This document shows, in pieces, positions 1 through 64,000 of a stretch of 64,000 nucleotides of DNA. The translations under genes were made by a program, and so were the position numbers. The stretch lies in NCBI RefSeq assembly GCF_025165815.1, contig NZ_JAFFZE010000012.1, forward strand, positions 434,001 to 498,000. Direction: 5' to 3'. Positions within the stretch are counted from its first letter, which is position 1, and every line of letters begins with the position of its first letter. The stretch is from Actinophytocola gossypii. GTDB taxonomy: Bacteria > Actinomycetota > Actinomycetes > Mycobacteriales > Pseudonocardiaceae. The notes below the pieces were generated by a model. That model did no database searches. It was not told the DNA's origin and saw only the letters and a program-made list of their open reading frames with translations.

Positions 1-152
1 GTCGACTCATGTCCCGCGAACGTCATACCGTCGTAGTCCGTCGTGACACCGGGCACGAAACCTAGGATGCCGACCAGCAGGAAGACCGCGGCCACCACCA
101 CGGCGGCCGTCCGTGCCGGGTGAGTGTTCGTCGATGCACGTGAAGAGGTCAT
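1..152 (-). CDS. DUF4383 membrane protein (5' part only)
   Basis: The gene runs off the left edge; only about the first 50 codons are present. The start ATG at 152 follows an AAGGAG ribosome site six bases upstream. The N-terminus is a short polar stretch, then a hydrophobic helix (TAAVVVAAVFLLVGILGF) and a loop with PGVTTDYDGM and the tail FAGHES, which is the usual opening of actinobacterial DUF4383 proteins (four-helix membrane proteins of unknown function). Family is recognised by pattern; function is unknown. Confidence 0.7.
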   Translation of the reverse strand, partial: MTSSRASTNTHPARTAAVVVAAVFLLVGILGFVPGVTTDYDGMTFAGHES

Positions 153-224
153 CACAATCTCCTTCGGCGGGGAATAGAACTCGAATACCCCGACCCTGTG
201 TTCGCTATTCCGGGTTGCGGGTAA

Positions 225-773
225 TCACTTCGAAAACCCACCGGACATCGACGCCATGGCGCGCGGCAGCGGCCCCACGTCCACGTGACCACCGGGACGC
301 ACGGCCGCGTGCCGCTGTCCCGGCCCACGCCCGCCACGCGCCGCCAGCACGTCGGCGACCACACCGGTGACGACGGCGTATACCGCCTTGTGCGCCAGAT
401 CCACGATCAACTCCTGCCGAGGCCACGTGGGCGGCGGAGCACCCACCCCGGTCGCGTTCTCGAGGATCTGGTCATTCGTCAACCGCACCACGGCGAACTT
501 GGCCGACGACCACAGCCCGCGCAACCCAGCATGCGCCATCACCGACCGCAGCACACCGAGCGCGATGCCCTGCCCGAAATGCATCACCCAGTTCACCGGC
601 ACCGGCTGCCGCCCCGGCCGTTCCCGCATCCCGGCCAACCGCTCCAACACCCGCGCGGGAACATGCGAGTCCGGACGCCCGGTCAGGCGCTGCTCCACCT
701 TCTCCCCCGCCGTCATCACCAGCACCCCGGCCCCACCGGCGATCAGGCCCTCCCACAACGCTCGTTTCATCAT
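225..773 (-). CDS. Hypothetical membrane-associated protein, 182 aa
   Basis: It starts MMKRALWEGLIAGGAGVLVM, a hydrophobic N-terminal helix, and has a second apolar stretch near residues 128-145 (AVYAVVTGVVADVLAA). A segment around residues 60-90 (NWVMHFGQGIALGVLRSVM) is also membrane-like. This pattern resembles small actinobacterial proteins of the DUF1440/YagU kind, but I cannot assign the family firmly. No clear ribosome site precedes the start, so it may begin a codon later. The last 40 residues are Gly/Pro/Arg-rich and may be poorly constrained. It stands alone between a DUF4383 gene and a broken ORF. Confidence 0.6.
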   Translation of the reverse strand: MMKRALWEGLIAGGAGVLVMTAGEKVEQRLTGRPDSHVPARVLERLAGMRERPGRQPVPVNWVMHFGQGIALGVLRSVMAHAGLRGLWSSAKFAVVRLTNDQILENATGVGAPPPTWPRQELIVDLAHKAVYAVVTGVVADVLAARGGRGPGQRHAAVRPGGHVDVGPLPRAMASMSGGFSK

Positions 774-874
774 GGCGGGACGTGTACCCCTCGCCCGGTT
801 CTTTACCCACGCGGCGGCCGTCGTCCGCCGAGATCAGCCGTTGCGGCGCCCGGCCAACGTGGGGAGCGGCATTC

Positions 875-1345
875 TCAAGTCAGCAGGGCCTCGCGGAGAT
901 CGGGCGGCAGGTCGACGGGTCCCGGCTGCCAGGACCGAGCGGACCGGTCGGGATGCGCGCCACGGATCGTGTCAACTCGCTGCCACGCCGCGGTGTCGTC
1001 GCCGTCCGAGGACTCCACCTCGCCCGAGCGAGGTGCGGCATACCGCGCGGTGTCGGGGAGCACCGTCGCGCGCCGCTCGCGGAACTCGTTGAGCAGGTGG
1101 CGCGTGACTTCCCGGTCACATCGAGATCGCGTCCCGGACAGTACCGGCGTCCACATCGCGTGTTGGTTCACGGCCACCACGAGATCGCTGTGGTCTTACC
1201 CGACCCGGCTCTGGCAAGCCGGTACTCCAGGTTGACGTAGAAAAGCAGTTCGCCGAGCAACTGCTGCATGGTTTCTTCGGGCGGAACCTGTACGCGAGCG
1301 CCGACCAGATCGACCGGGTCGACTCCGGCGAGGTCCGGCTCCCTG
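875..1345 (-). pseudogene. Broken unrecognised ORF downstream of the 464-aa gene
   Basis: Two protein-like stretches lie head to tail in different frames. The upstream one (about 1345-1215) reads DPVDLVGARVQVPPEET, then QQLLGELLFYVNLEYRLARAG. The second (about 1205-875) reads DLVVAVNQHAMWTPVLSG and ends DLPPDLREALLT before a stop. They look like one gene with a single frameshift near 1205-1215. It follows the 464-aa gene at 1355 directly and would have been its operon partner. I recognise no family; a sequencing error at the shift would restore one protein of roughly 150 residues. Confidence 0.4.
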
Positions 1346-1354
1346 GCTCGATGG

Positions 1355-2749
1355 TCACCGCACGCTTGTGTAGTGGACGGCGGCGTGGTCCTGGGAGTGC
1401 AGCCGGTCGTGCACCCAGTCCCACGGCGCCGCGCCCGCTCGCGCCGGTGCCGGAGGCAGAGCGGCCGCGGCACGATGGAAGCGGCCGTTGCTGGCGAAGT
1501 CCTGCGGGTAGGCGCGTGTGTCCACTCCGCAGTAGGCGCCGCGACGGCGAGCGCGCGCGAGCACACCGTCCCAGTCCTCGATCCCCGCTCTGCCGATGGA
1601 GCAGGTGCCGTGCGAGAACAGGCCGAGGTGGATCTCGTCGTACGGTTCGGCGTCCCGCAGATACCGGTCGAGGGTGTCGCGGGCGGCGCAGGTCCCGAAC
1701 AGGGTCCAGTACGGCACCAGCCCGTTGACGAGCGGGATGTGGACGTCGATGACGGCGAAGCTACTGCCGAGGAGCCGGTTCGCGGGCACGCCCTGCTCAG
1801 CGAACCAGGACCGGTACAGTTCGGCCACCGGCCCGCTGAGCGCGTCGGCGCGGGGAAAGGCCAGCCGGTCGAGCCGCCAGCCCTCGGCCCCGCACAGGTC
1901 CTCCAGATCCGGCAGCAGCGCCGGGTCGAAGCCCCACTCCGCCTCCGGGCTGTCCCCGTCCGCGAGCGGGGCGTCCCAGGCGCGGCGTCGCGCGCCCTGT
2001 TCGTCGAGGAAGGCGGCGACCCGTTGGCCGCCTTTCGCGTACTCCTCCGGGGTGGCGTCCCCGACGGCGCCGTGCTGGAAGACCTGCCGCGGTCCCAATG
2101 TCGTGGTTGGCCACCGCTCGGTGCAGTCGACCACCACGACCGTACCGCCGGGGGCCAGGTGCTCGCGGAGGAACACCCGGTAGGCGTCAGGCAGTTGCCG
2201 GTACTTGTACCGGAAGTAGCCCATGCGGCGGATCATCAGCCGGTCCTGGTTGGCGTCGTGCATGTGGTGTAGCGCCGCTCCGGGGTTGGCGTCGGTGAAG
2301 GCGCCGCGGGCGTCGGCGAGTTCGGCCACCGCGGCGCGCGGGTCGTCGGGATCGAGGCGGTGGTGGCGTACGGGCACGAGGAAGGTCTGCGGCAGCCAGG
2401 GAATCCCGGCCAACGCGGCGAGGTGCGCGACCGCGCCCGACGAGGAGCCGATGAGCACGGCGGGGTACCGCCCGCGTGGGTACTGCGAGCAGGCCCACTC
2501 CGCGATCGCGTCGGTGTCCACCGTCCCCGCCCGTCGCGGCTGGATCGCCTCCGACCAGCCCGACCAGACGTACAGCGACTCGCGGACGGAACGGGGCATG
2601 CGGTTCACGACCGGCAGCAGGTGGCTCACGGCGCGGGCGGCTGGTCCGAGCCCGAGCGCCGGGCTGTTCTTCCCGTGGAGGTGCTGGGCGAGGACTCGGT
2701 GGAAGGTGGACGCGGAGTCGAACGACGCGACGGCACGCTTGGGCCTCAC
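1355..2749 (-). CDS. Conserved-looking hypothetical protein, 464 aa
   Basis: The start is taken as the GTG at 2749 because it overlaps the stop of the upstream hydrolase by four bases (GTGA), typical of translational coupling. The protein is soluble. Landmarks are IGSSSGAVAHLAALAGIPWL near residue 100, which could be a nucleophile-elbow-like turn, an Asp/Glu-rich middle, and a Tyr/Trp-rich segment near residue 355 (GLVPYWTLFGTC). I do not recognise the family. Its pairing with an alpha/beta hydrolase suggests they act together on a small molecule; that is inference. Confidence is for a real gene, not a function. Confidence 0.7.
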   Translation of the reverse strand: MRPKRAVASFDSASTFHRVLAQHLHGKNSPALGLGPAARAVSHLLPVVNRMPRSVRESLYVWSGWSEAIQPRRAGTVDTDAIAEWACSQYPRGRYPAVLIGSSSGAVAHLAALAGIPWLPQTFLVPVRHHRLDPDDPRAAVAELADARGAFTDANPGAALHHMHDANQDRLMIRRMGYFRYKYRQLPDAYRVFLREHLAPGGTVVVVDCTERWPTTTLGPRQVFQHGAVGDATPEEYAKGGQRVAAFLDEQGARRRAWDAPLADGDSPEAEWGFDPALLPDLEDLCGAEGWRLDRLAFPRADALSGPVAELYRSWFAEQGVPANRLLGSSFAVIDVHIPLVNGLVPYWTLFGTCAARDTLDRYLRDAEPYDEIHLGLFSHGTCSIGRAGIEDWDGVLARARRRGAYCGVDTRAYPQDFASNGRFHRAAAALPPAPARAGAAPWDWVHDRLHSQDHAAVHYTSVR

Positions 2750-3543
2750 GACGCGGCCTTCCTCGCTGCGGCCGCCAGTTCGCGCAGCGGCTCCGACCAC
2801 ACCGCGGGGTCCCGCCACAGGAACGTGTGCGGGCCTGGCACGGTGACCAACCTGCCGTCCTCAACCAGGTCAGTGAGCTGCCGCGCCCACCGTTCGGTGC
2901 ACATAGCGTCCTCGCGGCCGCGCAGCACGAGCAGCGGCACGCGAATGCGGGGCACCGTGTCCTCGAGGTGGTCCCGCAGGTGCGCGCGGAGCAGGTGCAC
3001 GAGCTGCCGCACACCTGCGCGCCGCCACTCCGGCCGGTGACTCTCGCCAAGCCCCGGCATCGGATAGGCCGAGTCCCGCCGCCAGTAGTACAGCGCGCGC
3101 GGCACCGACCTCGCCTTCGGATCAACGGTCGGGCTGGCCAGCACCGTCGCGGCGACGAGGTCCGGCCGGGCGGCCGCCACATGCGCGGCGACCTGCGTGC
3201 CGCTGGAGTGCCCCGCCATGATCACCGGCGGCAGATCCACAGCGTCCAGCCAGTCGCACACCGCCTCGGCGAACCGCGGCACGTCCAGGCGGTGCGGCGG
3301 ATCACCGCTGCCGGCCAACCCGGGCAGGTCCACCAAGTAGGCCTGGGTCCAGTCGAGCGCGGCCTGGGCAGGCGTCAGATAGTTCGACACGGCCATGCCC
3401 ATCACCGTCACCACCGGCGGCGCGGCACTCGACGACCCGAACACCCGGCCACGGACGCGGCCGTGGCGCGTGTCGGCGAACCGGACGACGTACTCGTCAG
3501 GCAGGGACGGTGGCATGCTCGGCTTCCCCGGCGAGTCGACCAT
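2746..3543 (-). CDS. Alpha/beta hydrolase
   Basis: A 265-aa alpha/beta-hydrolase fold protein. The nucleophile elbow is GHSSG (near residue 115), the acid is probably Asp in REDAMC (near 213), and the histidine lies in PGPHTFLW (near 239), so a full Ser-Asp-His triad is visible. The oxyanion region precedes it (MGMAVSNYL). Length is normal for the family, and substrate cannot be read from sequence. It is the first gene of a minus-strand pair whose second member starts within its stop codon. It is divergent from the epoxide hydrolase gene, about 100 bp away, so the two may share a regulatory region. Confidence 0.85.
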   Translation of the reverse strand: MVDSPGKPSMPPSLPDEYVVRFADTRHGRVRGRVFGSSSAAPPVVTVMGMAVSNYLTPAQAALDWTQAYLVDLPGLAGSGDPPHRLDVPRFAEAVCDWLDAVDLPPVIMAGHSSGTQVAAHVAAARPDLVAATVLASPTVDPKARSVPRALYYWRRDSAYPMPGLGESHRPEWRRAGVRQLVHLLRAHLRDHLEDTVPRIRVPLLVLRGREDAMCTERWARQLTDLVEDGRLVTVPGPHTFLWRDPAVWSEPLRELAAAARKAAS

Positions 3544-3646
3544 GGTCTCGAATGCCCCACCAGTCGCGCCCGAAACGTTCGAAACGGCTACCTCGTTCGG
3601 TCGCGGGAGGAGTTTGAGCGATCAGCTGCCGGGCCAACCGCAAACC

Positions 3647-4876
3647 ATGGCCGATCCGATCCCGTTCACCGTGGCGGTGTCACCGGACGTCCTCGCGGAC
3701 CTCGACCGGCGCCTCCACGCGACGAGGTGGCCGCCGGGGGCGCAACCCCGCTGGGACGCCGGGGTGGACCAGGGTTACCTGCGCGCTCTGGTCGAGCGAT
3801 GGCGGAACGGGTTCGACTGGACATCCCAGGTGAACGTCCTCAACCGCCATCCCCAGTACCTGGCCGAGATCGACGGGCACGTCGTGCACTTCCTGCACGT
3901 CCGGGGTCGCGGGCAGAAGCCGTTCCCGCTGCTACTCACCCACGGCTGGCCCAGCACGTGCTGGGAGTTCCTCCCACTCGTCGAGCACCTGTCGGCGATG
4001 ACCTTCGACCTGGTGATCCCGTCCTTGCCCGGTTTCGCGTTCTCCCCTCCCGTCCCGCACGCCGCCGCGATCCCGGGAATCTGGCACCGCCTGATGACCG
4101 ACGTGCTCGGCTACCCACGCTACGGCGCACACGGCGGGGACATCGGCGCCATGGTCACCAACCGGCTCGCCCTCGACCACCCCGACAACGTCGCCGGCAT
4201 CCACGTCACCATGCCCGCCGAGCCGACCATCGATCCCGCGACCCTGACCTGCGAAGAACACGAGTTCCTCGCACAGCGCCGGATGAGCCACGAAACGGAC
4301 AGCGCCTACGCCCACGCCCAACGCACCCGCCCGGACACGCTGGCCGCCGCGCTCAACGACTCCCCCGCCGGCCTCGCCGCGTGGATCATCGACAAGTGGC
4401 GCGACTGGAGCGCCCGCGACGGCGACCTCGCCACCCGGTTCAGCATGGACGACCTGCTTACCACGATCACGCTCTACTGGGTGACCGGCACCATCGGCAC
4501 CTCGTTCGCCGTCTACCGCGACTGGGCACTGGGCAGCAGCGGACGACCCGAGGCATGGGCGAACCGCGACGACATATCGCCCGGCGTGGACAGCAAACCG
4601 CTCCCACCCGGACAACGCATCACCACACCCGCCGCCGTGGCGCTGTTCGACCACCCGGCGCCTCCGGCCTGGGCACGGCGCGCCTACGCCGACCTCCGCA
4701 CCTGTGCCCGCATGCCGCGCGGCGGGCACTTCCCCGCCCTCACCGAACCCGCGCTCCTCGCGGGCGACATCCGCGACTTCTTCTCACACGGATGCCAACG
4801 GGCCGGTTGGCGACGGCGAGTCCGGCTACCCGGTGGGCTCGACCTGAGGGGCGCCGTGAGAGGTGGTGGGGTGTGA
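3647..4876 (+). CDS. Epoxide hydrolase family protein (EHN domain)
   Basis: The opening MADPIPFTVAVSPDVLADL is the typical start of epoxide-hydrolase N-terminal (EHN) domain proteins, followed by LTHGWPSTCWEFLPLV (oxyanion loop) and GAHGGDIGAMVTNRLA, where the nucleophile Asp sits in GGDIG near residue 163. The closing histidine is in RGGHFPALTEP near residue 365. Family members hydrate epoxides to diols. The ATG at 3647 matches family starts; an in-frame TTG at 3614 sits closer to a GGAGG motif and is the alternative. The C-terminal tail is about 30 residues longer than usual, reading through low-complexity sequence into the overlapping start of the next gene. Confidence 0.85.
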   Translation: MADPIPFTVAVSPDVLADLDRRLHATRWPPGAQPRWDAGVDQGYLRALVERWRNGFDWTSQVNVLNRHPQYLAEIDGHVVHFLHVRGRGQKPFPLLLTHGWPSTCWEFLPLVEHLSAMTFDLVIPSLPGFAFSPPVPHAAAIPGIWHRLMTDVLGYPRYGAHGGDIGAMVTNRLALDHPDNVAGIHVTMPAEPTIDPATLTCEEHEFLAQRRMSHETDSAYAHAQRTRPDTLAAALNDSPAGLAAWIIDKWRDWSARDGDLATRFSMDDLLTTITLYWVTGTIGTSFAVYRDWALGSSGRPEAWANRDDISPGVDSKPLPPGQRITTPAAVALFDHPAPPAWARRAYADLRTCARMPRGGHFPALTEPALLAGDIRDFFSHGCQRAGWRRRVRLPGGLDLRGAVRGGGV

Positions 4877-6156
4877 GCTACCGGGACGATGTCCTCGCGT
4901 TGTCGCGACCGCTGGCGGACGCCGGTGATCTCGACGCGCTGCTGGACCGGGTGGGTGAGGCACGGGTGGTGATGCTGGGTGAGGCCAGCCACGGCACGCA
5001 CGAGTTCTACCACTGGCGGGCTCGGCTCACCCAACGGCTGATCGCCGAGAAGGGGTTCTCGTTCGTCGCGGTCGAGGGTGACTGGCCCGACTGCGACCGG
5101 ATCGACCGCGCGGTGCGCTGCCTGCCGGACGCGCCCGACGACCCCAGCGCGGCTTTGGCCGCGTTCGAGCGGTGGCCGACGTGGATGTGGGCCAACGAGG
5201 AAGTCCTCGACTTCTGCCGCTGGCTGCGCGCCCACAACCTGCGGCACGACCCGGCCGAGAGAGTGGGGTTCCACGGCCTGGACGTGTACTCACTGTGGGA
5301 GTCGCTGCGGGAGATCCTCACCTACCTGCGCGAGCACGACCCCAAACAGATACCGGTCGCGCTGGCCGCCTACCGCTGCTTCGAACCATACGGCGAGGAC
5401 GCCCAGCGCTACGCGGCCGCGACCCGCTTCGCGTCAGAGAGCTGCGAGAACGAGGTCGTGGACCTGCTCGTGCGGCTGCGGGAACGGGCCGCGGCCGACG
5501 GTTCCGGCCGCTTTGAGGCCTGGCAGAACGCCGAGATCGTCGCCGGTGCCGAACACTACTACCGCGCGATGATCGGCGGCGGGCGCCAGTCGTGGAACGT
5601 CCGCGACCAGCACATGGACGACACCCTCGACCGGCTCCTCACCCACTACGGCCCGGCCGCCAAGGTCGTGGTGTGGGCACACAACACCCATGTGGGCGAC
5701 GCCCGCGCCACCGACATGGCCGCCGCGGGCGAGATCAACCTCGGCCAGCTCGCCCGGGAACGCCTCGGGACCGACCAGGTGGTGCTGGTCGGCTTCGGCA
5801 CCCACCGCGGCACCGTCATCGCCGGCGACGCCTGGGGCGCGCCGATGCGCGAGATACCCGTCCCGCCCGCACGGTCCGGCTCGGTCGAGGACGCCCTGCA
5901 CCGCGGCGCACCACCCGCGGCCGTGCTCACCTTCCCCAGCGGCGAACGCATCGACCTGCTCACCGACCAACTGGCCCACCGCGCCATCGGCGTCGTCTAC
6001 CATCCCCAACGCGAACACTGGGGCAACTACGTGCCCACCGTCCTCGGCGCACGCTACGACGCCTTCCTCTGGCTGGACGAGACCACCGCCCTGCGACCGC
6101 TACCCACCCGCCAGGTCGACGCGCTCGAACCCGAGACCTACCCGACCGGCCGCTGA
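4873..6156 (+). CDS. Erythromycin esterase family protein
   Basis: A 427-aa protein beginning with GTG inside the stop of the epoxide hydrolase gene (overlap of four bases, GTGTGA). Family landmarks are present in order: LGEASHGTHEFYHWRARL near residue 35, VEGDWPDCDRI near 64, and WAHNTHVGD near 265. These histidine and glutamate motifs form the putative active site of the erythromycin-esterase/EreA-like superfamily. Many chromosomal members have no proven macrolide activity, so resistance should not be assumed. In mycobacteria the same domain is fused to a phosphoribosyltransferase (Rv2030c type); a scrap resembling that partner lies just downstream. Confidence 0.88.
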   Translation: MSYRDDVLALSRPLADAGDLDALLDRVGEARVVMLGEASHGTHEFYHWRARLTQRLIAEKGFSFVAVEGDWPDCDRIDRAVRCLPDAPDDPSAALAAFERWPTWMWANEEVLDFCRWLRAHNLRHDPAERVGFHGLDVYSLWESLREILTYLREHDPKQIPVALAAYRCFEPYGEDAQRYAAATRFASESCENEVVDLLVRLRERAAADGSGRFEAWQNAEIVAGAEHYYRAMIGGGRQSWNVRDQHMDDTLDRLLTHYGPAAKVVVWAHNTHVGDARATDMAAAGEINLGQLARERLGTDQVVLVGFGTHRGTVIAGDAWGAPMREIPVPPARSGSVEDALHRGAPPAAVLTFPSGERIDLLTDQLAHRAIGVVYHPQREHWGNYVPTVLGARYDAFLWLDETTALRPLPTRQVDALEPETYPTGR

Positions 6157-6172
6157 GAGGACCACAGCCGTG

Positions 6173-6330
6173 ATGTCCAGGTTCATCGGTGCTGGCACTG
6201 CCCCCGTGGCGGGTGCGGTCGCTGCGGAGATCGCCGCCGCCACCGGCGGAGAGCTGGACATCGTCGTCGCCAGCGAGATCGGGTGGCCAGGCTCGGCAGG
6301 CTGTCCCGCCTACCGCTCGCTGGCAGCGAT
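6173..6330 (+). pseudogene. Possible phosphoribosyltransferase remnant
   Basis: After an ATG at 6173 the frame reads GAGTAPVAGAVAAEIAAATG and then LDIVVASEIGWPG, which parallels the phosphoribosyltransferase pattern of a GG-V-PVAAEVA helix followed by LDVLVVRKIG-PG. It then dissolves into Pro/Arg-rich sequence with no recognisable continuation up to 6600. It lies 17 bp after the erythromycin-esterase gene, whose relatives are fused to this domain. The match is short and the call is tentative. Confidence 0.3.
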
Positions 6331-6626
6331 GCCTGCGACGCCGCCAAGGCCCCGCCCTCGCCTGATCGAACCGATCCGCCTGGTCGCCGACCTGCTCCGG
6401 GGCACTCGAAGGGGCTGCGCGTCCACGACGACGGCGTCGATGACTCAGTCCGCTCTTTCCGCTTCGCCGAGACGATTGCGAACTGCCGCGCCCCCAGCGG
6501 CGAGCACCAGCACGTCGTCCCCTCGCTCTTGCGAACACAGGGCATCGACGCCGACCGATCGTCGACGACGTCAGCGGACGCGCCACCCAGCGCGGCCCTG
6601 CCGCGCGGAGACGATCCGCTGAGGCC

Positions 6627-7781
6627 TCATCGCGGACCGCCGTCTGGTTTCTCGGTGGTACGCAGCGCCGGCCGGGCCAGGCAGGCGCTGGTGAGTGCCA
6701 CGGCGACCAGTACGGTCAGTGCGGTGGACAGGCTTGTCGTCGTGGCGACGGCGCCTACGACGGGTGGACCGGTGAACGAGCCGAGGTAGCCGACGGTGCT
6801 GACCGCCGCGATCGCGGCGGCGGGTGGGCGTTGGGTCGCCGCGGCGGACGCGCCGAGGACGGCGGGGGCGATGGTGGCCAGCCCGAGGCCGAACACACCC
6901 CACCCGGCGAGGCTCCCCGCGGGGTTCGGTGCGCTGATCGCCAGCGCGCAGCCCGCGGCAGTGGTGAGCCCCGCCACGAGCACGGTGTGTTCCCGCCCCA
7001 GCCGGGCGATCACGCGGTCGCCGCCCAGGCGCCCGATTGTCAGCGCCACCGCGAAGACGGTGAACGCCGCCGCCGCGGTGGCCGGTGTGGCGTCGTAGGC
7101 GGTGCGCACGTGCAGGGCGCTCCAGCTGCTCGCCGCGCCGTCGAGCAGGAACGCGCAGAACGCGAGCAGGCCGAGGAGCAGCAGTCGCCGGTCGGGCCGG
7201 GCGAACGCGGTACCGCGACCACCTGTCCGCTCCGCGACGAACCACGTCGGCACGACCACCCCGAGCACCGTGCCGACCACCGCGACGACGGCGAAGTGGG
7301 TGCCGACGGACACCCCGCCTGCGGCGGCGACCGTGCCCGTCAGACCACCTGTGAGCAGGCCGGCGCTGTGCCCGGCGTGGAGGCTCGACAACACCGGTCT
7401 GCCGTAGCGCCGCTCCAGCTCCAGTCCCTGCACGTTCACGGCCACGTCCACGACGCTGTTGGCGGCCGCGGTCACGGCGAGTGCGCCGGCGAGCAGCGGC
7501 AGGTTCTGCGCGACGGCGGCGGCAAGCAGCGCACCCGGGTACACGGCGAGGCCGATCCGAGTGGCACCGGCGCTGCCGAGGCGGGAGACCATCAGCCCGC
7601 CCAGCGGCAGCCCGCTCACCGCACCCAGCTCGAGCCCCGTGACCGCGAGGCCGACCTCCGCAGTTGACAACCCTAGCCGCTCCTGGACGGCCGGCAGCCG
7701 GGTCGCCCAGCCGGCCATGACAGCGCCGGTGAGCAGGAAGACGACGGTGGTGGCCGCACGGGCGCGACGGGGCAGGGACAC
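6627..7781 (-). CDS. MFS transporter
   Basis: A 384-aa polytopic membrane protein with about twelve hydrophobic segments and no soluble domain. The opening VVFLLTGAVMAGWATRLPAV and the loop GLPLGGLMVSRLGSAG between helices 2 and 3 match major-facilitator exporters of the YbjJ type. The family usually exports small molecules by proton antiport; the substrate is unknown. The gene is divergent from a LysR regulator (70 bp between starts), and an inverted repeat between them is a likely operator, so its expression is probably controlled by that regulator. Confidence 0.85.
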   Translation of the reverse strand: MSLPRRARAATTVVFLLTGAVMAGWATRLPAVQERLGLSTAEVGLAVTGLELGAVSGLPLGGLMVSRLGSAGATRIGLAVYPGALLAAAVAQNLPLLAGALAVTAAANSVVDVAVNVQGLELERRYGRPVLSSLHAGHSAGLLTGGLTGTVAAAGGVSVGTHFAVVAVVGTVLGVVVPTWFVAERTGGRGTAFARPDRRLLLLGLLAFCAFLLDGAASSWSALHVRTAYDATPATAAAAFTVFAVALTIGRLGGDRVIARLGREHTVLVAGLTTAAGCALAISAPNPAGSLAGWGVFGLGLATIAPAVLGASAAATQRPPAAAIAAVSTVGYLGSFTGPPVVGAVATTTSLSTALTVLVAVALTSACLARPALRTTEKPDGGPR

Positions 7782-7804
7782 GCCGTCCGGCTACCGCCTA
7801 CCAT

Positions 7805-7826
7805 CTATGCCAAATCATTGGGATAG
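7805..7826. promoter_or_regulatory. LysR-type operator palindrome
   Basis: An inverted repeat with arms CTATnCCAA and TTGGnATAG separated by four bases lies between the divergent MFS and LysR starts. It contains the T-N11-A arrangement typical of LysR-regulator sites. It begins 24 bp from the MFS start and ends 25 bp before the LysR ATG, well placed for autoregulation and control of the transporter. Binding is inferred. Confidence 0.6.
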
Positions 7827-7851
7827 CGCATCGACGGCCGAAGGTTTTGTC

Positions 7852-8784
7852 ATGCTTGACGTCGACAAGCTCGCCACGCTCCGCGCCGTCATCACGCACG
7901 GCTCGTTCACGGCGGCGGCGCAGGCATTGCTCCTCACCCAGCCGGCGGTGTCCCGCCAGGTCGCGCTGCTCGAACGGCAGGCCGGCACCCAACTCGTGCA
8001 CCGCTCCCGCGCGGGGGTCCGTCCCACCGAGGCGGGACGACTGCTGGCCGAGCACACCGACGCCGTGCTCGGACGGCTCGCGCTCGCCGAGGCGCAGCTG
8101 GCAGAACTCGCCGGGCTGCGCAGGGGCCACGTCCGGCTCGGGTCGTTCCTCACCGCGCTCGTGCATCTGTCCGCGGAGGTGGCGACGCTGCTGGAAGCGC
8201 GGCACCCCGAGCTGTTCCGCACCGAGCACGCGGTGATCCGCGACGAGCTGGTGGACCGCGGCGCCGCGTTCTCGCGGCTAGCCGCGGGTGAGCTGGACGT
8301 CGCCATCGTGTTCGAGCACGAGTTCGAACCGGCCCCGCCACCGGAGGACATCGAGGTCGTCGACCTGTTCACCGATCCGCCGCGGCTACTGCTTCCCGCC
8401 GCCCATGCACTGGCCGACACCCCGACGATCGCGCTGCGCGACCTCGCCCACGACACCTGGGTCCGCGCGCACCACGGCTCCGCAGCGCGGCTCGTCGACC
8501 ACGTCCTCCACACCGCGGACCTGCGGCCACCGATCATGCTGGCCGGACACGGGGACGAGCCCGTCGAGACACAGGCGTTCATCGCCGCGGGTCGCGGCGT
8601 CACCATCGCCCACGACCTGAACGTGCTTATCCACCCGCGACAGATCGTCGCCGTCGCCGTCGCCGACCACGTGCCGACGCGACGGGTCCAGGCCGCCGTC
8701 CTGCGCGACCAGCACGCACCACTACCCCGCGCCGTGCTGGCCGTCCTCGAGGAACTGGGCGCCCGGCGAGCGCGGGCGGGCTGA
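7852..8784 (+). CDS. LysR family transcriptional regulator
   Basis: 310 aa. The N-terminal winged helix-turn-helix is clear: LATLRAVITHGSFTAAAQAL, then LTQPAVSRQVALLERQAG and the wing residues RAGVRPTEAGRLL. The effector-binding periplasmic-binding-like domain follows from about residue 95 to the end. The ATG at 7852 was chosen because it gives the standard LysR start and follows a GAAGG seven bases upstream. The divergent MFS gene is the obvious target. The inducer is unknown. Confidence 0.88.
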   Translation: MLDVDKLATLRAVITHGSFTAAAQALLLTQPAVSRQVALLERQAGTQLVHRSRAGVRPTEAGRLLAEHTDAVLGRLALAEAQLAELAGLRRGHVRLGSFLTALVHLSAEVATLLEARHPELFRTEHAVIRDELVDRGAAFSRLAAGELDVAIVFEHEFEPAPPPEDIEVVDLFTDPPRLLLPAAHALADTPTIALRDLAHDTWVRAHHGSAARLVDHVLHTADLRPPIMLAGHGDEPVETQAFIAAGRGVTIAHDLNVLIHPRQIVAVAVADHVPTRRVQAAVLRDQHAPLPRAVLAVLEELGARRARAG

Positions 8785-8794
8785 GGACCAGGCC

Positions 8795-8909
8795 CCCGCC
8801 CTTTCAGAAGCTCGTCGGCGCTGATGTCGGCCAGAGCGGAGTGCGGATCGCGTTCGATCGCGGCGTCGCCGATGGAGAGCACACCCACCGGCCGGTCGAA
8901 CACCACCAC
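8795..8909 (-). pseudogene. CBS-domain protein C-terminal fragment
   Basis: On the minus strand the sequence reads FDRPVGVLSIGDAAIERD followed by PHSALADISADE, matching the end of actinobacterial CBS-domain proteins (VVSLGDLAIERDP, then LADIS). Nothing of the rest of the gene is present. It abuts a transposase-like fragment on the same strand at about 8905, suggesting the gene was cut by an insertion and then deleted. Confidence 0.45.
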
Positions 8910-9050
8910 ACCGTTTCAGCAGACCACGCACCGTCGAAGGATGACGACGCATCTCTCGGGCCAGCACCTTCACCGCCTGCCCCGACCGGCACCGCCGCCA
9001 CACCTCATCCACCTCCACCGGCGACAACGCAATCCTCACCACAACCACCA
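8895..9050 (-). mobile_element. IS30-like transposase N-terminal remnant
   Basis: The minus strand reads SPVEVDEVWRRCRSGQAVKV, then LAREMRRHPSTVRGLLKRCG and GVRP, resembling the helix-turn-helix start of actinobacterial IS30-family transposases. Only about 50 codons survive; no DDE domain is present. It sits beside a CBS-domain fragment. The family call rests on this short helical pattern only. Confidence 0.4.
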
Positions 9051-9065
9051 CATCCATTGAGACCG

Positions 9066-9340
9066 TCACCCGAACCGGATGAACGGTGGTGTTCGACGGC
9101 GGCGCAAAAGGAGTGTTCCTGGCGTTCCGCGCCGCGCTGATGTGCCGCCGCGATTGCGACACACTGCATCACCTGGGCGGCGCTCCCCTGGCGCCCTACA
9201 CCGCAGCCTGGTCGCCAACTGGCTGGCGGTCGTCGGGGGATCAGGCCCGCCCGTGCGGGGACGACCGCGTCCGGCACCGCGTGTTCTCGGTATCCACCCG
9301 AACCCGCGGATGACGCACTTGTTCACCCGAACTGGATGAA
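9066..9340. repeat. Direct repeat pair flanking 240 bp
   Basis: The 16-bp motif CACCCGAACYGGATGA occurs at about 9067 and again at about 9324 in the same orientation. The 240 bp between them hold no convincing gene. Together with the neighbouring transposase and CBS fragments this looks like debris of an insertion or a small mobile cassette. No other feature is seen from 8910 to 9460. Confidence 0.4.
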
Positions 9341-9467
9341 GCCCCGAACCCGTTGCCCGCGCCACGATGATCGGGCGGCGCAGGTCGACGGCAGCCGCGC
9401 CGCGGGGGAGGCCCTCCTCCGGGACCCCGGGGAGGAGGATGACCGGCGACCGTCCGTGCCCCCAATC

Positions 9468-9644
9468 ATGACGGTTGCCGGTCGTCCGCCCACGGTGCGG
9501 CACTCGCTCGCGACGCGGCTACGAAAAGTGATCGGCCTACCAGTTGCCACCCTCGTTCCGGTGATCGTCGTGGTGTTGGCGATCGTCGGCGCCTCGGGTG
9601 TGTATGGTGGCCGCTGTCCGGCCTGGTCCCAGCCATTCGTCTGA
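9468..9644 (+). CDS. Possible small membrane protein, 58 aa
   Basis: From ATG 9468 the frame reads a basic N-terminus (RHSLATRLRKVIG) followed by one strong transmembrane segment (LPVATLVPVIVVVLAIVGAS) and a short tail. The single-helix layout is convincing, but there is no good ribosome site and I know no homologue. It lies 28 bp upstream of the phosphatase-like gene. Confidence 0.3.
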   Translation: MTVAGRPPTVRHSLATRLRKVIGLPVATLVPVIVVVLAIVGASGVYGGRCPAWSQPFV

Positions 9645-9671
9645 GGTGGATGACACGGCCGGAGGCTCAGC

Positions 9672-10331
9672 ATGTACCTGTGTGCGACCGCCACACCGCG
9701 GTTCCACATCCCTTTCGGGATTCTCTTCGTCAGCACTCACAACACCTTCCGATCCGCGCTCGCGGAGATCCTCACCAGAAGGCTGCTCGACGACCGGCTC
9801 GGGCTCGCCGCCGCCAGCTTCGGGGTGTCGAGTGCCGGCGTCCGTGCGGTCCCCGGCGCCCCCCTGAACCCCAACCTCCACACAGCGCTCGCCGAGAACG
9901 ACATCGGTGCCGCCGCCCGTGCGTTCAGGGCGCGCCCGCTCGGGGTGGGTCCGATCGCCGAGGCGGACCTCGTCCTCACCATGGGACGGGAGAGCCATCA
10001 CGCGGTGGTCGAGCTGGCACCCCGGATGCGGGCGAAAACGTTCTACCTGCTGGGGTTCGGTCGGCTGCTCGCCCGGCCGGTCCGGGGTCCGCTGCCGATC
10101 GACCCGGTGCGGCGTGCACGCACCGCCGTGCGGATGGCTGGTCGGCGACGCGGAGCCGGTTCGGAGATCCCGCCAGGACCGGACGAGCTACCGGATCCGG
10201 TGGACCAAACGGTCGCCACGCAGCGGTACGTCGCCGAGCAGATCACCACCTTCGTCCACCGGTTGGTGGTGTTCCTGACCGCGACGGTCGGGGTGGAGCC
10301 GCAGCGGATGCGGCACGAGCCCGTCGACTGA
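9672..10331 (+). CDS. LMW protein-tyrosine-phosphatase homologue without catalytic Cys
   Basis: 219 aa, with a GGAGG site six bases before ATG. The fold of low-molecular-weight tyrosine phosphatases is readable: ILFVSTHNTFRSALAE is the P-loop region, ADLVLTMGRESHHAVVELAP the following helix pair, and LPDPVDQTVATQRYVAEQI the DP general-acid loop and final helix. Active enzymes have VCxGNxCRS at the loop; here the first Cys is Ser (AGC codon) and the second is Phe, while Arg is kept. It should therefore bind phosphate but not form the phosphocysteine. It may be a pseudophosphatase or a decaying gene. No polysaccharide genes, the usual neighbours, are nearby. Confidence 0.75.
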   Translation: MYLCATATPRFHIPFGILFVSTHNTFRSALAEILTRRLLDDRLGLAAASFGVSSAGVRAVPGAPLNPNLHTALAENDIGAAARAFRARPLGVGPIAEADLVLTMGRESHHAVVELAPRMRAKTFYLLGFGRLLARPVRGPLPIDPVRRARTAVRMAGRRRGAGSEIPPGPDELPDPVDQTVATQRYVAEQITTFVHRLVVFLTATVGVEPQRMRHEPVD

Positions 10332-10597
10332 CCACCACGGACGACGAACCTGACGCAGAAGCCGAACATCTCTCCGCGATGCATCCCGGACCCCGAAGCT
10401 GTCGAGGAGCCTGCTGACGAACGGGAGTACATCCAGCGATGGCAGAACATTCACGAGCCTCCCATGCCGCACCACCGCGGCGCGGTTCACCCTCACCAGG
10501 TGAACGTGTGGTGCCGCTGTTCCAGCACAACCCACCAGGCGCTAGACATGCTTCACGGCACGAGGACAGAGGGCGAACCAATGTGGAGGGTAACATC

Positions 10598-11347
10598 GTG
10601 CGTTGCAAGGAGCTCGTGGCGGCCATCCTCGAGTTGTCCAATGTGGACACGGAATCACTGGATGAGGAGCTGTACCTGAACGCGCTGGTGCGGCATTCGG
10701 TCATCCTGCTCCGAGCCGACGATGCCGGCGTCCTCATAGCCGACGAGGACGGGCGGTTGTCCGCGGTGGCGGCGACGTCGGAGAACGCGCTGGTGCCGAT
10801 GTTGATGCAGTTGCGCGGCGAGGATGGGCCGAGCATCGAGTCCTATCGGCGCCGGGAGCCGAGGAGCCTGCCCGACCTGCACGCCGGCGACCGTTGGAAG
10901 GCCTTCGGTAACGCGTCCCGCAAGGCGGGGTTCTCCGCGGTCCACGCGATCCCGCTGTCGCTGCGCGACGACACCCTCGGCACGCTCACGCTCTACCGCC
11001 GCCGGACCGGGCCGATCGAAGCGGGCGACGCCCTCCTGGGCGCGGCGCTCACCGGGCTGGCGACCCTGCACCTGCAGGCAGGACGGGCCCTCGCACGCTC
11101 GACGTCGCTGAACGGTCAGCTCAAGACCGCGTTGCAGACCCGAATCGTTATCGAGCAGGCGAAGGGGATCCTGGCCGAGCGACTCGAACTCGACATGGAG
11201 GGCGCCTTCGAGGCGATGCGTGCGTACGCCCGCTACCAGCGTCGTCGGCTCGACGACGTCGCCCGCGAGGTCATCTGCAACTCCCCGACCGTGGCCCGGA
11301 TCGTCAACCACTCCGCCGAGCCGACCGCGCGGGGAGGTCGCAGATGA
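10598..11347 (+). CDS. GAF and ANTAR domain protein
   Basis: 249 aa from the GTG at 10598, which has a GGAGGG site seven bases upstream. An N-terminal GAF domain (about residues 15-165; AGVLIADEDGRLSAVAATSE) is followed by a C-terminal ANTAR RNA-binding domain (about 175-230; LQTRIVIEQAKGILAERLEL and AMRAYARYQRRRL). ANTAR proteins are sensor-controlled antiterminators that bind paired hairpins in nascent RNA. The stop overlaps the start of the downstream sigma factor gene by four bases, so the two are translated together and probably act in one stress response. Confidence 0.88.
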   Translation: MRCKELVAAILELSNVDTESLDEELYLNALVRHSVILLRADDAGVLIADEDGRLSAVAATSENALVPMLMQLRGEDGPSIESYRRREPRSLPDLHAGDRWKAFGNASRKAGFSAVHAIPLSLRDDTLGTLTLYRRRTGPIEAGDALLGAALTGLATLHLQAGRALARSTSLNGQLKTALQTRIVIEQAKGILAERLELDMEGAFEAMRAYARYQRRRLDDVAREVICNSPTVARIVNHSAEPTARGGRR

Positions 11348-12048
11348 CCTCCGTCGACAGGGCGAGGCTCATTCACGAGCACATTCCCCTTGTGCACCAG
11401 CAGGTTCAGGTCTTCATCGAGCATGTGTCCCGCGACGTCGACCGCGAGGAGCTCACCTCCGCGGGTCTGCTCGCGCTGGTGAGCACGGCCAGGTCCTTCG
11501 AGCCGTGGCGTGGTGTTCCGTTCCCCCGGTACGCCGGGGCCAGGCTCTACGGCGCGCTGGTCGACGAGCTTCGGTCACTGGACGGGCCGAACCCGGCCGC
11601 GCGGCGCCAGGTCCGCCGGATGAGGTCGGCCAGGGCACGGCTGACCACCATGCTCGGCCGCAAACCCACCTCGGTCGAGCTGTCTGTCTTCGTCGGCATA
11701 TCGGTGCCCACGATGGCCACCGTGACGTGGGAGGTGTACCGCACCACCGTCGTACACCTCCAGGAGCTGGTGCCGGGCACCCTCGAGAACCTGCTGTGGG
11801 ACGAGATGCCGGGACCCGAGGAGTTCGTAGTGCTCGAGGAGCAGGTGGCCCATCTGCGCGCCGCGATCACCGCGTTGCCGCCACGGCTGCGCCTGGTCGT
11901 GGTCGAGCACTTCATCCGCGACAGGTCGATGACCTCCATCGCCCGTGACCTCGCCGTGACGAGGTCACGGGTCTCCCAGCTGTGCGCGAAGGCAGTCGGC
12001 CGGTTGCGGGACAGCCTCGCCCGGCTCATCGAGGAGCCGAGGAACTGA
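11344..12048 (+). CDS. Sigma-70 family factor, WhiG/SigF-like
   Basis: 234 aa, with regions 2, 3 and 4. Region 2 is LVHQQVQVFIEHVSRDVDRE then LTSAGLLALVSTARSFEP and FPRYAGARLYGALVDELRSL, like FliA/WhiG/SigF sigma factors. Region 4 ends the protein: PPRLRLVVVEHFIRDRSMTS followed by the helix-turn-helix SRVSQLCAKAVGRLRDSL. The ATG overlaps the stop of the GAF-ANTAR gene (ATGA). No anti-sigma gene adjoins, but a STAS protein lies at 44.6 kb. Confidence 0.88.
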   Translation: MTSVDRARLIHEHIPLVHQQVQVFIEHVSRDVDREELTSAGLLALVSTARSFEPWRGVPFPRYAGARLYGALVDELRSLDGPNPAARRQVRRMRSARARLTTMLGRKPTSVELSVFVGISVPTMATVTWEVYRTTVVHLQELVPGTLENLLWDEMPGPEEFVVLEEQVAHLRAAITALPPRLRLVVVEHFIRDRSMTSIARDLAVTRSRVSQLCAKAVGRLRDSLARLIEEPRN

Positions 12049-12079
12049 CACCGGTGCCCACCCCACGAAAGGCGGTCCC

Positions 12080-12514
12080 ATGTTCGACCACCACTACTGC
12101 CCGGACGTGGTCGCCATGCGCACCGCGTTGGAGACGCTCTCGACCGCGGTGGACGACGACCTGATCGCCCGCCAGCTCACTCACCTGAGCGTGCTGCTCC
12201 AGCGACACCCCCCGAAGTCATCGGACCGGCTCGACGTGACCTCCCGGTGGCTCGTCGCCAAGCTGGAGGCCCTGCGGGACCTGGTGATGGCCCGGCGGTC
12301 ACCCCGGCTCGTCCACGTGGTGAACGACCTGGCTCACGAGCTGCTGCTCGCCCTCGACGACAACACACGGCGGTGGCACCCGCAGCCACCGCCGTGCTCC
12401 ATCTCCGGCGACCTTGACATGGATGCCACCACGCCGGGGCTCGCCATCACCATCCCCGGCGTCGGCCCCTCGGATCGGGCCCTGGAGCGCGGACCGCGGC
12501 ACGCGCGAAGGTGA
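12080..12514 (+). CDS. Hypothetical protein, 144 aa
   Basis: A helical, soluble protein following the sigma factor gene by 31 bp with an AAAGG before ATG, so likely the third gene of that operon. The first 95 residues are predicted helices rich in Leu and Asp (VAMRTALETLSTAVDDDLIA); the tail from residue 105 is Pro/Gly-rich. I recognise no family. A regulatory partner of the sigma factor is possible but unsupported. Confidence 0.55.
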   Translation: MFDHHYCPDVVAMRTALETLSTAVDDDLIARQLTHLSVLLQRHPPKSSDRLDVTSRWLVAKLEALRDLVMARRSPRLVHVVNDLAHELLLALDDNTRRWHPQPPPCSISGDLDMDATTPGLAITIPGVGPSDRALERGPRHARR

Positions 12515-12807
12515 GTTGACAGTCCTCGGCCGAACGGATGGGCCGTGACCGCGACCCCCAGAAGTCGATCCGGTGAATACGAAAAAGGGGCCGCTCGCGG
12601 CCATCTGCGGACTTCGTGATGGCCACCCCTTCCAAGTAGCGAAACAAACAGGAAAGTTGTCGAACCAGATATGGGCTAGCCTCGTACGCGGCCGGTCGAT
12701 GCGCACGCCAGAATCCGGTTGACACACTCGCCGGTACCAGGTCGAAAACCGCCGTCCCGGCGAGGACACACCGCGCCAAACGTGGACCGCTGGGTCCCCC
12801 TGCGGCC

Positions 12808-13319
12808 CGTCTGCTGTGGAACTTCCCCGACGCCGAGACCGTGACCCTCACCGGCGGCGCCCAGTTCCAGGGCAGCATCCTGACCGGCAACCCCGACAGC
12901 ATGACGACCGTGACCATGCCCGGCATCGCCGGTCGGTTCCTCACCGCCGGCTCGCTCACCCAGACCTCGCCGCCCGGGGGTGGGGCCAGGAGTTCCACGC
13001 CCACCCCTTCGAGGGCGACCTCCCTGCCTGCGGGACCGAGCCACCGACGACCACCACCACGACCACGACCACGACCAGCGAACCGTCCACGGGCGGCGAG
13101 ACGCCAACCGAGCCCACGGGCACGGAGCCGAGCCCTCCCTCCTGCGTGACCACAGCCGACGACGACGAGGAGGAGTGCGCGGTCGGCACCGGCGACAGCG
13201 AGACCTGGCTGCCGAGCACCGGCGTCGGGGCCGGCCCGCTGGTCGGGCTCGGCGCCCTGCTACTCGCCAGTGGCACCCTGCTCGCCGTGCTCGCCCGCCG
13301 GCATGCCAAACGTCCATGA
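12808..13319 (+). pseudogene. Truncated, frameshifted choice-of-anchor-A surface protein
   Basis: This is a decayed copy of the 3' third of the intact gene at 18493-19839. It opens mid-gene with [20 protein letters not shown] and continues through [16 protein letters not shown]; near 12975-12985 the frame shifts relative to the intact copy, after which [13 protein letters not shown], a Thr-rich spacer, and the anchor (WLPSTGVG, a hydrophobic helix, RRHAKRP) follow in another frame. About 280 N-terminal codons, including the signal peptide, are missing. The LPSTG motif shows the ancestor was sortase-anchored. From 12515 to 12807 I see no gene. Confidence 0.75.
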
Positions 13320-13814
13320 CGAAAGGGCCTCCGCTTGCCCGCCCAGTGCGGTGGCCAAGGACGTTCACCGTGTCTCGCGACGGCCCAGACACCCTGGCGG
13401 GCATTCCGAACAGGGCGCCAGGTGGCGGTGACGTTTGCCGCACCGCCACGCGGGTCGTCGCGCGGGCCGGTGGGCGTTGTGCCCGCAGGCGCGCTGGGCG
13501 AAGACCTTCGCGGGCCCGCATGGCCGCGGTCCCGCCCTCCCCGGACCGGCTCGGGCGGCGGTTCCATCCCGTACGGGACGACCTGGCTCCGGCGACGTCG
13601 CGACCTGGCACCCGGCCGCGGCACGGTGGACGGCGGGTACGCACGGGTGAGGACGTCCAGCGCACGAAACGGAGGCAGCGGCCGGCGGCCGCGAAAATGA
13701 TGGGGCACTCGCGGCCACCGGCCGGCTTCACGAATCCGCCCGCCGGTTTCCCGGATCGTGAAGCACAGCAGGAACATTGTCAGGCCGCAAACCCGCGCGC
13801 CTCATCCGGGGCGG
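13320..13814. other. Gene-free spacer before first LuxR regulator
   Basis: No coding frame here has a plausible start, ribosome site and protein-like composition on either strand. The last 70 bases resemble the region before the second LuxR regulator: both share AAGCACAGCnGGAACATTGT (about 13760 and 21145), showing the duplication includes upstream control DNA. Confidence 0.5.
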
Positions 13815-13840
13815 GTGAATGCGCACCGGTGTGCCTTCAC
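13815..13840. promoter_or_regulatory. Palindrome upstream of first LuxR gene
   Basis: A 26-bp near-perfect palindrome, outer arms GTGAA and TTCAC around a CACCGGTG core, with only two mismatched base pairs. It is followed by TCATTTGGG. The same outer arms followed by TCATTCGGG occur upstream of the paralogous LuxR gene (21198-21224) at a similar distance from the conserved start of the protein. Conservation in both copies argues for a binding site, perhaps of the LuxR proteins themselves. Confidence 0.55.
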
Positions 13841-14013
13841 TCATTTGGGTTCCCACCACTTATCCGGGCCGACCGTGTCCTAACCTCGGAGAGCGTGGTC
13901 GGGAATGCTGGGGATAGACATCAAGCGCCAGTACCGGGTTGGAAAACCTCCGTGCCGCCGTTGCCGGCCGGCCGGGTGGAAAGATCCCGTCTCACTGACG
14001 TGCTCAAGCAAAC

Positions 14014-16539
14014 ATGTCCGGCGAGGAGGAAACCCGTTGGCCGAGGGTGGTGTTGGTGTGCGCGCCGCCGGGGTTCGGTAAGACGACGCTGTTGGCCGCG
14101 GCCGTGCGCCGGTGCCGCCGCGAGGGCTTCGCGACGGCGTGGGTGAACGTCGACGAGCACGACAACGACCCGTTCGTGTTGTGGTCGGCCGTTCTCACCG
14201 CTCTGGAGAGCGCGGGCGTCCTCGACGGCGCACAACCGGAGCCCTGCCCGCCGGAACCCGGTGAGGAGGAGCGCTTCGTCACCGCGTTGCGCGAGGCGAT
14301 CGACCGTCAGCGACGCGAGGTGTGGTTGGTTCTCGACGACGTCCAACGGCTGCACGAGGACGACGTCCTGAACGGGCTGGAGCTGTTGCTGGCCAACCTG
14401 CCCAAGCGCCTCCACGTCGTCATCAGCACCCGTGTCGCCGAGCCCGTACCACTGCGCCGGCTGCGCCTCGCCGGCATTCTCCGGGAGGTGCGGGCAATCG
14501 AGCTCTGCTTCACCGAGGCCGAGACGGCTGCCCTGCTACGCGGCCACGGTGTGACGCTGACGCAGCCCGACCTCGCCCGCCTGATGGTGCGCACTGACGG
14601 CTGGCCCGCCATCGTTCGGTTGGCCGCGATGGCTCTGGCCGCGTCGGACGACTACATCGCGACCATCGACTCGTTCGTCGAAACCGACCGCGCGGTGGCG
14701 GACTACCTCGTGGGCGAGGTGCTCTCGAAGCTCCCCGCCGACGTTCAGGAGTTTCTGTTCCGCACGAGCGTCTGCGAGTGCGTCACCGTCGAGCTCGCCG
14801 TCGAGCTGACCGGACGGGACGACGCGGGCGCACTGCTGGAACGGCTCGAGCGCGGCAACACGCTGGTGTCCAGGTGCTCGCCGCACAGCGAATGGTTTCG
14901 GTACCACTCGCTGCTGCTGGGCTACCTGCGCATGGCCCTGCGGTCCCGTTCACTGGCGACCGTGACCCAGCTGCACCGCGTCGCCGCGGACTGGTTCGTG
15001 AGGCAGGGCGACGCGCTCGCCGCGCTGCCGCACGCGATCGGCGTCGGCGACCACGACCTGATGGCGGACCTCGTCGTCCAGTACGGGCCCGCGGTCGTCC
15101 TCGGTGGCCAGACGCGGACCCTGCGTCGGCTGAGCAGGAAGCTGCCGCGGGCGGTGGTGGAACGACCAGTCGTGCGCGCCATGCTCGCGATCGCCGAGCT
15201 GTCGACCGGCGACCGCTACCTGGCCGAGGAACGGCTCGCCAAGCTGTCCGCGGGCTTTCGGGACACCGACGACCCGGTGGTCCGCGACCTCTCGCTGGTG
15301 GCGCTGACGCAGCACGCGCGGTTGACCGGCCGGCTGTCTCCGCGGGTGGAAGAACTGGACGCCCGCCTCGACCACATCGAGGACACGGACCTGCGCATGC
15401 TCGCACTCATCAACCGCGGCACGGTGCTGTTCTGGCTCGGCCACCTCCAGCGTGCCCAGGGCGACCTGGAACGCGCGTTGGACCTGGCGAGGGAACGGGG
15501 CTACAGCCACGCGGGCGCGCACTGCCTGAGCCACCTGTCGGCGGTCGCCGGCGCCGCGAACGACATCGACACCATGGCGCGGGTGGCGAACGAGGCCATC
15601 GGGTTCGCCCACGAGCACGGCGTGGGCGCCAACCCCAGCACGAGCATCGCCCACGCCGCGGCCGCGTGGGCGGCCTACCAGTCGCTCGACGACGAGACCG
15701 CCCGCGCGGAGGCACGGACGGCCGCCGCACTCGCCCCGGCGAGCGGTGACCGGACCGTCGAGCTGTGCGCGCGGTCCGTGGCGGCTATCGCCGCTTCGAC
15801 CGAGCACGCGTACGACGCCCTGCTGCGGCTGCGCGAGATCTGGGGCGCGCTGGGCCGCAGCGAGCGGCTCCAGACGTCCATGGTGGCCATCGTCGGCGTC
15901 ACCGAGCAGAAGCTGGCATTGCGGCTCAGCAGGTCGGACTGGGCCGCCGAGGTCCCCCACCGGGCGTCGATGTGGATTGCCGGCAGCGGCGAGCTCCTGT
16001 TCATGCGCGCCCGCGTGCACGCCTACCACGGCCACACCACGACCGCGCGAGCCCAGCTGGACAAGATCACGTGCGGACTGGCCCGCTGCGTGGCGAGCAA
16101 CACCGAGATCGAGGCCCACGTGCTGGTCGCGTCGCTGGCCGAACGGGCCGGCGACGAGCAGACCGCGCGCACCCAGCTGCTCGCCGGCCTGGAGAAGGCC
16201 GAGCCTGGCCACGTCCTGCGCCCGTTCGTCGACACCGGACGTGACCTGCGGGCGCTCCTGGCTCGCCAGGTGGGCCGACTCGGCCAGCTCGACACGTTCG
16301 CCGCCGAGGTCCTGGAGGCGATGCCCGCCACACCCCAGGGGACTGGTGCGGAGCTCAGCCCCCGCGAGGCGCGGCTGCTGCTCGAACTACCGTCGCTGAG
16401 CACGACCGAGGAGATCGCCAGCACCATGTACGTCTCGGTGAACACGGTGAAGACGCACCTGCGCAGCATCTACCGCAAGCTCGGGGTCTCGAACCGGCGG
16501 GAGGCCGTATTCGTTGCGCGGCAGCAAGGTCTGCTCTGA
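14014..16539 (+). CDS. LuxR family regulator, MalT-like (copy 1, 5' frameshift)
   Basis: An 841-aa large ATP-binding LuxR regulator. Walker A is APPGFGKTTLLAA, Walker B VWLVLDDVQRL, then winged-helix and tetratricopeptide-like helices, and a C-terminal LuxR helix-turn-helix (LSPREARLLLELPSLSTTEE, then VSVNTVKTHLRSIYRKLGV). Compared with its paralogue at 21239-23935 it lacks one base near 14010-14040. The conserved N-terminal segment (VPPLPAGRVERSRL) lies upstream at about 13895-14030 in a different frame. Either translation begins at ATG 14014, which has no ribosome site, or the gene is inactivated, or the base loss is a sequencing error. MalT-type proteins activate transcription on binding ATP and an inducer. 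Confidence 0.8.
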   Translation: MSGEEETRWPRVVLVCAPPGFGKTTLLAAAVRRCRREGFATAWVNVDEHDNDPFVLWSAVLTALESAGVLDGAQPEPCPPEPGEEERFVTALREAIDRQRREVWLVLDDVQRLHEDDVLNGLELLLANLPKRLHVVISTRVAEPVPLRRLRLAGILREVRAIELCFTEAETAALLRGHGVTLTQPDLARLMVRTDGWPAIVRLAAMALAASDDYIATIDSFVETDRAVADYLVGEVLSKLPADVQEFLFRTSVCECVTVELAVELTGRDDAGALLERLERGNTLVSRCSPHSEWFRYHSLLLGYLRMALRSRSLATVTQLHRVAADWFVRQGDALAALPHAIGVGDHDLMADLVVQYGPAVVLGGQTRTLRRLSRKLPRAVVERPVVRAMLAIAELSTGDRYLAEERLAKLSAGFRDTDDPVVRDLSLVALTQHARLTGRLSPRVEELDARLDHIEDTDLRMLALINRGTVLFWLGHLQRAQGDLERALDLARERGYSHAGAHCLSHLSAVAGAANDIDTMARVANEAIGFAHEHGVGANPSTSIAHAAAAWAAYQSLDDETARAEARTAAALAPASGDRTVELCARSVAAIAASTEHAYDALLRLREIWGALGRSERLQTSMVAIVGVTEQKLALRLSRSDWAAEVPHRASMWIAGSGELLFMRARVHAYHGHTTTARAQLDKITCGLARCVASNTEIEAHVLVASLAERAGDEQTARTQLLAGLEKAEPGHVLRPFVDTGRDLRALLARQVGRLGQLDTFAAEVLEAMPATPQGTGAELSPREARLLLELPSLSTTEEIASTMYVSVNTVKTHLRSIYRKLGVSNRREAVFVARQQGLL

Positions 16540-16579
16540 GCGCGCGGAGGCCACCCACCCGGGGTGTGGCATCCGCCTG

Positions 16580-16915
16580 TCAGGACGCGTTGTCGACCAC
16601 GGCCGCGCAGGTGTCGCACGGGGTGGGGCGGGCCTGGTCGGCCTCGTCCGTCCGGAGCTTGCCGACGAGCAACTCGTGTGGCGTGAACCGGCGTGTGGCG
16701 GCTTGCGCGTGTGACTCCCAGTCCTCGGCCTGGTGTTCGAAGGCCTCGACGGCCGTGCAGACGGCGGCCGCCAGCCACCACGGCAGTTCGTTGTCCTTCC
16801 CGAGGGCCCGCCACGCGTTCGCCACGTCACGGGTAACGGCGACGAAGTCCTCGTTCGGTTCGCCGTACTTCTGGTAGGCGTCCTCCCAGGCGGTCACCAG
16901 ATCCGAGATAGTCAC
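16580..16915 (-). CDS. Small helical protein paired with LuxR module (copy 1)
   Basis: 111 aa. The start is the GTG at 16915, chosen because the decayed paralogue at 19845-20121 aligns exactly there (V-T-I-S-D-L-V-T-A-W against M-R-S-P-E-L-A-K-A-W), with AAAGGACGG upstream in both. The conserved core is WEDAYQKYGE, then AVTRDVANAWRALG, LPWWLAAAVCTAVEAFEHQ and AEDWESH. It ends with a CDTC pair that could bind a metal. I know no family name. It is convergent with the LuxR gene, 41 bp away. Being retained beside both LuxR and surface-protein copies suggests a role in that module. Confidence 0.65.
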   Translation of the reverse strand: MTISDLVTAWEDAYQKYGEPNEDFVAVTRDVANAWRALGKDNELPWWLAAAVCTAVEAFEHQAEDWESHAQAATRRFTPHELLVGKLRTDEADQARPTPCDTCAAVVDNAS

Positions 16916-16959
16916 GCCGTCCCCGTCCTTTCCGTAAGGCATGCCGTGCACGTTCCTGA

Positions 16960-17620
16960 AAGCGCGGACATCAAGTCAGCATCTTTCCGACGGGGTCGAA
17001 CCGTGTCGTCCTCCGTTGCGGGTGAGCTCACGGCGTCCCTTCCGAGGAGGCAAGCACTTCGACATCGTCGGGGTCAGTCACGAGAAGAACCCCTTCGCCG
17101 GACTCGAACCGACGTCAAGCCGAACGGCTGGATCTAGTACGAGGGCAAACAACGACTCGGCGTCCACCGCGACCTCGTAGGCGAGATGACGGCGGCCGCG
17201 AACGCAGGCTGGTGCGACAGCCAGGAGCCCGGATTCCTTCGTCCCGTGCCCTCCTTCTGTCCGTGAATGCGGCAGCGCCTTGGTCCGCTCGGTGAACGGG
17301 TGGCCGGTCTCCGTGGTCGGCGACACGTGCTTGGTGTCGAGGCGGAGCGGCCGGGTCAGTCGCGGGAGAACTGGCGGATGATGAGGTCCCCGGAGATTCG
17401 GCAGATGCGTTGGGCGACGTCGGTGCCGCGCGGATAGTGGTCGGCCGGACAACGCCAGCCACAGTGACCGCCACGGACCGATGCGGCGCGGGATGCCGAC
17501 TGTGCCACCGGAATGAGTCCATCTGTACCCGGGCAACCGGAACGCCGGGCCGGGCCGCGACCCGACCGGCGAAAGCCGCCAGCTCGAACCTCACGGCCGT
17601 AGGCGTTGCGCCGTTCCGAC
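16960..17620. other. Gene-free spacer
   Basis: I find no coding frame that looks protein-like, no ribosome site paired with a start, and no RNA gene in this 660-bp stretch. Frames on both strands are Arg/Pro/Ser-rich, as expected for non-coding high-GC DNA. Confidence 0.4.
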
Positions 17621-17625
17621 CGGTT

Positions 17626-17930
17626 CTACGTCAATCGCAGCAGGTTTCCTTCCCGGTGCAGGAGGACGGGTGGGTGGGCCGCCGAGAGCGGACGTCGCCC
17701 GCGACGGCTCTGCCATCGACGGAACTCGGAGCCACCGAGGAGCGTGGAGTAGGCGAACGACTCGAGTTCGAGCGCCGCCGGCACGTCCAGCCCGACACCC
17801 GCGCGGAGAACGTGCGCCAGCACGATCGCGGCCTGCGGCCACTCCTCCGCGATGTCCCGCAACGCGGCCGCGTCGGCGACCGGGTCGTCACACGCGACGA
17901 ACTCCCGGGTGGGTAGGGCATATCCCGCGG
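17626..17930 (-). pseudogene. Enoyl-CoA hydratase-like protein remnant
   Basis: The minus-strand frame reads [20 protein letters not shown], then WPQAAIVLAHVLRAG, DVPAALELESFAYSTLLGGS and EFRRWQ. It then gives PPVLLHREGNLLRLT and a stop. This is the inter-domain part of a two-part enoyl-CoA hydratase/isomerase family protein common in actinobacteria; the crotonase core that should follow is absent, replaced by a stop, and the upstream part is unrecognisable to about 18200. A clear 3'-truncated remnant. Confidence 0.55.
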
Positions 17931-18429
17931 GACCAGCGTGAGGTCGAGCATCGGTAACATCCACACGGCGCACCACGGTCCAGGTGCGTACGCGGTCGCC
18001 TCGGGCGAACCGGTGACCGCAGCGAATGTCGAGCATGTGTCGGGCATACGCCCAGCCGAGATCGAGCCCGACGCCGGGTGGATCGCATTCACGTTCCTCC
18101 CTGGAGGCGGGGGCGAGGTGGCCTCTTCGACTTCCGCTACGACCGAGACCGCGCGTTCGAACTCCTATGCCGGGACAGACAGCCAGCTTCCACGGCACGT
18201 TCGGAACGCGTGCTTCCCGGGGCGAAGTTCGCCGAGGCGTTCTGACTCCTGCCGCGTCGGCAAGATCGTGCTCGGCCTGGCCCTGCCGCAGCCGCTACGG
18301 CGGACAGTTCCCGGGCTGATCGACTCACCGCCGAGCACGAGGACGAGGAGCGGAACCCATGGCACTTCGGCCGGAGGGCCGACGTCTTTCGTTGCCCGGA
18401 CCGGCGAGAGGTCGTGTCACCGTTCGACC

Positions 18430-18449
18430 AATAGGCCATTCGGCCTATT
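18430..18449. promoter_or_regulatory. Inverted repeat upstream of the surface-protein gene
   Basis: Perfect 8-bp arms AATAGGCC and GGCCTATT around a four-base loop, ending 43 bp before the GTG start of the choice-of-anchor-A gene. Lack of a T-run and position before a start favour an operator over a terminator. A short ORF-like stretch upstream ends at a TAG just inside it (18431-18433 region), but I could not identify that stretch. Confidence 0.45.
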
Positions 18450-18492
18450 CTGTTACTCCAAGGAGGGTGTATATCCACAGCGGGAGGAAGTT

Positions 18493-19839
18493 GTGCGAAT
18501 TGGTTGTAGGAGTTTGGTCAGACGCGCTCTGGTCCCGGCCGCGGCCGTCCTACTGGTCGCGGTGGCCTTCGGGTCGACCGCGGTGGCCGACCCGTTGCCC
18601 GGCGGGCTCGGGCCGTGCGTGCCCGGCGACTGCCCGGACCCGTTCCCACCGGTGAACAACGGCCCCTTCGCCGGGCGGGACAACGGGATCAACGTGTTCG
18701 TCGGGAGCGACATGCTCGTGCGCGGAGGGGCGGCCGAGGCGGAAGGGCGCGTCGTCGTGCTGGGGTCGTTCGACCTGGCGAAGGACGCCGGCGGATCGGC
18801 GCTCTACAACGTCGGTGTCGCGGGGGTCGGCTCGCGAGTGCCACCGCCGGACGGGGCGGACTTCCTCACCGCCGGCGGCGACATCACCGTCGCTCCCGGA
18901 CAACGGCTGGACGCGGTGGGCGACTCCGGGGGCGGCGTCGTCCGGCACGCGGGCACCGCTACCGGGGAGATCGTCGGGACCGCGATCCAGGACACCGGCG
19001 CGGCCACGCCCTACCTGTCGTTGCGTGACGAACTGACGAGCGCGAGCGACTGCTACGCCCGGGTTGACGGCGAACCGCGGGAACCGACCGGCACCGCGAC
19101 CAACCTGGGCGCCGAGACGGTCTTCACGGGTGACGGCGCCTCGGAACTCCAGGTGTTCAACGTCGACTTCGACCTCGCCACGCCAGCCGGGGGCACGCAG
19201 GGCATCGTCTTCGAGAACATCCCCGAGGGCGCCACCGTGCTGGTCAACCTGACCGGCCCCGAGCGCACCATCAACACCTATGCCGGCAGCTTCGACGACA
19301 CCAACCCGTTCAACCAGCTCCGCGACCGTCTCCTGTGGAACTTCCCGGACGCGTCGACCGTGACCCTCACCGGGGGCGCCCAATTCCAGGGCACCACCCT
19401 GGTCGGCGACCAGGACAGCACCGCCACGGTCACCATGCCCGGCATCGCCGGGCGGTTTTACACCACCGGCTCCCTGATCCACACCTCACCCGCGTCGGGC
19501 GGCGGAGGCCAGGAGTTCCACGCGTACCCGTTCAACGGCGACCTCCCCGACTGTGAAGGCGAAGAACCCCCGCCCACCACGACGACCACGACCGAGCCGA
19601 CGACCACGACCGAGTCGACGACCACCACCACGTCGGACGGCACGAGCCCGTCGGAACCGACCTCGACGGTGTGCCCCACGACCGACCCGTCATGTGCCGA
19701 AGGTTCCGGCGGCGGCTCCGACCCGACTCTGCCGACGACCGGCTTTGACGCAACCGCCCTCACCGGCATCGGCGCTCTGCTGCTGCTCGTCGGCACGCTG
19801 CTCGTGATGCTCAACCGCCGACGGACACGGAAAACCTGA
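18493..19839 (+). CDS. Choice-of-anchor A family surface protein with LPXTG anchor
   Basis: 448 aa from GTG 18493, which follows GGAGG by five bases. A signal peptide ([19 protein letters not shown], cleavage near AVA-DP) leads into the choice-of-anchor-A domain: [35 protein letters not shown], and later [15 protein letters not shown] with a glycine-rich end. A Thr/Glu spacer of about 60 residues and a sortase signal LPTTG, transmembrane helix and RRRTRK tail close the protein. It should be covalently attached to the wall by a sortase. Such domains are thought to be adhesive or structural. A 3' fragment of a second copy lies at 12808-13319. Confidence 0.88.
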
Positions 19840-19844
19840 TCCTC

Positions 19845-20121
19845 CAAGAGGCGGCCGCAGACCCGCCCGTGTTCCAGGTCGAGCCGCTCGCCACCGGGGC
19901 GGGCGGCCGACCGGAACTCCGCCCAGTCCTCCACCTGGTGCTCGAACGCCTCCGCGGCCGAGAACACCGCGGCCCGCAACCACCACGGCAGCCGGGTGCT
20001 CTCCGCGAGCGAACGCCAGGCCTTCGCCACCTCCTGGGAGGAGGCCACGATGTCCTGGCCCTGTGCTTCGCCCCAGGCGCGGTAGGCTCTCCCACGCCTT
20101 CGCCAGTTCTGGGGAACGCAT
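19845..20121 (-). pseudogene. Small helical protein, copy 2, frameshifted
   Basis: Paralogue of the 16580-16915 protein. It begins at ATG 20121 behind AAAGGACGGTT and reads MRSPELAKAWE; then, compared with copy 1, two bases are missing at about 20088, and the rest (AYRAWGEAQGQDIVASSQEV, LPWWLRAAVFSAAEAFEHQ, VEDWAEFRSAAR) is in another frame. The frame then runs on without the expected stop toward the end of the surface-protein gene. Translation of the initial frame gives unrelated sequence, so the gene is presumably dead. Confidence 0.65.
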
Positions 20122-20199
20122 AACCGTCCTTTCATTCTTGGTACACAAGCGTTTCGCTTCATCCCGAGGGCGAGGCCAGGGGCCCCGCCGCCGGGCAGG

Positions 20200-20999
20200 T
20201 CAGCTCCGCGCGCCCAGCCCTGTGACGGTACCGGCCGAACGAGCGGTGGCGTGCAGCTCGTCGTTGGCTTCGGCCAGCATGGTGGCGATGGTGTCGCAGT
20301 CCGGACAGGACGCGAGGTGGCTCACGATCAGCCGTGTTCGCCGCACCGACGAGCTGCCGCGGGCCCACATCCCGAGCTGTCGGCGGATCACCAGACATCC
20401 GATGGCGCAGGCGTACGGGACCTGAGCCTGCAGGTACGCCTGCCGAAGTCCCTCCCGTGCCCGCATGGCCAGAGCAGCCACCCCGTTCGGGAGATACCGA
20501 GCCGCGGCGCCAGCTCCGCCGGTGACCTGCTCTCCACCTCCGTGTGCCAGAGCACCATGCGCCACCGGGACGGAAGCGTGCGGAACGCCGACCGGATCTG
20601 CCGGATCTCCCACTGACGGAGCGCCTTCTCGTCGATCGCGGCCTCACCGTCTCGAAATGACACCATCATCTGCGGGTGCGCGCCGTACAAGTCGACCCGA
20701 CTCCGACGACGCAGGAGCCCGATGCCCAGATGGCGCACCGTCGTCATCAGATAGGGACCGAGATTCCGGCGCGGACCGGCGCCATTGCGAATCGCGACCA
20801 GTATCAGCGTGAACGCCTCCACGACCAGGTCCTGCTCGTCCGCGGGCTGCCAAGTCCACTTTCGGGCGACTACACGTGCGGATGCGACATAGCGGCTGAA
20901 CAGCACGCCATATGCGTCGCGGTCTCCCGCCCGAACGGCGTCGAGCAACAATGCGTCCGGGAGGCCGTCGACGGCAGTCGACGGCGGTGGACGGGTCAT
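20200..20999 (-). pseudogene. ECF-type sigma factor with one-base frameshift
   Basis: The first 170 codons from 20999 encode a sigma-70 region 2 (LLDAVRAGDRDAYGVLFSRY, ending PYLMTTVRHLGIGLLRRRS) and the start of region 4 (FRTLPSRWRMVLWHTEVES, ELAPRLGIS). Near 20490 one base is missing; the expected recognition helix NGVAALAMRAREGLRQAY and a Cys-containing C-terminal extension (HLASCPDCD) continue in another frame to 20200. Actinobacterial sigma factors with such zinc-binding tails are a known type. The gene sits between the surface protein and LuxR copy 2. A sequencing error at 20490 would restore a 266-residue protein. Confidence 0.65.
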
Positions 21000-21197
21000 C
21001 TGGTTCTCGCTCCGTGATGGCGTGCTCGGAAGGCGTCATCGCTGGACAGCTCACGGATCGGCGGGGGGACCGGCGGACGCACGACTGGGGGCACTGCGGC
21101 TTGCGGTGGCCTCGCGACCGATCCCCTCGTCTCCGAGGTCGCGAAGCACAGCCGGAACATTGTCAGTTCGGCCACGAAGAGACCTCACCCACCCCGG

Positions 21198-21224
21198 GTG
21201 AATGCTCATGATAAACCCATTCAC
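21198..21224. promoter_or_regulatory. Inverted repeat upstream of second LuxR gene
   Basis: Arms GTGAATG and CATTCAC separated by 13 bases, followed by TCATTCGGGG. It corresponds to the palindrome 13815-13840 before LuxR copy 1. The inner sequence differs completely while the outer arms and the flanking TCATT are kept, which is what selection on a dimer-binding site would leave. It ends 15 bp before ATG 21239 and 66 bp before the alternative GTG 21290. Confidence 0.55.
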
Positions 21225-21238
21225 TCATTCGGGGGAAC

Positions 21239-23935
21239 ATGTTGTTGATCCGCCCACTTCCGCACCAACAATGTCTACTCTCAGCAGTCGTGGCGGGGGA
21301 CCCAAACGACAGACTCCGCGCTCCAACGCCCGAGCCGAAAACAGCCGTACCACCGCTGCCGGCCGGCTGGGTGGAGCGCGCCCGGTTGCATGACGCGCTG
21401 GGGAGAAGACCCGTCGACGTGGAGGAAACACGCCCACCGAAAGTGGTGTTGGTCCGTGCGCCGCCGGGATTCGGCAAGACCACGCTGCTCGCCGCCTGGG
21501 TTCGACTGCGTCGGCGCCTCGGCGATGCGACCGCGTGGGTCAGCATCGACGAGCACGACAACGATCCGTTCGTGCTGTGGTCGGCGGTCCTCACGGCACT
21601 CGAGAAGGACGCGCTCACCGCCGACGACACACGCGCGCTCCATCCACCGGAGCAGGGCCAGGAGGAACGTTTCGTCACCGCGCTCCGCGAGGCCACCGAC
21701 CGCCGGGAACGCGACGTCTGGCTGGTTCTGGACGACGTCCAACGGCTGCGGGAACGCGACGTCCTGCACGGAATGGAGGTACTGCTGACCAACCTTCCGG
21801 TGCGGCTGCACGTCATCATCAGCACCCGGTTCGGTGAGCCCGCGGCGCTGCGTCGACTGCGGATCGCCGGCGAGCTGCGAGAGGTGAAAGTCAACGACCT
21901 CGCCTTCACCGACGCGGAGGCCGCGACCGTCCTGAGCGGGTACGGCGTAACGCTGGCCCACTCCGACCTCACCCGCCTGATGGCGCGTACGGAAGGCTGG
22001 CCCGCCATCGTCCGGCTCGCCGCGTTGGCGCTGTCCGAGTCGGACGACCACATCGCCACGATCGACTCGTTCGTCGAGACCGACCGCGCGGTGGCCGACT
22101 ACCTCGTCGGCGAGGTGCTCTCGAACCTCCCCACCGACATGCGCGAGTTCCTCCTACGCACGAGCATCTGCGAACGACTCACCGTCGAACTCGCCAGCGA
22201 ACTGACCGGCCGGGACGACGCCGGCGTCCTGCTGGAACACCTCGAACGGGTCGACACGCTGGTGTCCAGATGCTCCGCGCACAGCGAGTGGTTCCGGTAC
22301 CACTCGCTACTCCTGAACTACCTCCGGATGGCGCTGCGGTCCCGCTCACTGGCCACCGTGACCGCGTTGCACCGCGTCGCGGCGGGCTGGTTCGTGCGAC
22401 AGGGTGACGCACTGGCCGCGCTGCCACACGCGATGAGCGCGGGCGACAACGATCTGATGGCGGAGCTCGTCGTCCGGTTCGGCCCCGCGATCGTCCTCGG
22501 TGGGCAGATGTGGACCCTGCGGCGGCTGGGCAGGATGCTCCCGTGCGCGACGGCACGACGGCCCGCGGTCTGCGCCATGCTCGCGGTCGCCGAGCTGTCG
22601 ACCGGGGACCGGTACACCGCCGAGGAACGTCTGGCCTGGCTCACCGCCGATTCGCGGACCATGCAGGACCCGGGAGTGTGCGATCTGTACCTCCTGGCGC
22701 TGACCCAGTTGGCGCGGTTGACCGGCCAGCTGTCCCCGGAGGTCGACGAGCTGAGCAACCGGCTCGACGGCATCGTGGACGTGGACCTGCGCATGCTCGC
22801 GCTCGTCAACCGCGGCACGGTGCTGTTCTGGCTCGGCCGGCTCGAACGTGCCCACGCCGACCTGTCGCGCGCACTCGACCTGGCGACCGCGCGGGGGTAC
22901 GTCTACGCGATCACGCACTGCCTGAGCCACCTGGCGGCGGTCGCCGGGGCCAGGAGCGACTTGGACACGATGGCCCGGGTGGCACACGAGGCCGTCGGAT
23001 TCGCGCACGAGAGCGGCATCGACGTCAGCCCAAGCACGTGCATCGCGCACGCCGCCGCCGCGTGGGCCGCGTACCAGGCGCTCGACGACGAGACCGCGCT
23101 GACGGAGGCGCGGACCGCCGCCGACCTGGCCGGCGCGAGCGACGACCGGACCACCGCACTGTGTGCCCGGTCGATGGCGGCGATAGCAAGGTCCATCGAG
23201 CAGCCGCACGACGCCGTGCTGCGGCTGCGGGAGTGCTGGGGAGCGCTGCCCCGGGATGAGCCGCTGCAGCCAGCCGCGGTCGCGATCGTCGGCGTGGCCG
23301 AGCAGAAGATCGCACTGCGAATCGGCCGGGCGGAGTGGGCCGCCGAGGTCCCCGAGCGGGCGTCGGCGTGGATCGCCGGCAGCGGCGAGCTGCTGTTCCT
23401 GCGCGCACGGGTGCACGCCTACCACGGCCATTCCACCACCGCACGAGCCCTGCTCGACAAGATCACGAGCGACCGGGTCCGGTGCCTGGTCACCAACACC
23501 GAGATCGAGACCCACCTGCTGGTCGCGTCGCTCGCCGAGCGCTCCGGTGACACGCACACCGCGCGCGCCCAGCTGATCGCCGCGCTGGCGAAGGCCCAAC
23601 CCGGCCGGGTCATGCGCCCGTTTCTCGATACCGGCCGGAACCTGCGAGCGCTCCTGTCACACCAGGTCGGCCGGCTGGGCCAGCTCGACCCGTTCGCCGC
23701 GGAGGTTCTGGCGGCGGCCCCCGCCACCCGCCCGGGAACGGGCGCGGAGCTCAGCCCGCGGGAGGCGCAGCTGCTGATGGAGCTGCCGTCACTGAGCACG
23801 ACCGAGGAGATCGCGAACGAGATGTACGTGTCGGTCAACACGGTGAAGACCCACCTACGCAGCATCTACCGCAAGCTGGGGGTCGCCACCCGCCGCGAGG
23901 CGGTGCTCGTCGCGCGCCAACAGGGCTTACTCTGA
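21239..23935 (+). CDS. LuxR family regulator, MalT-like (copy 2, intact)
   Basis: 898 aa. N-terminal AAA-type ATPase with Walker A RAPPGFGKTTLLAAW and Walker B VWLVLDDVQRLRE, arginine-finger-like region (VIISTRFGEPAALRRLR), about 500 residues of helical repeats, and C-terminal LuxR helix-turn-helix (LSPREAQLLMELPSLSTTEE, VSVNTVKTHLRSIYRKLGV). It is complete, unlike copy 1. ATG 21239 has GGGGG close by; similarity between copies begins only at GTG 21290, so the true start may be there. The protein probably activates transcription in response to an unknown ligand; the intact surface-protein gene and itself are candidate targets. Confidence 0.87.
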   Translation: MLLIRPLPHQQCLLSAVVAGDPNDRLRAPTPEPKTAVPPLPAGWVERARLHDALGRRPVDVEETRPPKVVLVRAPPGFGKTTLLAAWVRLRRRLGDATAWVSIDEHDNDPFVLWSAVLTALEKDALTADDTRALHPPEQGQEERFVTALREATDRRERDVWLVLDDVQRLRERDVLHGMEVLLTNLPVRLHVIISTRFGEPAALRRLRIAGELREVKVNDLAFTDAEAATVLSGYGVTLAHSDLTRLMARTEGWPAIVRLAALALSESDDHIATIDSFVETDRAVADYLVGEVLSNLPTDMREFLLRTSICERLTVELASELTGRDDAGVLLEHLERVDTLVSRCSAHSEWFRYHSLLLNYLRMALRSRSLATVTALHRVAAGWFVRQGDALAALPHAMSAGDNDLMAELVVRFGPAIVLGGQMWTLRRLGRMLPCATARRPAVCAMLAVAELSTGDRYTAEERLAWLTADSRTMQDPGVCDLYLLALTQLARLTGQLSPEVDELSNRLDGIVDVDLRMLALVNRGTVLFWLGRLERAHADLSRALDLATARGYVYAITHCLSHLAAVAGARSDLDTMARVAHEAVGFAHESGIDVSPSTCIAHAAAAWAAYQALDDETALTEARTAADLAGASDDRTTALCARSMAAIARSIEQPHDAVLRLRECWGALPRDEPLQPAAVAIVGVAEQKIALRIGRAEWAAEVPERASAWIAGSGELLFLRARVHAYHGHSTTARALLDKITSDRVRCLVTNTEIETHLLVASLAERSGDTHTARAQLIAALAKAQPGRVMRPFLDTGRNLRALLSHQVGRLGQLDPFAAEVLAAAPATRPGTGAELSPREAQLLMELPSLSTTEEIANEMYVSVNTVKTHLRSIYRKLGVATRREAVLVARQQGLL

Positions 23936-24096
23936 CCGCCGAGCCGGGTCGGATCGTCTGCCATCGGTGCCGCGAACGTCCCGCCCGACCTGTCGCGCCG
24001 CGTTCGCGGCAGGATGTCATGGGTAGAGCGGGTGTACCGGAGCCGGGACACCGCACTGGGGAGCCGGGCTCCTCGCCGTGGATGGGAGCGTGTGCA

Positions 24097-24432
24097 GTGA
24101 CCGATCACCCCGAGGTCGTCCAGCTCGGTGCCCTGGCCGCGACGCTGCTCGACGAGGCCAAGAGGCGCGACGCCCGGCGAACCGCCAGGACGCTGGTCTC
24201 CGGCCGCGCCCAGCGGGCCACGCTGATCGCCATGGCCGAGGGCGCCGAGCTGGCCGAGCACGACGCGCCGCCGGCGGCCACGCTCCAGGTCGTGACCGGG
24301 CGGGTGCGGCTGCACACCCGTGCCCGGGAACGGGTCCTCGACAGCGGCGAGCTGACCGCCATCCCACCCCAGCGGCACGGGCTGACCGCGCTCACCGACG
24401 CCGTCGTCCTGCTCACGGTCGCCCTGCGCTAG
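24097..24432 (+). CDS. Small cupin-like protein
   Basis: 111 aa from GTG 24097 with GGGAG eight bases upstream. The beta-barrel pattern is visible: LAEHDAPPAATLQVVTGRVR, LHTRARERVLDSGELTAIPP and QRHGLTALTDAVVLLTVAL. The usual metal-binding His pair of cupin motif 1 is reduced to one His, so metal binding is uncertain. It is 161 bp after the LuxR gene and convergent with acetate kinase. Such single-domain cupins often bind small ligands or act in redox/carbon stress. Confidence 0.7.
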   Translation: MTDHPEVVQLGALAATLLDEAKRRDARRTARTLVSGRAQRATLIAMAEGAELAEHDAPPAATLQVVTGRVRLHTRARERVLDSGELTAIPPQRHGLTALTDAVVLLTVALR

Positions 24433-24452
24433 TGCGCGCACGAGCGCCGTGC

Positions 24453-25535
24453 TCACCGGTGGAGGGTGGCCCGGGTGAGGCGGGCGATCTCGACGTCCTC
24501 CCTGGCGGTGATGACCAGGGTGCGTACCTCGGCGTCCCGGGCGCTGACGTCGGTGTCCCCGGTGGCGTGCCGGTTGGCGTCCGCGTCGAGGCGCACCCCG
24601 AGGAAGGCGAGGCCTTCGGCCGTGGCGGCACGGACTGGTGGCTGGTGCTCGCCGACGCCGCCGGTGAAGACGAGGGCGTCGAGGCCGTTCATGGCGGCGG
24701 CCATGGCGGCGATCTCGCGGCGTAGCCGGTGGAGGTAGACGTCGAAGGCGAGCACCGCGTCCGGGTCGTCATCTCCGACGACCTCCCGCAGGTCGCCCGA
24801 ACCACCGGTGAGCCCGGCCAGGCCGGAGCGGTGCTCGAGCACGTCACCGAGCGTCTCGGCGTCCACGCCTCCGTGTCGCAGCAACCACAGCACCAGGCCC
24901 GGGTCGACGCTGCCCGAGCGGGTGGCCATGACCAGGCCCTCCAGCGGGGTGAAGCCCATGGTCGTGTCCACCGACCGCCCGTCGTGGACGGCCGCCAGCG
25001 AGGCACCGGCACCGAGGTGGCAGGACACGACGCGCAGGTCGGTCCGGCGGAGGATCTCTCCCGCCCGGCGGGCGGCGTGGGCGTGGGACAGACCGTGGAA
25101 GCCGTACCGCCGCAGGCCCCACCGCCGGCGCCACTCGCGGGGCAGGGCGTAGGTCGCGGCGGCAGCGGGCAGGTCGTGGTGGAAGGCGGTGTCGAAGCAG
25201 GCGACCGCGGGCACCTCGGGCAGCATCTCGGCGACCGCGTCGATGCCGGCGACGCCGCGGGGTTGGTGCAGCGGCGCCAGCTCGGCCAGCGCGGCGATCC
25301 GGTCCCGCACGTCGCCGGCCACCAGGACCGCGCCGGTGAAGTCCGCGCCGCCGTGGACGATCCGGTGCCCGACCGCGTCCACCCGCTCCAACGCGGACCC
25401 GAACCGTTCCAGCTCCTCGGTCTCGTCGCTGCCCGCCCACTCCCCCAGGTCCAGGCTGTCCACGACCTCGTCGGCTGGGTCGAGCAGGCGGACCTTCAGG
25501 CTGGACGAGCCGGCGTTGACCACCAGGACGTGCAT
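24453..25535 (-). CDS. ackA: Acetate kinase
   Basis: 360 aa. It converts acetyl phosphate and ADP to acetate and ATP. Signature parts are VLVVNAGSSSLKVRLL at the N-terminus, HRIVHGG near residue 57, ACFDTAFHHDLP near 115, GFHGLSHAHAARRAG near 148, SCHLGAGASLAAVHDGRSVD near 175 and TMGFTPLEGLVMATRSGSVD. The ATG overlaps the phosphoketolase stop (TGATG), so expression is coupled. Phosphoketolase supplies the acetyl phosphate. It is somewhat shorter than typical 390-400-aa enzymes. Confidence 0.92.
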   Translation of the reverse strand: MHVLVVNAGSSSLKVRLLDPADEVVDSLDLGEWAGSDETEELERFGSALERVDAVGHRIVHGGADFTGAVLVAGDVRDRIAALAELAPLHQPRGVAGIDAVAEMLPEVPAVACFDTAFHHDLPAAAATYALPREWRRRWGLRRYGFHGLSHAHAARRAGEILRRTDLRVVSCHLGAGASLAAVHDGRSVDTTMGFTPLEGLVMATRSGSVDPGLVLWLLRHGGVDAETLGDVLEHRSGLAGLTGGSGDLREVVGDDDPDAVLAFDVYLHRLRREIAAMAAAMNGLDALVFTGGVGEHQPPVRAATAEGLAFLGVRLDADANRHATGDTDVSARDAEVRTLVITAREDVEIARLTRATLHR

Positions 25536-27916
25536 CAGAACCGCCAGGTCCAGTCGCGGACCTCGGGCAGGTCCTCGCCGCGGGTGCGGGTCCACTGGTG
25601 GTGCCGGGCGCGCAGGTCCTGCATCCGCTGCCGCAGCAGCGCCGTGGTCGCGCCGAGGTCGGGCACCCGGTCGAGGACGTCGATGACCAGCTGGAACCGG
25701 TCCATGTCGTTCATCACGAGCATGTCGAACGGCGTGGTCGTGGTGCCCTCCTCCTTGTACCCGCGCACGTGGATGTTGTGGTGGTTGGTGCGCCGGTAGG
25801 TCAGGCGGTGGATCAGCCACGGGTAGCCGTGGTAGGCGAAGATCACCGGCCGATCGGTGGTGAACAGGGCGTCGAACTCGCGGTCGGTCATGCCGTGCGG
25901 GTGCTCGGTGTCCGGTTGCAGGCGCATCAGGTCGACGACGTTGACCACTCGCACCCGCAGCCGGGGCAGGTGCTCGCGCAGCAGCGACGTGGCGGCCATG
26001 ACCTCCAGGGTGGGCGCGTCACCCGCGCAGGCGAGCACGACGTCGGGCTGGCCGTCCTGCTCGCCACCGATCTCACTGCCGGCCCACTCCCAGATCCCGG
26101 CGCCCCGGGTCGCGTGCAGCACGGCCTCGTCCATGGGCAGCCAGTCCGGGGTCTGGTTCTTGCCGGCGACCACGACGTTGACGTAGTCCCTGCTGCGCAG
26201 GCAGTGGTCGGCGACCGACAGCAGGGTGTTCGTGTCGGCCGGCAGGTAGACCCGGATCACCTCGGCCTTCTTGTTCATCACGTGGTCGATGAACCCCGGG
26301 TCCTGGTGGGAGAAGCCGTTGTGGTCCTGGCGCCACACGTGCGAGGTCAGCAGGTAGTTCAGCGACGCGACCGGCCGCCGCCACGGCAGCTTCTTGCTGG
26401 TCTTGAGCCACTTCGCGTGCTGGTTGAACATCGAGTCCACGATGTGGATGAACGCCTCGTAGCAGGAGAACAACCCGTGCCGGCCGGTGAGCAGGTAGCC
26501 CTCCAGCCAGCCCTGGCACAGGTGCTCCGAGAGCACCTCGACCACCCGGCCGTCCCGGGCCAGGTGCTCGTCGACCGGCAGCTGCTCGGCCTGCCACTGC
26601 TTGGCGGTGACGTCGTAGACGGCGTCCAGCCGGTTCGACGCGGTCTCGTCCGGGCCGAAGATCCGGAAGTTGCGCTCCTCGGCGTTGCGCCGCACCACCT
26701 CCCGCAGGAACCGGCCCAACACCCGGGTCGGTTCCGACGTGGACGCACCGTGCTGGGCCACGTCCACGGCGAACTCACGGAAGTCCGGCAACCGCAGCGG
26801 CTTCAGCAGGACGCCACCGTTGGCGTGGGGGTTGGCGCCCATCCGCCGATCTCCATCCGGCGCCTGGCCGACCAGCTCCGGGACCGGCCGCCCGGCCTCG
26901 TCGAACAGCTCCTCCGGCCGGTAGGAACGCAGCCACGCCTCCAGCGCCGCCAGGTGCTCCGCGTTCTCCCGCACCGCGGACAGCGGCACCTGGTGCGAGC
27001 GCCAGGTGTCGGCCACCGGCACACCGTCCACCTCGGACGGGCCGGTCCACCCCTTCGGGGAACGCAACACGATCATCGGCCACCGCGGCCGGGCACCGAT
27101 CCCGCCGGACCGCGCCACGCGCTGGATCTCCGCGATCTCGTCCAGCACGCCGTCCAGCGCGGACGCCATGTCGCGGTGCATCCGCTCCGGGTCCGCGCCG
27201 CTGACGTAGCGCGGGGCGTAGCCGAAGCCGCGCAGCAACGCGTCCAACTCCTCGTGCGGGATCCGGGCCAGCACCGTCGGGTTGGCGATCTTGTACCCGT
27301 TCAGGTGCAGGATCGGCAGCACCGCGCCGTCGTGCACCGGGTCGAGGAACTTGTTCGCGTGCCAGCTCGTCGCCAGCGGCCCGGTCTCGGCCTCCCCGTC
27401 CCCGACCACGCAGGCCACCACCAGGTCCGGGTTGTCGAACGCGGCGCCGTAGGCGTGGGCGAGCGAGTAGCCCAGCTCACCGCCCTCGTGGATCGACCCC
27501 GGCACCTCGGGGGCCACGTGGCTCGGCACCCCGCCGGGGAAGGAGAACTGGCGGAACAGCTCCCGCATCCCCTCCTCGTCCCGGCTCACCTCCGGGTAGG
27601 CCCGCGAGTAGCTGCCCTCCAGCCAGGTGTTCGCCAGCAGACCCGGCCCGCCGTGGCCCGGACCGGTCACGTACAGCACGTTCAGGTCCCGCTCCCGGAT
27701 CACCCGGTTCAGGTGGGCGTACACGAAGTTCAGCCCCGGCGTGGTGCCCCAGTGCCCGAGCAACCGAGGCTTGACGTGCTCCACCCCCAGCGGCTCGCGC
27801 AGCAACGGGTTGTCCAGCAGGTAGATCTGCCCCACCGAGAGGTAGTTCGCCGCCCGCCAGTACGCGTCCACCAGCCGCAACACAGGCCCGTCCACCGTCG
27901 CGGTCACCTCGGTCAT
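25535..27916 (-). CDS. xfp: Phosphoketolase
   Basis: 793 aa, full length for xylulose-5-phosphate/fructose-6-phosphate phosphoketolase. It splits the sugar phosphate into acetyl phosphate plus glyceraldehyde 3-phosphate or erythrose 4-phosphate using thiamine diphosphate. Landmarks are [20 protein letters not shown] and [20 protein letters not shown] in the N-terminal half, [16 protein letters not shown] (cofactor site) near residue 155, and [13 protein letters not shown] near 545. The ATG follows a GGGAGAA site. Acetate kinase starts in its stop codon, giving an ATP-yielding bypass. Neither specificity (X5P alone or dual) nor regulation can be read here. Confidence 0.94.
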
Positions 27917-28214
27917 TGGCTTTCTCCCTCTGTGCCGACTTTCCCCTTCCATTCCTACTCGCGCAGGCCCGTGTCGGCAGGGCAGAACGAGCCACGACGG
28001 TGGAGTCCAAAGGCTCCTCCAGCGGTCTTCGGTTCCCCGACTTCGTCCGGACCTCGGCGCGGACCTTCGGCACTGAGCATCTGGCGGTGCGCGGGGTTTC
28101 ATGGCACAGACCTGGTCCCGCGATACGGGAATGGCGGCGGCCGACATGCCGGATCGGGGGCTCCGCCGAGGGGCTAGGCCGGACATCGACTGGTCCCGCT
28201 TGCCGAGCGGCAGC

Positions 28215-28366
28215 TCGCAGGCCCGGCCGAGCAGGTCCTCGTCGAGGTCGCCGCGGAGGTCGACGTACCCGCCGACGTTGTGGGTGGGACTGTCCGGGTC
28301 CAGTCGCTGGCCGAGCCAGACGCCCTGTTGTGCCGTGGTCGACGACAGGATCTCACCGGCGTTCAC
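28215..28366 (-). pseudogene. NRPS condensation-domain N-terminal fragment
   Basis: From ATG 28366 the minus strand reads [20 protein letters not shown] followed by [20 protein letters not shown], matching the first 50 residues of a non-ribosomal peptide synthetase condensation domain. It loses similarity after about codon 50, and the rest of the multi-kilobase gene is missing; phosphoketolase begins soon after. It directly follows mbtH, the normal order in NRPS clusters, so it is what remains of the synthetase. The spacer 27917-28214 contains no gene. Confidence 0.7.
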
Positions 28367-28397
28367 TACTGCCCTCTCGCTCGTCGTGGGTGAGTGG

Positions 28398-28610
28398 TCA
28401 GCCGTCCCGCATGGCGTCGATCAGGCTCGGCGGGCGCAGGTCGGACCAGTGCTCCTCCACGTAGTCCAGGCATTCCTGGCGGGTAGCCGGGCCGCGCACG
28501 ATGCGCCAACCGCTGGGGACCTCGGCGAACCGCGGCCGAAGCGAGTGCTGGTTCTCGTCAGTGACGAGCACGAGGAACACGCCGTCCTGGTCGTCGAACG
28601 GGTTGCTCAT
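28398..28610 (-). CDS. mbtH: MbtH family protein
   Basis: 70 aa, with AGGAGG before the ATG. The family signature is complete: [33 protein letters not shown] and [17 protein letters not shown]. MbtH-like proteins bind adenylation domains and are needed for their folding or activity. The synthetase that should follow has been cut down to a 50-codon remnant, so this copy is an orphan. It might still serve an NRPS elsewhere in the genome. Confidence 0.9.
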
Positions 28611-28625
28611 GCCGAACCTCCTGTC

Positions 28626-28970
28626 TCAGCCGCCGACGGTGGCGACGTCCCTGCGGGACCGCTGCCCGTCCGCCTCCGGCACCGGCCCGGCCGGGTCCTC
28701 CCCCAACTCCACGATCCGGTTCCGGTGGTCGACGTGGACGATGCGCGGCCGGTGCTCTTCCAGAACATCGTCGGCAATGCCGACATAGGTGATGACGATC
28801 ACGAGATCGCCGGGATGGACCAGATGTGCGGCGGCCCCGTTCACCCCGCTTCCCGAGTCCACCCGCCGCCGCCATCAGATTCGCGTCGATCGGCAGGGAG
28901 CCGACACAATGGAGTTCGGCCTGGATGACGGTGGCGGGGTGAATTTTTCGTTGAGAACCGTGCGCAGCAC
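28626..28970 (-). pseudogene. panD: Aspartate 1-decarboxylase, frameshifted and internally deleted
   Basis: Three pieces of PanD are readable in order. LRTVLNEK comes from GTG 28970; after loss of one A in a poly-A run (about 28948), KIHPATVIQAELHCVGSL and PIDANLM follow in another frame, including the Gly-Ser self-cleavage site. About 30 codons are then missing, and the third frame gives GVNGAAAHLVHPGDLVIVIT, RPRIVHVDHRNRIVELG and a 15-residue tail. PanD makes beta-alanine. Standing before mbtH and an NRPS fragment, it was probably a precursor-supply copy rather than the housekeeping gene. Confidence 0.7.
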
Positions 28971-29039
28971 GAATACCCCTGAAATAGAGGTTGGCCGGAT
29001 AAGAACGAGAATCGAACGCGCCACCGAAATTACGAATGC

Positions 29040-29700
29040 ATGACGCCACCCTCCCCCGGGAGCTCTCCACCCGGATCCCACCCTCCCGGCGAATTAGGGC
29101 AAGGTCCGCTGCGCGTCGCCGAGGTCGTCGACCTCTCCCGCGACGGCGCTGCGTCGGCGGGGCTGTGCGCTCGTCCAACGACAGCTCGTTGAGTTGCCGA
29201 GATCACAATGCCTCCCTTCGACCTCAACCCTGACCGAAGGCACCCCGACCACGCCCGGCCACAGCGAATCGGATCATTCGACAAGGCACCAGTCTCCTCG
29301 GAGAGCAGCAGGTCGGTGTGACCGATCCAATCGCCGCGCAGGCGTTCCTTTGGAATCTGCCAGGCGCTTGTGGACGGGCGCGATGAACCCGCTCGGTGGG
29401 TTCGGTCGCCGACAGCCTGATTGACCTCGGGCAGGTACGTCTCGGAAAGCCACCGATACAACTCGTCATTGGTGAACCTGAACTGAGGCTCCTCGCCCTT
29501 CCTCGCGCCAAGGTCGACACTGAAGGTGAGATAGATGTCGAGTACCTACCGAATTCCAGGTCGATTCCACCGGCGCAACCGAGGGCCTCTGAATCGAGGT
29601 TGTTCTCCTTCCAACCGCAGCTGGTCGGCATGGTGGGGTCGGCGGTCCCCGAGCCATACCGGTTCGTGCGCGACTGGCTCGCTCGGTCCACAGGATGAGT
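29040..29700 (-). pseudogene. Unidentified gene remnant
   Basis: Between panD and the acetyltransferase the minus strand has one convincing protein-like stretch (about 29545-29410): LDIYLTFSVDLGARKGEEPQ, FRFTNDELYRWLSETYLPE and VNQAVGD. It starts just after an in-frame TAG without a usable start codon and loses coherence after about 29270. I do not recognise the family. The remaining parts of the interval show nothing coding. Confidence 0.3.
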
Positions 29701-29735
29701 TTCCGACGCGTTGCTCACCGTGCCATGCTTGCCCT

Positions 29736-30269
29736 GTGACGATCTCAATCCGCGCGGCGCGCCTGCCCGACGACCAGCCGGGAATCGTCGCGATCGACCG
29801 CGAGTTCACCACCGATGCCGTCTACGAGGTGGCGTACGAGCAGGATCGCTTCACTCTCATGCACACGCCGGTCTACCCGTCGGTGACCAAACAGTTCCCG
29901 CTCGACGACCTCGCCGATGAGAACCCGCCATGGGAGTTCGCGGCGGTCGCAGTGGACGGTGACGAGGTGAGGGGCTTCCTCGGTGCCAACCACCAGCTGT
30001 GGAACCGCCGGTTAGTGATCTGGCACCTGTACGTCGACATCCCGCTACGCGGCAGAGGTATCGGACGGGCGCTTATCGAGGCGTCCTTTGACTGGGGACG
30101 CTCGGTCGGAGCCGAGGTCGCGTGGTTGGAGACGAGCAATATCAATGTCCCGGCTGTGACTGCATACCGGAGGATGGGCTTCGAATTGTGCGGCCTGGAT
30201 ACCACCCTTTACCACGGCACGCCGGACGCGGGTGAGATTGGGCTCTATCTCGCCCGTACCCTCTATTGA
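29736..30269 (+). CDS. GNAT family N-acetyltransferase
   Basis: 177 aa from GTG 29736. The acetyl-CoA-binding motif A is LYVDIPLRGRGIGRALIEAS (about residues 95-115), with the expected beta-4 strand before it (VIWHL) and the beta-5/alpha-4 segment AVTAYRRMGFELCG near the end. The layout and the acidic, Trp-rich middle resemble streptothricin-type and related small-molecule acetyltransferases, but the substrate is not determined. No strong ribosome site is seen; the start is set by family alignment. Confidence 0.82.
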   Translation: MTISIRAARLPDDQPGIVAIDREFTTDAVYEVAYEQDRFTLMHTPVYPSVTKQFPLDDLADENPPWEFAAVAVDGDEVRGFLGANHQLWNRRLVIWHLYVDIPLRGRGIGRALIEASFDWGRSVGAEVAWLETSNINVPAVTAYRRMGFELCGLDTTLYHGTPDAGEIGLYLARTLY

Positions 30270-30737
30270 GTAAAGTCAAGAAGAACGCCCGTCAAAGACG
30301 ATCCCTTCATATTGCTCACTCGTTGGTCTGGGTTAAGAGCCCCTAGCACATTGGTGCGCGGAGTCGGCTCCAGCGCGGGCAGTCCACCAGGCGCAGGACA
30401 CGCTCGGCCTGCGACGCCCATCCTCCCCGCCGCCCACCGCGCGCCCACCGGCCTCGGTCCGCGGTCGGGGCGACCGACGTCGCCGACCGCGCCGTCGCCA
30501 CCGTCACGACGGTCGCCGCTGGTGGTGATGCTGGGCTGGGGTCTGCTCCTCGCGCTCGGGTACGGGGTCTGGTTCGTACTCCCAGCGCTGGTCCTCGGGT
30601 TGACCGTGCTCGCTCAGGTGGGCCAAGGGTCGTCCCCGCTACCTCCTGAGCACAGCGTCCCAGCCAAGTGGACAAACCGACCAGGTAAGTGGACAGACTG
30701 ACCAGAGCAGAGGCCGTGTCCATCCTAGAACGACTGC
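30270..30737. other. Spacer with hydrophobic ORF and short direct repeat
   Basis: A plus-strand frame ending at 30701 contains one hydrophobic stretch (PLVVMLGWGLLLALGYGVWF) but is otherwise Pro/Arg-rich and lacks a ribosome site, so I do not call a gene. Two adjacent copies of AAGTGGACAnACyGACCAG lie at about 30666-30705, like debris of an insertion sequence end. Confidence 0.35.
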
Positions 30738-30766
30738 TTGACGGTGTATGCAGTATTGCGTATACA
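30738..30766 (+). promoter_or_regulatory. Sigma-70-type promoter with operator for gamma-glutamyltransferase
   Basis: TTGACG and TATACA are separated by exactly 17 bases, an unusually canonical promoter for such GC-rich DNA. GTGTAT just after the -35 box and ATACAC over the -10 box form an inverted repeat, a layout suggesting a repressor that blocks polymerase. The start codon of the gamma-glutamyltransferase gene is 85 bp downstream. Confidence 0.65.
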
Positions 30767-30850
30767 CTTATCTGTCGGCAGTTCACACGGTTCCAGCCGG
30801 GCTGAGCAGCTGTTTCTGAGGCGATGAGGCCTGGCAGAGAGGGAGACCCC

Positions 30851-32710
30851 ATGAGGTCCCATGGCCGATTGTCATTGGCCGTTCTGTCCGTCGCATTACT
30901 CGCCCTTGTTCCCGGCGTCGGTCTGGCGCAGCCGCAGCCGGGCTCAGACCACCCGTTCGGCAAGCCAAGCGCCGAGGTCCCCAACCCGGGCGAGCTCAAC
31001 GAGGCGGTCCGCGCGTCCCGCCCGGTCGGTTACCGCGACCAGACGCGCTCCGAGGTGCTCGCGCGCAACGGTGTCGCCGCCACCAGCAACCCACTGGCGA
31101 CCGCCGCGGCCGAGCGGATTCTGCTCCAGGGCGGGAACGCGGTCGACGCGGCCGTCGCCGCCTCCGCCGCGCTGGGCACCGTCGAGCCCATGAGCACCGG
31201 TATGGGCGGTGACCTGTTCGCGATCGTCTGGTCGGCGAAGGACCAGAAGCTGTACTCGCTGGCGTCGAGCGGGTGGGCACCCAAGCGCTGGACCGTCGAC
31301 TACTTCACCGAGACGCTCGGCGTCGACGAGGTGCCGAGCAGCGGGATCAACTCCGCGGTCATCCCCGGCACCGTCTCCGGGTGGGACGCGTTGCTGAAAC
31401 GCTTCGGCAGCATGGGTTTCCGCGAAGTACTGGAGCCGGCCGCCGACTACGCGAGCGACGGTTTCCCGATCCACGAACGGATGCACGGCCAGTGGGTGGG
31501 CTCGGAGAACTCGCTCGCCAGGGATCCCGACTCCGCCAACACCTGGTTGCCGGACGGCGAGGCCCCGGAGCTGTACTCCATCTTCCGCAACCCCGAGATG
31601 GCGCGGACGCTGCGGTCGATCCAGCGGCACGGCCGAGACGCCTTCTACAAGGGCGACATCGCGAAGGCGATCGTCGAGAAGTCCGCGTCCGCGGGTGGCG
31701 TGATCAGCCGGGACGACCTGGCGAAGTACCGGTCGGAGTGGGTGACCCCACTGTCGACGGACTATCACGGCTACCGGGTACACCAGCTGCCGCCACCCGG
31801 CCAGGGTTTCGCGGCGCTGGAGATGCTGAACATCCTGGAGGTGTGCACCCCGCGACTCGGGTTCGACCTCGCCGAGCTGGGACCACGCGGCCCGCGGTAC
31901 TGGCACCTGCTGATCGAGGCGAAGAAGCTCGCGTACTCGGACCTGCACCGCTACAACGCCGACCCGAAGTTCGACCCGCCGCCGCTGAACCGGTTGCTGT
32001 CCAAGGACTACGCCGCCCAACTGTGTGACCGGATCGACCCGGACCACGCGACCCCACTCGAGGTCAACGGGGTCGACGCGGGCAGCACCGTCTACTTCGC
32101 GACCGCCGACCGCTGGGGCAACATGGTGTCGCTGGTGAACAGCAACTACTCCAGCTTCGGCAGCAAGGTGACGATCCCCGGTTACGGGTTCGTGTTGGCC
32201 AACCGGGGCTCCGGCTTCACCCTCGACGAGGATCATCCCAACGTGGTGGAGCCCCGCAAGCGCCCGTTTATCACGATCATCGCCAGCTTCATCACGAAGA
32301 ACGGCCGGCCGGTGATGGCGTTCGGCAACATGGGCGGCGGCACGCAACCGCAGGCACACGCCCAACACGTCATCAACATGATCGACCTCGGGATGAACGT
32401 CCAGGCAACCACGGACGTCGCCCGATTCGACCACAGCCAGGAGAATGACGTGACCAGCCTGGATACCCACCTGTACGACCTGGTCGGTCCGACGCTGACG
32501 GAAATGGGCCACGACCTGGATCGGGCGTACGGCCACGCCGGCGGCTACCAGGGCATCCTGTTCGAACCGGATCCCAGAATGCCCAAGCCGATCCTGCCGC
32601 GCGACAATGGCAAGGGCCCGCGGCACGGTGAGGCCTACGAGCGCCCCGTGAACGGCGTCTACCGAGCGGGATCGGACCCGAGAAAGGACGGTCACGCCGG
32701 AGGCTGGTGA
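30851..32710 (+). CDS. ggt: Secreted gamma-glutamyltransferase
   Basis: 619 aa from ATG 30851 (GAGAGGGAGA upstream), preferred over an in-frame start nine codons earlier because it begins the signal peptide (RLSLAVLSVALLALVPGVGL, cleavage after AQ). The proenzyme fold is clear: ATSNPLATAAAERILLQGGN and AVDAAVAASAALGTVEPMST near the front; the self-cleavage/catalytic Thr is in AGSTVYFATADRWGNMV near residue 410, followed by NRGSGFTLDEDHPN and GNMGGGTQPQAHAQ. Secreted enzymes of this family hydrolyse or transfer gamma-glutamyl groups of glutathione and related peptides. It stands alone behind its own promoter. Confidence 0.9.
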   Translation: MRSHGRLSLAVLSVALLALVPGVGLAQPQPGSDHPFGKPSAEVPNPGELNEAVRASRPVGYRDQTRSEVLARNGVAATSNPLATAAAERILLQGGNAVDAAVAASAALGTVEPMSTGMGGDLFAIVWSAKDQKLYSLASSGWAPKRWTVDYFTETLGVDEVPSSGINSAVIPGTVSGWDALLKRFGSMGFREVLEPAADYASDGFPIHERMHGQWVGSENSLARDPDSANTWLPDGEAPELYSIFRNPEMARTLRSIQRHGRDAFYKGDIAKAIVEKSASAGGVISRDDLAKYRSEWVTPLSTDYHGYRVHQLPPPGQGFAALEMLNILEVCTPRLGFDLAELGPRGPRYWHLLIEAKKLAYSDLHRYNADPKFDPPPLNRLLSKDYAAQLCDRIDPDHATPLEVNGVDAGSTVYFATADRWGNMVSLVNSNYSSFGSKVTIPGYGFVLANRGSGFTLDEDHPNVVEPRKRPFITIIASFITKNGRPVMAFGNMGGGTQPQAHAQHVINMIDLGMNVQATTDVARFDHSQENDVTSLDTHLYDLVGPTLTEMGHDLDRAYGHAGGYQGILFEPDPRMPKPILPRDNGKGPRHGEAYERPVNGVYRAGSDPRKDGHAGGW

Positions 32711-32720
32711 GGCATCTCCT

Positions 32721-32753
32721 CGGTGGGCCGCCGGCCGCGCCGGTGGCCCACCG
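32721..32753 (+). terminator. GC-rich hairpin after gamma-glutamyltransferase
   Basis: Nine-base arms CGGTGGGCC and GGCCCACCG around a 15-base GC-rich loop, starting 11 bp after the stop. There is no T-run, which is usual for actinomycete terminators, and it separates the convergent genes. Confidence 0.6.
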
Positions 32754-32754
32754 G

Positions 32755-32886
32755 TCAGATCGTCTCGAAGTTGGCCATCTTGCCCATGTCCTCGTGTTCG
32801 AGGTTGTGGCAGTGGAACATGTACCGGCCGCGGTAGCCGTCGAACCGGGCGATCACCTCGACCGCCTCGCCGAGGCGTAGGTCGAC
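32755..32886 (-). pseudogene. Multicopper oxidase C-terminal remnant
   Basis: The minus strand reads [40 protein letters not shown] and ETI then stop at 32755. [13 protein letters not shown] is the terminal copper-ligand motif (HCHxxxHxxxxM) of three-domain multicopper oxidases. Only about 44 codons remain, starting immediately behind the stop of the MerR gene, so the first 90% of the enzyme was deleted. Confidence 0.75.
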
Positions 32887-32890
32887 GGAT

Positions 32891-33223
32891 TCAGTCGTCA
32901 GCGTGGAGTTCGGAGTTGAGGCGCTGGGCTTCGTGAAGCTGGTCTTCGAGCCTGATGATCCGGCAGGCGGCGTCGACGGGGGTGCCCTCGTCTACCAGTT
33001 CCCGCGCTCGGGCGGCCAGACGCAACTGGTGCCGGGAGTAGCGGCGGTGCCCGCCGGCGGAGCGTTGCGGGGTGATCAGGCCGGCCTCGTCGAGGCTGCG
33101 TAGGAAGTTCTGGGTGGTGCCGAGCATGTCGGCGGCCCGGCCCATGGTGTAGGCAGGGTAGTGCTCGTCGTCGAACTTGTCGGCCGCGCTGGGTGTGGCC
33201 GGACCTTCTTGGTCAGGAATCAT
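32891..33223 (-). CDS. MerR family transcriptional regulator
   Basis: 110 aa with GGAGGT five bases before the ATG. The winged helix is [40 protein letters not shown] and [20 protein letters not shown], followed by a short coiled segment ([18 protein letters not shown]) and no Cys-rich effector region. This small form is widespread in actinobacteria; the ligand is unknown. A strong terminator hairpin ends 20 bp before its start, so it is either served by its own tiny promoter or controlled by read-through. Confidence 0.85.
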
Positions 33224-33242
33224 TCCACCTCCGAATCACAAA

Positions 33243-33278
33243 AGGACCCCGGGCGCCGCACGCGGCACCCGGGGTCCT
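33243..33278 (-). terminator. Strong intrinsic terminator or attenuator before merR
   Basis: Eleven-base perfect arms AGGACCCCGGG and CCCGGGGTCCT, extendable to 17 with one mismatch, followed on the minus strand by TTTT. It is the most classical rho-independent terminator in the window. It lies between a 600-bp ORF-less structured region and the ribosome site of the MerR gene on the same strand. Confidence 0.85.
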
Positions 33279-33860
33279 CAAGGGTTGGGGTTCACCATTG
33301 CCAACCGGCGCGACCGCCGGCTTCCTGCACCCACGGGCGGCGCGCAGCCGGATCCCGCGGGGATCGCTCATTCGTAACCGAGCACCACCTCCGAACTCGA
33401 TGGGACTGCGGTACCCGCGCGCCGTTACCGGGCCGCTGCGGGCGATCCAATGATGGTCCCGATCCCTTCTCTCCTGCGTTTTCCTCTTACTGGGTACTGC
33501 TACTTCACCTGCCGCGAACGCCACCGGCGGGAACCCTTCCACTGATCGGTCCCAGCACGCTGACGCCGCTGGTCACCGCCCGAAGCCCCGTTCACTGATC
33601 GGCTTCGGCCACCTGACCGGTCCTGCAAACGCACTTCACACAACAAACTGCAACTGCTGATCTTCGCCGGCGCACCTGCTCCGCCCGCGTCGTGCACTAC
33701 CTCTCCGGGACCGGCACTACCTGGTCGAACCTCTTACACCCGGCCCCGGAGCACTGCTCCGGTCACAGGATGGAACCTGTTCCTTGATCGGCTCCGTCCT
33801 GTCTGACCGCCTTGTCTCACCTCGCGGGTAGTTACGTCATCTCCCGCGCCTGCTTGACGT
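33279..33860 (-). ncRNA. Candidate structured RNA or long leader upstream of merR
   Basis: About 580 bp have no plausible protein on either strand but many complementary segments: GGATCGC (33361) with GCGATCC (33442), GGTTGG (33283) with CCAACC (33301), and local stems such as GGAAC-AG-GTTCC. The motif TGATCGG occurs three times (33543, 33596, 33785) in similar contexts. On the minus strand it ends in the strong terminator at 33243-33278. At the far end is the palindrome TCTCGTACGAGA (33867-33878), a possible promoter operator. It matches none of the RNAs I can recall (RNase P, tmRNA, SRP, 5S). Either a stand-alone RNA or an attenuated MerR leader. Confidence 0.45.
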
Positions 33861-33879
33861 TATCTCTCTCGTACGAGAA

Positions 33880-34229
33880 GAACAGTACACCCAGACCCCG
33901 CCGAATGTCTACTCCCGTCGGCATAGATTTTCTCCCCGCGGGTCGGCGGACGGCGCAGGAGGACACTGGACCGCACGTGAGGAGCACTGACGTGGCCTGT
34001 GATCCTCAATGCGCGGTGCCGCTGGCGGCTCTGCTACCGCCGGTCGGCCGGGGGGCCGAAGTTGTTGCCCGTCGACGGGTGTCGCACGGATCGGTCGCGG
34101 CGGCCTCCGGGACGCGGTGCTGGTGTCAGGTCTGTGACGTGGGCGCGGTGATGGCGAACGCGCCAGCCGGGCGGAGATAGCGGACCGCGAGGAGCGGTGT
34201 GCCGTCGCGGCGTGGACGATGTCGCATCT
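33880..34229. other. Gene-free spacer
   Basis: Nothing recognisable. Plus-strand frames are short and Arg/Ala-rich; none has both a ribosome site and protein-like composition. Confidence 0.35.
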
Positions 34230-34490
34230 GTTGAACGATGTCAGCGGCCATGGCGTCTGCTCAGTGGGGATGATGCTGTCCGGCGGCGGCGAAGCGATGG
34301 GACCGTCGGTGTAGAGGAGAAGGGTGTCACCGGGGCTGGGCGGTTCCTCGCGGTTCCGACGCTGCCCGCTTCGGGATGCCGACCCTCAGCCGCGCACCGG
34401 GAGGAACGTGGGGTTCGTCCTCGGCGTCGCGGACGAGGAGGGCGGTGGATGGCCTCCGCTGGGCCGATCGAAGTGCGGAGCGCGAGCAGG
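34230..34490 (-). pseudogene. SpoIIE/RsbU-type PP2C phosphatase remnant
   Basis: The minus strand shows GHPP, then after a frame change LLVRDAEDEPHVPPGARLRV, and after another PSPGDTLLLYTDG. These match the C-terminal landmarks of PP2C-type SpoIIE phosphatases (AGHPPPLL, then PGDTLLLYTDGL). At least two frameshifts separate them. The ancestor would have controlled an anti-sigma antagonist. The Hsp20 gene and its control region follow on the other strand. Confidence 0.5.
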
Positions 34491-34535
34491 GCCGATGTCG
34501 TCTTCCGTCCGTCGATGCGCTGCTGCCGCATCGAA

Positions 34536-34556
34536 CCTGAGCGTGAGGTACTCAAC
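34536..34556. promoter_or_regulatory. HAIR-like HspR operator before hsp20
   Basis: CCTGAGC-N7-ACTCAAC matches 11 of 14 positions of the HspR-associated inverted repeat CTTGAGT-N7-ACTCAAG. It lies 107 bp upstream of the Hsp20 start. HspR is known to repress chaperone genes, including small heat-shock genes in mycobacteria. The site match is direct; binding is inference. Confidence 0.6.
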
Positions 34557-34662
34557 TACGGGAACACCGGCGGACTCAAGTTCGTCATACGGGGTGAGTG
34601 TGTATCCGGAGCACGACTCAGACGCCCCGCCGGATGTTGATCTTTCGAGGAGGTGGATTCCC

Positions 34663-35118
34663 ATGGCACTGCCAGCCGTGCGATCGTTCGGTCCCCTGGG
34701 CCGTTGGGACTCCTTCCAGGAATTCGAGGACATCTACCGCCAGATGGGCCGCTGGATGGACTCAGTGAACCGTCGCCTGGATGACAGCGTCCGGGCATGG
34801 TCGCCGTCGGCCGACGTGACCGAGAACGATGAGGCCTACCTGGTGGAGGTCGAGCTGCCCGGTGTCAAGCGTGAGGACATCACCATCGACCTGGTCGGCA
34901 GCGAGTTGGCCATCAGCGGTGAGCTCAAGGAAAAGGAGCGGCAGGGCCTGTTCCGGCACCGCACCCGCCGCACCGGCCAGTTCTCTTACCAGGTCACGCT
35001 GCCGCGTGACGTGAACGCCGACAAAGTCGAAGCCAGCCTGGCCGAAGGCGTGCTCGCCGTGCGGGTGCCCAAGAACGAGGCGGCCAAGCCACGGCGCATC
35101 GCCATCAGCGGCAAGTGA
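34663..35118 (+). CDS. hsp20: Hsp20/alpha-crystallin small heat-shock protein
   Basis: 151 aa, with GAGGAGG before the ATG. The alpha-crystallin domain spans about residues 45-140: SADVTENDEAYLVEVELPGV, the strand pair KREDITIDLVGSELAISGEL and the ending GVLAVRVPKNEAAKPRRIAI, with the conserved A-x-x-x-GVL motif (SLAEGVLAV). The N-terminal arm WDSFQEFEDIYRQMGRWMDS is typical of actinobacterial Hsp18/Hsp20. It prevents aggregation of unfolding proteins. A HAIR-like site upstream suggests heat control through HspR. A DivIVA-domain gene follows by 98 bp. Confidence 0.93.
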   Translation: MALPAVRSFGPLGRWDSFQEFEDIYRQMGRWMDSVNRRLDDSVRAWSPSADVTENDEAYLVEVELPGVKREDITIDLVGSELAISGELKEKERQGLFRHRTRRTGQFSYQVTLPRDVNADKVEASLAEGVLAVRVPKNEAAKPRRIAISGK

Positions 35119-35216
35119 ACACCTGTCAGCGGAAACAGCAGGAAACCCCAGGCGAGCCCGGCACGCGGGCTCGCCCACTGGGGTACCGGGCAGGTCCGCA
35201 GCAGTGGTCGGAAGGG

Positions 35217-36155
35217 ATGGTGAGGTTGGTGACGGCCACGGACACGCGCGATGACCTGGTGCCGCTACGAACCGATTTCGACGTGGTCTGGCGCGGTTAT
35301 GACCGCGACCAGGTCCAGCAGTACGTGCACGGTATGGAAGCCGACATGCGGCTGGTCGCGATCGACCGGGACGCCGCGGTGGCCCGTACCGAGGACCTCA
35401 TTCGGCAGCTGGAAGCCGCGCGCACGGAAAACAGGGCGTTGCGTCAGCGAATCGACCGGATCAGCCGCACACCGATCGAACCGGATGGGTTGACCGAACG
35501 CCTGCGGCGGATGACCGAACTCGCCCACGAAGAAGCGGCGGACATCACCACGCGGGCCCGGACCGCCGCCGAGCACAGTTGGGCGACTGCCAGCCAGGCC
35601 ACCGACCGGCTGCGGCGCCGTGCCGAACATCTGGTCGCCGAGCTGGACCGCCGCCGCCAGGAGATGGAGACCGAACACCGCGAGCTCATGAGCCGGGCGC
35701 GCGAACAGGTCGAGAAGATGACCCGGCAGGCCGAGCACCGCCGACGCGAGCTGGACGAGCAAGCCGCTCGGCTGCGGCGGCAGGTCGAGACCGACTTCGA
35801 GGTGGCCATGGCCGCCCGCCGCGCCGAGGCCATGCGAGTGATGGCCGAGCAGGACCGTGCCGCCCAGGCCCGCGCCGATCGGCTGATCCGCGAGGCGACC
35901 GAGCACGCACACCGCATCGTTGCCGACGCCCGACACCACCTCGACGTCCTCCGCGCGCACCGCGACCGCCTCGCCGACGGACTACGCACCGCCCAGCAGC
36001 TGCTCACCGACGCCGAGCCAATGCTTCACCCTCTGCCCGAGGAAACGACACCTGAGGAAACAGCTCTGCACCCGGCCCTCACCGTTGCCGGTGACAACCG
36101 TCCGATGGAGGTGACTTCTCGTGACCACCACCACAAGTCCGCTCCTGCGTGCTGA
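35217..36155 (+). CDS. DivIVA-domain coiled-coil protein
   Basis: 312 aa. A short DivIVA N-terminal domain (DFDVVWRGYDRDQVQQYVHG) leads into about 220 residues of almost continuous coiled coil rich in Arg, Glu and Ala (RRMTELAHEEAADITTRART, REQVEKMTRQAEHRRRELDE). Actinobacterial relatives organise the cell pole or cytoskeleton. ATG 35217 is used; GTGs at 35220 and 35229 are alternatives. The last 12 codons overlap the start of the next, broken stress gene, whose ribosome site GGAGGTGA lies inside this one. Confidence 0.8.
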   Translation: MVRLVTATDTRDDLVPLRTDFDVVWRGYDRDQVQQYVHGMEADMRLVAIDRDAAVARTEDLIRQLEAARTENRALRQRIDRISRTPIEPDGLTERLRRMTELAHEEAADITTRARTAAEHSWATASQATDRLRRRAEHLVAELDRRRQEMETEHRELMSRAREQVEKMTRQAEHRRRELDEQAARLRRQVETDFEVAMAARRAEAMRVMAEQDRAAQARADRLIREATEHAHRIVADARHHLDVLRAHRDRLADGLRTAQQLLTDAEPMLHPLPEETTPEETALHPALTVAGDNRPMEVTSRDHHHKSAPAC

Positions 36156-36400
36156 ACCAACCGGTGCACCGGCCCAGCCCACGGGGTAGCCCATCGGCTC
36201 CTACGCCACCTACGGCGAAGCTCAGCGTGCCGTGGACTACCTCGCGGACGCCAACTTCCCCGTGCACGATGTCACGATCGTCGGCGTCCAGCCGATGATG
36301 GTCGAACGGGTCACCGCCCCGTTGACCTGGGGCCGGGTCCTGGGCAGCGGGGCGGCCTCCGGAGCTTGGTTCGGTCTGTTCGTCGGACCGCTACTCGGGC
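36121..36400 (+). pseudogene. General stress protein (YflT-type) with nonsense codon
   Basis: GTG 36121 follows a strong GGAGGTGA. The frame reads a Thr/Pro leader, hits TAG at 36187 (codon 23), and then continues with unmistakable family sequence: GSYATYGEAQRAVDYLADAN, FPVHDVTIVGVQPMMVERVT and TWGRVLGSGAASGAWFGLFV. This is the actinobacterial general-stress (heat-induced YflT domain) protein. After FVGPLLG the sequence jumps into an unrelated gene remnant at about 36398, so the C-terminal half is deleted as well. Confidence 0.7.
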
Positions 36401-36605
36401 CACCCGGTGATCTACTCGCGCGACCCCTCCGGCGACTCGGCCGGTGCCGGCGTGTGGCGGCGCAAGCACGGCAGGCTGGGCCGGTGCCCCGCGGACGACG
36501 CCAATCGTCGAGGACATCTCCCCGCACGACGGCGACGAGGTCATCGAGAAGTCGGTGCCCAGGGTCTTCTTCCACGACTCGCCTCCCGCCTCAGGAGGAA
36601 GTCGC
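36400..36605 (+). pseudogene. Isochorismatase-family hydrolase remnant
   Basis: Starting at the deletion junction the frame reads HPVIYSRDPSGDSAGAGVWR and RKHGRLG; near 36503 it shifts, and IVEDISPHDGDEVIEKSVPR then VFFHDSPL follow. The order VIYxRD, GVWRRKHG, IVxxxxPxxGDxVIEK is that of cysteine hydrolases of the isochorismatase family. The catalytic Asp and Cys regions are both absent. It is fused end-on to the stress-protein remnant. Confidence 0.5.
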
Positions 36606-36623
36606 GTGCGGTCATGACCGTGC

Positions 36624-36776
36624 TCAGTGGCACGGGAAGCCGAGCAGATGCCGGCCGTCGTGGACCCATTCGTGGACGGCGTCGCCGGCGGGGATGCTGA
36701 CCGCCCACGGGGCGGTCTGGCCGAGCGGGATCGTGGGGACCCGGACCTCTGGGCGTGCGGGAACAGACTGGCTCAT
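36624..36776 (-). CDS. Small hypothetical protein, 50 aa
   Basis: ATG 36776 has a near-ideal ribosome site (GAGGAGG, six bases away). The peptide has a Pro/Val-rich start (PARPEVRVPTIPLGQTAP) and a second half WAVSIPAGDAVHEWVHDGRH ending LLGFPCH. Balanced composition and the strong ribosome site argue for translation. I recognise no family. It follows the metX-metY-CoA-binding run by about 100 bp on the same strand. Confidence 0.5.
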   Translation of the reverse strand: MSQSVPARPEVRVPTIPLGQTAPWAVSIPAGDAVHEWVHDGRHLLGFPCH

Positions 36777-36872
36777 GTGGTGCCTCCTCAGAGGACAACG
36801 AGTTCTGCGTCCTGCTCCTGGACCCGAGAGGACCCCGCTGACCCCTGCGCACTTCCGGGGCGCCCGCCCGGG

Positions 36873-37355
36873 CTACTGCAGGCCAGCCCGGACCGACGTG
36901 ATGCGTTCGGTGTTGAAGCCCAGCCAGTGCATGCGGCCGACGTAGCGGGCGTGCTCCACCTTGATGCAGCGGTCCATGACCACGGTGACCCCGCCGTCCT
37001 CGGCGGTCCGCGCGCCGGCCTCGTTGACCACGCCGAACTGGCACCACAGGGCGCCGGCGCCGATGCGGACCGCCTGCTCGGCGATCTCGGGGAGCGCGTC
37101 CGGGGCGCGGAAGACGTTGACGATGTCCACCCGGTCCGGCACCTCCTCCAGGCTCGCGTAGCTGCGCTCGCCCAGGATCTCCGCCGCACGGGGGTTCACC
37201 GGGACGACGCGGTAGCCGTGCCGCTTGAGGTAGTAGCCGACGAAGTAGCTCGCCCGCAGCTCGTTGTTCGACAGTCCCACGACGGCGATCGTCCTCGCCG
37301 CGTTGAGCACCCGCTGGATCGCCAGCGGGTCCTGGTAGCGCGCCAGGTCGGTCAT
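36873..37355 (-). CDS. CoA-binding domain protein
   Basis: 160 aa, Rossmann fold of the YccU/CoA-binding type: IQRVLNAARTIAVVGLSNNE, RASYFVGYYLKRHGYRVVPV then NPRAAEILGERSYASLEEVP. The later part VDIVNVFRAPDALPEIAEQA and GALWCQFGVVNEAGARTAED is also conserved, with VVMDRCIKVEH near the end. Function is not established for the family. Its ATG overlaps the metY stop by four bases, so it is the third gene of the metX-metY operon; such genes often adjoin metY in actinobacteria. Confidence 0.9.
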   Translation of the reverse strand: MTDLARYQDPLAIQRVLNAARTIAVVGLSNNELRASYFVGYYLKRHGYRVVPVNPRAAEILGERSYASLEEVPDRVDIVNVFRAPDALPEIAEQAVRIGAGALWCQFGVVNEAGARTAEDGGVTVVMDRCIKVEHARYVGRMHWLGFNTERITSVRAGLQ

Positions 37356-38725
37356 GCGGTCGCGACCTCCTCCCGCGCCGCCACGTCCACGGTGGCGGCG
37401 ACGTGGGCGAACCCCTGCTCGAGGTCCCAGACCAGGTCCTCGACCGACTCCGTGCCCACCGACAGCCGCACGGTGCCGGGGCCGACGCCGGCCGCGCGCA
37501 GCTCGTCGTCGGACAGCTGGCGGTGGGTGGTGCTGGCGGGGTGGATGACCAGACTCTTGGCGTCGCCGACGTTCGCCAGGTGCGACCACAGCGACATACC
37601 CCGGATGAGCGCCTGCCCGCCGGCCCGGCCGCCGGCGACGTCGAACGAGAACACCGCGCCGGCACCGCGCGGCAGGTACTTCTCGACCAGCGGCCGGTAG
37701 GGGCTCGCCGGCAGGCCGGGGTAGGTCACCCGCGAGGCCAGATCGTGCCCGGAGAGGAACCCGGCGATCCGCCGCGCGTTGTCGACGTGCCGCTCCATCC
37801 GCAGCGACAGTGTCTCCATCCCTTGCAGGAACAGGAAGGCGTTGAACGGCGACAGCGCGCCGCCGAGGTCGCGCAGGGTCTCCGCGCGCAGCTTCATCAG
37901 GTACCCGTAGGTCCCGAACGTCTCGTGGAACCGCAGCCCGTGGTAGGCCGGGGACGGGTCCGCGACCACTGGGAACCGCCCGTTGGACCAGTCGAAGGTC
38001 CCGGCCTCGGCGACCACTCCCCCGATGCTCGTGCCGTGCCCGCCGAGGAACTTGGTGGCCGAGTGGACCACGATGTCCGCGCCCCACTCGATCGGGCGGC
38101 ACAGGTAGGGCGTGGCGAACGTGTTGTCGACGACCAGCGGCACGTCGTGCTCGTGCGCGACCGCCGCCACCGCCTCGATGTCGAGCACGTTGCCGGCCGG
38201 GTTGCCGATCGTCTCGGCGAAGAACGCCTTCGTCCCCGGGCGCACCGCGCCGCGCCACGCGTCGAGGTCGTCCGGGTCGACCCAGGTCAGCTCGACGTTC
38301 ATCTTGCGCAGCAGGTGCTTGAGCTGGTTCACCGTCCCGCCGTAGAGCGCCGAGGACGAGACGACGTGGTCACCCGGCTCCAGCAGCGTGAACAGCGCGG
38401 CCGCCTGCGCGGCGATCCCGCTGGCGAACGCCACCGCGCCGGCCGCGCCCTCCAGGTTCGCCACGCGCTCCTCGAACACCGCCACCGTCGGGTTCATGAT
38501 GCGCGAGTACGTGTTCCCGTACTCCTGCAGGTTGAAGTACGCCGCGGCGGACTCCGGGTCCTCGAACACGTAGCTGGTCGTCTGGAAGATCGGCACCGCG
38601 CGGGCGCCCGTGTTCGGGTCGGGCCGCTGCCCGGCGTGCAGCTGCCGGGTCTCGAACCCGAACGCGTGCTCCGGCTCGAAACGGGGCTCGACACGGGGTT
38701 CCACGCGGGGGGAGTCGTCGGTCAA
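37352..38725 (-). CDS. metY: O-acetylhomoserine sulfhydrylase
   Basis: 457 aa PLP enzyme of the Cys/Met metabolism family, making homocysteine from O-acetylhomoserine and sulfide. The core includes TRQLHAGQRPDPNTGARAVP, QTTSYVFEDPESAAAYF, and the PLP-lysine motif VVHSATKFLGGHGTSIGGVV with Lys near residue 217. The N-terminus carries a small repeat (RVEPRVEPRFEPE) not typical of the family. It lies 13 bp after metX and overlaps the CoA-binding gene, so all three are one operon. Confidence 0.94.
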   Translation of the reverse strand: MTDDSPRVEPRVEPRFEPEHAFGFETRQLHAGQRPDPNTGARAVPIFQTTSYVFEDPESAAAYFNLQEYGNTYSRIMNPTVAVFEERVANLEGAAGAVAFASGIAAQAAALFTLLEPGDHVVSSSALYGGTVNQLKHLLRKMNVELTWVDPDDLDAWRGAVRPGTKAFFAETIGNPAGNVLDIEAVAAVAHEHDVPLVVDNTFATPYLCRPIEWGADIVVHSATKFLGGHGTSIGGVVAEAGTFDWSNGRFPVVADPSPAYHGLRFHETFGTYGYLMKLRAETLRDLGGALSPFNAFLFLQGMETLSLRMERHVDNARRIAGFLSGHDLASRVTYPGLPASPYRPLVEKYLPRGAGAVFSFDVAGGRAGGQALIRGMSLWSHLANVGDAKSLVIHPASTTHRQLSDDELRAAGVGPGTVRLSVGTESVEDLVWDLEQGFAHVAATVDVAAREEVATA

Positions 38726-38738
38726 CAGAACCTCTTTC

Positions 38739-39938
38739 TCATCCGGCCGCGAGGAAGCGGCGGACGATCGGTGTCTGCCGCTGCTCCTCCAGCAGGAAGC
38801 AGTCGTGGCCGTACGGCGCGTCGATGAGGTGCAGCTCGGACGGCTTGCCGAGCGCGCGCAGCGCGGCGTCGATCTCCTCGGACCCCGACGGCGGGTAGAG
38901 CCAGTCGGAGCTGAACGTGATCAGCAGCGTCCGTGCCGCCACCCCGTCGAGCGCCCGGGTGAGGGACCCGTCGCCGTACTGGCGGGCGAGGTCGAAGTAC
39001 GTCAGCGCCCGCGACATCGTCAGGTATGTGTTGGCGTCGAAGCGCCTGACGAACGAGTCGGCCTGGTGGCGCAGGTAGCTCTCCACCTCGAACTCGGGCT
39101 CGGTGATGGTGTACCGGATGTCGTCGGCGAACTGCAGCCGGCGGCCGAACTTCTCGTGCAGCGCGGGTGCCGACAGGTAGGTGACGTGGCCGACCATCCG
39201 CGCCACGCCCATGCCGGCGTCCGGGGTGCGACCCGTGCCGTAGTAGTGGCCGCCCTGCCAGTCCGGGTCGCGCATGATCGACTCGCGGGCGATCGCGTTC
39301 CACGCCATGCCCTGCGGGTGCAGCGCCGGCGTGCTGGCGATGACCACGATCGAGTCCACCTGGTCGGGGTACAGGATCGCCCACTCCAGTGCCTGCATCC
39401 CGCCGAGCGAGCCGCCCGCCACGGCCGCGAGCCGCTCGATGCCCAGCACGTCGAGGAACGCGCGCTGGGTGCGGACCATGTCCGCCACCGTGACCACCGG
39501 GAAGTCCGAGCCGTACGGCCGGCCGGTCGCGGGATCGGTCGACGACGGCCCCGTCGTGCCGCGACAGCCGCCGAGCAGGTTCGTCGACACCACGAAGAAG
39601 CGGTCGGTGTCGAACGCCTTGCCGGGCCCGATCATCCCGTCCCACCAGCCCAGCGCCTGCCCGGACGCGCCGTCGCGGTCCTCGGCCCCGAACCCGTCCC
39701 TGGTGCCGGTCTCGGGCCGGACGGTCGAGACGCCGGCCGCGTGGGCGTCGCCGCTGAGCGCGTGGCACACCAGGACGACGTTGTCGCGCCGGGGGGAGAG
39801 CGTGCCGTACGTCTCGTACGCGACGCGGACCGGGTGCAGGTCCCGCCCGCAGTCGAGGCGCACCGGGTCCGGCAGGTCGAGGTACCGCGTCTCGACCGTC
39901 CCGACCGATCCGGAGACGAGCGTCGACGCGGGCACCAT
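38739..39938 (-). CDS. metX: Homoserine O-acetyltransferase
   Basis: 399 aa from ATG 39938. It activates homoserine with acetyl-CoA for MetY. The alpha/beta-hydrolase fold shows VCHALSGDAHAAG near residue 60, the nucleophile in VAGGSLGGMQALEWAILYPD, and the catalytic Asp and His near the C-terminus (DWLYPP, PYGHDCFL). The start agrees with family MetX proteins (VSGSVGTVETRYLDLPD); an upstream in-frame GTG at 40007 is unlikely. No good ribosome site is present. I see no SAM riboswitch in the 140 bp shared with the divergent OsmC gene. Confidence 0.93.
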   Translation of the reverse strand: MVPASTLVSGSVGTVETRYLDLPDPVRLDCGRDLHPVRVAYETYGTLSPRRDNVVLVCHALSGDAHAAGVSTVRPETGTRDGFGAEDRDGASGQALGWWDGMIGPGKAFDTDRFFVVSTNLLGGCRGTTGPSSTDPATGRPYGSDFPVVTVADMVRTQRAFLDVLGIERLAAVAGGSLGGMQALEWAILYPDQVDSIVVIASTPALHPQGMAWNAIARESIMRDPDWQGGHYYGTGRTPDAGMGVARMVGHVTYLSAPALHEKFGRRLQFADDIRYTITEPEFEVESYLRHQADSFVRRFDANTYLTMSRALTYFDLARQYGDGSLTRALDGVAARTLLITFSSDWLYPPSGSEEIDAALRALGKPSELHLIDAPYGHDCFLLEEQRQTPIVRRFLAAG

Positions 39939-40078
39939 GGGCGCATCATAGCCACGTTCCCACCCGCCGCGACCGGCTCGGAACCCGCGTCCCGAACTCT
40001 GAGACACAGGTCAGAGCGGGTGTAACGTCCACTGACGGCAGTGATTCCTGGAGACGAGAGCCGCGGGAGGACCGTCGG

Positions 40079-40636
40079 ATGACGACGATCGACAGCATCG
40101 ACAACGGAGTCAACGTCCAGGCGTTGCTCGACGCACGCGAGACCCTCAAGGGCGCCCCCGAGGCCGCCCGGTTCACCTGGCGCTCGACCACCCGGTGGGA
40201 GAACGGCGTCCACACGACCTCCACGGTCAAGGACTACTTCGGGCTCGGCGCCGAGCACAGCCACAAGACCGAGTCGTCGTTCACCGCCGACCACCCGGAG
40301 GTCTTCGCGGCCGAGGACCACGGCATCACGCCGATCGAGTACCTGCTCGTCGGCCTGGGGAGCTGCCTGACCGCCGGCGTCGCGTCCGTCGCGCAGAACC
40401 GGGGCATCCAGCTCCGCTCGGTCGAGGCGACCCTGGAGGGCGCGCACGACATCCGCGGCATCCTCGGCGCCGACAGCGACGTCCGCAACGGCTACGACGG
40501 CATCAAGGTGACCTTCTCCATCGACGCCGACGCGTCCAGGGAGGACATCGAGGCGCTGGTGGCCCAGTCGCAGAAGCGCTCGGCCGTGTTCGACGCGCTC
40601 ACCAACCCCACGGACGTCACGGTCGAGGTCGCTTGA
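40079..40636 (+). CDS. OsmC family protein
   Basis: 185 aa with GGGAGGA before the ATG. The OsmC fold is visible: a beta-rich first half (FTWRSTTRWENGVHTTSTVK), the reactive centre EYLLVGLGSCLTAGVASVAQ with its cysteine near residue 101, and a second half of helix-strand units (LRSVEATLEGAHDIRGILG). Members reduce organic peroxides or handle sulfur species. The flavin oxidoreductase gene starts within its stop, and metX/metY are divergent; the sulfur theme is shared, although co-regulation is not shown. Confidence 0.88.
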   Translation: MTTIDSIDNGVNVQALLDARETLKGAPEAARFTWRSTTRWENGVHTTSTVKDYFGLGAEHSHKTESSFTADHPEVFAAEDHGITPIEYLLVGLGSCLTAGVASVAQNRGIQLRSVEATLEGAHDIRGILGADSDVRNGYDGIKVTFSIDADASREDIEALVAQSQKRSAVFDALTNPTDVTVEVA

Positions 40637-41886
40637 GCTCGTTGGAGAATCGCATCACGACGGTCGTCGTCGGCGGGGGCCACGCCGGCCTGGCCGCGAG
40701 CCACTTCCTGTCCGAGCGGGGCATCGACCACGTCGTGCTCGAGCGCGGCGAGGTGGCGAACTCCTGGCGCCGGGAGCGCTGGGACTCGCTGCGCCTGCTC
40801 ACGCCCAACTGGCAGAGCCGGCTGCCCGGGCACGCCTACGACGGCCCGGACCCCGACGGCTACATGACGATGGGCGAGGTGGTCGGCTTCATCGACGGCT
40901 TCGCCGCCCGCACCCGCGCCCCCGTCCGCACCGGCACGACCGTGACCTCGTTGCGGCGCACCGACGACGGCTACCACGTGACGACCGACCAGGGCGAGCT
41001 CGCCTGCCGGGCGGTCGTCCTCGCCAGCGGTGCCTGCAACCTGCCGGCCGTGCCGGCGACGCTCAGCGAGGCGGTGCCCGCCGGCGTCGAGCAGGTCACG
41101 CCGTTCACCTACCGCGGCCCCGACCAACTGCCCGACGGCGGCGTGCTCGTCGTCGGCGCGTCGGCGACCGGCGTGCAGCTGGCCGCCGAGCTGCGGCGGT
41201 CGGGGCGCCCGGTCACCCTGTCCACGGGCGAGCACGTCCGGCTGCCGCGCACCTACCGCGGCCGGGACGTGCTGTGGTGGATGGACGCCTCTGGCGTGTG
41301 GGACACCCGCTACGACGAGGTGCCCGACCTCACCCGCGCCCGGCGGCTCGCCTCGCCGCAGCTCGCCGGGACTCCCGGGCGGACGACGCTCGACCTCAAC
41401 GCGCTCACCGCCGACGGCGTCGAGCTGGTCGGCCGCGCGACCGCCGTGCGGGACGGCCAGCTGCTGTTCTCCGGCGGCCTGCGCAACGTGGTGTCGCTCG
41501 CCGACCTCAAGATGGAGCGGCTGCTGGGCACCTTCGACGCGTGGGCCCAGGAGACCGGAGTGGACAGTGACGTCAAGCCGCCGGAGCGGTTCGAGCCCAC
41601 GCGCGTGCCCGGCTCGCCGCGGCTGCGGCTGGACCTGCGCGGCGGCGAGGTCCGCACCGTCGTCTGGGCGACGGGGTTCCGGCCCGACTACTCGTGGCTC
41701 GACGTCCCCGTGGTCGACGGGAAGGGCCGCCTGGTCCACGACGGCGGCGTAGTCGACAGCCCGGGGCTGTACGCGCTGGGGCTGCCCGTGCTGCGGCGGC
41801 GCAAGTCCACCTTCATCCACGGCGCCGAGGACGACGCCCGTGATGTCGTCGACCACCTCGCGGGGTACCTGGCGACGCGCCGGTGA
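40633..41886 (+). CDS. FAD-dependent oxidoreductase, monooxygenase-like
   Basis: 417 aa, starting at TTG 40633 that overlaps the OsmC stop (TTGA). Two dinucleotide folds are present: ITTVVVGGGHAGLAASHFLS at the N-terminus for FAD and VLVVGASATGVQLAAELRRS near residue 175 for NAD(P)H. The end has WATGFRPDYSWLDVPV and GLYALGLPVLRRRKSTFIHG. This matches flavin monooxygenase-like proteins related to YhiN/CzcO families. It probably works with the OsmC protein, perhaps on sulfur compounds; that is inference. Confidence 0.87.
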   Translation: MSSLENRITTVVVGGGHAGLAASHFLSERGIDHVVLERGEVANSWRRERWDSLRLLTPNWQSRLPGHAYDGPDPDGYMTMGEVVGFIDGFAARTRAPVRTGTTVTSLRRTDDGYHVTTDQGELACRAVVLASGACNLPAVPATLSEAVPAGVEQVTPFTYRGPDQLPDGGVLVVGASATGVQLAAELRRSGRPVTLSTGEHVRLPRTYRGRDVLWWMDASGVWDTRYDEVPDLTRARRLASPQLAGTPGRTTLDLNALTADGVELVGRATAVRDGQLLFSGGLRNVVSLADLKMERLLGTFDAWAQETGVDSDVKPPERFEPTRVPGSPRLRLDLRGGEVRTVVWATGFRPDYSWLDVPVVDGKGRLVHDGGVVDSPGLYALGLPVLRRRKSTFIHGAEDDARDVVDHLAGYLATRR

Positions 41887-41913
41887 GCCGCCAGCGGGCG
41901 GCGTTTCCGCAGG

Positions 41914-41932
41914 TCAGGTTAGGTTCGCCTAA
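41914..41932. promoter_or_regulatory. Iron box (IdeR/DmdR-type site)
   Basis: The 19-bp TCAGGTTAGGTTCGCCTAA agrees with 15 of 19 positions of the actinobacterial iron-box consensus TTAGGTTAGSCTAACCTAA. It lies 77 bp before the GTG of the DUF1540 gene and 28 bp after the end of the oxidoreductase gene, so it most likely controls the former. Iron regulation by an IdeR/DmdR repressor is inferred. Confidence 0.65.
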
Positions 41933-42008
41933 GGGTCCTCTGTGTTGCGGGCCGGTGGCGGCGGTGGGACGGTTGGGGTACGAACCGACTGTCGCGAGAG
42001 GATCCACC

Positions 42009-42311
42009 GTGACCACCATGGAGATGCCCGCCGTCAGCGAGTGCACGGTGAGCAGGTGTTCGTACAACGCCCACGACGGGTGCCACGCCTTCGCCATCAC
42101 GGTCGGTGGGAGCGACGGGGCCGCCGACTGCGGCACCTTCGTCCCGCTGACCGCGAAGGGGGGCCTGCCGAAGGTCGTCCCGCAGGTCGGCGCGTGCAGC
42201 CGCACCGACTGCGTCCACAACGCCGACCTCGAGTGCTCCGCACCCGACATCCGGGTGGGGCCCGGTGAGGGTGACCACGCCGCCAACTGCCTGACCTACT
42301 CCACGCGCTGA
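42009..42311 (+). CDS. Protein with two DUF1540 domains
   Basis: 100 aa from GTG 42009 with AGAGGA six bases upstream. Two Cys-rich units are present: ECTVSRCSYNAHDGCHAFAI with a following DCGTF, and ACSRTDCVHNADLECSAPDI with NCLTY. Each carries four Cys in the DUF1540 pattern, suggesting two metal sites (probably zinc or iron). Function of the family is unknown. An iron box upstream links it to iron status. Confidence 0.85.
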   Translation: MTTMEMPAVSECTVSRCSYNAHDGCHAFAITVGGSDGAADCGTFVPLTAKGGLPKVVPQVGACSRTDCVHNADLECSAPDIRVGPGEGDHAANCLTYSTR

Positions 42312-42399
42312 CCGCCGGTCCCCGGTCCAGGTTGCCGCTTCCGGGCCGTGGCCGCCCGGTCCGAGTGCCGAACAGCAGGGGCGCGAGCGACGCGGCGAC

Positions 42400-42768
42400 C
42401 GCCACGCCGGCCGCGACCGTGACGCCCGGACGCGGGAGTGCAGCACCGCGTCCCACGTCTCACCGTCGCGGCTGGTGTAGCGCGCGGTGGGCGTGATCGC
42501 CCTGCCGAGCCCGAAAACCGACACCGGCCGCGAGCACGGTCACGATGCCGGGCGCGGTCAGCAGCAGCGCGACCACCAGCACGTACGGGACGGTGGCCGA
42601 CACGTACGCGCGCATCCCGGTCCCCATCTCGAACCCGAACCGCAGCGCCCCGCGGGCCACGTTCCGCCGCAGCGCCTCCTGCGGCACCTGCCGCGCGTTC
42701 TGCGGCAGGGGGAACGACACGACGCCCAGGCCGCGGAACACCCCGAGGACGCCGTCGTAGTAGAGCTG
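42400..42768 (-). pseudogene. Membrane protein remnant fused to hydrolase fragment
   Basis: The minus strand reads FRGLGVVSFPLPQNARQVPQ, EALRRNVARGALRFGFEMGT, then GMRAYVSATVPYVLVVALLL and TVLAA. A frame change follows, then GLGRAITPTARYTSRDGETW. It looks like part of a MauE-like or related actinobacterial integral membrane protein, with a frameshift near 42515. It joins the beta-lactamase-like fragment in frame at about 42770, so two unrelated genes were spliced by deletion. Between 42312 and 42400 I see nothing. Confidence 0.4.
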
Positions 42769-42770
42769 CC

Positions 42771-43035
42771 CGGAGACCTCCGAGATGATGGCGGTGAGCA
42801 CGTGATGACCAGCATTGCTGTAGCCGAACCTCGTGCCCGGTGTGAACTTCAGCGGCACCCTGCGGATGATCTCCGCCGGCGCATGACCTCCTCGGCGCTG
42901 GACCACGTGCGAAATTCCGTCCGGTATTCCTCGCTGTCCATTGGTTCCCCCATTCCGGAGGTGTGCGTCAGCAGCTGGTGCACGGTCACGTCGTCCGCGA
43001 TCGCGGCGGGGAATCTGTCGAGATGAGGACAACTA
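42771..43035 (-). pseudogene. Beta-lactamase-like serine hydrolase fragment
   Basis: Two pieces in different frames: FPAAIADDVTVHQLLTHTSG then MGEPMDSEEYRTEFRTWSSA (about 43020-42900), and IIRRVPLKFTPGTRFGYSNA with GHHVLTAIISEVSG (about 42876-42771). The YSN element and the LLTHTSGM motif are typical of class C beta-lactamase-related hydrolases. The catalytic SxxK part and everything after ISEVSG are missing. Confidence 0.55.
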
Positions 43036-43183
43036 CGGCGTCTACGGGCCGAGGAAGCACCTCTCTCGCTGCGGACGCCGGCGACCGAGGTGGAGTCCGG
43101 GAACACCGCGGTTCGGTGGATTTCGTTCGACGACTGACGCAGCACCACCGCTTCTTCCCGACCACCGCGGATGCGGGCGCCGG

Positions 43184-44491
43184 TCAGCCGTTGAGCCGGG
43201 CTGGCAGGTGCGCGTAGCCGCGGAGGATGCGGGTGTCGCGGTGGCGCGCGCCGGGGAGCAGCCGCAGGTCGGGGAAGCGGTCGAACAGCACGCGCAGGCC
43301 GACCTCGCCTTCCATGCGGGCCAGCGCGGCGCCCAGGCAGTAGTGGCGCCCCGCCGAGAACGAGATGTGCTCGCGCGCGTTGGGCCGCCGCACGTCGAAC
43401 CGGGCGGGGTCGGCGAACACCGACGGATCGCGGTTGGCGGCGGCCAGCACCGTGGTCACCAGACCGCCCTCGGGCACCGGGACACCGGCGATCTCGGTGT
43501 CGCGCAAGCAGGTCCGGCCTGTCAGCAGGACCGGCGGGTCCACTCGCAGGACCTCCTCCACCGCGTTGGGCCAGTACGCCGGGTCGTCCCGGAGCACGGT
43601 CAGCTGGTCGGGGTTGGCGTGCAGCAGGGCCACCCCGTTGCCCAACAGGTTCACCGTCGTCTCGAAACCGGCCGCCAGGACCAGGCCGGCGGTGGCCCGC
43701 AGTTCGAGGTCGGTGAGGCCGACCCCGTCCTCGCGCGCGGCGACAAGTTGACTGAGCAGGTCGTCGCCGGGGTTCGCGCGCACCCGGTCCAGGTGGTCGC
43801 CCAGCCAGGTGTCGAAGGCGGCCAGCGCGGCCTCGACGGCGCGGAACCGCCGCCACGGCAGTGCCATGTCCAGACTCGGCGCCGCGGCCGTGCCCAGGGC
43901 CAGCACCCGCTCCCGCTGCGCGGCCGGCACGCCGAGGATCTCGGCGATCACGGTGACCGGCAGCAGACCGCAGTACGTCTGGACGAGGTCGGTCGGCTCG
44001 GCCGGATCGATGGTGTCGAGCAGCTCGTTGGCGATCTGTTCGGTGCGCCCGCGCAGGTTCTCGACGGCGCGCATGGTGAACACGCGGGTGACCAGCTTGC
44101 GGTAGCGCTGGTGCTCGGGAGGCTCGCTCACCAGCAGTGACGGCGGCGCCATCGGGTGCAGGAGCCCGCTTGCCGACCACTCGACCAGCCGCCGCGCCAG
44201 CCCGCCTTCCGCCGGCGTCACCCCGCTGCGGAAGTCGTTGCTGCTCAGTACCTCCCGTACGGCCGCGTGGCTGGTGGTGACGTGGGAGAAGGCGCCCCGC
44301 AGCAGCGGCGCCCGCTCGCGCAGCTCGTCGAACAAGCCGCCGAGACCGGCTGTCGGCGCGGCGCCCGCCGCGACAAACAGACGCGCCTGCGGGTCGCCGC
44401 GGCGGGCCGCGACCCGCAGCGCCAGGCGCGGCACGGCGTGGTTGATCCCCCACCGAACGGCCGGTTTGAGCCCGCTGTCCCTGACCGCCAT
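43184..44491 (-). CDS. Cytochrome P450
   Basis: 435 aa. The I-helix oxygen-binding segment is LVLAAGFETTVNLLGNGVAL (residues about 262-281; Glu-Thr pair present), the K-helix ExxR is EEVLRVDPPV, and the haem loop is FSAGRHYCLGAALARMEGEV with the axial Cys. All parts needed for activity are present. The extended N-terminus (WGINHAVPRLALRVAARRGD) is longer than in most soluble bacterial P450s. No redox partner gene is adjacent. Substrate is unknown. Confidence 0.92.
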   Translation of the reverse strand: MAVRDSGLKPAVRWGINHAVPRLALRVAARRGDPQARLFVAAGAAPTAGLGGLFDELRERAPLLRGAFSHVTTSHAAVREVLSSNDFRSGVTPAEGGLARRLVEWSASGLLHPMAPPSLLVSEPPEHQRYRKLVTRVFTMRAVENLRGRTEQIANELLDTIDPAEPTDLVQTYCGLLPVTVIAEILGVPAAQRERVLALGTAAAPSLDMALPWRRFRAVEAALAAFDTWLGDHLDRVRANPGDDLLSQLVAAREDGVGLTDLELRATAGLVLAAGFETTVNLLGNGVALLHANPDQLTVLRDDPAYWPNAVEEVLRVDPPVLLTGRTCLRDTEIAGVPVPEGGLVTTVLAAANRDPSVFADPARFDVRRPNAREHISFSAGRHYCLGAALARMEGEVGLRVLFDRFPDLRLLPGARHRDTRILRGYAHLPARLNG

Positions 44492-44563
44492 GCCGCCTCC
44501 CTGGTCGAGCCGCTTCGACCAACGATAAGGGCTCGCCGTCGGAGGCCACCGGGGCTTCGCCAG

Positions 44564-44944
44564 TCAGGGAGTCGCGAGCGCGGAGTCAACGGTGTCGTAC
44601 ATCGAGAGAATCGCGTCCAGGCCGCTGAGCGCGATCACGCGCAGCACGGGGCTGCCTCCGGCGACCACCCGGAAGACGTTCGGCCCGGCGAGCGCGTTCG
44701 CCTCCACGAGCAGGCTGAGGCCGACCGAGCTGATGAACGTCACCCCGGCCATGTCCACGACGAGCAATTCCGGGTCCTCACGCAGGACCTCCGCCAGCGT
44801 GTTGCGGATGTGCTTGGCGTTGGCGAGGTCGAAGTCCCCACGCGCCTCCAGCACCACGCCGCGCTCGGCCCGCCGCGCGCGGAGCGGCGTGCTCTCGCCG
44901 CCCGCGGATGTGCCGTTGGCGGCGCGTTCACCGGCACCTGTCAT
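44564..44944 (-). CDS. STAS-domain anti-sigma factor antagonist
   Basis: 126 aa from ATG 44944, GAGG six bases upstream. The STAS fold is clear: GVVLEARGDFDLANAKHIRN, LLVVDMAGVTFISSVGLSLL with the phosphorylatable Ser in ISS, and VFRVVAGGSPVLRVIALSGL. Such proteins release sigma factors by binding anti-sigma kinases when unphosphorylated. No kinase or sigma gene adjoins; a WhiG/SigF-like factor at 11.3 kb and a PP2C phosphatase remnant at 34.3 kb are in the window but no link is shown. Confidence 0.87.
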   Translation of the reverse strand: MTGAGERAANGTSAGGESTPLRARRAERGVVLEARGDFDLANAKHIRNTLAEVLREDPELLVVDMAGVTFISSVGLSLLVEANALAGPNVFRVVAGGSPVLRVIALSGLDAILSMYDTVDSALATP

Positions 44945-45192
44945 CCGCACCTCGACCCTCCGTGCTGAGACATCAGGCTCAGCGTACCCACCGACCTGCG
45001 CGGCGGCAGGGCACCAGGAGAGACGCCCGCACGGTCGGTGGGGGTCCCGCGGCCGCCCAGGCCGCAGGATCGATGCCCGCGACGGAAGGACCGCCTCGGT
45101 CCCCGCCGAGCGATCTCACCGACCCCGGCAGCCCGCGCCGAAACCGTGCTCCGACTGGCGCTCGTGCCGTAGGAGTGCCAACACCAACTCGA

Positions 45193-45219
45193 ATAGCACT
45201 CTCGGACCAAGAGTGCAAA
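45193..45219. promoter_or_regulatory. CIRCE-like element (HrcA site) without chaperone gene
   Basis: AtAGCACTC-N9-GAGTGCaAA matches the CIRCE consensus TTAGCACTC-N9-GAGTGCTAA at 16 of 18 positions. Further half-sites are GAGTGCCAA (45173-45181) and TTGGCACTC (45301-45309). CIRCE controls groES/groEL and hrcA through HrcA, but neither neighbour is a chaperone: STAS lies to the left and a phosphodiesterase to the right, both on the minus strand. The interval 44945-45427 has no gene. Confidence 0.65.
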
Positions 45220-45427
45220 CTCCGGCCCTCCGAAACCCGGTCGACCCTCGTCACAGCGCTGTTCGCTTGCGCTCGCGCGGTCGGTGGTGCTGGTTGACGT
45301 TTGGCACTCTCGCACCGCTGGAACGCGTCCCCGCCCCCGAGTCACCCAGGCGGCGTTGACCACTGGCCCCGGAACCACTCGGGGCGCTGGCCGAGCGCCC
45401 CCGCGCCCCTCGGCCCGGCCGCGCCGT

Positions 45428-46312
45428 CTACGCCGCGGCTTTGACCGAGCCCTCGGCGATGACGTCCAGGAGGACGTCCGGGTAGTTGGTGATGATGCCG
45501 TCCACGCCGTTCTCGATCTGCGCGCGCATGTCGTCGGCGTCGTTGACCGTGTAGACGAACACCTCCAGCCCGGCCTCCTGCACCGCCGACACGTACGCCG
45601 CGTCGGCCGTGGTGTGGCTCGGGTTGATCTGGTCGGCCCAGGTGGCGTAGGTCGGGATGTCCGCCTCGTCCACCCGGCCGAGCAGGCCGTGCGGGACGTC
45701 CGGCAGCAGATCCTGCGAGCGCCGCATCGACTCCCAGTCGAAGCTCTGCACCACCAGGCGGTGCACCTTCCCGGGTGGGCTCGGCTTCAGCCACCAGGGG
45801 TGCCGGGCCAGTTCGTCGGCGATGTCCAGCTCGATGCCCGGGTACCGGGCCGGGGCCTTGACCTCCAGCAGCAGCGCGACCTTCCGCTTGCGCATCAGGT
45901 CCAGAGCCTCGGCCAGCGTCGGCACCGGCTCGCCGGCGAAGGACGGGTCGAACCACGAGCCCGCGTCCAGCCGGTCCACCTCCGCCGAGGTGAAGTCGAC
46001 GACGTCGTAGGAGTCCCGCCCGGGGAAGACCTCCTCGGCGTCCGTGGTGCGCACCAGGTCCGTGTCGTGCATCAGCACCAGCTCACCGTCGGCGGTGCGC
46101 TGCACGTCGATCTCCACCACGCTCGCGCCCAGGTCCGCCGCCGCGACGACCGCGGCGAGGGTGTTCTCCGGCGCGTACGCCGACGCGCCGCGGTGCGCGA
46201 CGTCGGTGACCTCCGGTCTGCCCTCCGCCCCCGCGACCTGCGGTGACAGGCCGCCGAGCACCAGGCAGGCGACGATCGGCAGCACGAACCGGCGGGCATC
46301 TCGGCGGGCCAC
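45428..46312 (-). CDS. Secreted glycerophosphodiester phosphodiesterase
   Basis: 294 aa with a signal peptide (RRFVLPIVACLVLGGLSPQV, cleavage near AGA). The GDPD barrel is complete: VAHRGASAYAPENTLAAVVA with the catalytic HRG and ENT, EIDVQRTADGELVLMHD with the metal ligands, LLEVKAP near residue 155 and VNDADDMRAQIENGVDGIIT at the end. It splits glycerophosphodiesters to glycerol 3-phosphate and alcohol outside the cell, commonly for phosphate supply. No Pho box was found by eye. Confidence 0.9.
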   Translation of the reverse strand: MARRDARRFVLPIVACLVLGGLSPQVAGAEGRPEVTDVAHRGASAYAPENTLAAVVAAADLGASVVEIDVQRTADGELVLMHDTDLVRTTDAEEVFPGRDSYDVVDFTSAEVDRLDAGSWFDPSFAGEPVPTLAEALDLMRKRKVALLLEVKAPARYPGIELDIADELARHPWWLKPSPPGKVHRLVVQSFDWESMRRSQDLLPDVPHGLLGRVDEADIPTYATWADQINPSHTTADAAYVSAVQEAGLEVFVYTVNDADDMRAQIENGVDGIITNYPDVLLDVIAEGSVKAAA

Positions 46313-46424
46313 GGCACTCCCTCGGATCGTGGTGAGTCACTCACTTACTACTCGAACAAGTGGTGATCGCACAAGGAGGTCGTGGAACCGGCTGTGGGGA
46401 GGCACGCGAGTGGCGGGAGCGGAC

Positions 46425-46590
46425 AGCAGATCAGGCCCGCCTCGTCGCCGAGTTGCCGCAGGCGCTCCACGATCCGGGACCACACGCCGCCACGTTGCCA
46501 AACCCGAAACAGGCCATAACCGACTGCCACGACCCATACCGTTCGGGCACGTCCTGCCACGGAGTACCAGCACGGGTCCGCCATCCACTG
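46425..46590 (-). mobile_element. IS5-family transposase remnant
   Basis: The minus strand gives VGYGLFRVWQRGGVWSRIVE followed by RLRQLGDEAGLI, the N-terminal region of actinobacterial IS5-family transposases (YxLFRxWQRxGxWxRI). Only about 55 codons survive, in disturbed frames. It lies exactly where the upstream half of the TetR gene is missing. Confidence 0.5.
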
Positions 46591-46616
46591 ACCAACACGC
46601 ACAAACACACAATGAA

Positions 46617-47126
46617 GATCCACTTTCTACATCTACAAACACTTCGCGGACAAACGCCGGTTGTTCGAGGCGATCACCACCGGAGACATCAGCGCAACCG
46701 AATCGCTGACCCACGACATGCTCGCCTCGCTATCCATGACCGACGACCTGGAGCACGACCTCCGCCAGTTCGCCCGCAGGCACATCGACGAGGTCACCCA
46801 GCCCCACCTGATCCAACTCCGCCGCATCATCATCGCCGAGGCGGACCGCTTCCCCAACCTGGCCAAGACCTGGTTCACCAACGGACCCGAGCGCGCACAC
46901 GCCACCCTGGCGACACAGTTCCAGGAACTCGAACGCCGCGGCCTGCTCACCGTGCCCGACCCCGTGCTCGCCGCGCAGTACTTCAACTGGCTGGTTCTCT
47001 CCATCCCACTCAACAAGGCCATGTTCCACCCCGACCACAAATCCCCCCCGCCCCGAACTGAACCGCTATGCAGACGAAGCAGTGCGGATCTTCCTCGCCG
47101 CCTACGCGGCCAAAACCAACACCTGA
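46617..47126 (+). pseudogene. TetR-family regulator, 5' truncated and frameshifted
   Basis: The reading begins mid-helix-turn-helix with STFYIYKHFADKRRLFEAIT and runs through a TetR ligand-binding domain: DLEHDLRQFARRHIDEVTQP, HLIQLRRIIIAEADRFPNLA and FNWLVLSIPLNKAMFHPD. A run of seven C (about 47045) breaks the frame; the proper ending LNRYADEAVRIFLAAYAAKT follows in another frame to TGA 47126. The first 35 codons are gone next to an IS5 remnant. It resembles AcrR-type regulators with a TetR_C_7-like domain. Confidence 0.7.
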
Positions 47127-47142
47127 CACCTAAGACCTGTTC

Positions 47143-47181
47143 CGTATCCCCTTCGTGCAGGACATGCATGAAGGGGATACG
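47143..47181. terminator. Hairpin after the TetR remnant
   Basis: Perfect 12-bp arms CGTATCCCCTTC and GAAGGGGATACG with a 15-base loop, 16 bp beyond the TetR stop. No T-run. Most likely a terminator; being so perfect it could also be a leftover insertion end. From 47182 to 47466 I see no gene. Confidence 0.5.
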
Positions 47182-47466
47182 ACTCCTCAGGCACCTCCCC
47201 TCGCAGGGTCCGGCGTGTCGGGCCGGAAAACACCGATCTTGGAACAGTCCCAGGCGTTGCGGCGTTTTGCGGGCGCGCGTGCGTGGCCCACAGTTGCGTG
47301 ACCCGCGGGTGCGCCGGGCGGTCGCGACGGCGCCGACGACCCGCACCCGACGACCCGCGTCAGTAGCCGACAGCGTGAAGGTAGGTCTGGCATTCCCAGG
47401 CAGGTGTGTACGACCGAAGTGCGGCTGTGCGGCCATAGGTTCGGGATAGAACTCGATTCAGGGAGC

Positions 47467-48414
47467 ATGGCCGTGATCGATTGGAACGCCAGCCACATCC
47501 CCGACCAGACTGGCCGGGTCGCCGTGGTGACCGGCGCGAACTCGGGTCTGGGGCTCGCCACCGCGACCGAACTCGCCCACCACGGGGCACGAGTCGTGCT
47601 CGCGGTGCGCGACATGATCGCCGGCGAGCGGGCGGCTGGGGCGATCCAGCGGTCTGTCCCCCGAGCCGATCTCGAAGTGCGCGAGCTGGACCTGGCGTCG
47701 CTCGCGTCGGTCCGGGTGTTCGCGGGCAAGCTGGTTGCCGACTTCGCTGCGATCGATCTGCTGGTCAACAACGCCGGTGTGGTGGTTCTCGGGGCGGCCC
47801 GCACGACCGTCGACGGATTCGAGCTACAGCTCGGCACCAACATGCTGGGCCACTTCGCGCTCACCGGACTGCTGCTCGACGCACTGGGCCGGGGAGACGC
47901 CCCGAGGGTGGTCGGCCTCAGCTCGATCACCCATAGAGGCGTCCACCTCGACTTCGACGACTTGATGTCCCGGCGCGACTTCGACGCCAGCCGCGCGTAC
48001 GGCCGTTCGAAACTCGCCAGCACCGTCTTCGGGATCGAACTCGACCGGCGGCTGCGCACCGCCGGTTCGCCTGTCGTCAGCGCCCTCGCCCACCCCGGAC
48101 TGACCGCCACCAACCTCGCCCCGCAGGCGTGGCAGGACCGCGGCCGCGTCGGACAGCTCATCGCCCGGCTCTACCTGCTGAACAAGCAACCGGTCGAGCG
48201 CGGAGTCCTACCCCAGCTCTACGCCGCGACCGCTCCCGGAGTGCGAGGCGGCCAGTTCTTCGGTCCCGCCGGCCGCGGGGAAAGGCGTGGGCGCGTCGGC
48301 GAGGTCCAGCCCAGCGCGGACGCCACGGACCCGGTTGTGGGCCGTCGAATGTGGACCGCGGCCGAGAGCCTGACCGGCGTCACCTACCTCGTACCAGGGA
48401 AGGAATCTGAATGA
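47467..48414 (+). CDS. Short-chain dehydrogenase/reductase
   Basis: 315 aa. The cofactor motif is VVTGANSGLGLATATELAHH, then LVNNAGVVV and the catalytic SSITHRGVHL (Ser) with YGRSKLAS (Tyr-x-x-x-Lys). Arg at the end of beta-2 (LAVRD) favours NADP. The sequence resembles the WW-domain oxidoreductase/retinol-dehydrogenase-like SDRs common in actinobacteria. ATG 47467 is used; GTG 47473 has better spacing from GGGAG. The stop overlaps the start of the lipase gene (ATGA). Confidence 0.88.
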   Translation: MAVIDWNASHIPDQTGRVAVVTGANSGLGLATATELAHHGARVVLAVRDMIAGERAAGAIQRSVPRADLEVRELDLASLASVRVFAGKLVADFAAIDLLVNNAGVVVLGAARTTVDGFELQLGTNMLGHFALTGLLLDALGRGDAPRVVGLSSITHRGVHLDFDDLMSRRDFDASRAYGRSKLASTVFGIELDRRLRTAGSPVVSALAHPGLTATNLAPQAWQDRGRVGQLIARLYLLNKQPVERGVLPQLYAATAPGVRGGQFFGPAGRGERRGRVGEVQPSADATDPVVGRRMWTAAESLTGVTYLVPGKESE

Positions 48415-49694
48415 TCGTTCGCCTCCGGAGATGCGTACGAGTGGGGCTCGTGGCGGCGCTAGCCGGTGCGACGCTCACGACCGTGGCCGCGGTGCCCACC
48501 GCATCCGCGACTACCCCCGCGCTGTCGTCCTCCTCCACCGCCTCGCCCACCGCCACGGTCCCGCTTCCGGACGACGACCCGTTCTACGACGTCCCGCCTC
48601 GCCTGGAGTGGCAGCGCGACGGCACCGTGTTGCGGTCGCGGCGCCTGCCGGCCGACGCCATGGCCGTCCCGGCACCCGCGCGAGTGTGGCAGTTGCTGTA
48701 CAAGACCCGGGACAACGCCGGGCGGGCGACGGCGACGGTCGGCACGTTGCTGGTGCCGACGGCTCGCTGGGCGGGCCGCGGGCCACGGCCGATGTTGTCC
48801 TACCAGACGCCTGAGGACGGCTTGGCCACCTTCTGCGCACCGTCCTACCTGCTGCGCGCCGGCTCGGTGGTGTCCGGCCCGTCCGATGGCCAGGCCCGGT
48901 TCGACCGGGCGCAGGTCGCGGCTGCCGTGCGCCGTGGCTGGACGGTGATGGTCCCGGACTACGAGGGGCCCAACTCGGAGTTCTTCGGTGCGGCCGCGTC
49001 CGCGCACGGAGTCCTCGACGGCATCCGCGCGGCCCGGTCCTTCAACCCCGCGCACGTGCACCGCGACGCCCCCATCGGCCTGTGGGGCTACTCCGGCGGA
49101 GGCTTCGCCACCGCCGCGGCCGCTCAGAAACAGGCACGCTACGCCCCGGAACTCGAAATCAGCGCCATCGCCCAAGGCGGCGTTCCCGCGGATCTCAACG
49201 CGAGCCTGCGGGCGTTCAGCGGTCAGGTGTTCTCCGGCTGGATCCCGTTCGGGTTCGCCGCGCTGCGCAACGCGTACCCGCAAGCAGGCGTCTACCAGTA
49301 CCTGAACGCGCCCGCGCGCGCGTACGCCGACGCGGTCGCGCAGGGGTGCGCCGGTGCGGCGATCGTCGCCGGGCCTCACTACGCGACGCTGGAACGGTTC
49401 GAGGCGTGGCCGGGCTCGCTCACCTCGGGACCGTTCTACGCCTTCGCCCACCGCATCAGCCCGATCGGCTTCGGCGGCACGCCGACCGCCCCCGTGTACA
49501 TGTACCACGGCACCGCCGACGAACTGCTCCCGATCGCGGGCGCCCGGCAACTGGCAACGCAGTACCGAATGCGGGGCGCCGACGTCGTGTGGGTCGAGCA
49601 CGAGGGGCAGACCCATGGCAGCGAGCAGACGCACGGCCTCGATGGAGCGATCGCCTTCCTGAACCAGCGATTCTCCCGGCCCCACCACCGTTAG
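48411..49694 (+). CDS. Secretory lipase (LIP family)
   Basis: 427 aa with a signal peptide (RVGLVAALAGATLTTVAAVP, cleavage near ASA). The nucleophile elbow is GLWGYSGGGFATAAAA near residue 226, the acid lies in YHGTADELLPI near 365, and the histidine in GQTHGSEQTHG near 402. Arrangement and length fit the fungal/actinobacterial secretory lipase family, which hydrolyses triglycerides or related esters. It overlaps the SDR gene and is convergent with the XRE regulator gene. The Ser/Thr-rich start of the mature protein may be a flexible linker. Confidence 0.9.
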   Translation: MIVRLRRCVRVGLVAALAGATLTTVAAVPTASATTPALSSSSTASPTATVPLPDDDPFYDVPPRLEWQRDGTVLRSRRLPADAMAVPAPARVWQLLYKTRDNAGRATATVGTLLVPTARWAGRGPRPMLSYQTPEDGLATFCAPSYLLRAGSVVSGPSDGQARFDRAQVAAAVRRGWTVMVPDYEGPNSEFFGAAASAHGVLDGIRAARSFNPAHVHRDAPIGLWGYSGGGFATAAAAQKQARYAPELEISAIAQGGVPADLNASLRAFSGQVFSGWIPFGFAALRNAYPQAGVYQYLNAPARAYADAVAQGCAGAAIVAGPHYATLERFEAWPGSLTSGPFYAFAHRISPIGFGGTPTAPVYMYHGTADELLPIAGARQLATQYRMRGADVVWVEHEGQTHGSEQTHGLDGAIAFLNQRFSRPHHR

Positions 49695-49700
49695 GGACGG

Positions 49701-50546
49701 TCAGTGGCTGATCTTCGCGAGGAGTTGGAGGCGCTCGGCGTCCGCGGTGCCGGGCTCCGCGGTGTAGACGAGGAGGGTCGGGCCGGGACTGCCGGGCAGC
49801 GGGTAGGTGTCCCAGGTGAGGGTGATCTCGCCGACCTCCAGGTGCCGGAACAGCTTGGTCCCGTGGACCCAGTCGCGCACGTCGTACTGGGCCCAGAGGC
49901 GCCGGAAGGCCGCACTGCGGACGCTCAGTTCTTCTATGATCGTCGTGGCGCGGGGGTGGGTCGGGTCGGTGGCGACGGCGGCCCGCAGCATGCCGATGTA
50001 CTGCACGGCGAAGCCTTCCCAGTCCAGACAGCGCTGCCGGGCCTCGGGGTCCAGGAACAGCCCGATGAGCAGGTTCCGCTGTGCTGGGGGCAGGGTGGCC
50101 GGGTCACCGAGCAGTGCCGCAGCGAGCGGGTTCCAGGCGAGCACGTCGAGGTGCCGGCCAAGCACCAGCCCCGGGGTGTTCATGGCGTGCAGCAGATGCC
50201 GCGTGCTGTCCGGAACGCGTTCCGGGCCGCGGGGCGGGTGAACCGGCGCCGACCGCCGTATCGCGTGGGCGAGGCCGAACAGGTGCCGACGTTCGCCGTC
50301 GTCGAGGTTCAGTGCGGTGGCGAGGGCGTCGAGGAGGTCGTCGGAGGGCCTGACCTCACGGCCTTGCTCCATGCGTTGGTAGTAGTCGGTGCTGAGCCCG
50401 GCCAGCAGAGCGAGCTCCTCGCGGCGCAGGCCGGGCACCTTGCGCCGGCCCCCCGGTTCCAGCCCGACGTCCTGCGGACGCAGTCGACTTCGCCGGGCCC
50501 GCAGGAAGTCGCCGAGCTCACGCGCGTACGGGTGCCCGTTGGCCAT
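49701..50546 (-). CDS. XRE-type regulator with MmyB-like ligand domain
   Basis: 281 aa. The helix-turn-helix is at residues 10-90 (LGDFLRARRSRLRPQDVGLE, VPGLRREELALLAGLSTDYY, QRMEQGREVRPSDDLLDALA) and is followed by a MmyB-like ligand-binding domain (VLGRHLDVLAWNPLAAALLG, FRRLWAQYDVRDW). This type is very common beside oxidoreductase and lipid genes in actinomycetes. It begins 5 bp after the stop of the upstream SDR-chimera gene and is the last gene of the acyl-CoA operon. Confidence 0.88.
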   Translation of the reverse strand: MANGHPYARELGDFLRARRSRLRPQDVGLEPGGRRKVPGLRREELALLAGLSTDYYQRMEQGREVRPSDDLLDALATALNLDDGERRHLFGLAHAIRRSAPVHPPRGPERVPDSTRHLLHAMNTPGLVLGRHLDVLAWNPLAAALLGDPATLPPAQRNLLIGLFLDPEARQRCLDWEGFAVQYIGMLRAAVATDPTHPRATTIIEELSVRSAAFRRLWAQYDVRDWVHGTKLFRHLEVGEITLTWDTYPLPGSPGPTLLVYTAEPGTADAERLQLLAKISH

Positions 50547-50551
50547 CTCGA

Positions 50552-51163
50552 TCAGCCCTCGAGGCCGCCGCCGGCGACGATGACCTGGCCGCTGACGTAG
50601 TCGGCCTCCGGGTAGGTGAACATCACGACGGAGCCTGCGGCCTCGTCGGGGGTTCCGGGGCGTCCCAAGGGGATCATCCGGGTGAGTGCGCCGGGTAGCT
50701 GCGGGTTGACGCCGACCTTGATCTGGCGTCCTTCGACGTCGGTGTGCGAGTCGCCGTCGGCGGTCGCTTCGGTGAGCCAGGTCTGGATGAAGCCGAACGC
50801 GACGCGGTTGACGTTGACGTGGTACCGGCCCCACTCCTTGGCGAGTGTCTTGGCCAGCCCCACGAGCCCGGCTTTCGCCGCCGAGCAGTTCGCCTGTCCG
50901 GCGTTGCCGAACAGGCCCGCGACCGAGGAGATGCTGACCACCTTGCGGTGCACGGTGCGCCCTTCTTCCCGTTCCTTCTTCATCGCGGCGCTGATCACCG
51001 GCTGGGCGGCGTGCAGGATGTCGAACGGTGCCTTCAGGTGCGGGTCGACGAACACCGGGTCGGTCTGCCCGGTGGCCTTCGCGAACAGCCGCAGCCGGTC
51101 GCGGGTGACCAGGAGCGTGCCGCCCGCCCATTCCTCCCCGACCAGTGACCGGTCCAGCCCCAT
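50552..51163 (-). CDS. Chimera of MaoC-type N-terminus and SDR C-terminal two-thirds
   Basis: 203 aa. Residues 1-40 (GLDRSLVGEEWAGGTLLVTR, RLRLFAKATGQTDPVFVD) match the start of MaoC-like dehydratases; from residue 41 (HLKAPFDILHAAQPVISAAM) it is the C-terminal part of a 3-oxoacyl reductase-type SDR ending DYVSGQVIVAGGGL. The join is in frame. The SDR part lacks the cofactor-binding GxxxGxG segment, and the catalytic Tyr of QANYSAAKAG is Cys here (TGC codon). It is therefore probably inactive as a reductase. Its ATG overlaps the thiolase stop (TGATG), so it is still translated. Confidence 0.7.
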   Translation of the reverse strand: MGLDRSLVGEEWAGGTLLVTRDRLRLFAKATGQTDPVFVDPHLKAPFDILHAAQPVISAAMKKEREEGRTVHRKVVSISSVAGLFGNAGQANCSAAKAGLVGLAKTLAKEWGRYHVNVNRVAFGFIQTWLTEATADGDSHTDVEGRQIKVGVNPQLPGALTRMIPLGRPGTPDEAAGSVVMFTYPEADYVSGQVIVAGGGLEG

Positions 51164-52353
51164 CAGCCGTCCACCTTCTTGTACAGCGTGACGACGCAGG
51201 CGCCGCCCAGCCCCAGGTTGTGCTGCAGCGCGACACGCACACCGTTCACCTGCCTGCCCTCCGCCTGTCCGCGCAGCTGCCACACCAGCTCGGCCGCCTG
51301 GGCCAGTCCCGTCGCGCCGAGCGGGTGCCCCTTGGAGATCAGCCCACCGGAAGGGTTGGTGACGACCTGGCCGCCGTAGGTGTTGGCGCCCTCGAGCACG
51401 AACTTCTCGGCGGTGCCCTCCGGGGTCAGGCCGAGCGCCTCGTAGGTGAGGAACTCGTTGGTGGTGAAGCAGTCGTGCAGCTCCGCGACCCGGATGTCCT
51501 CCGGGCCGACACCGGACTCCTCGTAGACTCGGCGAGACGCTACGGCGGTCATGTCGTAGCCGACCAGCCTGCGCAGGTCACCCTCGAACGTCGTGGGCCC
51601 GTCGGTGACCAGTGACTGCGCCTCGATCACCACGTCGGCGCGCAGCCCGTGCTTGCGGGCGTACTCCGGTGACACCAGCACCGCGGCCGCCGCCCCACAG
51701 GTGGGCGGGCAGCACTGGAAACGGGTGAGTGGCCCGTAGACGTGCGGCGAGGCGAGCACTTCCTCGACCGAGAGCGGAGCGCGGAACACCGCGTACGGGT
51801 TGGCTGCCGCGTGCTTGCGGGACTTCACGGTGATGTGGGCGAATGTCGCCGGGTCGATGCCATTCTCCTCCACATAGGACTGCCCGGCGGCGCCGAAGTA
51901 GGTCGCCGCCATGGGCGTACCGGGATCGGGCACCCCCGCGACCCGGTCCCGGACCTCCGCGAAGGCGCCGAGCACGTCGGGCCGGTCGGTCCACACCGAG
52001 CCGGGGGCGCCGGGGGTCATCTGCTCGAAACCCAGCGCGAGGGCCACGTCCGCCTGCCCGCTCGCCACTGCCCGACGCGCGAGCCACAGCGCGGACGACC
52101 CGGTCGAACAGTTGTTGTTGACGTTGACGACCGGAGCTCCACTGTGGCCGAGGCGGTAGAGCGCCCGCTGGCCGGAAGTGGAGTCACCGTAGACGTACCC
52201 GACGTAGGACTGCGCCACGGCCGCGTAGTCGACACTCGCGTCCGCGAGGGCACGGCGAGCCGCCTGCGCTCCCATCACGTCGTAGGTCTCGCTCCTACCG
52301 GGCTTGGCGAAGGGAATCATCCCGACGCCCGCGACGACCACCTTGTCGGTCAT
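51163..52353 (-). CDS. Thiolase family protein (lipid-transfer/SCP2-type)
   Basis: 396 aa from ATG 52353, GGGAG seven bases upstream. Thiolase landmarks are VNNNCSTGSSALWLARRAVA with the acylated Cys near residue 90, LHDCFTTNEFLTYEALGL near 295 and NPSGGLISKGHPLGATGLAQ near 340 with the catalytic His. The second active-site Cys is at GLGGACVVTLY. The sequence resembles acetyl-CoA acetyltransferase/SCP-x type enzymes acting on branched or sterol side chains. It follows the acyl-CoA synthetase gene by one base. Confidence 0.9.
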   Translation of the reverse strand: MTDKVVVAGVGMIPFAKPGRSETYDVMGAQAARRALADASVDYAAVAQSYVGYVYGDSTSGQRALYRLGHSGAPVVNVNNNCSTGSSALWLARRAVASGQADVALALGFEQMTPGAPGSVWTDRPDVLGAFAEVRDRVAGVPDPGTPMAATYFGAAGQSYVEENGIDPATFAHITVKSRKHAAANPYAVFRAPLSVEEVLASPHVYGPLTRFQCCPPTCGAAAAVLVSPEYARKHGLRADVVIEAQSLVTDGPTTFEGDLRRLVGYDMTAVASRRVYEESGVGPEDIRVAELHDCFTTNEFLTYEALGLTPEGTAEKFVLEGANTYGGQVVTNPSGGLISKGHPLGATGLAQAAELVWQLRGQAEGRQVNGVRVALQHNLGLGGACVVTLYKKVDG

Positions 52354-52354
52354 G

Positions 52355-53884
52355 TCAGCTCCCTGCCTTGGCGGGCCAGTACTTCTCGCGCAGGCGGCGT
52401 TTGAACAGCTTGCCGGAGTCCTCACGCGGCAGGCGTTGCTCGAACACGACGACCTTGGGCACCTTGTACCTGGCCAGGTTCCGCCCGACGTGCGCCCGCA
52501 CGTCGTCTTCTGTCACCGTCGCATCGGGAAGCAGTTCCACGTGCGCCGCCAGCGCCTCGCCGAACTCCGCGTCCGGGATGCCGAACACCGCCACGTCCGC
52601 GACCCCCGCCAGCCCCAGCAACGTGGCCTCGATCTCGGCGGGATAGATGTTCACGCCGCCCGAGATCACCATGTCGTTGAGCCGGTCGCTGAGGTGGAGG
52701 TAACCGTCCTCGTCGACCCGGCCGACGTCGCCGAGGGTGTAGAACCCGTCGCCGCCGTCGATGGCACGTCTCTTGGCGTCATCGCCCAGATAGGTGAAGT
52801 CCGGCCACGCCGACGGCGACCGGCCGTAGACGACCCCCGTCTCGCCGGCCGGGACCTCCGTCATGTCAGGACCGAGGACCCTGATCGCCGCGTCCGCGAC
52901 CGGCACGCCGACCGTACCGGGGTGGGCCAGCCACTGCTCGCTCGTGCACACGGTCCAGGCGCCACCCTCGGACCCGCCGTAGTACTCGGTGACGACCGGG
53001 CCCAGCCACTCGATCATCGCCCGCTTCACGTCCGGCGGGCAGGGCGCGGCGGAGTGCGACACGGTCTCCAGCGACGACAGGTCGTACTTCGCCCGGATCT
53101 CCCTCGGCAACCGCAGCAGCCGCAGGAACATGGTCGGCACCATCTGCGCCGCGGTGACCTGGTGCTCCTCGACGATCCGGAGGAACTGCTCGGCGTCGAA
53201 CCGCGCCATGATCACCAGGTTCATCCCCATGGCCAGCGCGAAAGTCGCGGCCACGTTCGGCGCGGTGTGGTAGAGCGGCGCGGGGACCACCGCGGTGCCG
53301 CCGGGACGGAAACCCACAACGTGGCGCATGATGCCGGCGATCTCACCGATCTTCTCGGGTGGGATCGGGTCGCGCACGACGCCTTTCGCCAGCCCCGTGG
53401 TGCCAGAGGTGTAGATCACCGACATGGGCGGGGCGAGCACCTGCTCCGTCGGCGGCTCGTTGTCCTCGATCAGCTCCTCGGCCGTCGGGTACCGGCCGGT
53501 GGACGGCACCGTCCCCAGCGCGTACTCCTCGGCCACCTCCTCGGGTACCCCGACCTCCACGATCCGCAGGTGCTCCGGTTTCTGTGCCTCGACGACCGGC
53601 ACGAGGTCGGAGTGCACCAACGCCACCACCGACTGGCTGTCGCTGAGCAGGTGCCGCAGGTCCACGCCGGTCCAGTGCCAGTTCACCGGCACGGGAACCG
53701 CCCCGATGAGCGGCGCGGCGAACGTGGCCTCGAGCATGCCCGTCTCGTTCCGCATCACGACGGCGTACCTGTCGCCGGGCTCGACACCCATCCGGCGCAG
53801 GCCCGACGCGAGCCGGGTCGCGCGTTCCTTCATCCTCGCCACGGGCACGACACGACGACCGGAGACGACCACTGGTTCGACCAT
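52355..53884 (-). CDS. Acyl-CoA synthetase (AMP-binding)
   Basis: 509 aa from ATG 53884, with AAGGAGG nine bases upstream. The adenylate-forming motifs are in order: VIYTSGTTGLAKGVVRDP (phosphate loop), YYGGSEGGAWTVC near 290, GFYTLGDVGRVDEDGYLHLS near 385 and the closing PREDSGKLFKRRLREKYW with its catalytic Lys. It activates a carboxylic acid with CoA. First gene of an operon with thiolase, a MaoC/SDR chimera and an XRE regulator, so it probably feeds beta-oxidation-like breakdown of a fatty or steroid-type acid. Divergent from the double TetR gene. Confidence 0.92.
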   Translation of the reverse strand: MVEPVVVSGRRVVPVARMKERATRLASGLRRMGVEPGDRYAVVMRNETGMLEATFAAPLIGAVPVPVNWHWTGVDLRHLLSDSQSVVALVHSDLVPVVEAQKPEHLRIVEVGVPEEVAEEYALGTVPSTGRYPTAEELIEDNEPPTEQVLAPPMSVIYTSGTTGLAKGVVRDPIPPEKIGEIAGIMRHVVGFRPGGTAVVPAPLYHTAPNVAATFALAMGMNLVIMARFDAEQFLRIVEEHQVTAAQMVPTMFLRLLRLPREIRAKYDLSSLETVSHSAAPCPPDVKRAMIEWLGPVVTEYYGGSEGGAWTVCTSEQWLAHPGTVGVPVADAAIRVLGPDMTEVPAGETGVVYGRSPSAWPDFTYLGDDAKRRAIDGGDGFYTLGDVGRVDEDGYLHLSDRLNDMVISGGVNIYPAEIEATLLGLAGVADVAVFGIPDAEFGEALAAHVELLPDATVTEDDVRAHVGRNLARYKVPKVVVFEQRLPREDSGKLFKRRLREKYWPAKAGS

Positions 53885-54037
53885 ATCCTTCACCCTCCTT
53901 GGACTGAACGAATAGCCGCTTACCCCGCGTCAAGAGCCAACTCCTGCCATCTGATTTAGACATCAGCTTACTTCAGATTTACTTAGAGGCAACCGCGGTC
54001 ATCGTTGCCGGTCGTGATCGCACTACGCTGAGCCGTC

Positions 54038-55201
54038 ATGCCGACAGCAACCGCACACCAGGCCGACGAGCCTCGACGCCGTCCACGAGATCGGAAGCAG
54101 CAGATCCTCGTGGCCGCGCGGGACCTCTTCGTCGAGCACGGCTACCCCAACGTGGCCATGACCGCCGTCGCGGAGAAGGTCGGCATCACGGCTGGCGCGC
54201 TCTACCGGCATTTCGACACCAAGGCGGCATTGCTCGAGTCGGTCATGGTGGACAACTTCGCCTGGCTCGACGAACCCCTGAGTGCGACCAGCTTCGGGGA
54301 AGCCGTCGACGACGTTCTGGCACGGGTGATCGACCGGCCCTACCTCTCGGACCTGTGGATCCACGAGCTGCGCTATCTGCCGGATGCGCAGGCCCGGACT
54401 CTACGGCGCCGGATGCGGCGGTGGCATCGGGAACTGGTGCCACCGCTGCGCCAAGAGCGTCCCGGGCTCGACGAGGGCCAGGGGGAACTGCTCACTTGGG
54501 CGTGCCTGTCACTGATGTCCTGCGTCGGCCGACGCGCGATCCGCGCACCCCGGTCCGTCCGGCTTCCCGTGGTCCGTGCCGGGATCCACGCCCTAACCCG
54601 AGTCGAACTGCCACCGACGGGAGCGGAGACGGTGGCCACCCAGACGGGAGTGCTGCCGGTGTCGCGCCGGGAACGGCTGCTGCTCGCCGCCATCGAACAG
54701 TTCGGCCGCAACGGATATCACGACACGTCGATGGCCAGTATCGGTGCCGCCGCCGACGTCACCGGGCCGAACCTCTACGGCTACTTCGCCAGCAAGGCCG
54801 ATCTCCTGCAGGCGGTGTACGAACGGGGCACCCATGCCTTGTGGCTGAGCCTTGACGAGGCACTGATGACGGCCGCCTCCCCCAGTGAAGCGCTCACGGC
54901 CGTAGTGCGGTCATTCGTGGGCATCGCGAGGACGTGGTCGGCGATCCTGGACGATCCCACCGTCGAGTCGGGACTCGCGGACGCGGCGCTCGGGGCGCAG
55001 CGGGAGTACGTGGGCGAATGGAGCGCTCTGGTGGCGCGCAGCGTGCCGCACCTCGATGCGCGAGTGACACGGCTGCGCGTGCAACTCGGCCTGTTCCTCA
55101 TCGCCGACCTCTACCGGAACTCCCGGGTCTCTCGCCGTGAGTCCTTCCCGGAAAGCCTGGAGGCACTGGTCCTCGCGGTGCTGTGCGACATCGGGCAATG
55201 A
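54038..55201 (+). CDS. TetR family regulator with two HTH domains
   Basis: 387 aa, twice the usual length. A first TetR helix-turn-helix is QILVAARDLFVEHGYPNVAM then VAEKVGITAGALYRHFDTKA; a second is LLLAAIEQFGRNGYHDTSMA then IGAAADVTGPNLYGYFASKA from about residue 205. Each is followed by its own helical region. Such tandem TetR proteins are known in actinobacteria near acyl-CoA genes. It is divergent from the acyl-CoA synthetase operon over 153 bp and likely represses it in response to an acyl-CoA. Confidence 0.88.
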   Translation: MPTATAHQADEPRRRPRDRKQQILVAARDLFVEHGYPNVAMTAVAEKVGITAGALYRHFDTKAALLESVMVDNFAWLDEPLSATSFGEAVDDVLARVIDRPYLSDLWIHELRYLPDAQARTLRRRMRRWHRELVPPLRQERPGLDEGQGELLTWACLSLMSCVGRRAIRAPRSVRLPVVRAGIHALTRVELPPTGAETVATQTGVLPVSRRERLLLAAIEQFGRNGYHDTSMASIGAAADVTGPNLYGYFASKADLLQAVYERGTHALWLSLDEALMTAASPSEALTAVVRSFVGIARTWSAILDDPTVESGLADAALGAQREYVGEWSALVARSVPHLDARVTRLRVQLGLFLIADLYRNSRVSRRESFPESLEALVLAVLCDIGQ

Positions 55202-55870
55202 CCCACGGAGAGTTCCCAGCGCTCCTGCAAGCGGGCGAATCGGTCCGAGAGGAACTGCTCCCCCTCCGTTCCCACGCAGGCCGCGACGATGCGTCAGCAT
55301 CATTCGGTCGGTCAACCCCCAGTTCTCGATCATCCACGAGTTGCCGCTGCTGCTCCTCGCTACCTCGATCAGGACGTCCTCAACGATGCCGTAGGCGTCA
55401 GCAATACGTCGATGGCGCTGCCCGGAACGACAACGATGACGGACGATCGCGGTACGGATGGGTGCTCCGTGGGTGCTCCCGCAGCGGCTAACCGAGCCGG
55501 CATCCCGTGACACGGGGCAGCACCCTGCAGGGGCGATTATCTGCGGGAACGGCATTCACCGAAACCTCTCGTCACCCGTTGGCACGGCAACCATCTGGCT
55601 CTTGACCAGCCGGGCAGAGGTTAGAATTCCCAGCGTATCCGGCTGTCACAACTCAGCAGGCGCCGGTGTCCCCGGGTCCCCGGACGCAGGAGAACAGCGT
55701 GGTCTGGGGTTAGTGACCGCAGGCGAACGCGGGCGGTCACAGCGACCGTTCTGAAATCGGTCAGGACGCCGCACACTGGAGCAGGCGATGACCCCGTTTG
55801 AAAGGGGTCATGGGCCGTGCTCCAGTTTTGCTCCGGGCTTACGTGTCACAGTCCGCAAGGGACGGAGAAA
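55202..55870. other. Gene-free interval left of the tRNA scar
   Basis: No convincing gene. A hairpin with arms ATGACCCC (55788) and GGGGTCAT (55804) lies near the right end. A minus-strand stretch around 55300-55400 (IADAYGIVEDVLIEVARSSS) is protein-like for about 40 codons but unidentified. Confidence 0.4.
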
Positions 55871-55871
55871 C

Positions 55872-55915
55872 AAGATCGCCCGCCAACCCTGTTTCGCAGG
55901 TCAGCGGGCGATCTT
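55872..55915 (-). terminator. Terminator of the tRNA-Ala gene
   Basis: Perfect 12-base arms AAGATCGCCCGC and GCGGGCGATCTT with a 20-base loop, followed on the minus strand by TTGTTT. It begins 14 bp after the CCA end of the tRNA half, as expected of the original tRNA gene terminator. Confidence 0.75.
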
Positions 55916-55928
55916 ACGCGCTGCGTGA

Positions 55929-55977
55929 TGGTGGGGCTGAGGGGGTTCGAACCCCTGACCCCACACTGCCAGCGTGG
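55929..55977 (-). tRNA. 3' half of tRNA-Ala(GGC), probable attachment-site remnant
   Basis: From position 27 to the CCA end the cloverleaf is perfect on the minus strand: anticodon stem CCACG/TGTGG with loop CTGGCAG (anticodon GGC), a four-base variable loop, T-arm AGGGG-TTCGAAC-CCCCT, acceptor strand CAGCCCC, discriminator A and encoded CCA. Upstream, where the D-arm and GGGGCTG should be, there is unrelated sequence. A tRNA cut at the anticodon stem is the usual product of site-specific integration at a tRNA 3' end. It is not a working tRNA. Confidence 0.75.
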
Positions 55978-56127
55978 CCCGGTCATGCCTCTGACCAGTA
56001 CGAACAGAGAACCCGCAGGAAATCCTACGCCGTTCTGCCCCAGCGAGTGCCGTTCAACGCAGTCCAGACCGCATCCGTGCTCCAGATCTGCTTTAGACCG
56101 AGCGTTGGGCGCGCCACGTCCGTGCGC

Positions 56128-56280
56128 CTGCGCACTCAGCATCGCCAGCATGATGGGCTTCCTGCTGTATACCGACGACGAGACCGGAAACATTGGCGCT
56201 CTCGGCATCTACTCCACCGGATCAAACGCCTTCACCGCCCGATCGGAACACGTCGGGTGGCTGCTCGCTCCCACGTCGCG
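56128..56280 (+). pseudogene. GAF-domain fragment (GAF-ANTAR type)
   Basis: A plus-strand stretch reads ASMMGFLLYTDDETGNIGAL followed by GIYSTGSNAFTARSEHVGWL, the second half of a GAF domain as found in GAF-ANTAR regulators (compare VHAIPLSLRDDTLGTLTLYR in the gene at 10598). No start, no ANTAR part. It lies just right of the tRNA half. Confidence 0.5.
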
Positions 56281-56467
56281 ATCGTCATCTCCGGGGCGAA
56301 GGAAAAGCAGCACCTGTATGTGCTCGTAGTCAGCGTGCGGCGAAGCCCCGGCCTTGCGCGTCGGTCGGCCGTGACGGGTTCAGGTCGAGTCACTGCCGGA
56401 GCGGTGGGTTCGCCGTCTCCTCGGACTCCTTCAGCGTGTCGCTGCGCTGCTGCTCGTCTTCCCGCGG

Positions 56468-56626
56468 TCACTTGTTGCCGGGTTCCTGGGTGCGGCTGTC
56501 GAACTCGGTGTGGCCGTTCGGGCACTTGGGGATCTTCTCGCCTTCCTTCACCGAGATCTTCTCGCTGCACTTCGCGCAGTGGAACACCCCGGTCTTCTGT
56601 GCCTTCTCACCGGCATGCGCGGGCAT
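56468..56626 (-). CDS. Small zinc-ribbon protein, 52 aa
   Basis: ATG 56626 with AAGGGA nine bases upstream. Two metal-binding knuckles are present: FHCAKCSEKI and IPKCPNGHTEF. The composition (many Lys, Gly) is that of small zinc ribbons in metal or stress loci. After the TGA the same frame continues for 25 codons of sensible sequence (EDEQQRSDTLKESEETANPP) to a second stop. It lies between a DUF326 copper protein and the GAF fragment on the minus strand. Confidence 0.65.
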   Translation of the reverse strand: MPAHAGEKAQKTGVFHCAKCSEKISVKEGEKIPKCPNGHTEFDSRTQEPGNK

Positions 56627-56642
56627 GGGCGTCTGTCCCTTC

Positions 56643-57050
56643 TCAGCTGATGGTGGAGTGCAGGTCGCGACAGGTCTGCTCGCAGGCCCGGCAGGCGTCG
56701 GCGCAGATCCGGCAGTGCTCGTGCATCTCGGCGTGCGATCCGCACTCGTCGCCGCAGGACTTGCAGACCATGGCGCACGCGTCCAGAAGGGCGCGGCTGA
56801 TGTTGGCGTCGTAGCCGGTGTGCCGGGACAGCACCCTCGCGGTCGTGGCGCACACGTCGGCGCAGTCCAGGTTGGTCCGGATGCACTTGGTCAGGTCGAC
56901 GACCGACTCCTCACTCAGGCAGGCGTCCGCGCAGGCGGTGCACGCCTCGGCGCAGGCGATCAGGGCGTCGATCGCGGCCGCGAGCTTCCCGCGGTCCAGG
57001 TTGATCTCCGCCGGGTAGGTCTCGAGCATCGGCATGGTCGTGCTGGTCAT
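56643..57050 (-). CDS. Four-helix bundle copper-binding protein (DUF326)
   Basis: 135 aa with 13 or more Cys placed on one face of four helices: CAEACTACADACL, CIRTNLDCADVC, CAMVCKSCGDECG, HCRICADACRACEQTC. This is the copper-storage (Csp-like) DUF326 family, in which the bundle core is lined with Cys that bind Cu(I). No signal peptide, so probably cytosolic. The neighbours are a zinc ribbon 16 bp downstream and a royal-jelly-like protein upstream on the same strand. Confidence 0.9.
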   Translation of the reverse strand: MTSTTMPMLETYPAEINLDRGKLAAAIDALIACAEACTACADACLSEESVVDLTKCIRTNLDCADVCATTARVLSRHTGYDANISRALLDACAMVCKSCGDECGSHAEMHEHCRICADACRACEQTCRDLHSTIS

Positions 57051-57078
57051 GGTTCTCCTCGGTCGGTGTTGCCTCGGG

Positions 57079-58146
57079 TCACTGGAGCCGGACGGGTCCG
57101 GCGTCGATGGGCACGCGGAACAGGTGGTACGGCTTGTCGCGCAGGTCCCTGCCGCCCTGGTACGTCGCTTGCCGGTGCAGCTGGTTGGCGGTCACGTAGA
57201 GGTAGCCGTCGGCGACCGACAGCGTGTCCGGCCAGAGCAGTTGCCGGTCGTGGGCGACGGTCTCGAACGTGCCGTCGGGCAGTCTGCGCAGCACGGCGTT
57301 GTGCTCGTAGTTGGTCAAGTACAGCCGGCCGGCGTCGTCGGTCTCCAACCCGTCGGCTCCCCCGCCCTTGTCGCCCTCGTCCATCACCCGCTCCCCCACC
57401 TGGTCGTCGGGCAGGGAGCGGTCCAGCAGGGCATCGGTCGGGACGCTGTACCAGCGGCGGGAGGCCAGCGGGCAGTAGTACAGCCGGGCACCGTCCGCGG
57501 AGATGGCGATGCCGTCCGCGCCCATCGCGACCGGCTTGGGCTCGCCGTCGGCGGGACGTTCGAGGAACGGTTGGCCCTCCACGACCGGCCGGAACGCCGT
57601 GAGGGGCTCGGCCTTGGTGGACGGGTGGTCGTGCAGCCGCCGCCACGACTCCCCCGACGCCAGGTCGACCACGATGATCCCGTTCGGTCCCTGGTCCGAC
57701 GAGTCGGTGATGTAGGCGACGCCTGCCGCACCGCGGCGCAGGTCGAACCGCACGTCGTTGAGGTAGGTCGTCTCCAATGCCACCTGCGGCGGAAACGTGA
57801 TGACCTGACCGACCCCGTCGGTGGCCAGCTCCACGCACACCAGTTTCGGGCCGCCCGGCTTGGTGGGCTGGAAAATCGGACTGCCGGTGTCCAGCACCCA
57901 CAACCGGTCCGCCGGATCGACCACGATGCTCTGCACCGACACGAACGCCCCGCTGTCCGCGTCCGAGGACGGCGAGTTCCAGTCCTCGTCCGGGAACGGC
58001 ACCTCCCGACCGTCCCGCAGCTCCACCACCGTGGCGGGCACCTCGTCACCCCACTTCGGGAAGTTCACGAAGACCCGGCCGGTGCGTGAGACACTCACCC
58101 CGGTCGGCATCGCGCCGGTGAACTCGTGCACCACGTCCAATGGCAT
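57079..58146 (-). CDS. Major royal jelly protein/Yellow-like protein
   Basis: 355 aa from ATG 58146, which has GAGGAGG close by. The six-bladed propeller pattern of MRJP/Yellow proteins shows in MPTGVSVSRTGRVFVNFPKW, LWVLDTGSPIF near residue 85, YLNDVRFDLRRG near 125, ADGIAISADGARLYYCPLAS near 210 and KGGGADGLETDDAGRLYLTN near 265. The bacterial members are often called SMP-30/gluconolactonase-like or dopachrome-type proteins; activity is not established. It precedes the copper-binding gene on the same strand by 28 bp and may be co-transcribed. Confidence 0.87.
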   Translation of the reverse strand: MPLDVVHEFTGAMPTGVSVSRTGRVFVNFPKWGDEVPATVVELRDGREVPFPDEDWNSPSSDADSGAFVSVQSIVVDPADRLWVLDTGSPIFQPTKPGGPKLVCVELATDGVGQVITFPPQVALETTYLNDVRFDLRRGAAGVAYITDSSDQGPNGIIVVDLASGESWRRLHDHPSTKAEPLTAFRPVVEGQPFLERPADGEPKPVAMGADGIAISADGARLYYCPLASRRWYSVPTDALLDRSLPDDQVGERVMDEGDKGGGADGLETDDAGRLYLTNYEHNAVLRRLPDGTFETVAHDRQLLWPDTLSVADGYLYVTANQLHRQATYQGGRDLRDKPYHLFRVPIDAGPVRLQ

Positions 58147-58539
58147 GGGCCACCTCCTCAGCTGCGGACACCCCGTGCACCTGGGCCTACCCACCCCGCG
58201 CCGGCTGAACCCGACCGAAGCGTTCCCGGCCGCGGCGGCCATTGGCGACCTGCGGTTGCCGACGAGGCTCGTTCCCCGGGCGGAGTCGAGCGGCCGTCGC
58301 GCTGACCGTCGAACCCGGTTGAGCCGACCACAGCCCGTCACCAACGGTGGCGGATCCTCACCCGAGCGGACGCGCGGTGCTGTCCAGGAGCTGGCGCTGG
58401 GGGGTGGGCACGGACACGGAAGATCGCGCTGCTCCGGTCAGCGGCTGCCGAACGCGTGCGGGCCGGATGGCGGCACCGCACCTTCAACCGCAAATGCCGC
58501 CGTCGGTGGATGGGTCGTGGGCTTGCTGGGCGGTGTTCG

Positions 58540-58650
58540 GCGCCCTGTCCGGCCTGGTGACAGGTGATGTCGGCTTCGATTGCACCGCTGGCCAGGGTGA
58601 CCGCGACGGCCTCGCCAATGCCGGAGTCGGCGCCGACTGATGCTCGCCCT
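58540..58650 (-). pseudogene. SDR N-terminal fragment
   Basis: The minus strand reads VGADSGIGEAVAVTLASGAI then EADITCHQ, the cofactor-binding GxxSGIG segment of a short-chain dehydrogenase (compare TGADSGIGRAVAVALA). About 35 codons are left, in a frame without a start. The interval 58150-58540 has no gene. Confidence 0.5.
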
Positions 58651-58677
58651 CGCCACGGACAGGTGGAGGGTCGCCTG

Positions 58678-58950
58678 ATGGCCAAGAGCATCGCCTTCTT
58701 CGCGATCGCCCCGCCCGACTACTTGGACGCCTTCGTCGCGCAGGAGCCCGCCAGCGTCCACCACGTGGCGGCCCAGCGTGTTCTGACCGACGCTGCCTAT
58801 CGCGCGTTTTTCCACCGCGAGGCACAGCGGGGTGCGGAGATCATTGTCGACAACGGGGTCTTCGATCTCGGCCACGCCCTGCCGGCCGCGGACCTGATCG
58901 CGGCGGCCCGCGTAGTGGACGCCCGCGAGATCATCCTCCCGGACAGTGGT
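58678..58950 (+). pseudogene. Truncated phage-type TGT/DpdA-like protein
   Basis: ATG 58678 has GGAGGG eight bases upstream. The first 90 codons are coherent: SIAFFAIAPPDYLDAFVAQE, RGAEIIVDNGVFDLGHALPA and ADLIAAARVVDAREIILPD. The IxDNGxFELG and IVLPD motifs are those of a phage-encoded family related to queuine tRNA-ribosyltransferase/DpdA proteins. After ILPD the frame continues to 59136 only as the antisense of a cation-transporter fragment, so the C-terminal two-thirds are lost. The family call is from memory of motifs and is moderate. Confidence 0.4.
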
Positions 58951-58989
58951 CTACCTCGGGTTCCTCCACGGCATCTGGGGCGACGCGCC

Positions 58990-59190
58990 GGACGCGTGGT
59001 CACGCGCCTGGCCGAACTCGGCGCCCGACCGACCAGCGACCGCGTGGGCCATCAGTGGTGGATCGGCGGCGTCGATGGCCCGCGCGATGTCGGCGGCGGA
59101 GGTCAGTGGCACGGCGATTTGAGCGGCGACCAGTAGCTCGGCGGGGCCCAGGCGCAGGTGGACGATCGAGTCCACGCCGTCGCCGGGCAG
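58990..59190 (-). pseudogene. Cation diffusion facilitator C-terminal fragment
   Basis: The minus strand reads GDGVDSIVHLRLGPAELLVA then AQIAVPLTSAADIARAIDAA. It aligns with the cytoplasmic end of the intact transporter at 60966-61937 (GDGVDSIIHMRTLHLGPDEL, LVAVKIAVPATFTAGEIAQA), with three residues missing. The rest of the gene is gone. Either a decayed paralogue or a partial duplication of the neighbour. Confidence 0.65.
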
Positions 59191-59205
59191 GGCCGCTCGC
59201 CGCCA

Positions 59206-59301
59206 CCTACGTCCTCATCCTCGCGGTCACCGGGCCACTGGCCGCCCCCGGGCCGCGGAGCCCTCGCCCGGTTGGTTCAACAACATCGCGAGAGCCTGTA
59301 G
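59206..59301 (+). pseudogene. Possible antiporter C-terminal tail
   Basis: The plus strand reads AATYVLILAVTGPLAA, resembling the last transmembrane helix of CPA2-type cation:proton antiporters, with a frame break and a stop following. It is short, so the call is weak. Confidence 0.25.
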
Positions 59302-59343
59302 GCGAGCAGGTGCGAGATCACGGTGCCGCAGAGATGCCGCGGG

Positions 59344-60381
59344 TCAGAGAGCGAGCGTGGCGACGGTACCGGCGTAGATGGCGGTCAGCAGGACCCCATC
59401 GAAGCCGAGGCGCCACCAGCCGCGGCGTTGCCGGACCAGCAGCCCACCGAGCAGGACGGCGGTCATCAGCAGTGCGGCGGTCGTGAGGAACAGCTGGTCG
59501 CCTCCCGCGGCGTGGAACAGTGACCCACCGCGGAAGGCCGCGTCGCCGACGACGAGGTTGAGTGCGTCGAGGCTGTTCCCGCCGATCACGGCGGCGATGG
59601 CGAGGGTGAGGGCTCCTCGGCGGACCGCGGCGATCGCGGTGACGGTCTCCGGCAGGGCGTTGATCAGGCCCATGAACACCCCACCGACGAAACCGGCGCT
59701 CAGGCCGGTGGCCGCGACGAGGCTTTCGGCGGCGCGGGCGACCGCCCAGCCGCCCACGACGACCACCGCGGCGATGCCCGCGAACTCGGCCCACAGCGAG
59801 GTGTTCGTGCGAGTGTCGAACGGGTCGTGCTGGGCGGGCTGGTCCGGTCGGGACTCGCGGGTGGTGACCGCCCGCCACATCGGCTGGGGCTGGTCGCGGA
59901 TGAGTCTGAGCCCACCGACGTAGAGCCCCACCATGACCAGGGAGACCGGATGGACACCGACGACGGTGACCGGCGGGCTGAACGAGCCGAGCAACGCGGT
60001 GGCGAGCAGCACGATCAGCAGGCACCCGAACAGGAGGTTCTGCTCCGAGGCGGCGGCGTGTTCGAGGTTGACGCGCCGGTAGGCGGCGTCGGCGGCCACG
60101 ATCGCCAGCGTCTGCACCGCGATCCCGCCCACGGCGTTGCTGTAGGCCAACTCGGGTTGCCCGGCCGCCGCGCTGACCCCGGTCATCACGATGCCGGACA
60201 GTGACGTGGCCAGGCCGAAGAACACCGCGCCGAAGAACGCCTCGCCCCAGCCGGTCCGATCCGCCAGCGTGTCCCCAAGACCGACCAGCCGAACACTGCA
60301 CACCACCGTGAGCACACCGGCCACGGCGAAGACCACGACAGACCAGCCCACCGGCCACGGCCCAGTCAGTATCGAACTCAT
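59344..60381 (-). CDS. Sodium/calcium exchanger family protein
   Basis: 345 aa, about ten membrane helices arranged as two inverted halves. Alpha-repeat 2 is well kept: GLINALPETVTAIAAVRRGA then IGGNSLDALNLVVGD. Alpha-repeat 1 (FFGLATSLSGIVMTGVSAAA) lacks the usual acidic residue after Ser (normally S-x-P-E), so ion selectivity may be altered or the first site lost. A soluble loop of about 35 residues separates the halves. ATG 60381 is used; a start 15 codons earlier is possible. Known members exchange Ca2+ against Na+ or H+. Confidence 0.82.
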   Translation of the reverse strand: MSSILTGPWPVGWSVVVFAVAGVLTVVCSVRLVGLGDTLADRTGWGEAFFGAVFFGLATSLSGIVMTGVSAAAGQPELAYSNAVGGIAVQTLAIVAADAAYRRVNLEHAAASEQNLLFGCLLIVLLATALLGSFSPPVTVVGVHPVSLVMVGLYVGGLRLIRDQPQPMWRAVTTRESRPDQPAQHDPFDTRTNTSLWAEFAGIAAVVVVGGWAVARAAESLVAATGLSAGFVGGVFMGLINALPETVTAIAAVRRGALTLAIAAVIGGNSLDALNLVVGDAAFRGGSLFHAAGGDQLFLTTAALLMTAVLLGGLLVRQRRGWWRLGFDGVLLTAIYAGTVATLAL

Positions 60382-60533
60382 GCAGGCCAGCCACCGTCGC
60401 GCCGGACGGTACGCGAGTCGCCGCACTCAGTCTGGTTCATGGATGTCCAGTGTTTCGCGACCGCGGTAAGTGCGCAGCACGGACGGTTCCCGCGGGAAGT
60501 AGCGCTCGGCGGCCCCGCGACGATGCTGCTGGC

Positions 60534-60941
60534 GTGACCAGACACATCGCAGCTGTCGTGTTCGGCGTGCTCGTGCTGCTTGCCGGCTGCGGCAGCACTG
60601 GCGAGCAGGGCACCACGTCGGACAGCGCGCCGACCACACCATCCAGCGCCCAGCCTGGGGTGCTGGGAGTGCCGGCGAAGCCCGACGAGGCGACGGCTGT
60701 GGCGTATGTGGCCGATCTCGAGGCGATCGACCCGGACATCGTGCACGGCAAGCCGGACAAGGCCGTGAGCCGAGGCCGAGATCAGTGCTCCAGCGTGGCA
60801 GAGTGGCCCGATGATCAGGCCAAGCTGGTCGGCTTGGTGCAGCGGCGGTTCATCTCGCCCGATCATCCCGAGGGGTTCGATCCGGACAAGTCGGCGCGGA
60901 TACTGGCAGTGGTGCGCCAGTACCTATGCCCCAGTCCCTGA
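60534..60941 (+). CDS. Lipoprotein, hypothetical
   Basis: 135 aa from GTG 60534. The signal peptide (RHIAAVVFGVLVLLAGCGST) ends in the lipobox LAGC, so the mature protein should be lipid-anchored outside the membrane. The mature part has a Ser/Thr/Pro linker and a small domain with two Cys (DQCSSVAEW and RQYLCPSP) that may form a disulphide. This layout (DUF732-like) is common in actinobacteria; I cannot name the family with certainty. Confidence 0.72.
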   Translation: MTRHIAAVVFGVLVLLAGCGSTGEQGTTSDSAPTTPSSAQPGVLGVPAKPDEATAVAYVADLEAIDPDIVHGKPDKAVSRGRDQCSSVAEWPDDQAKLVGLVQRRFISPDHPEGFDPDKSARILAVVRQYLCPSP

Positions 60942-60965
60942 CGAGCTGACGGCGGGATGTGCCGG

Positions 60966-61937
60966 TCAGCCGGGTTCGGGTGGCGTCTCGACGTTCTCGG
61001 TCGTGGCGGTGTCGGCTCGGTGCGTGTCGGGGCGGCGCAGGTCGGGTTCGAGGTAGATGAGGCGGGCGATCGGCACGGCGGCGCGAACCCGGTGTTCGGC
61101 GGCGTCGATGGCCTGCGCGATCTCTCCGGCCGTGAAGGTCGCCGGCACGGCGATCTTCACGGCGACCAGCAGCTCGTCGGGGCCCAGGTGCAGCGTACGC
61201 ATGTGGATGATCGAGTCCACTCCGTCGCCGGGCAGCGCCGCGGCGATCGCGGTTTGGTGCTCGCGGCTGGCGCTCTCACCCACGAGCAGCGACTTCATCT
61301 CCACGGCGAGGATCGCGGCGATGACGACGAGCAGCAGGCCGATCATCGCGGTGCCGGCGGCGTCCCACCGGCCCTGGCCGGTGAGCAGGGTCATCGACAC
61401 GCCGAACAGGGCGAAGGTCAGGCCGAGCAGCGCGCCCAAGTCCTCGAGCAGGATCACCGGCAGTTCCGGTGCCTTGGCGGTACGGACGAACCGCGCCCAG
61501 GACCGGCGCCCACGAATCCTGTTCGATTCGATGACGGCGGTGCGCAGGGCGTAGCCCTCCATCGCCATGGCCACCAGCAGGACCACGATCGGCACCCACG
61601 CCCACGAGTCGATCGGGTGCGGGTCGCTCCACTTGTGCCACGCCTCGTACAGTGCGAACAGGCCACCGACACTGAACAACACGATCGACACGATGAACGC
61701 GTAGACATATCGTTCGCGCCCGTAACCGAACGGGTGCTCCGGGGTCGCCGCCCGCTTCGCGCGTTTACTCCCCAGCAGCAGCAGCGCCTGGTTGCTGGTG
61801 TCGGCGACCGAGTGCACCGACTCCGCGAGCATCGACGAGGACGCGGTCAGCAGGAACGCGACGAACTTGGTCACCGCGATCCCCAGGTTGGCGAACATCG
61901 CGGTGACAACGGCCTTCGTGCTTCCCTCAGTAGCCAC
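60966..61937 (-). CDS. Cation diffusion facilitator family transporter
   Basis: 323 aa from GTG 61937, chosen because relatives begin near STKAVVTAMFANLGIAVTKF; an ATG at 61991 is the alternative. Six membrane helices; metal site residues in MLAESVHSVADTSNQALLLL (helix 2, HxxxD) and ILLEDLGALLGLTFALFGVS (helix 5, ExxxD). A cytoplasmic C-terminal domain follows (IHMRTLHLGPDELLVAVKIA). Exports zinc or a similar divalent metal in exchange for protons. It is convergent with the lipoprotein gene, 24 bp apart. Confidence 0.9.
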   Translation of the reverse strand: MATEGSTKAVVTAMFANLGIAVTKFVAFLLTASSSMLAESVHSVADTSNQALLLLGSKRAKRAATPEHPFGYGRERYVYAFIVSIVLFSVGGLFALYEAWHKWSDPHPIDSWAWVPIVVLLVAMAMEGYALRTAVIESNRIRGRRSWARFVRTAKAPELPVILLEDLGALLGLTFALFGVSMTLLTGQGRWDAAGTAMIGLLLVVIAAILAVEMKSLLVGESASREHQTAIAAALPGDGVDSIIHMRTLHLGPDELLVAVKIAVPATFTAGEIAQAIDAAEHRVRAAVPIARLIYLEPDLRRPDTHRADTATTENVETPPEPG

Positions 61938-62139
61938 CGTCGAACCGTACTGGTCAGGCGACCGGCGTGGTCGGTTGGCCGTGCCGCCCATGCTCGCGCC
62001 GATCAGCAGCAACGGCTCGGGACGCGCCTGTTTCTACCTCGGCTACACCTTGAGGAACTGGAACGCATAGGGGGCCGTAGCCGCTGTCCTTGACGCCGAC
62101 CTGCTCGAAGTGCGCGCTGAGCAGTCCCCACGAGTTGAT

Positions 62140-62265
62140 TTAGATGGCCAGGGATCCGAGCCAGCGGGTTTCGAGTGCGTCGAGGATCTGCTGGCGCATG
62201 AGCGGGGTCACGTGGTCGTAGACGCGGGCGATGCCTTTCATCTTCTGGCCTAGTTGGGCGCGGCG
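62140..62265 (-). mobile_element. Tyrosine-recombinase C-terminal remnant
   Basis: The minus strand reads LGQKMKGIARVYDHVTPLMR followed by QQILDALETRWLGSLAI and TAA at 62140. This is the end of an integrase of actinobacterial mobile elements, with the nucleophilic Tyr in VYDHVTP. The preceding 300 residues, including the RHR residues, are absent. A probable relic of the element that used the tRNA-Ala site 6 kb to the left. Confidence 0.65.
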
Positions 62266-62364
62266 GGCGCCATCACCGCGGCCGAACGGGCCGAACTGAT
62301 GTCCTGGTACCCCACACCTGCGGGCCACCCTGGATCAACGATCACTGGAGCCCGCCACCAGGGC

Positions 62365-62390
62365 GATCTCCATTTGATCTCCATTTGATC
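62365..62390. repeat. Short tandem repeat beside the integrase remnant
   Basis: GATCTCCATTT occurs twice in direct tandem and is followed by a third GATC. It lies 100 bp upstream of the integrase remnant on its strand. It could be a recombinase arm-type site or simple slippage. The rest of 62013-62477 holds no gene. Confidence 0.5.
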
Positions 62391-62477
62391 ACTGACAGCC
62401 CCGAACAAGGGGACTCCTGCCATCCCAGAGACCTGCCGTCCGGCGAGGCCCCTCGGGGGGAACCTCACGGACAGCCA

Positions 62478-63668
62478 TCACCAGGTAACCGGTAGCTCGT
62501 AAACCCCATACACGGACCCGTCATGCTTGAACGGAATCTCGTCGATCGTGGTCGCGAGGCGCAACGTCGGGATCCGCCGGTACAAAGTGCCGTACACGAC
62601 CTGCAGCTCCATCCGCGCCAACGGCTGCCCCAGGCACTGGTGCACCCCGAACCCGAACGCCACGTGGTGCCGGGCGGAACGACGCAGATCGAGCCGGTCG
62701 GGGTCGGTGAACGCGGCCGGGTCACGGTTGGCGATGTCGTTGGCGAGGATGATGCCCTCCCCCGCGCGGATCACCTCGTCGGCGATCTCGATGTCCTCGA
62801 GCGCGACGCGCCGGCGCCCGTTGTGCGTGATGTGCAGGTACCGCAACAACTCCTCGACCGCCGACGCGACGAGCGTCTCGTCGGCGTCCCGCAGCAGTGC
62901 CAGCTGGTCCGGGTGCTCCAGCAACGTGGCCGTGCCGAGCGCGATCATGTTCGCGGTCGTCTCGTGCCCCGCGATCAGCATCAGCACCCCCATCTGGGCC
63001 GCGTCCGCGCGAGTCAGCTCGCCGGCGGCGATCCGCGACGTCAGACCGGACAACAGGTCGTCGCCGGGAGAAGCGATCTTCTCGCCGATCAACCCGTCCA
63101 GGTAGGCGAACAACCTGCCGAGCGCCTGTTCACGGTCCTCGGGTGTCGCGTTCCGGTTGATGATGACCTTGCTGTTCTTCTGGAAGAAGTCGTGATCCGC
63201 GTACGGCACCCCCAGCAGCTGACAGATCACCAGGGACGGCACCGGCAGCGCGAACGCTTCGACCAAGTCGACCGGGTTCGGGCCGGCGAGCATCTCGTCG
63301 ATGAGGTCATCGACGATCTTCTGCACGCCGGGCTGCATGGCCGCCACCTTCTTGATGGCAAACGGCGCGGTGACCATCCGGCGCAGTCGCGCGTGCTCGG
63401 GGTCGTCCATGAGGATGAAGCTGATGGACCCACCCCGCACCGGCGCCGGGGACGGGTAGCCGGGCCGGGTGACGTCCGCGCTGACCCTGGGGTCGCTCAG
63501 CAGCGCCTTCTGGTCGGCGAAGCGGGTCACGAGCCACGGCGTGCTGCCGTCCCACAGCCGCACCCGCGCCAGCGGTGTCCGCTCGCGCAGCTCCTGCATG
63601 GCGGGCGGCGGGTCGAACGGGCACCTGTCGGCGCGCGGCGCCGGGTACTCCGCTGTTTCGATGGTCAT
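62478..63668 (-). CDS. Cytochrome P450 (CYP105/107-like)
   Basis: 396 aa. I-helix LMLIAGHETTANMIALGTAT, K-helix EELLRYLHITHNGRRRVALE, and haem loop FGFGVHQCLGQPLARMELQV with the axial Cys are all present. The start TAEYPAPRADRCPFDPPPAM is typical of soluble actinomycete P450s of the CYP105/CYP107 type, which hydroxylate or degrade small hydrophobic compounds. Its ATG overlaps the stop of the ferredoxin-reductase gene, so the pair form an operon and the reductase is the probable electron donor. Confidence 0.93.
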   Translation of the reverse strand: MTIETAEYPAPRADRCPFDPPPAMQELRERTPLARVRLWDGSTPWLVTRFADQKALLSDPRVSADVTRPGYPSPAPVRGGSISFILMDDPEHARLRRMVTAPFAIKKVAAMQPGVQKIVDDLIDEMLAGPNPVDLVEAFALPVPSLVICQLLGVPYADHDFFQKNSKVIINRNATPEDREQALGRLFAYLDGLIGEKIASPGDDLLSGLTSRIAAGELTRADAAQMGVLMLIAGHETTANMIALGTATLLEHPDQLALLRDADETLVASAVEELLRYLHITHNGRRRVALEDIEIADEVIRAGEGIILANDIANRDPAAFTDPDRLDLRRSARHHVAFGFGVHQCLGQPLARMELQVVYGTLYRRIPTLRLATTIDEIPFKHDGSVYGVYELPVTW

Positions 63669-64000
63669 GGCTTCCCTCCCACGAGAGCGGTACCGAGAAA
63701 CTCCTGCCTGCGCAGCCGGGCCTGTTTGGGCATGTTCCAGCCGAGGACACCGGTCACCACGCCGTCCCGGCGGTAGGTCAGGACGAACCGGCCCGCCGAG
63801 GGATCGCCGTCCACCACGTCCGCGTCCGGTGCCGTGGTCCCGTGCACGTGGAGCTTCACGTCGAACTGGTCGGTCCAGAAGTACGGCACGGGGGTGTACG
63901 GCCGGTCGGCACCGAGGACGTTGTCGGCGACGCGCACGGCCTGTTCGGTCGCGTTGGTCCGGTTCTCCAGGCGCAGCGACGTGTCCAGCCCCTCGTGGTG
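63665..64000 (-). CDS. Ferredoxin reductase-type FAD oxidoreductase (3' part)
   Basis: The last 111 codons of a gene running off the right edge. The sequence LRLENRTNATEQAVRVADNV, then LGADRPYTPVPYFWTDQFDV and KLHVHG, is the C-terminal domain of NAD(P)H:ferredoxin reductases (RhoDH/PdR type). It overlaps the P450 start by four bases. It would pass electrons from NAD(P)H to a ferredoxin for that P450; no ferredoxin gene is seen within the window. Confidence 0.88.
   Translation of the reverse strand, partial: HHEGLDTSLRLENRTNATEQAVRVADNVLGADRPYTPVPYFWTDQFDVKLHVHGTTAPDADVVDGDPSAGRFVLTYRRDGVVTGVLGWNMPKQARLRRQEFLGTALVGGKP

Follow-up and report, generated by a model that had tools for sequence, protein, structure and literature searches.

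The stretch of DNA analysed here, referred to as the window, comprises 64 kb of the Actinophytocola gossypii genome (GCF_025165815.1, contig NZ_JAFFZE010000012.1, positions 434,001-498,000). Gene calls were made with a home-made caller, and start positions are rough. When the window was compared with itself at the DNA level, about 3.7 kb (12807-16539) were found to match about 4.6 kb (19326-23935), with repeat pieces (D1, D2 and D4-D7) of 71-84% identity, far beyond chance. The genes of the duplicated block follow the order choice-of-anchor-A protein (A, plus strand), small protein (S, minus), ECF sigma factor (minus) and LuxR-type regulator (plus). The duplication put forward in the original prediction is thus real, as also evidenced by 74% protein identity between LuxR1 and LuxR2; the claim that three families are duplicated holds for the three that were named, but not for their number, as the ECF sigma factor represents a fourth. 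Since S1 follows LuxR1 but S2 is located between A2 and sigma2, the duplication is not one clean tandem copy, and the duplicated stretch is old and partly decayed. A scan of 12.0-24.1 kb for sigma-70 promoters returned none.

Both regulator genes were found where they had been predicted, on the plus strand. LuxR2 (21239-23935, with a real start perhaps downstream of 21239) is an intact MalT-like LAL regulator, for which the domain scans, run on this copy, gave an N-terminal AAA/STAND ATPase (Pfam AAA_16, E 1.1e-9, above cut-off), a MalT-type TPR region (TPR_MalT, E 1.1e-11, barely over the cut-off with 45.1 vs 45 bits) and a C-terminal GerE helix-turn-helix (E 4.5e-12, over cut-off), a composition shared with LAL regulators in general; the match to the MalT profile NF003420 stays below its cut-off, with 43-436 as the best stretch. 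LuxR1 (14014-16539) has a shifted N-terminus and is out of frame only over approximately the first 60 residues, and the Walker A motif PPGFGKTT is present in both copies. The possibility that LuxR1 is a pseudogene was rejected based on its 841 codons without a stop, a dN of 0.17 and a dS of 0.50 between the copies, and a number of private residues similar to that of LuxR2 (34 and 41, respectively). LuxR1 is under constraint equal to LuxR2, and both copies are kept by purifying selection. As such, the notion of one copy in decay does not apply to LuxR1. On the LuxR tree the two are sisters, with the homologue of genome G060 next to them. Ligand, DNA target and modulation are known for few LAL regulators.

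A1 (12808-13313, plus strand) is a truncated C-terminal fragment that matches residues 279-337 and 328-447 of A2 in two frames; it hence lacks A2 residues 1-278 and carries one frameshift. A2 (18493-19839, plus strand) is intact, and the coordinates predicted for both were borne out. It belongs to the choice-of-anchor-A family (TIGR04215 / PF20597), with a TIGR04215 domain far over the cut-off (E 1.3e-51, 175.8 bits vs 29) and an LPXTG-type C-terminus (Gram_pos_anchor, E 5.2e-4, 20.3 vs 20), and a signal-like N-terminus as well as the sequence LPTTG can be read by eye. Neither copy of the ECF sigma factor has the intact regions 2 and 4 of a functional protein: the first is a remnant (13351-13524, minus strand; repeat D6) recognised by tblastn to the C-terminal part of sigma2 with an E-value of 2.5e-4 in a search against a small set of loci, and sigma2 (20159-20999, minus strand; TIGR02937, E 1.2e-11; homologue in locus L125) is frameshifted in region 4. 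The predicted small protein was located in both forms, namely the intact S1 (16580-16915) and the frameshifted S2 (19821-20122) that has lost its C-terminus; in correction of the original prediction, both are encoded on the minus strand.

Four further genes, all on the plus strand, precede the duplicated block. The first (9672-10331) encodes a homologue of low-molecular-weight protein tyrosine phosphatases (Pfam LMWPc, E 1.8e-14), enzymes whose catalytic loop is CX5R. The window reads FVSTHNTFRS at this position, where three of five relatives retain the Cys, and the catalytic residue of an active phosphatase (VSTHNTFRS in place of CX5R) is consequently missing. It is followed by a GAF-ANTAR regulator (10439-11347, start uncertain, perhaps 10583; Pfam ANTAR, E 1.1e-16), a FliA/WhiG/SigB-type sigma factor (11344-12048; Pfam Sigma70_r4 and r2 over cut-off, TIGR02479 E 8.4e-36 but below its cut-off) and a small protein X (12080-12514), a homologue of a secreted-looking protein that follows the sigma gene in genome G233 (tblastn E 9.5e-14 in locus L050).

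LuxR, S, A and ECF sigma were searched for in 249 genomes, with LuxR scored for at most three candidates per genome, and the 20 relative LuxR loci considered below, which belong to 18 genomes of the Pseudonocardiaceae, are those that scored best apart from the window itself. In six of them, LuxR and an exopolysaccharide operon of the Wzc/Wzb type are transcribed divergently, the operon including a polysaccharide tyrosine autokinase named by TIGR01007; near the divergent LuxR, PglD (NeuD/PglB family) occurs in four and a Wzb-like phosphatase in five relative loci. A homologue of the GAF-ANTAR regulator is found near LuxR in 8/20 loci and one of the FliA/WhiG/SigB-type sigma factor in two. By contrast with the Wzc/Wzb-type loci, the window has no chain-length tyrosine autokinase beside its regulator and keeps only the phosphatase homologue that lacks the catalytic Cys; the whole genome gave one weak match to a Wzc-like kinase (E 8.6e-4) and no clear one. 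Compared with LAL / MalT-like regulators in general, this LuxR is distinct in its GAF-ANTAR and sigma neighbours, in the polysaccharide operon next to it in 6/20 relatives, and in the S companion that it has in some genomes.

The original prediction had further proposed that control DNA is duplicated upstream of the LuxR genes, which was confirmed. A palindrome, Box1 (TCAYCC-N5-GGRTGA), precedes LuxR1 at 13802-13818 and LuxR2 at 21185-21201, accompanied by a second element, Box2, at 13837-13849 (TCACTCATTTGGG) and 21221-21233 (TCACTCATTCGGG), which occurs in the genome at these two positions only. Two perfect Box1 copies lie upstream of the phosphatase-like gene (9066-9082 and 9323-9339), and sites with one mismatch are found upstream of the GAF-ANTAR gene (10487-10503) and in front of S1, about 94 bp from its start (17009-17025). 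With up to one mismatch, the 64 kb contain six sites, all at 9.0-21.2 kb, a number reached by none of 100 shuffles; with two mismatches, there are 20 sites compared to 10.95 expected. The strict form TCAYCC-N5-GGGTGA has six distinct places in the 7.38 Mb genome, four of them in this locus and the other two elsewhere (C15 and C28). The Box1 candidate operator beside LuxR2 faces the broken sigma gene.

Among the relatives, Box1 is present within 600 nt upstream of LuxR in 8/20 loci as an exact match and in 19/20 when one mismatch is allowed (119 permuted versions of the palindrome average 0.48 and reach 14 at most), and inside-gene controls gave 0/20. Since the Box1 pattern was derived from 12 upstream regions, namely those of LuxR1 and LuxR2 plus ten from the relatives, only 11 further loci lie outside that set. 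Of these 11, eight carry it upstream of LuxR (permuted palindromes: mean 0.32, with 3/119 reaching 8), and five of the 11 have near-identical sites at -415 to -539. All six loci with the divergent kinase operon have a site with at most one mismatch in the gap. Similar sites precede GAF-ANTAR in L043, L050 and L051; including the window, these are found upstream of GAF-ANTAR in four of nine loci with at most one mismatch and in seven with at most two.

S1 is modelled as three helices (residues 3-17, 22-41 and 46-74; mean pLDDT 67), and the model matched nothing in the PDB at E <= 0.001 (best E 0.73), nor did the sequence match those of solved structures beyond one chance-level hit (E 0.58). S1 has no match in Pfam or PHROGs and only a chance-level one in NCBIfam (ribosomal protein S1, E 0.029). 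Pfam scans of five S relatives returned weak matches for L158 alone, the best being MbeD_MobD with an E-value of 0.0014 and a score short of the cut-off, and there were none in PHROGs (the same number scanned) or NCBIfam (one scanned). The other sampled members of the family are mostly associated with actinomycete integrative and conjugative elements (AICEs, pSAM2-like): FtsK/TraB and RepSA genes accompany S in 16 of the 20 loci sampled, mostly the best-scoring of the 68 other S places listed, whereas neither TraB nor RepSA occurs in the window or in any of the 20 LuxR loci. The predicted adjacency of S and LuxR recurs, with S directly 3' of LuxR, in three genomes that belong to another genus, but not in the other 17 of the 20 LuxR loci, and by eye applies to 3/22 other genomes that have both an S and a LuxR place. 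S1 is convergent to LuxR1; in these relatives S and LuxR share a strand. The LuxR-linked S proteins group together (support 97/95, unrooted tree), and S linkage has to change three times when mapped onto the LuxR tree. The portion of S2 that remains in frame reaches 72.9 bits, among the scores of S proteins not linked to LuxR, in a profile search of 390 genomes; as the profile was built from the four LuxR-linked sequences, the score gap between linked and other S proteins is not evidence.

From our point of view, the locus is probably a tandem-duplicated, orphaned LAL regulator circuit of the exopolysaccharide type, in which A and the ECF sigma factor are passengers of the duplicated DNA and not conserved members. 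LuxR would act as an effector-gated STAND ATPase that binds Box1 and regulates its own gene, and in the relatives both the polysaccharide operon and the GAF-ANTAR and sigma genes may be under its control. In A. gossypii the circuit would have lost its polysaccharide output, a loss that we infer, since the Wzc-type operon occurs in only 6/20 loci and is missing from the closest one (G060); the locus is likely a case of a regulator retained after loss of its polysaccharide operon. S may have been co-opted to modulate this LuxR. Several observations weigh against such a circuit: the LuxR-S link is patchy, S1 is convergent to LuxR1, the Box1 site beside LuxR2 faces a broken gene, and the window has 20 Box1 sites with 10.95 expected once two mismatches are allowed. 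More specifically, a chromosomal LAL regulator could have captured an AICE-borne family of small proteins as a dedicated partner, which modulates the STAND ATPase or DNA binding and is co-regulated through Box1, but this idea is tentative; if true, AICE members of the family would act likewise on a regulator of the host or the element. Of the unit originally proposed (LuxR, A, S and sigma), the LuxR-S pair is upheld in part by its three recurrences, the grouping of linked S proteins and the Box1 site of S1, but A and the ECF sigma factor are not. The sequence data suggest that the lasting unit consists of the regulator, the small protein and the neighbouring regulators with a common motif. It would provide an operator candidate found across genera and a small-partner candidate with kin on mobile elements, and the arrangement was not found described in titles and abstract openings of the open-licence literature.

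One could also imagine that Box1 belongs to another regulator, such as a dimeric repressor encoded elsewhere, with LuxR as one of its targets and not its binder. We consider this a minority view: the two strict sites elsewhere in the genome (C15 and C28) would fit, as would Box1-like sites before other genes in less similar LAL loci, but Box1 tracks the LAL gene across genera and the majority of strict sites cluster in this very locus.

It appears rather unlikely that a ligand-sensing LuxR controls the sortase-anchored A, with S and sigma as partners and the intact mosaic as the working set. In its favour, A1 and A2 were duplicated along with LuxR and have diverged to a comparable degree (76% across the first piece of A1, 74% for LuxR), A2 retains its signal-like N-terminus and anchor, the S-LuxR linkage recurs, and the intactness of A2 means that some selection may keep it, which counts against its being a passenger. 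However, A was present in 44/249 genomes, and in the 20 other genomes with both genes the check for A adjoining LuxR failed throughout, no pair on one contig being closer than about 570 kb (distances by eye); at E <= 1e-3, neither A nor the ECF sigma factor lies beside LuxR in any of the 20 LuxR loci, and both were thus rejected as conserved neighbours, so that an LAL neighbour of A is found only here. Related sigma factors occur in at least 218/249 genomes, and the sigma partnership fails also because both copies are broken. The region upstream of A2 contains neither Box1 nor Box2 but a different palindrome, AATAGGCC-ATTC-GGCCTATT (18430-18449), and neither this nor an exact Box1 was found upstream of the 30 A loci scanned out of 58 other A places listed. 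The intact mosaic set is hence no evidence for A belonging to the unit, and the wall protein gene appears to have been carried along in the duplicated DNA.

Similarly doubtful is chance debris, in which a single ancient tandem duplication would have caught unrelated adjacent genes without any functional link. It would account for four broken or truncated genes (A1, S2 and both sigma copies) within about 8 kb and for the absence of A and ECF sigma near LuxR in relatives, but not for the S-LuxR linkage and the grouping of linked S proteins, the palindrome common to the upstream regions of LuxR1, LuxR2, S1 and GAF-ANTAR, or GAF-ANTAR near LuxR in relatives.

Finally, the frameshifts in A1, LuxR1, S2 and sigma2 are improbable as assembly or sequencing errors: LuxR1, S2 and sigma2 do show one shift each with good homology on both sides, but single-base errors cannot account for the missing N-terminal part of A1 or the mere remnant of sigma1, and in a control that is weak, as its ten genes were picked from frames already called open, nine of ten other window genes match nearly the whole family profile, the acetate kinase match starting at profile position 84. 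The frameshift of sigma2 is evident against an uninterrupted homologue from the same genus.

The duplicated block is on contig C47 (genome of 7.38 Mb in 53 contigs), and its common DNA spans 12807-16539 vs. 19326-23935 (repeats D1, D2 and D5-D7, also seen in an alignment). In gene order, the fuller copy comprises A2 (choice-of-anchor-A gene, 18493-19839, plus strand), S2 (small protein, 19821-20122, minus), an ECF sigma factor gene (20159-20999, minus) and LuxR2 (MalT-like LAL regulator, 21239-23935, plus); copy 1 holds the truncated and frameshifted A1 (12808-13313), some 170 bp left of the sigma gene, and LuxR1 (14014-16539). The original prediction of a duplicated module was largely right as an observation, with the ECF sigma gene as an additional duplicated member and with S1 (16580-16915) on the minus strand 3' of LuxR1, away from the place that the layout of copy 2 would predict. 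A1, S2 and both ECF sigma copies are broken, copy 2 of the latter by a frameshift in region 4. The single frameshifts could conceivably be sequencing errors; of ten other genes scanned in the window, nine align with a family profile over almost its full length, a weak control as the ten were chosen among reading frames already called open, and the acetate kinase among them matches its profile only from position 84 onward. The roughly 1.5 kb between S1 and A2 (17000-18480) appear to be non-coding debris, and a 136-aa reading frame therein (17626-18036, minus) has no Pfam match.

That one copy as a whole is in decay is not well supported. Judging from its sequence, LuxR1 is not decaying, since all of its 841 codons are open, its dN/dS is about 0.35 vs. 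LuxR2 and 0.28 vs. the homologue in G060, the best relative (same family), and it has 34 private residues, at positions where the other three sequences agree, vs. 41 in LuxR2. About 60 residues of its N-terminus are out of frame, and the Walker A motif is retained. LuxR1 and LuxR2 are sisters in the LuxR tree (support 95/93) with the G060 gene next, and as the three are almost equidistant (74-77% identity), the duplication dates from about the time at which the genus of G060 split off. The element CTACTCTCAGCAGTCGTGGCGGGGG (21239-21300) is within the LuxR2 frame but by eye is similar to the start of LuxR, or to the DNA before it, in G060 and G045, so LuxR2 may in truth begin downstream of 21239.

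The original prediction further joined LuxR, the anchor protein, S and the sigma factor in a circuit controlling a wall protein. Leaving the window aside, we compared the 20 LuxR loci with the highest scores, drawn from 18 genomes, and found S adjoining LuxR in three; neither A nor the ECF sigma gene was near LuxR in any of the 20 at E <= 1e-3, and at E <= 10 only chance-level matches appeared. Among the LuxR matches listed, 20 other genomes hold both A and LuxR, and the smallest distance between the two on one contig is by eye about 570 kb (in G116); TIGR04215 is present in 44 of 249 genomes. S and LuxR, again among matches listed, co-occur in 22 other genomes and are adjacent in three (by eye). 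The proposed link of S to LuxR thus stands in part, and that of the wall protein is not well supported. The palindrome at A2 is a different one. Given this difference and the lack of conserved linkage, A2 would most simply be a passenger of the duplication, perhaps with a separate function as a wall adhesin.

Judged by gene counts in the 20 loci, the recurring companions of LuxR are instead the genes at 9672-12514 (phosphatase homologue, GAF-ANTAR, sigma and X), upstream of the reported interval. A GAF-ANTAR homologue occurs in eight loci, a SigB-type sigma factor in two, a Wzb-like phosphatase in five, PglD in four and a Wzc-like kinase in six. The kinase gene is divergent from LuxR in all six, with the Box1 palindrome (TCAYCC-N5-GGRTGA, up to one mismatch) in every intervening gap. 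When the own genome was searched for the kinase, a single weak match was returned (E 8.6e-4), and no kinase was found within the 18 kb fetched from G060 either; we infer that the polysaccharide genes were lost from the own genome.

Box1 was derived from 12 upstream regions, including both window copies; its first form was found upstream in ten of these and, within 450 nt, in none of ten less similar loci. Up to 600 nt upstream of LuxR, TCAYCC-N5-GGRTGA occurs exactly in eight of the 20 loci and, when one mismatch is allowed, in 19 (119 permuted palindromes gave 0.48 on average and at most 14, none reaching 19), and in 8/11 further loci (mean 0.32; 3/119 reach eight). The independent support is smaller than these counts, since ten of the 20 served for discovery and five of the 11 have near-identical sites. 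An inside-gene control gave 0/20. The window contains six sites at up to one mismatch, a number reached by none of 100 shuffles: before LuxR1 (13802), before LuxR2 (21185), two before the phosphatase homologue and, each with one mismatch, before S1 (17009) and GAF-ANTAR (10487). At two mismatches, 20 sites were observed vs. 10.95 expected, none of them from 17025 to the A2 start. Upstream of GAF-ANTAR, a Box1-like site is present in 4/9 loci, the window included, at one mismatch and in 7/9 at two. The whole genome has just two copies of Box2, TCACTCATTYGGG, one upstream of LuxR1 and one upstream of LuxR2. These comparisons point to another unit than the wall-protein circuit, in which Box1 joins LuxR, S, GAF-ANTAR and sigma.

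Its newest element would be S, a recruited partner of the type found in actinomycete integrative and conjugative elements (AICEs); the regulator locus itself is of a known kind. The AICE backbone genes, FtsK/TraB and a pSAM2-type RepSA, are both near S in 16 of 20 fetched loci (of 68 other places listed), and the other four do not have the pair. In an unrooted tree of 25 rows, a branch with support 97/95 sets apart the S sequences linked to LuxR, five in number (S1, S2 by its in-frame part, and three from genus g27); within this group S1 pairs with S2 (94/79, below the tool's mark for strong support). The S-linked label requires three changes on the LuxR tree, which makes more than one loss or move of S probable. 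A model built from four LuxR-linked S sequences matches in 107/390 genomes; these four score highest by construction, so that the gap to the rest, of which the best reaches 78.5 bits, is little informative. S1 is predicted to form three helices and a loose tail (mean pLDDT 67, about 71-84 across the first 70 residues), for which a structure search returned no significant relative.

LAL regulators bind ATP and an effector, oligomerise and contact DNA via GerE. LuxR would bind Box1 as its predicted operator and would control itself as well as the GAF-ANTAR and sigma genes; in relatives its targets would also include the divergent polysaccharide operon. S would most simply be a modulator of LuxR, since it lies on the same strand beside LuxR in relatives and a similar operator precedes S1 here. 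The Wzb-like phosphatase homologue lacks the catalytic Cys in the window (9672-10331), L050 and L051, and retains it in L044, L045 and L049; possibly, the Cys-less form is a pseudo-enzyme turned regulator. The Cys-less loci also have GAF-ANTAR directly followed by a SigB-type sigma gene; no such sigma gene was seen in the DNA scanned of the three Cys-keeping loci.

Box1 may be used by a broader family of LAL regulators. In six less similar loci, with LuxR proteins 37-40% identical (L056, L058-L062), we counted three or four Box1-like sites per locus at up to one mismatch, also between other divergent genes, presumably those of small membrane proteins and of a family-15-like glycoside hydrolase. 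The remaining strict Box1 places of the own genome are C15:138980 (L199) and C28:220557 (L200), the latter overlapping a reading-frame end by rough gene calls. Finally, a GC-rich hairpin-like element at 9240-9275, CCCGCCCGTGCGGGGACGACCG, resembles a type I-E CRISPR repeat but stands alone, as a simple pattern scan found a single copy.
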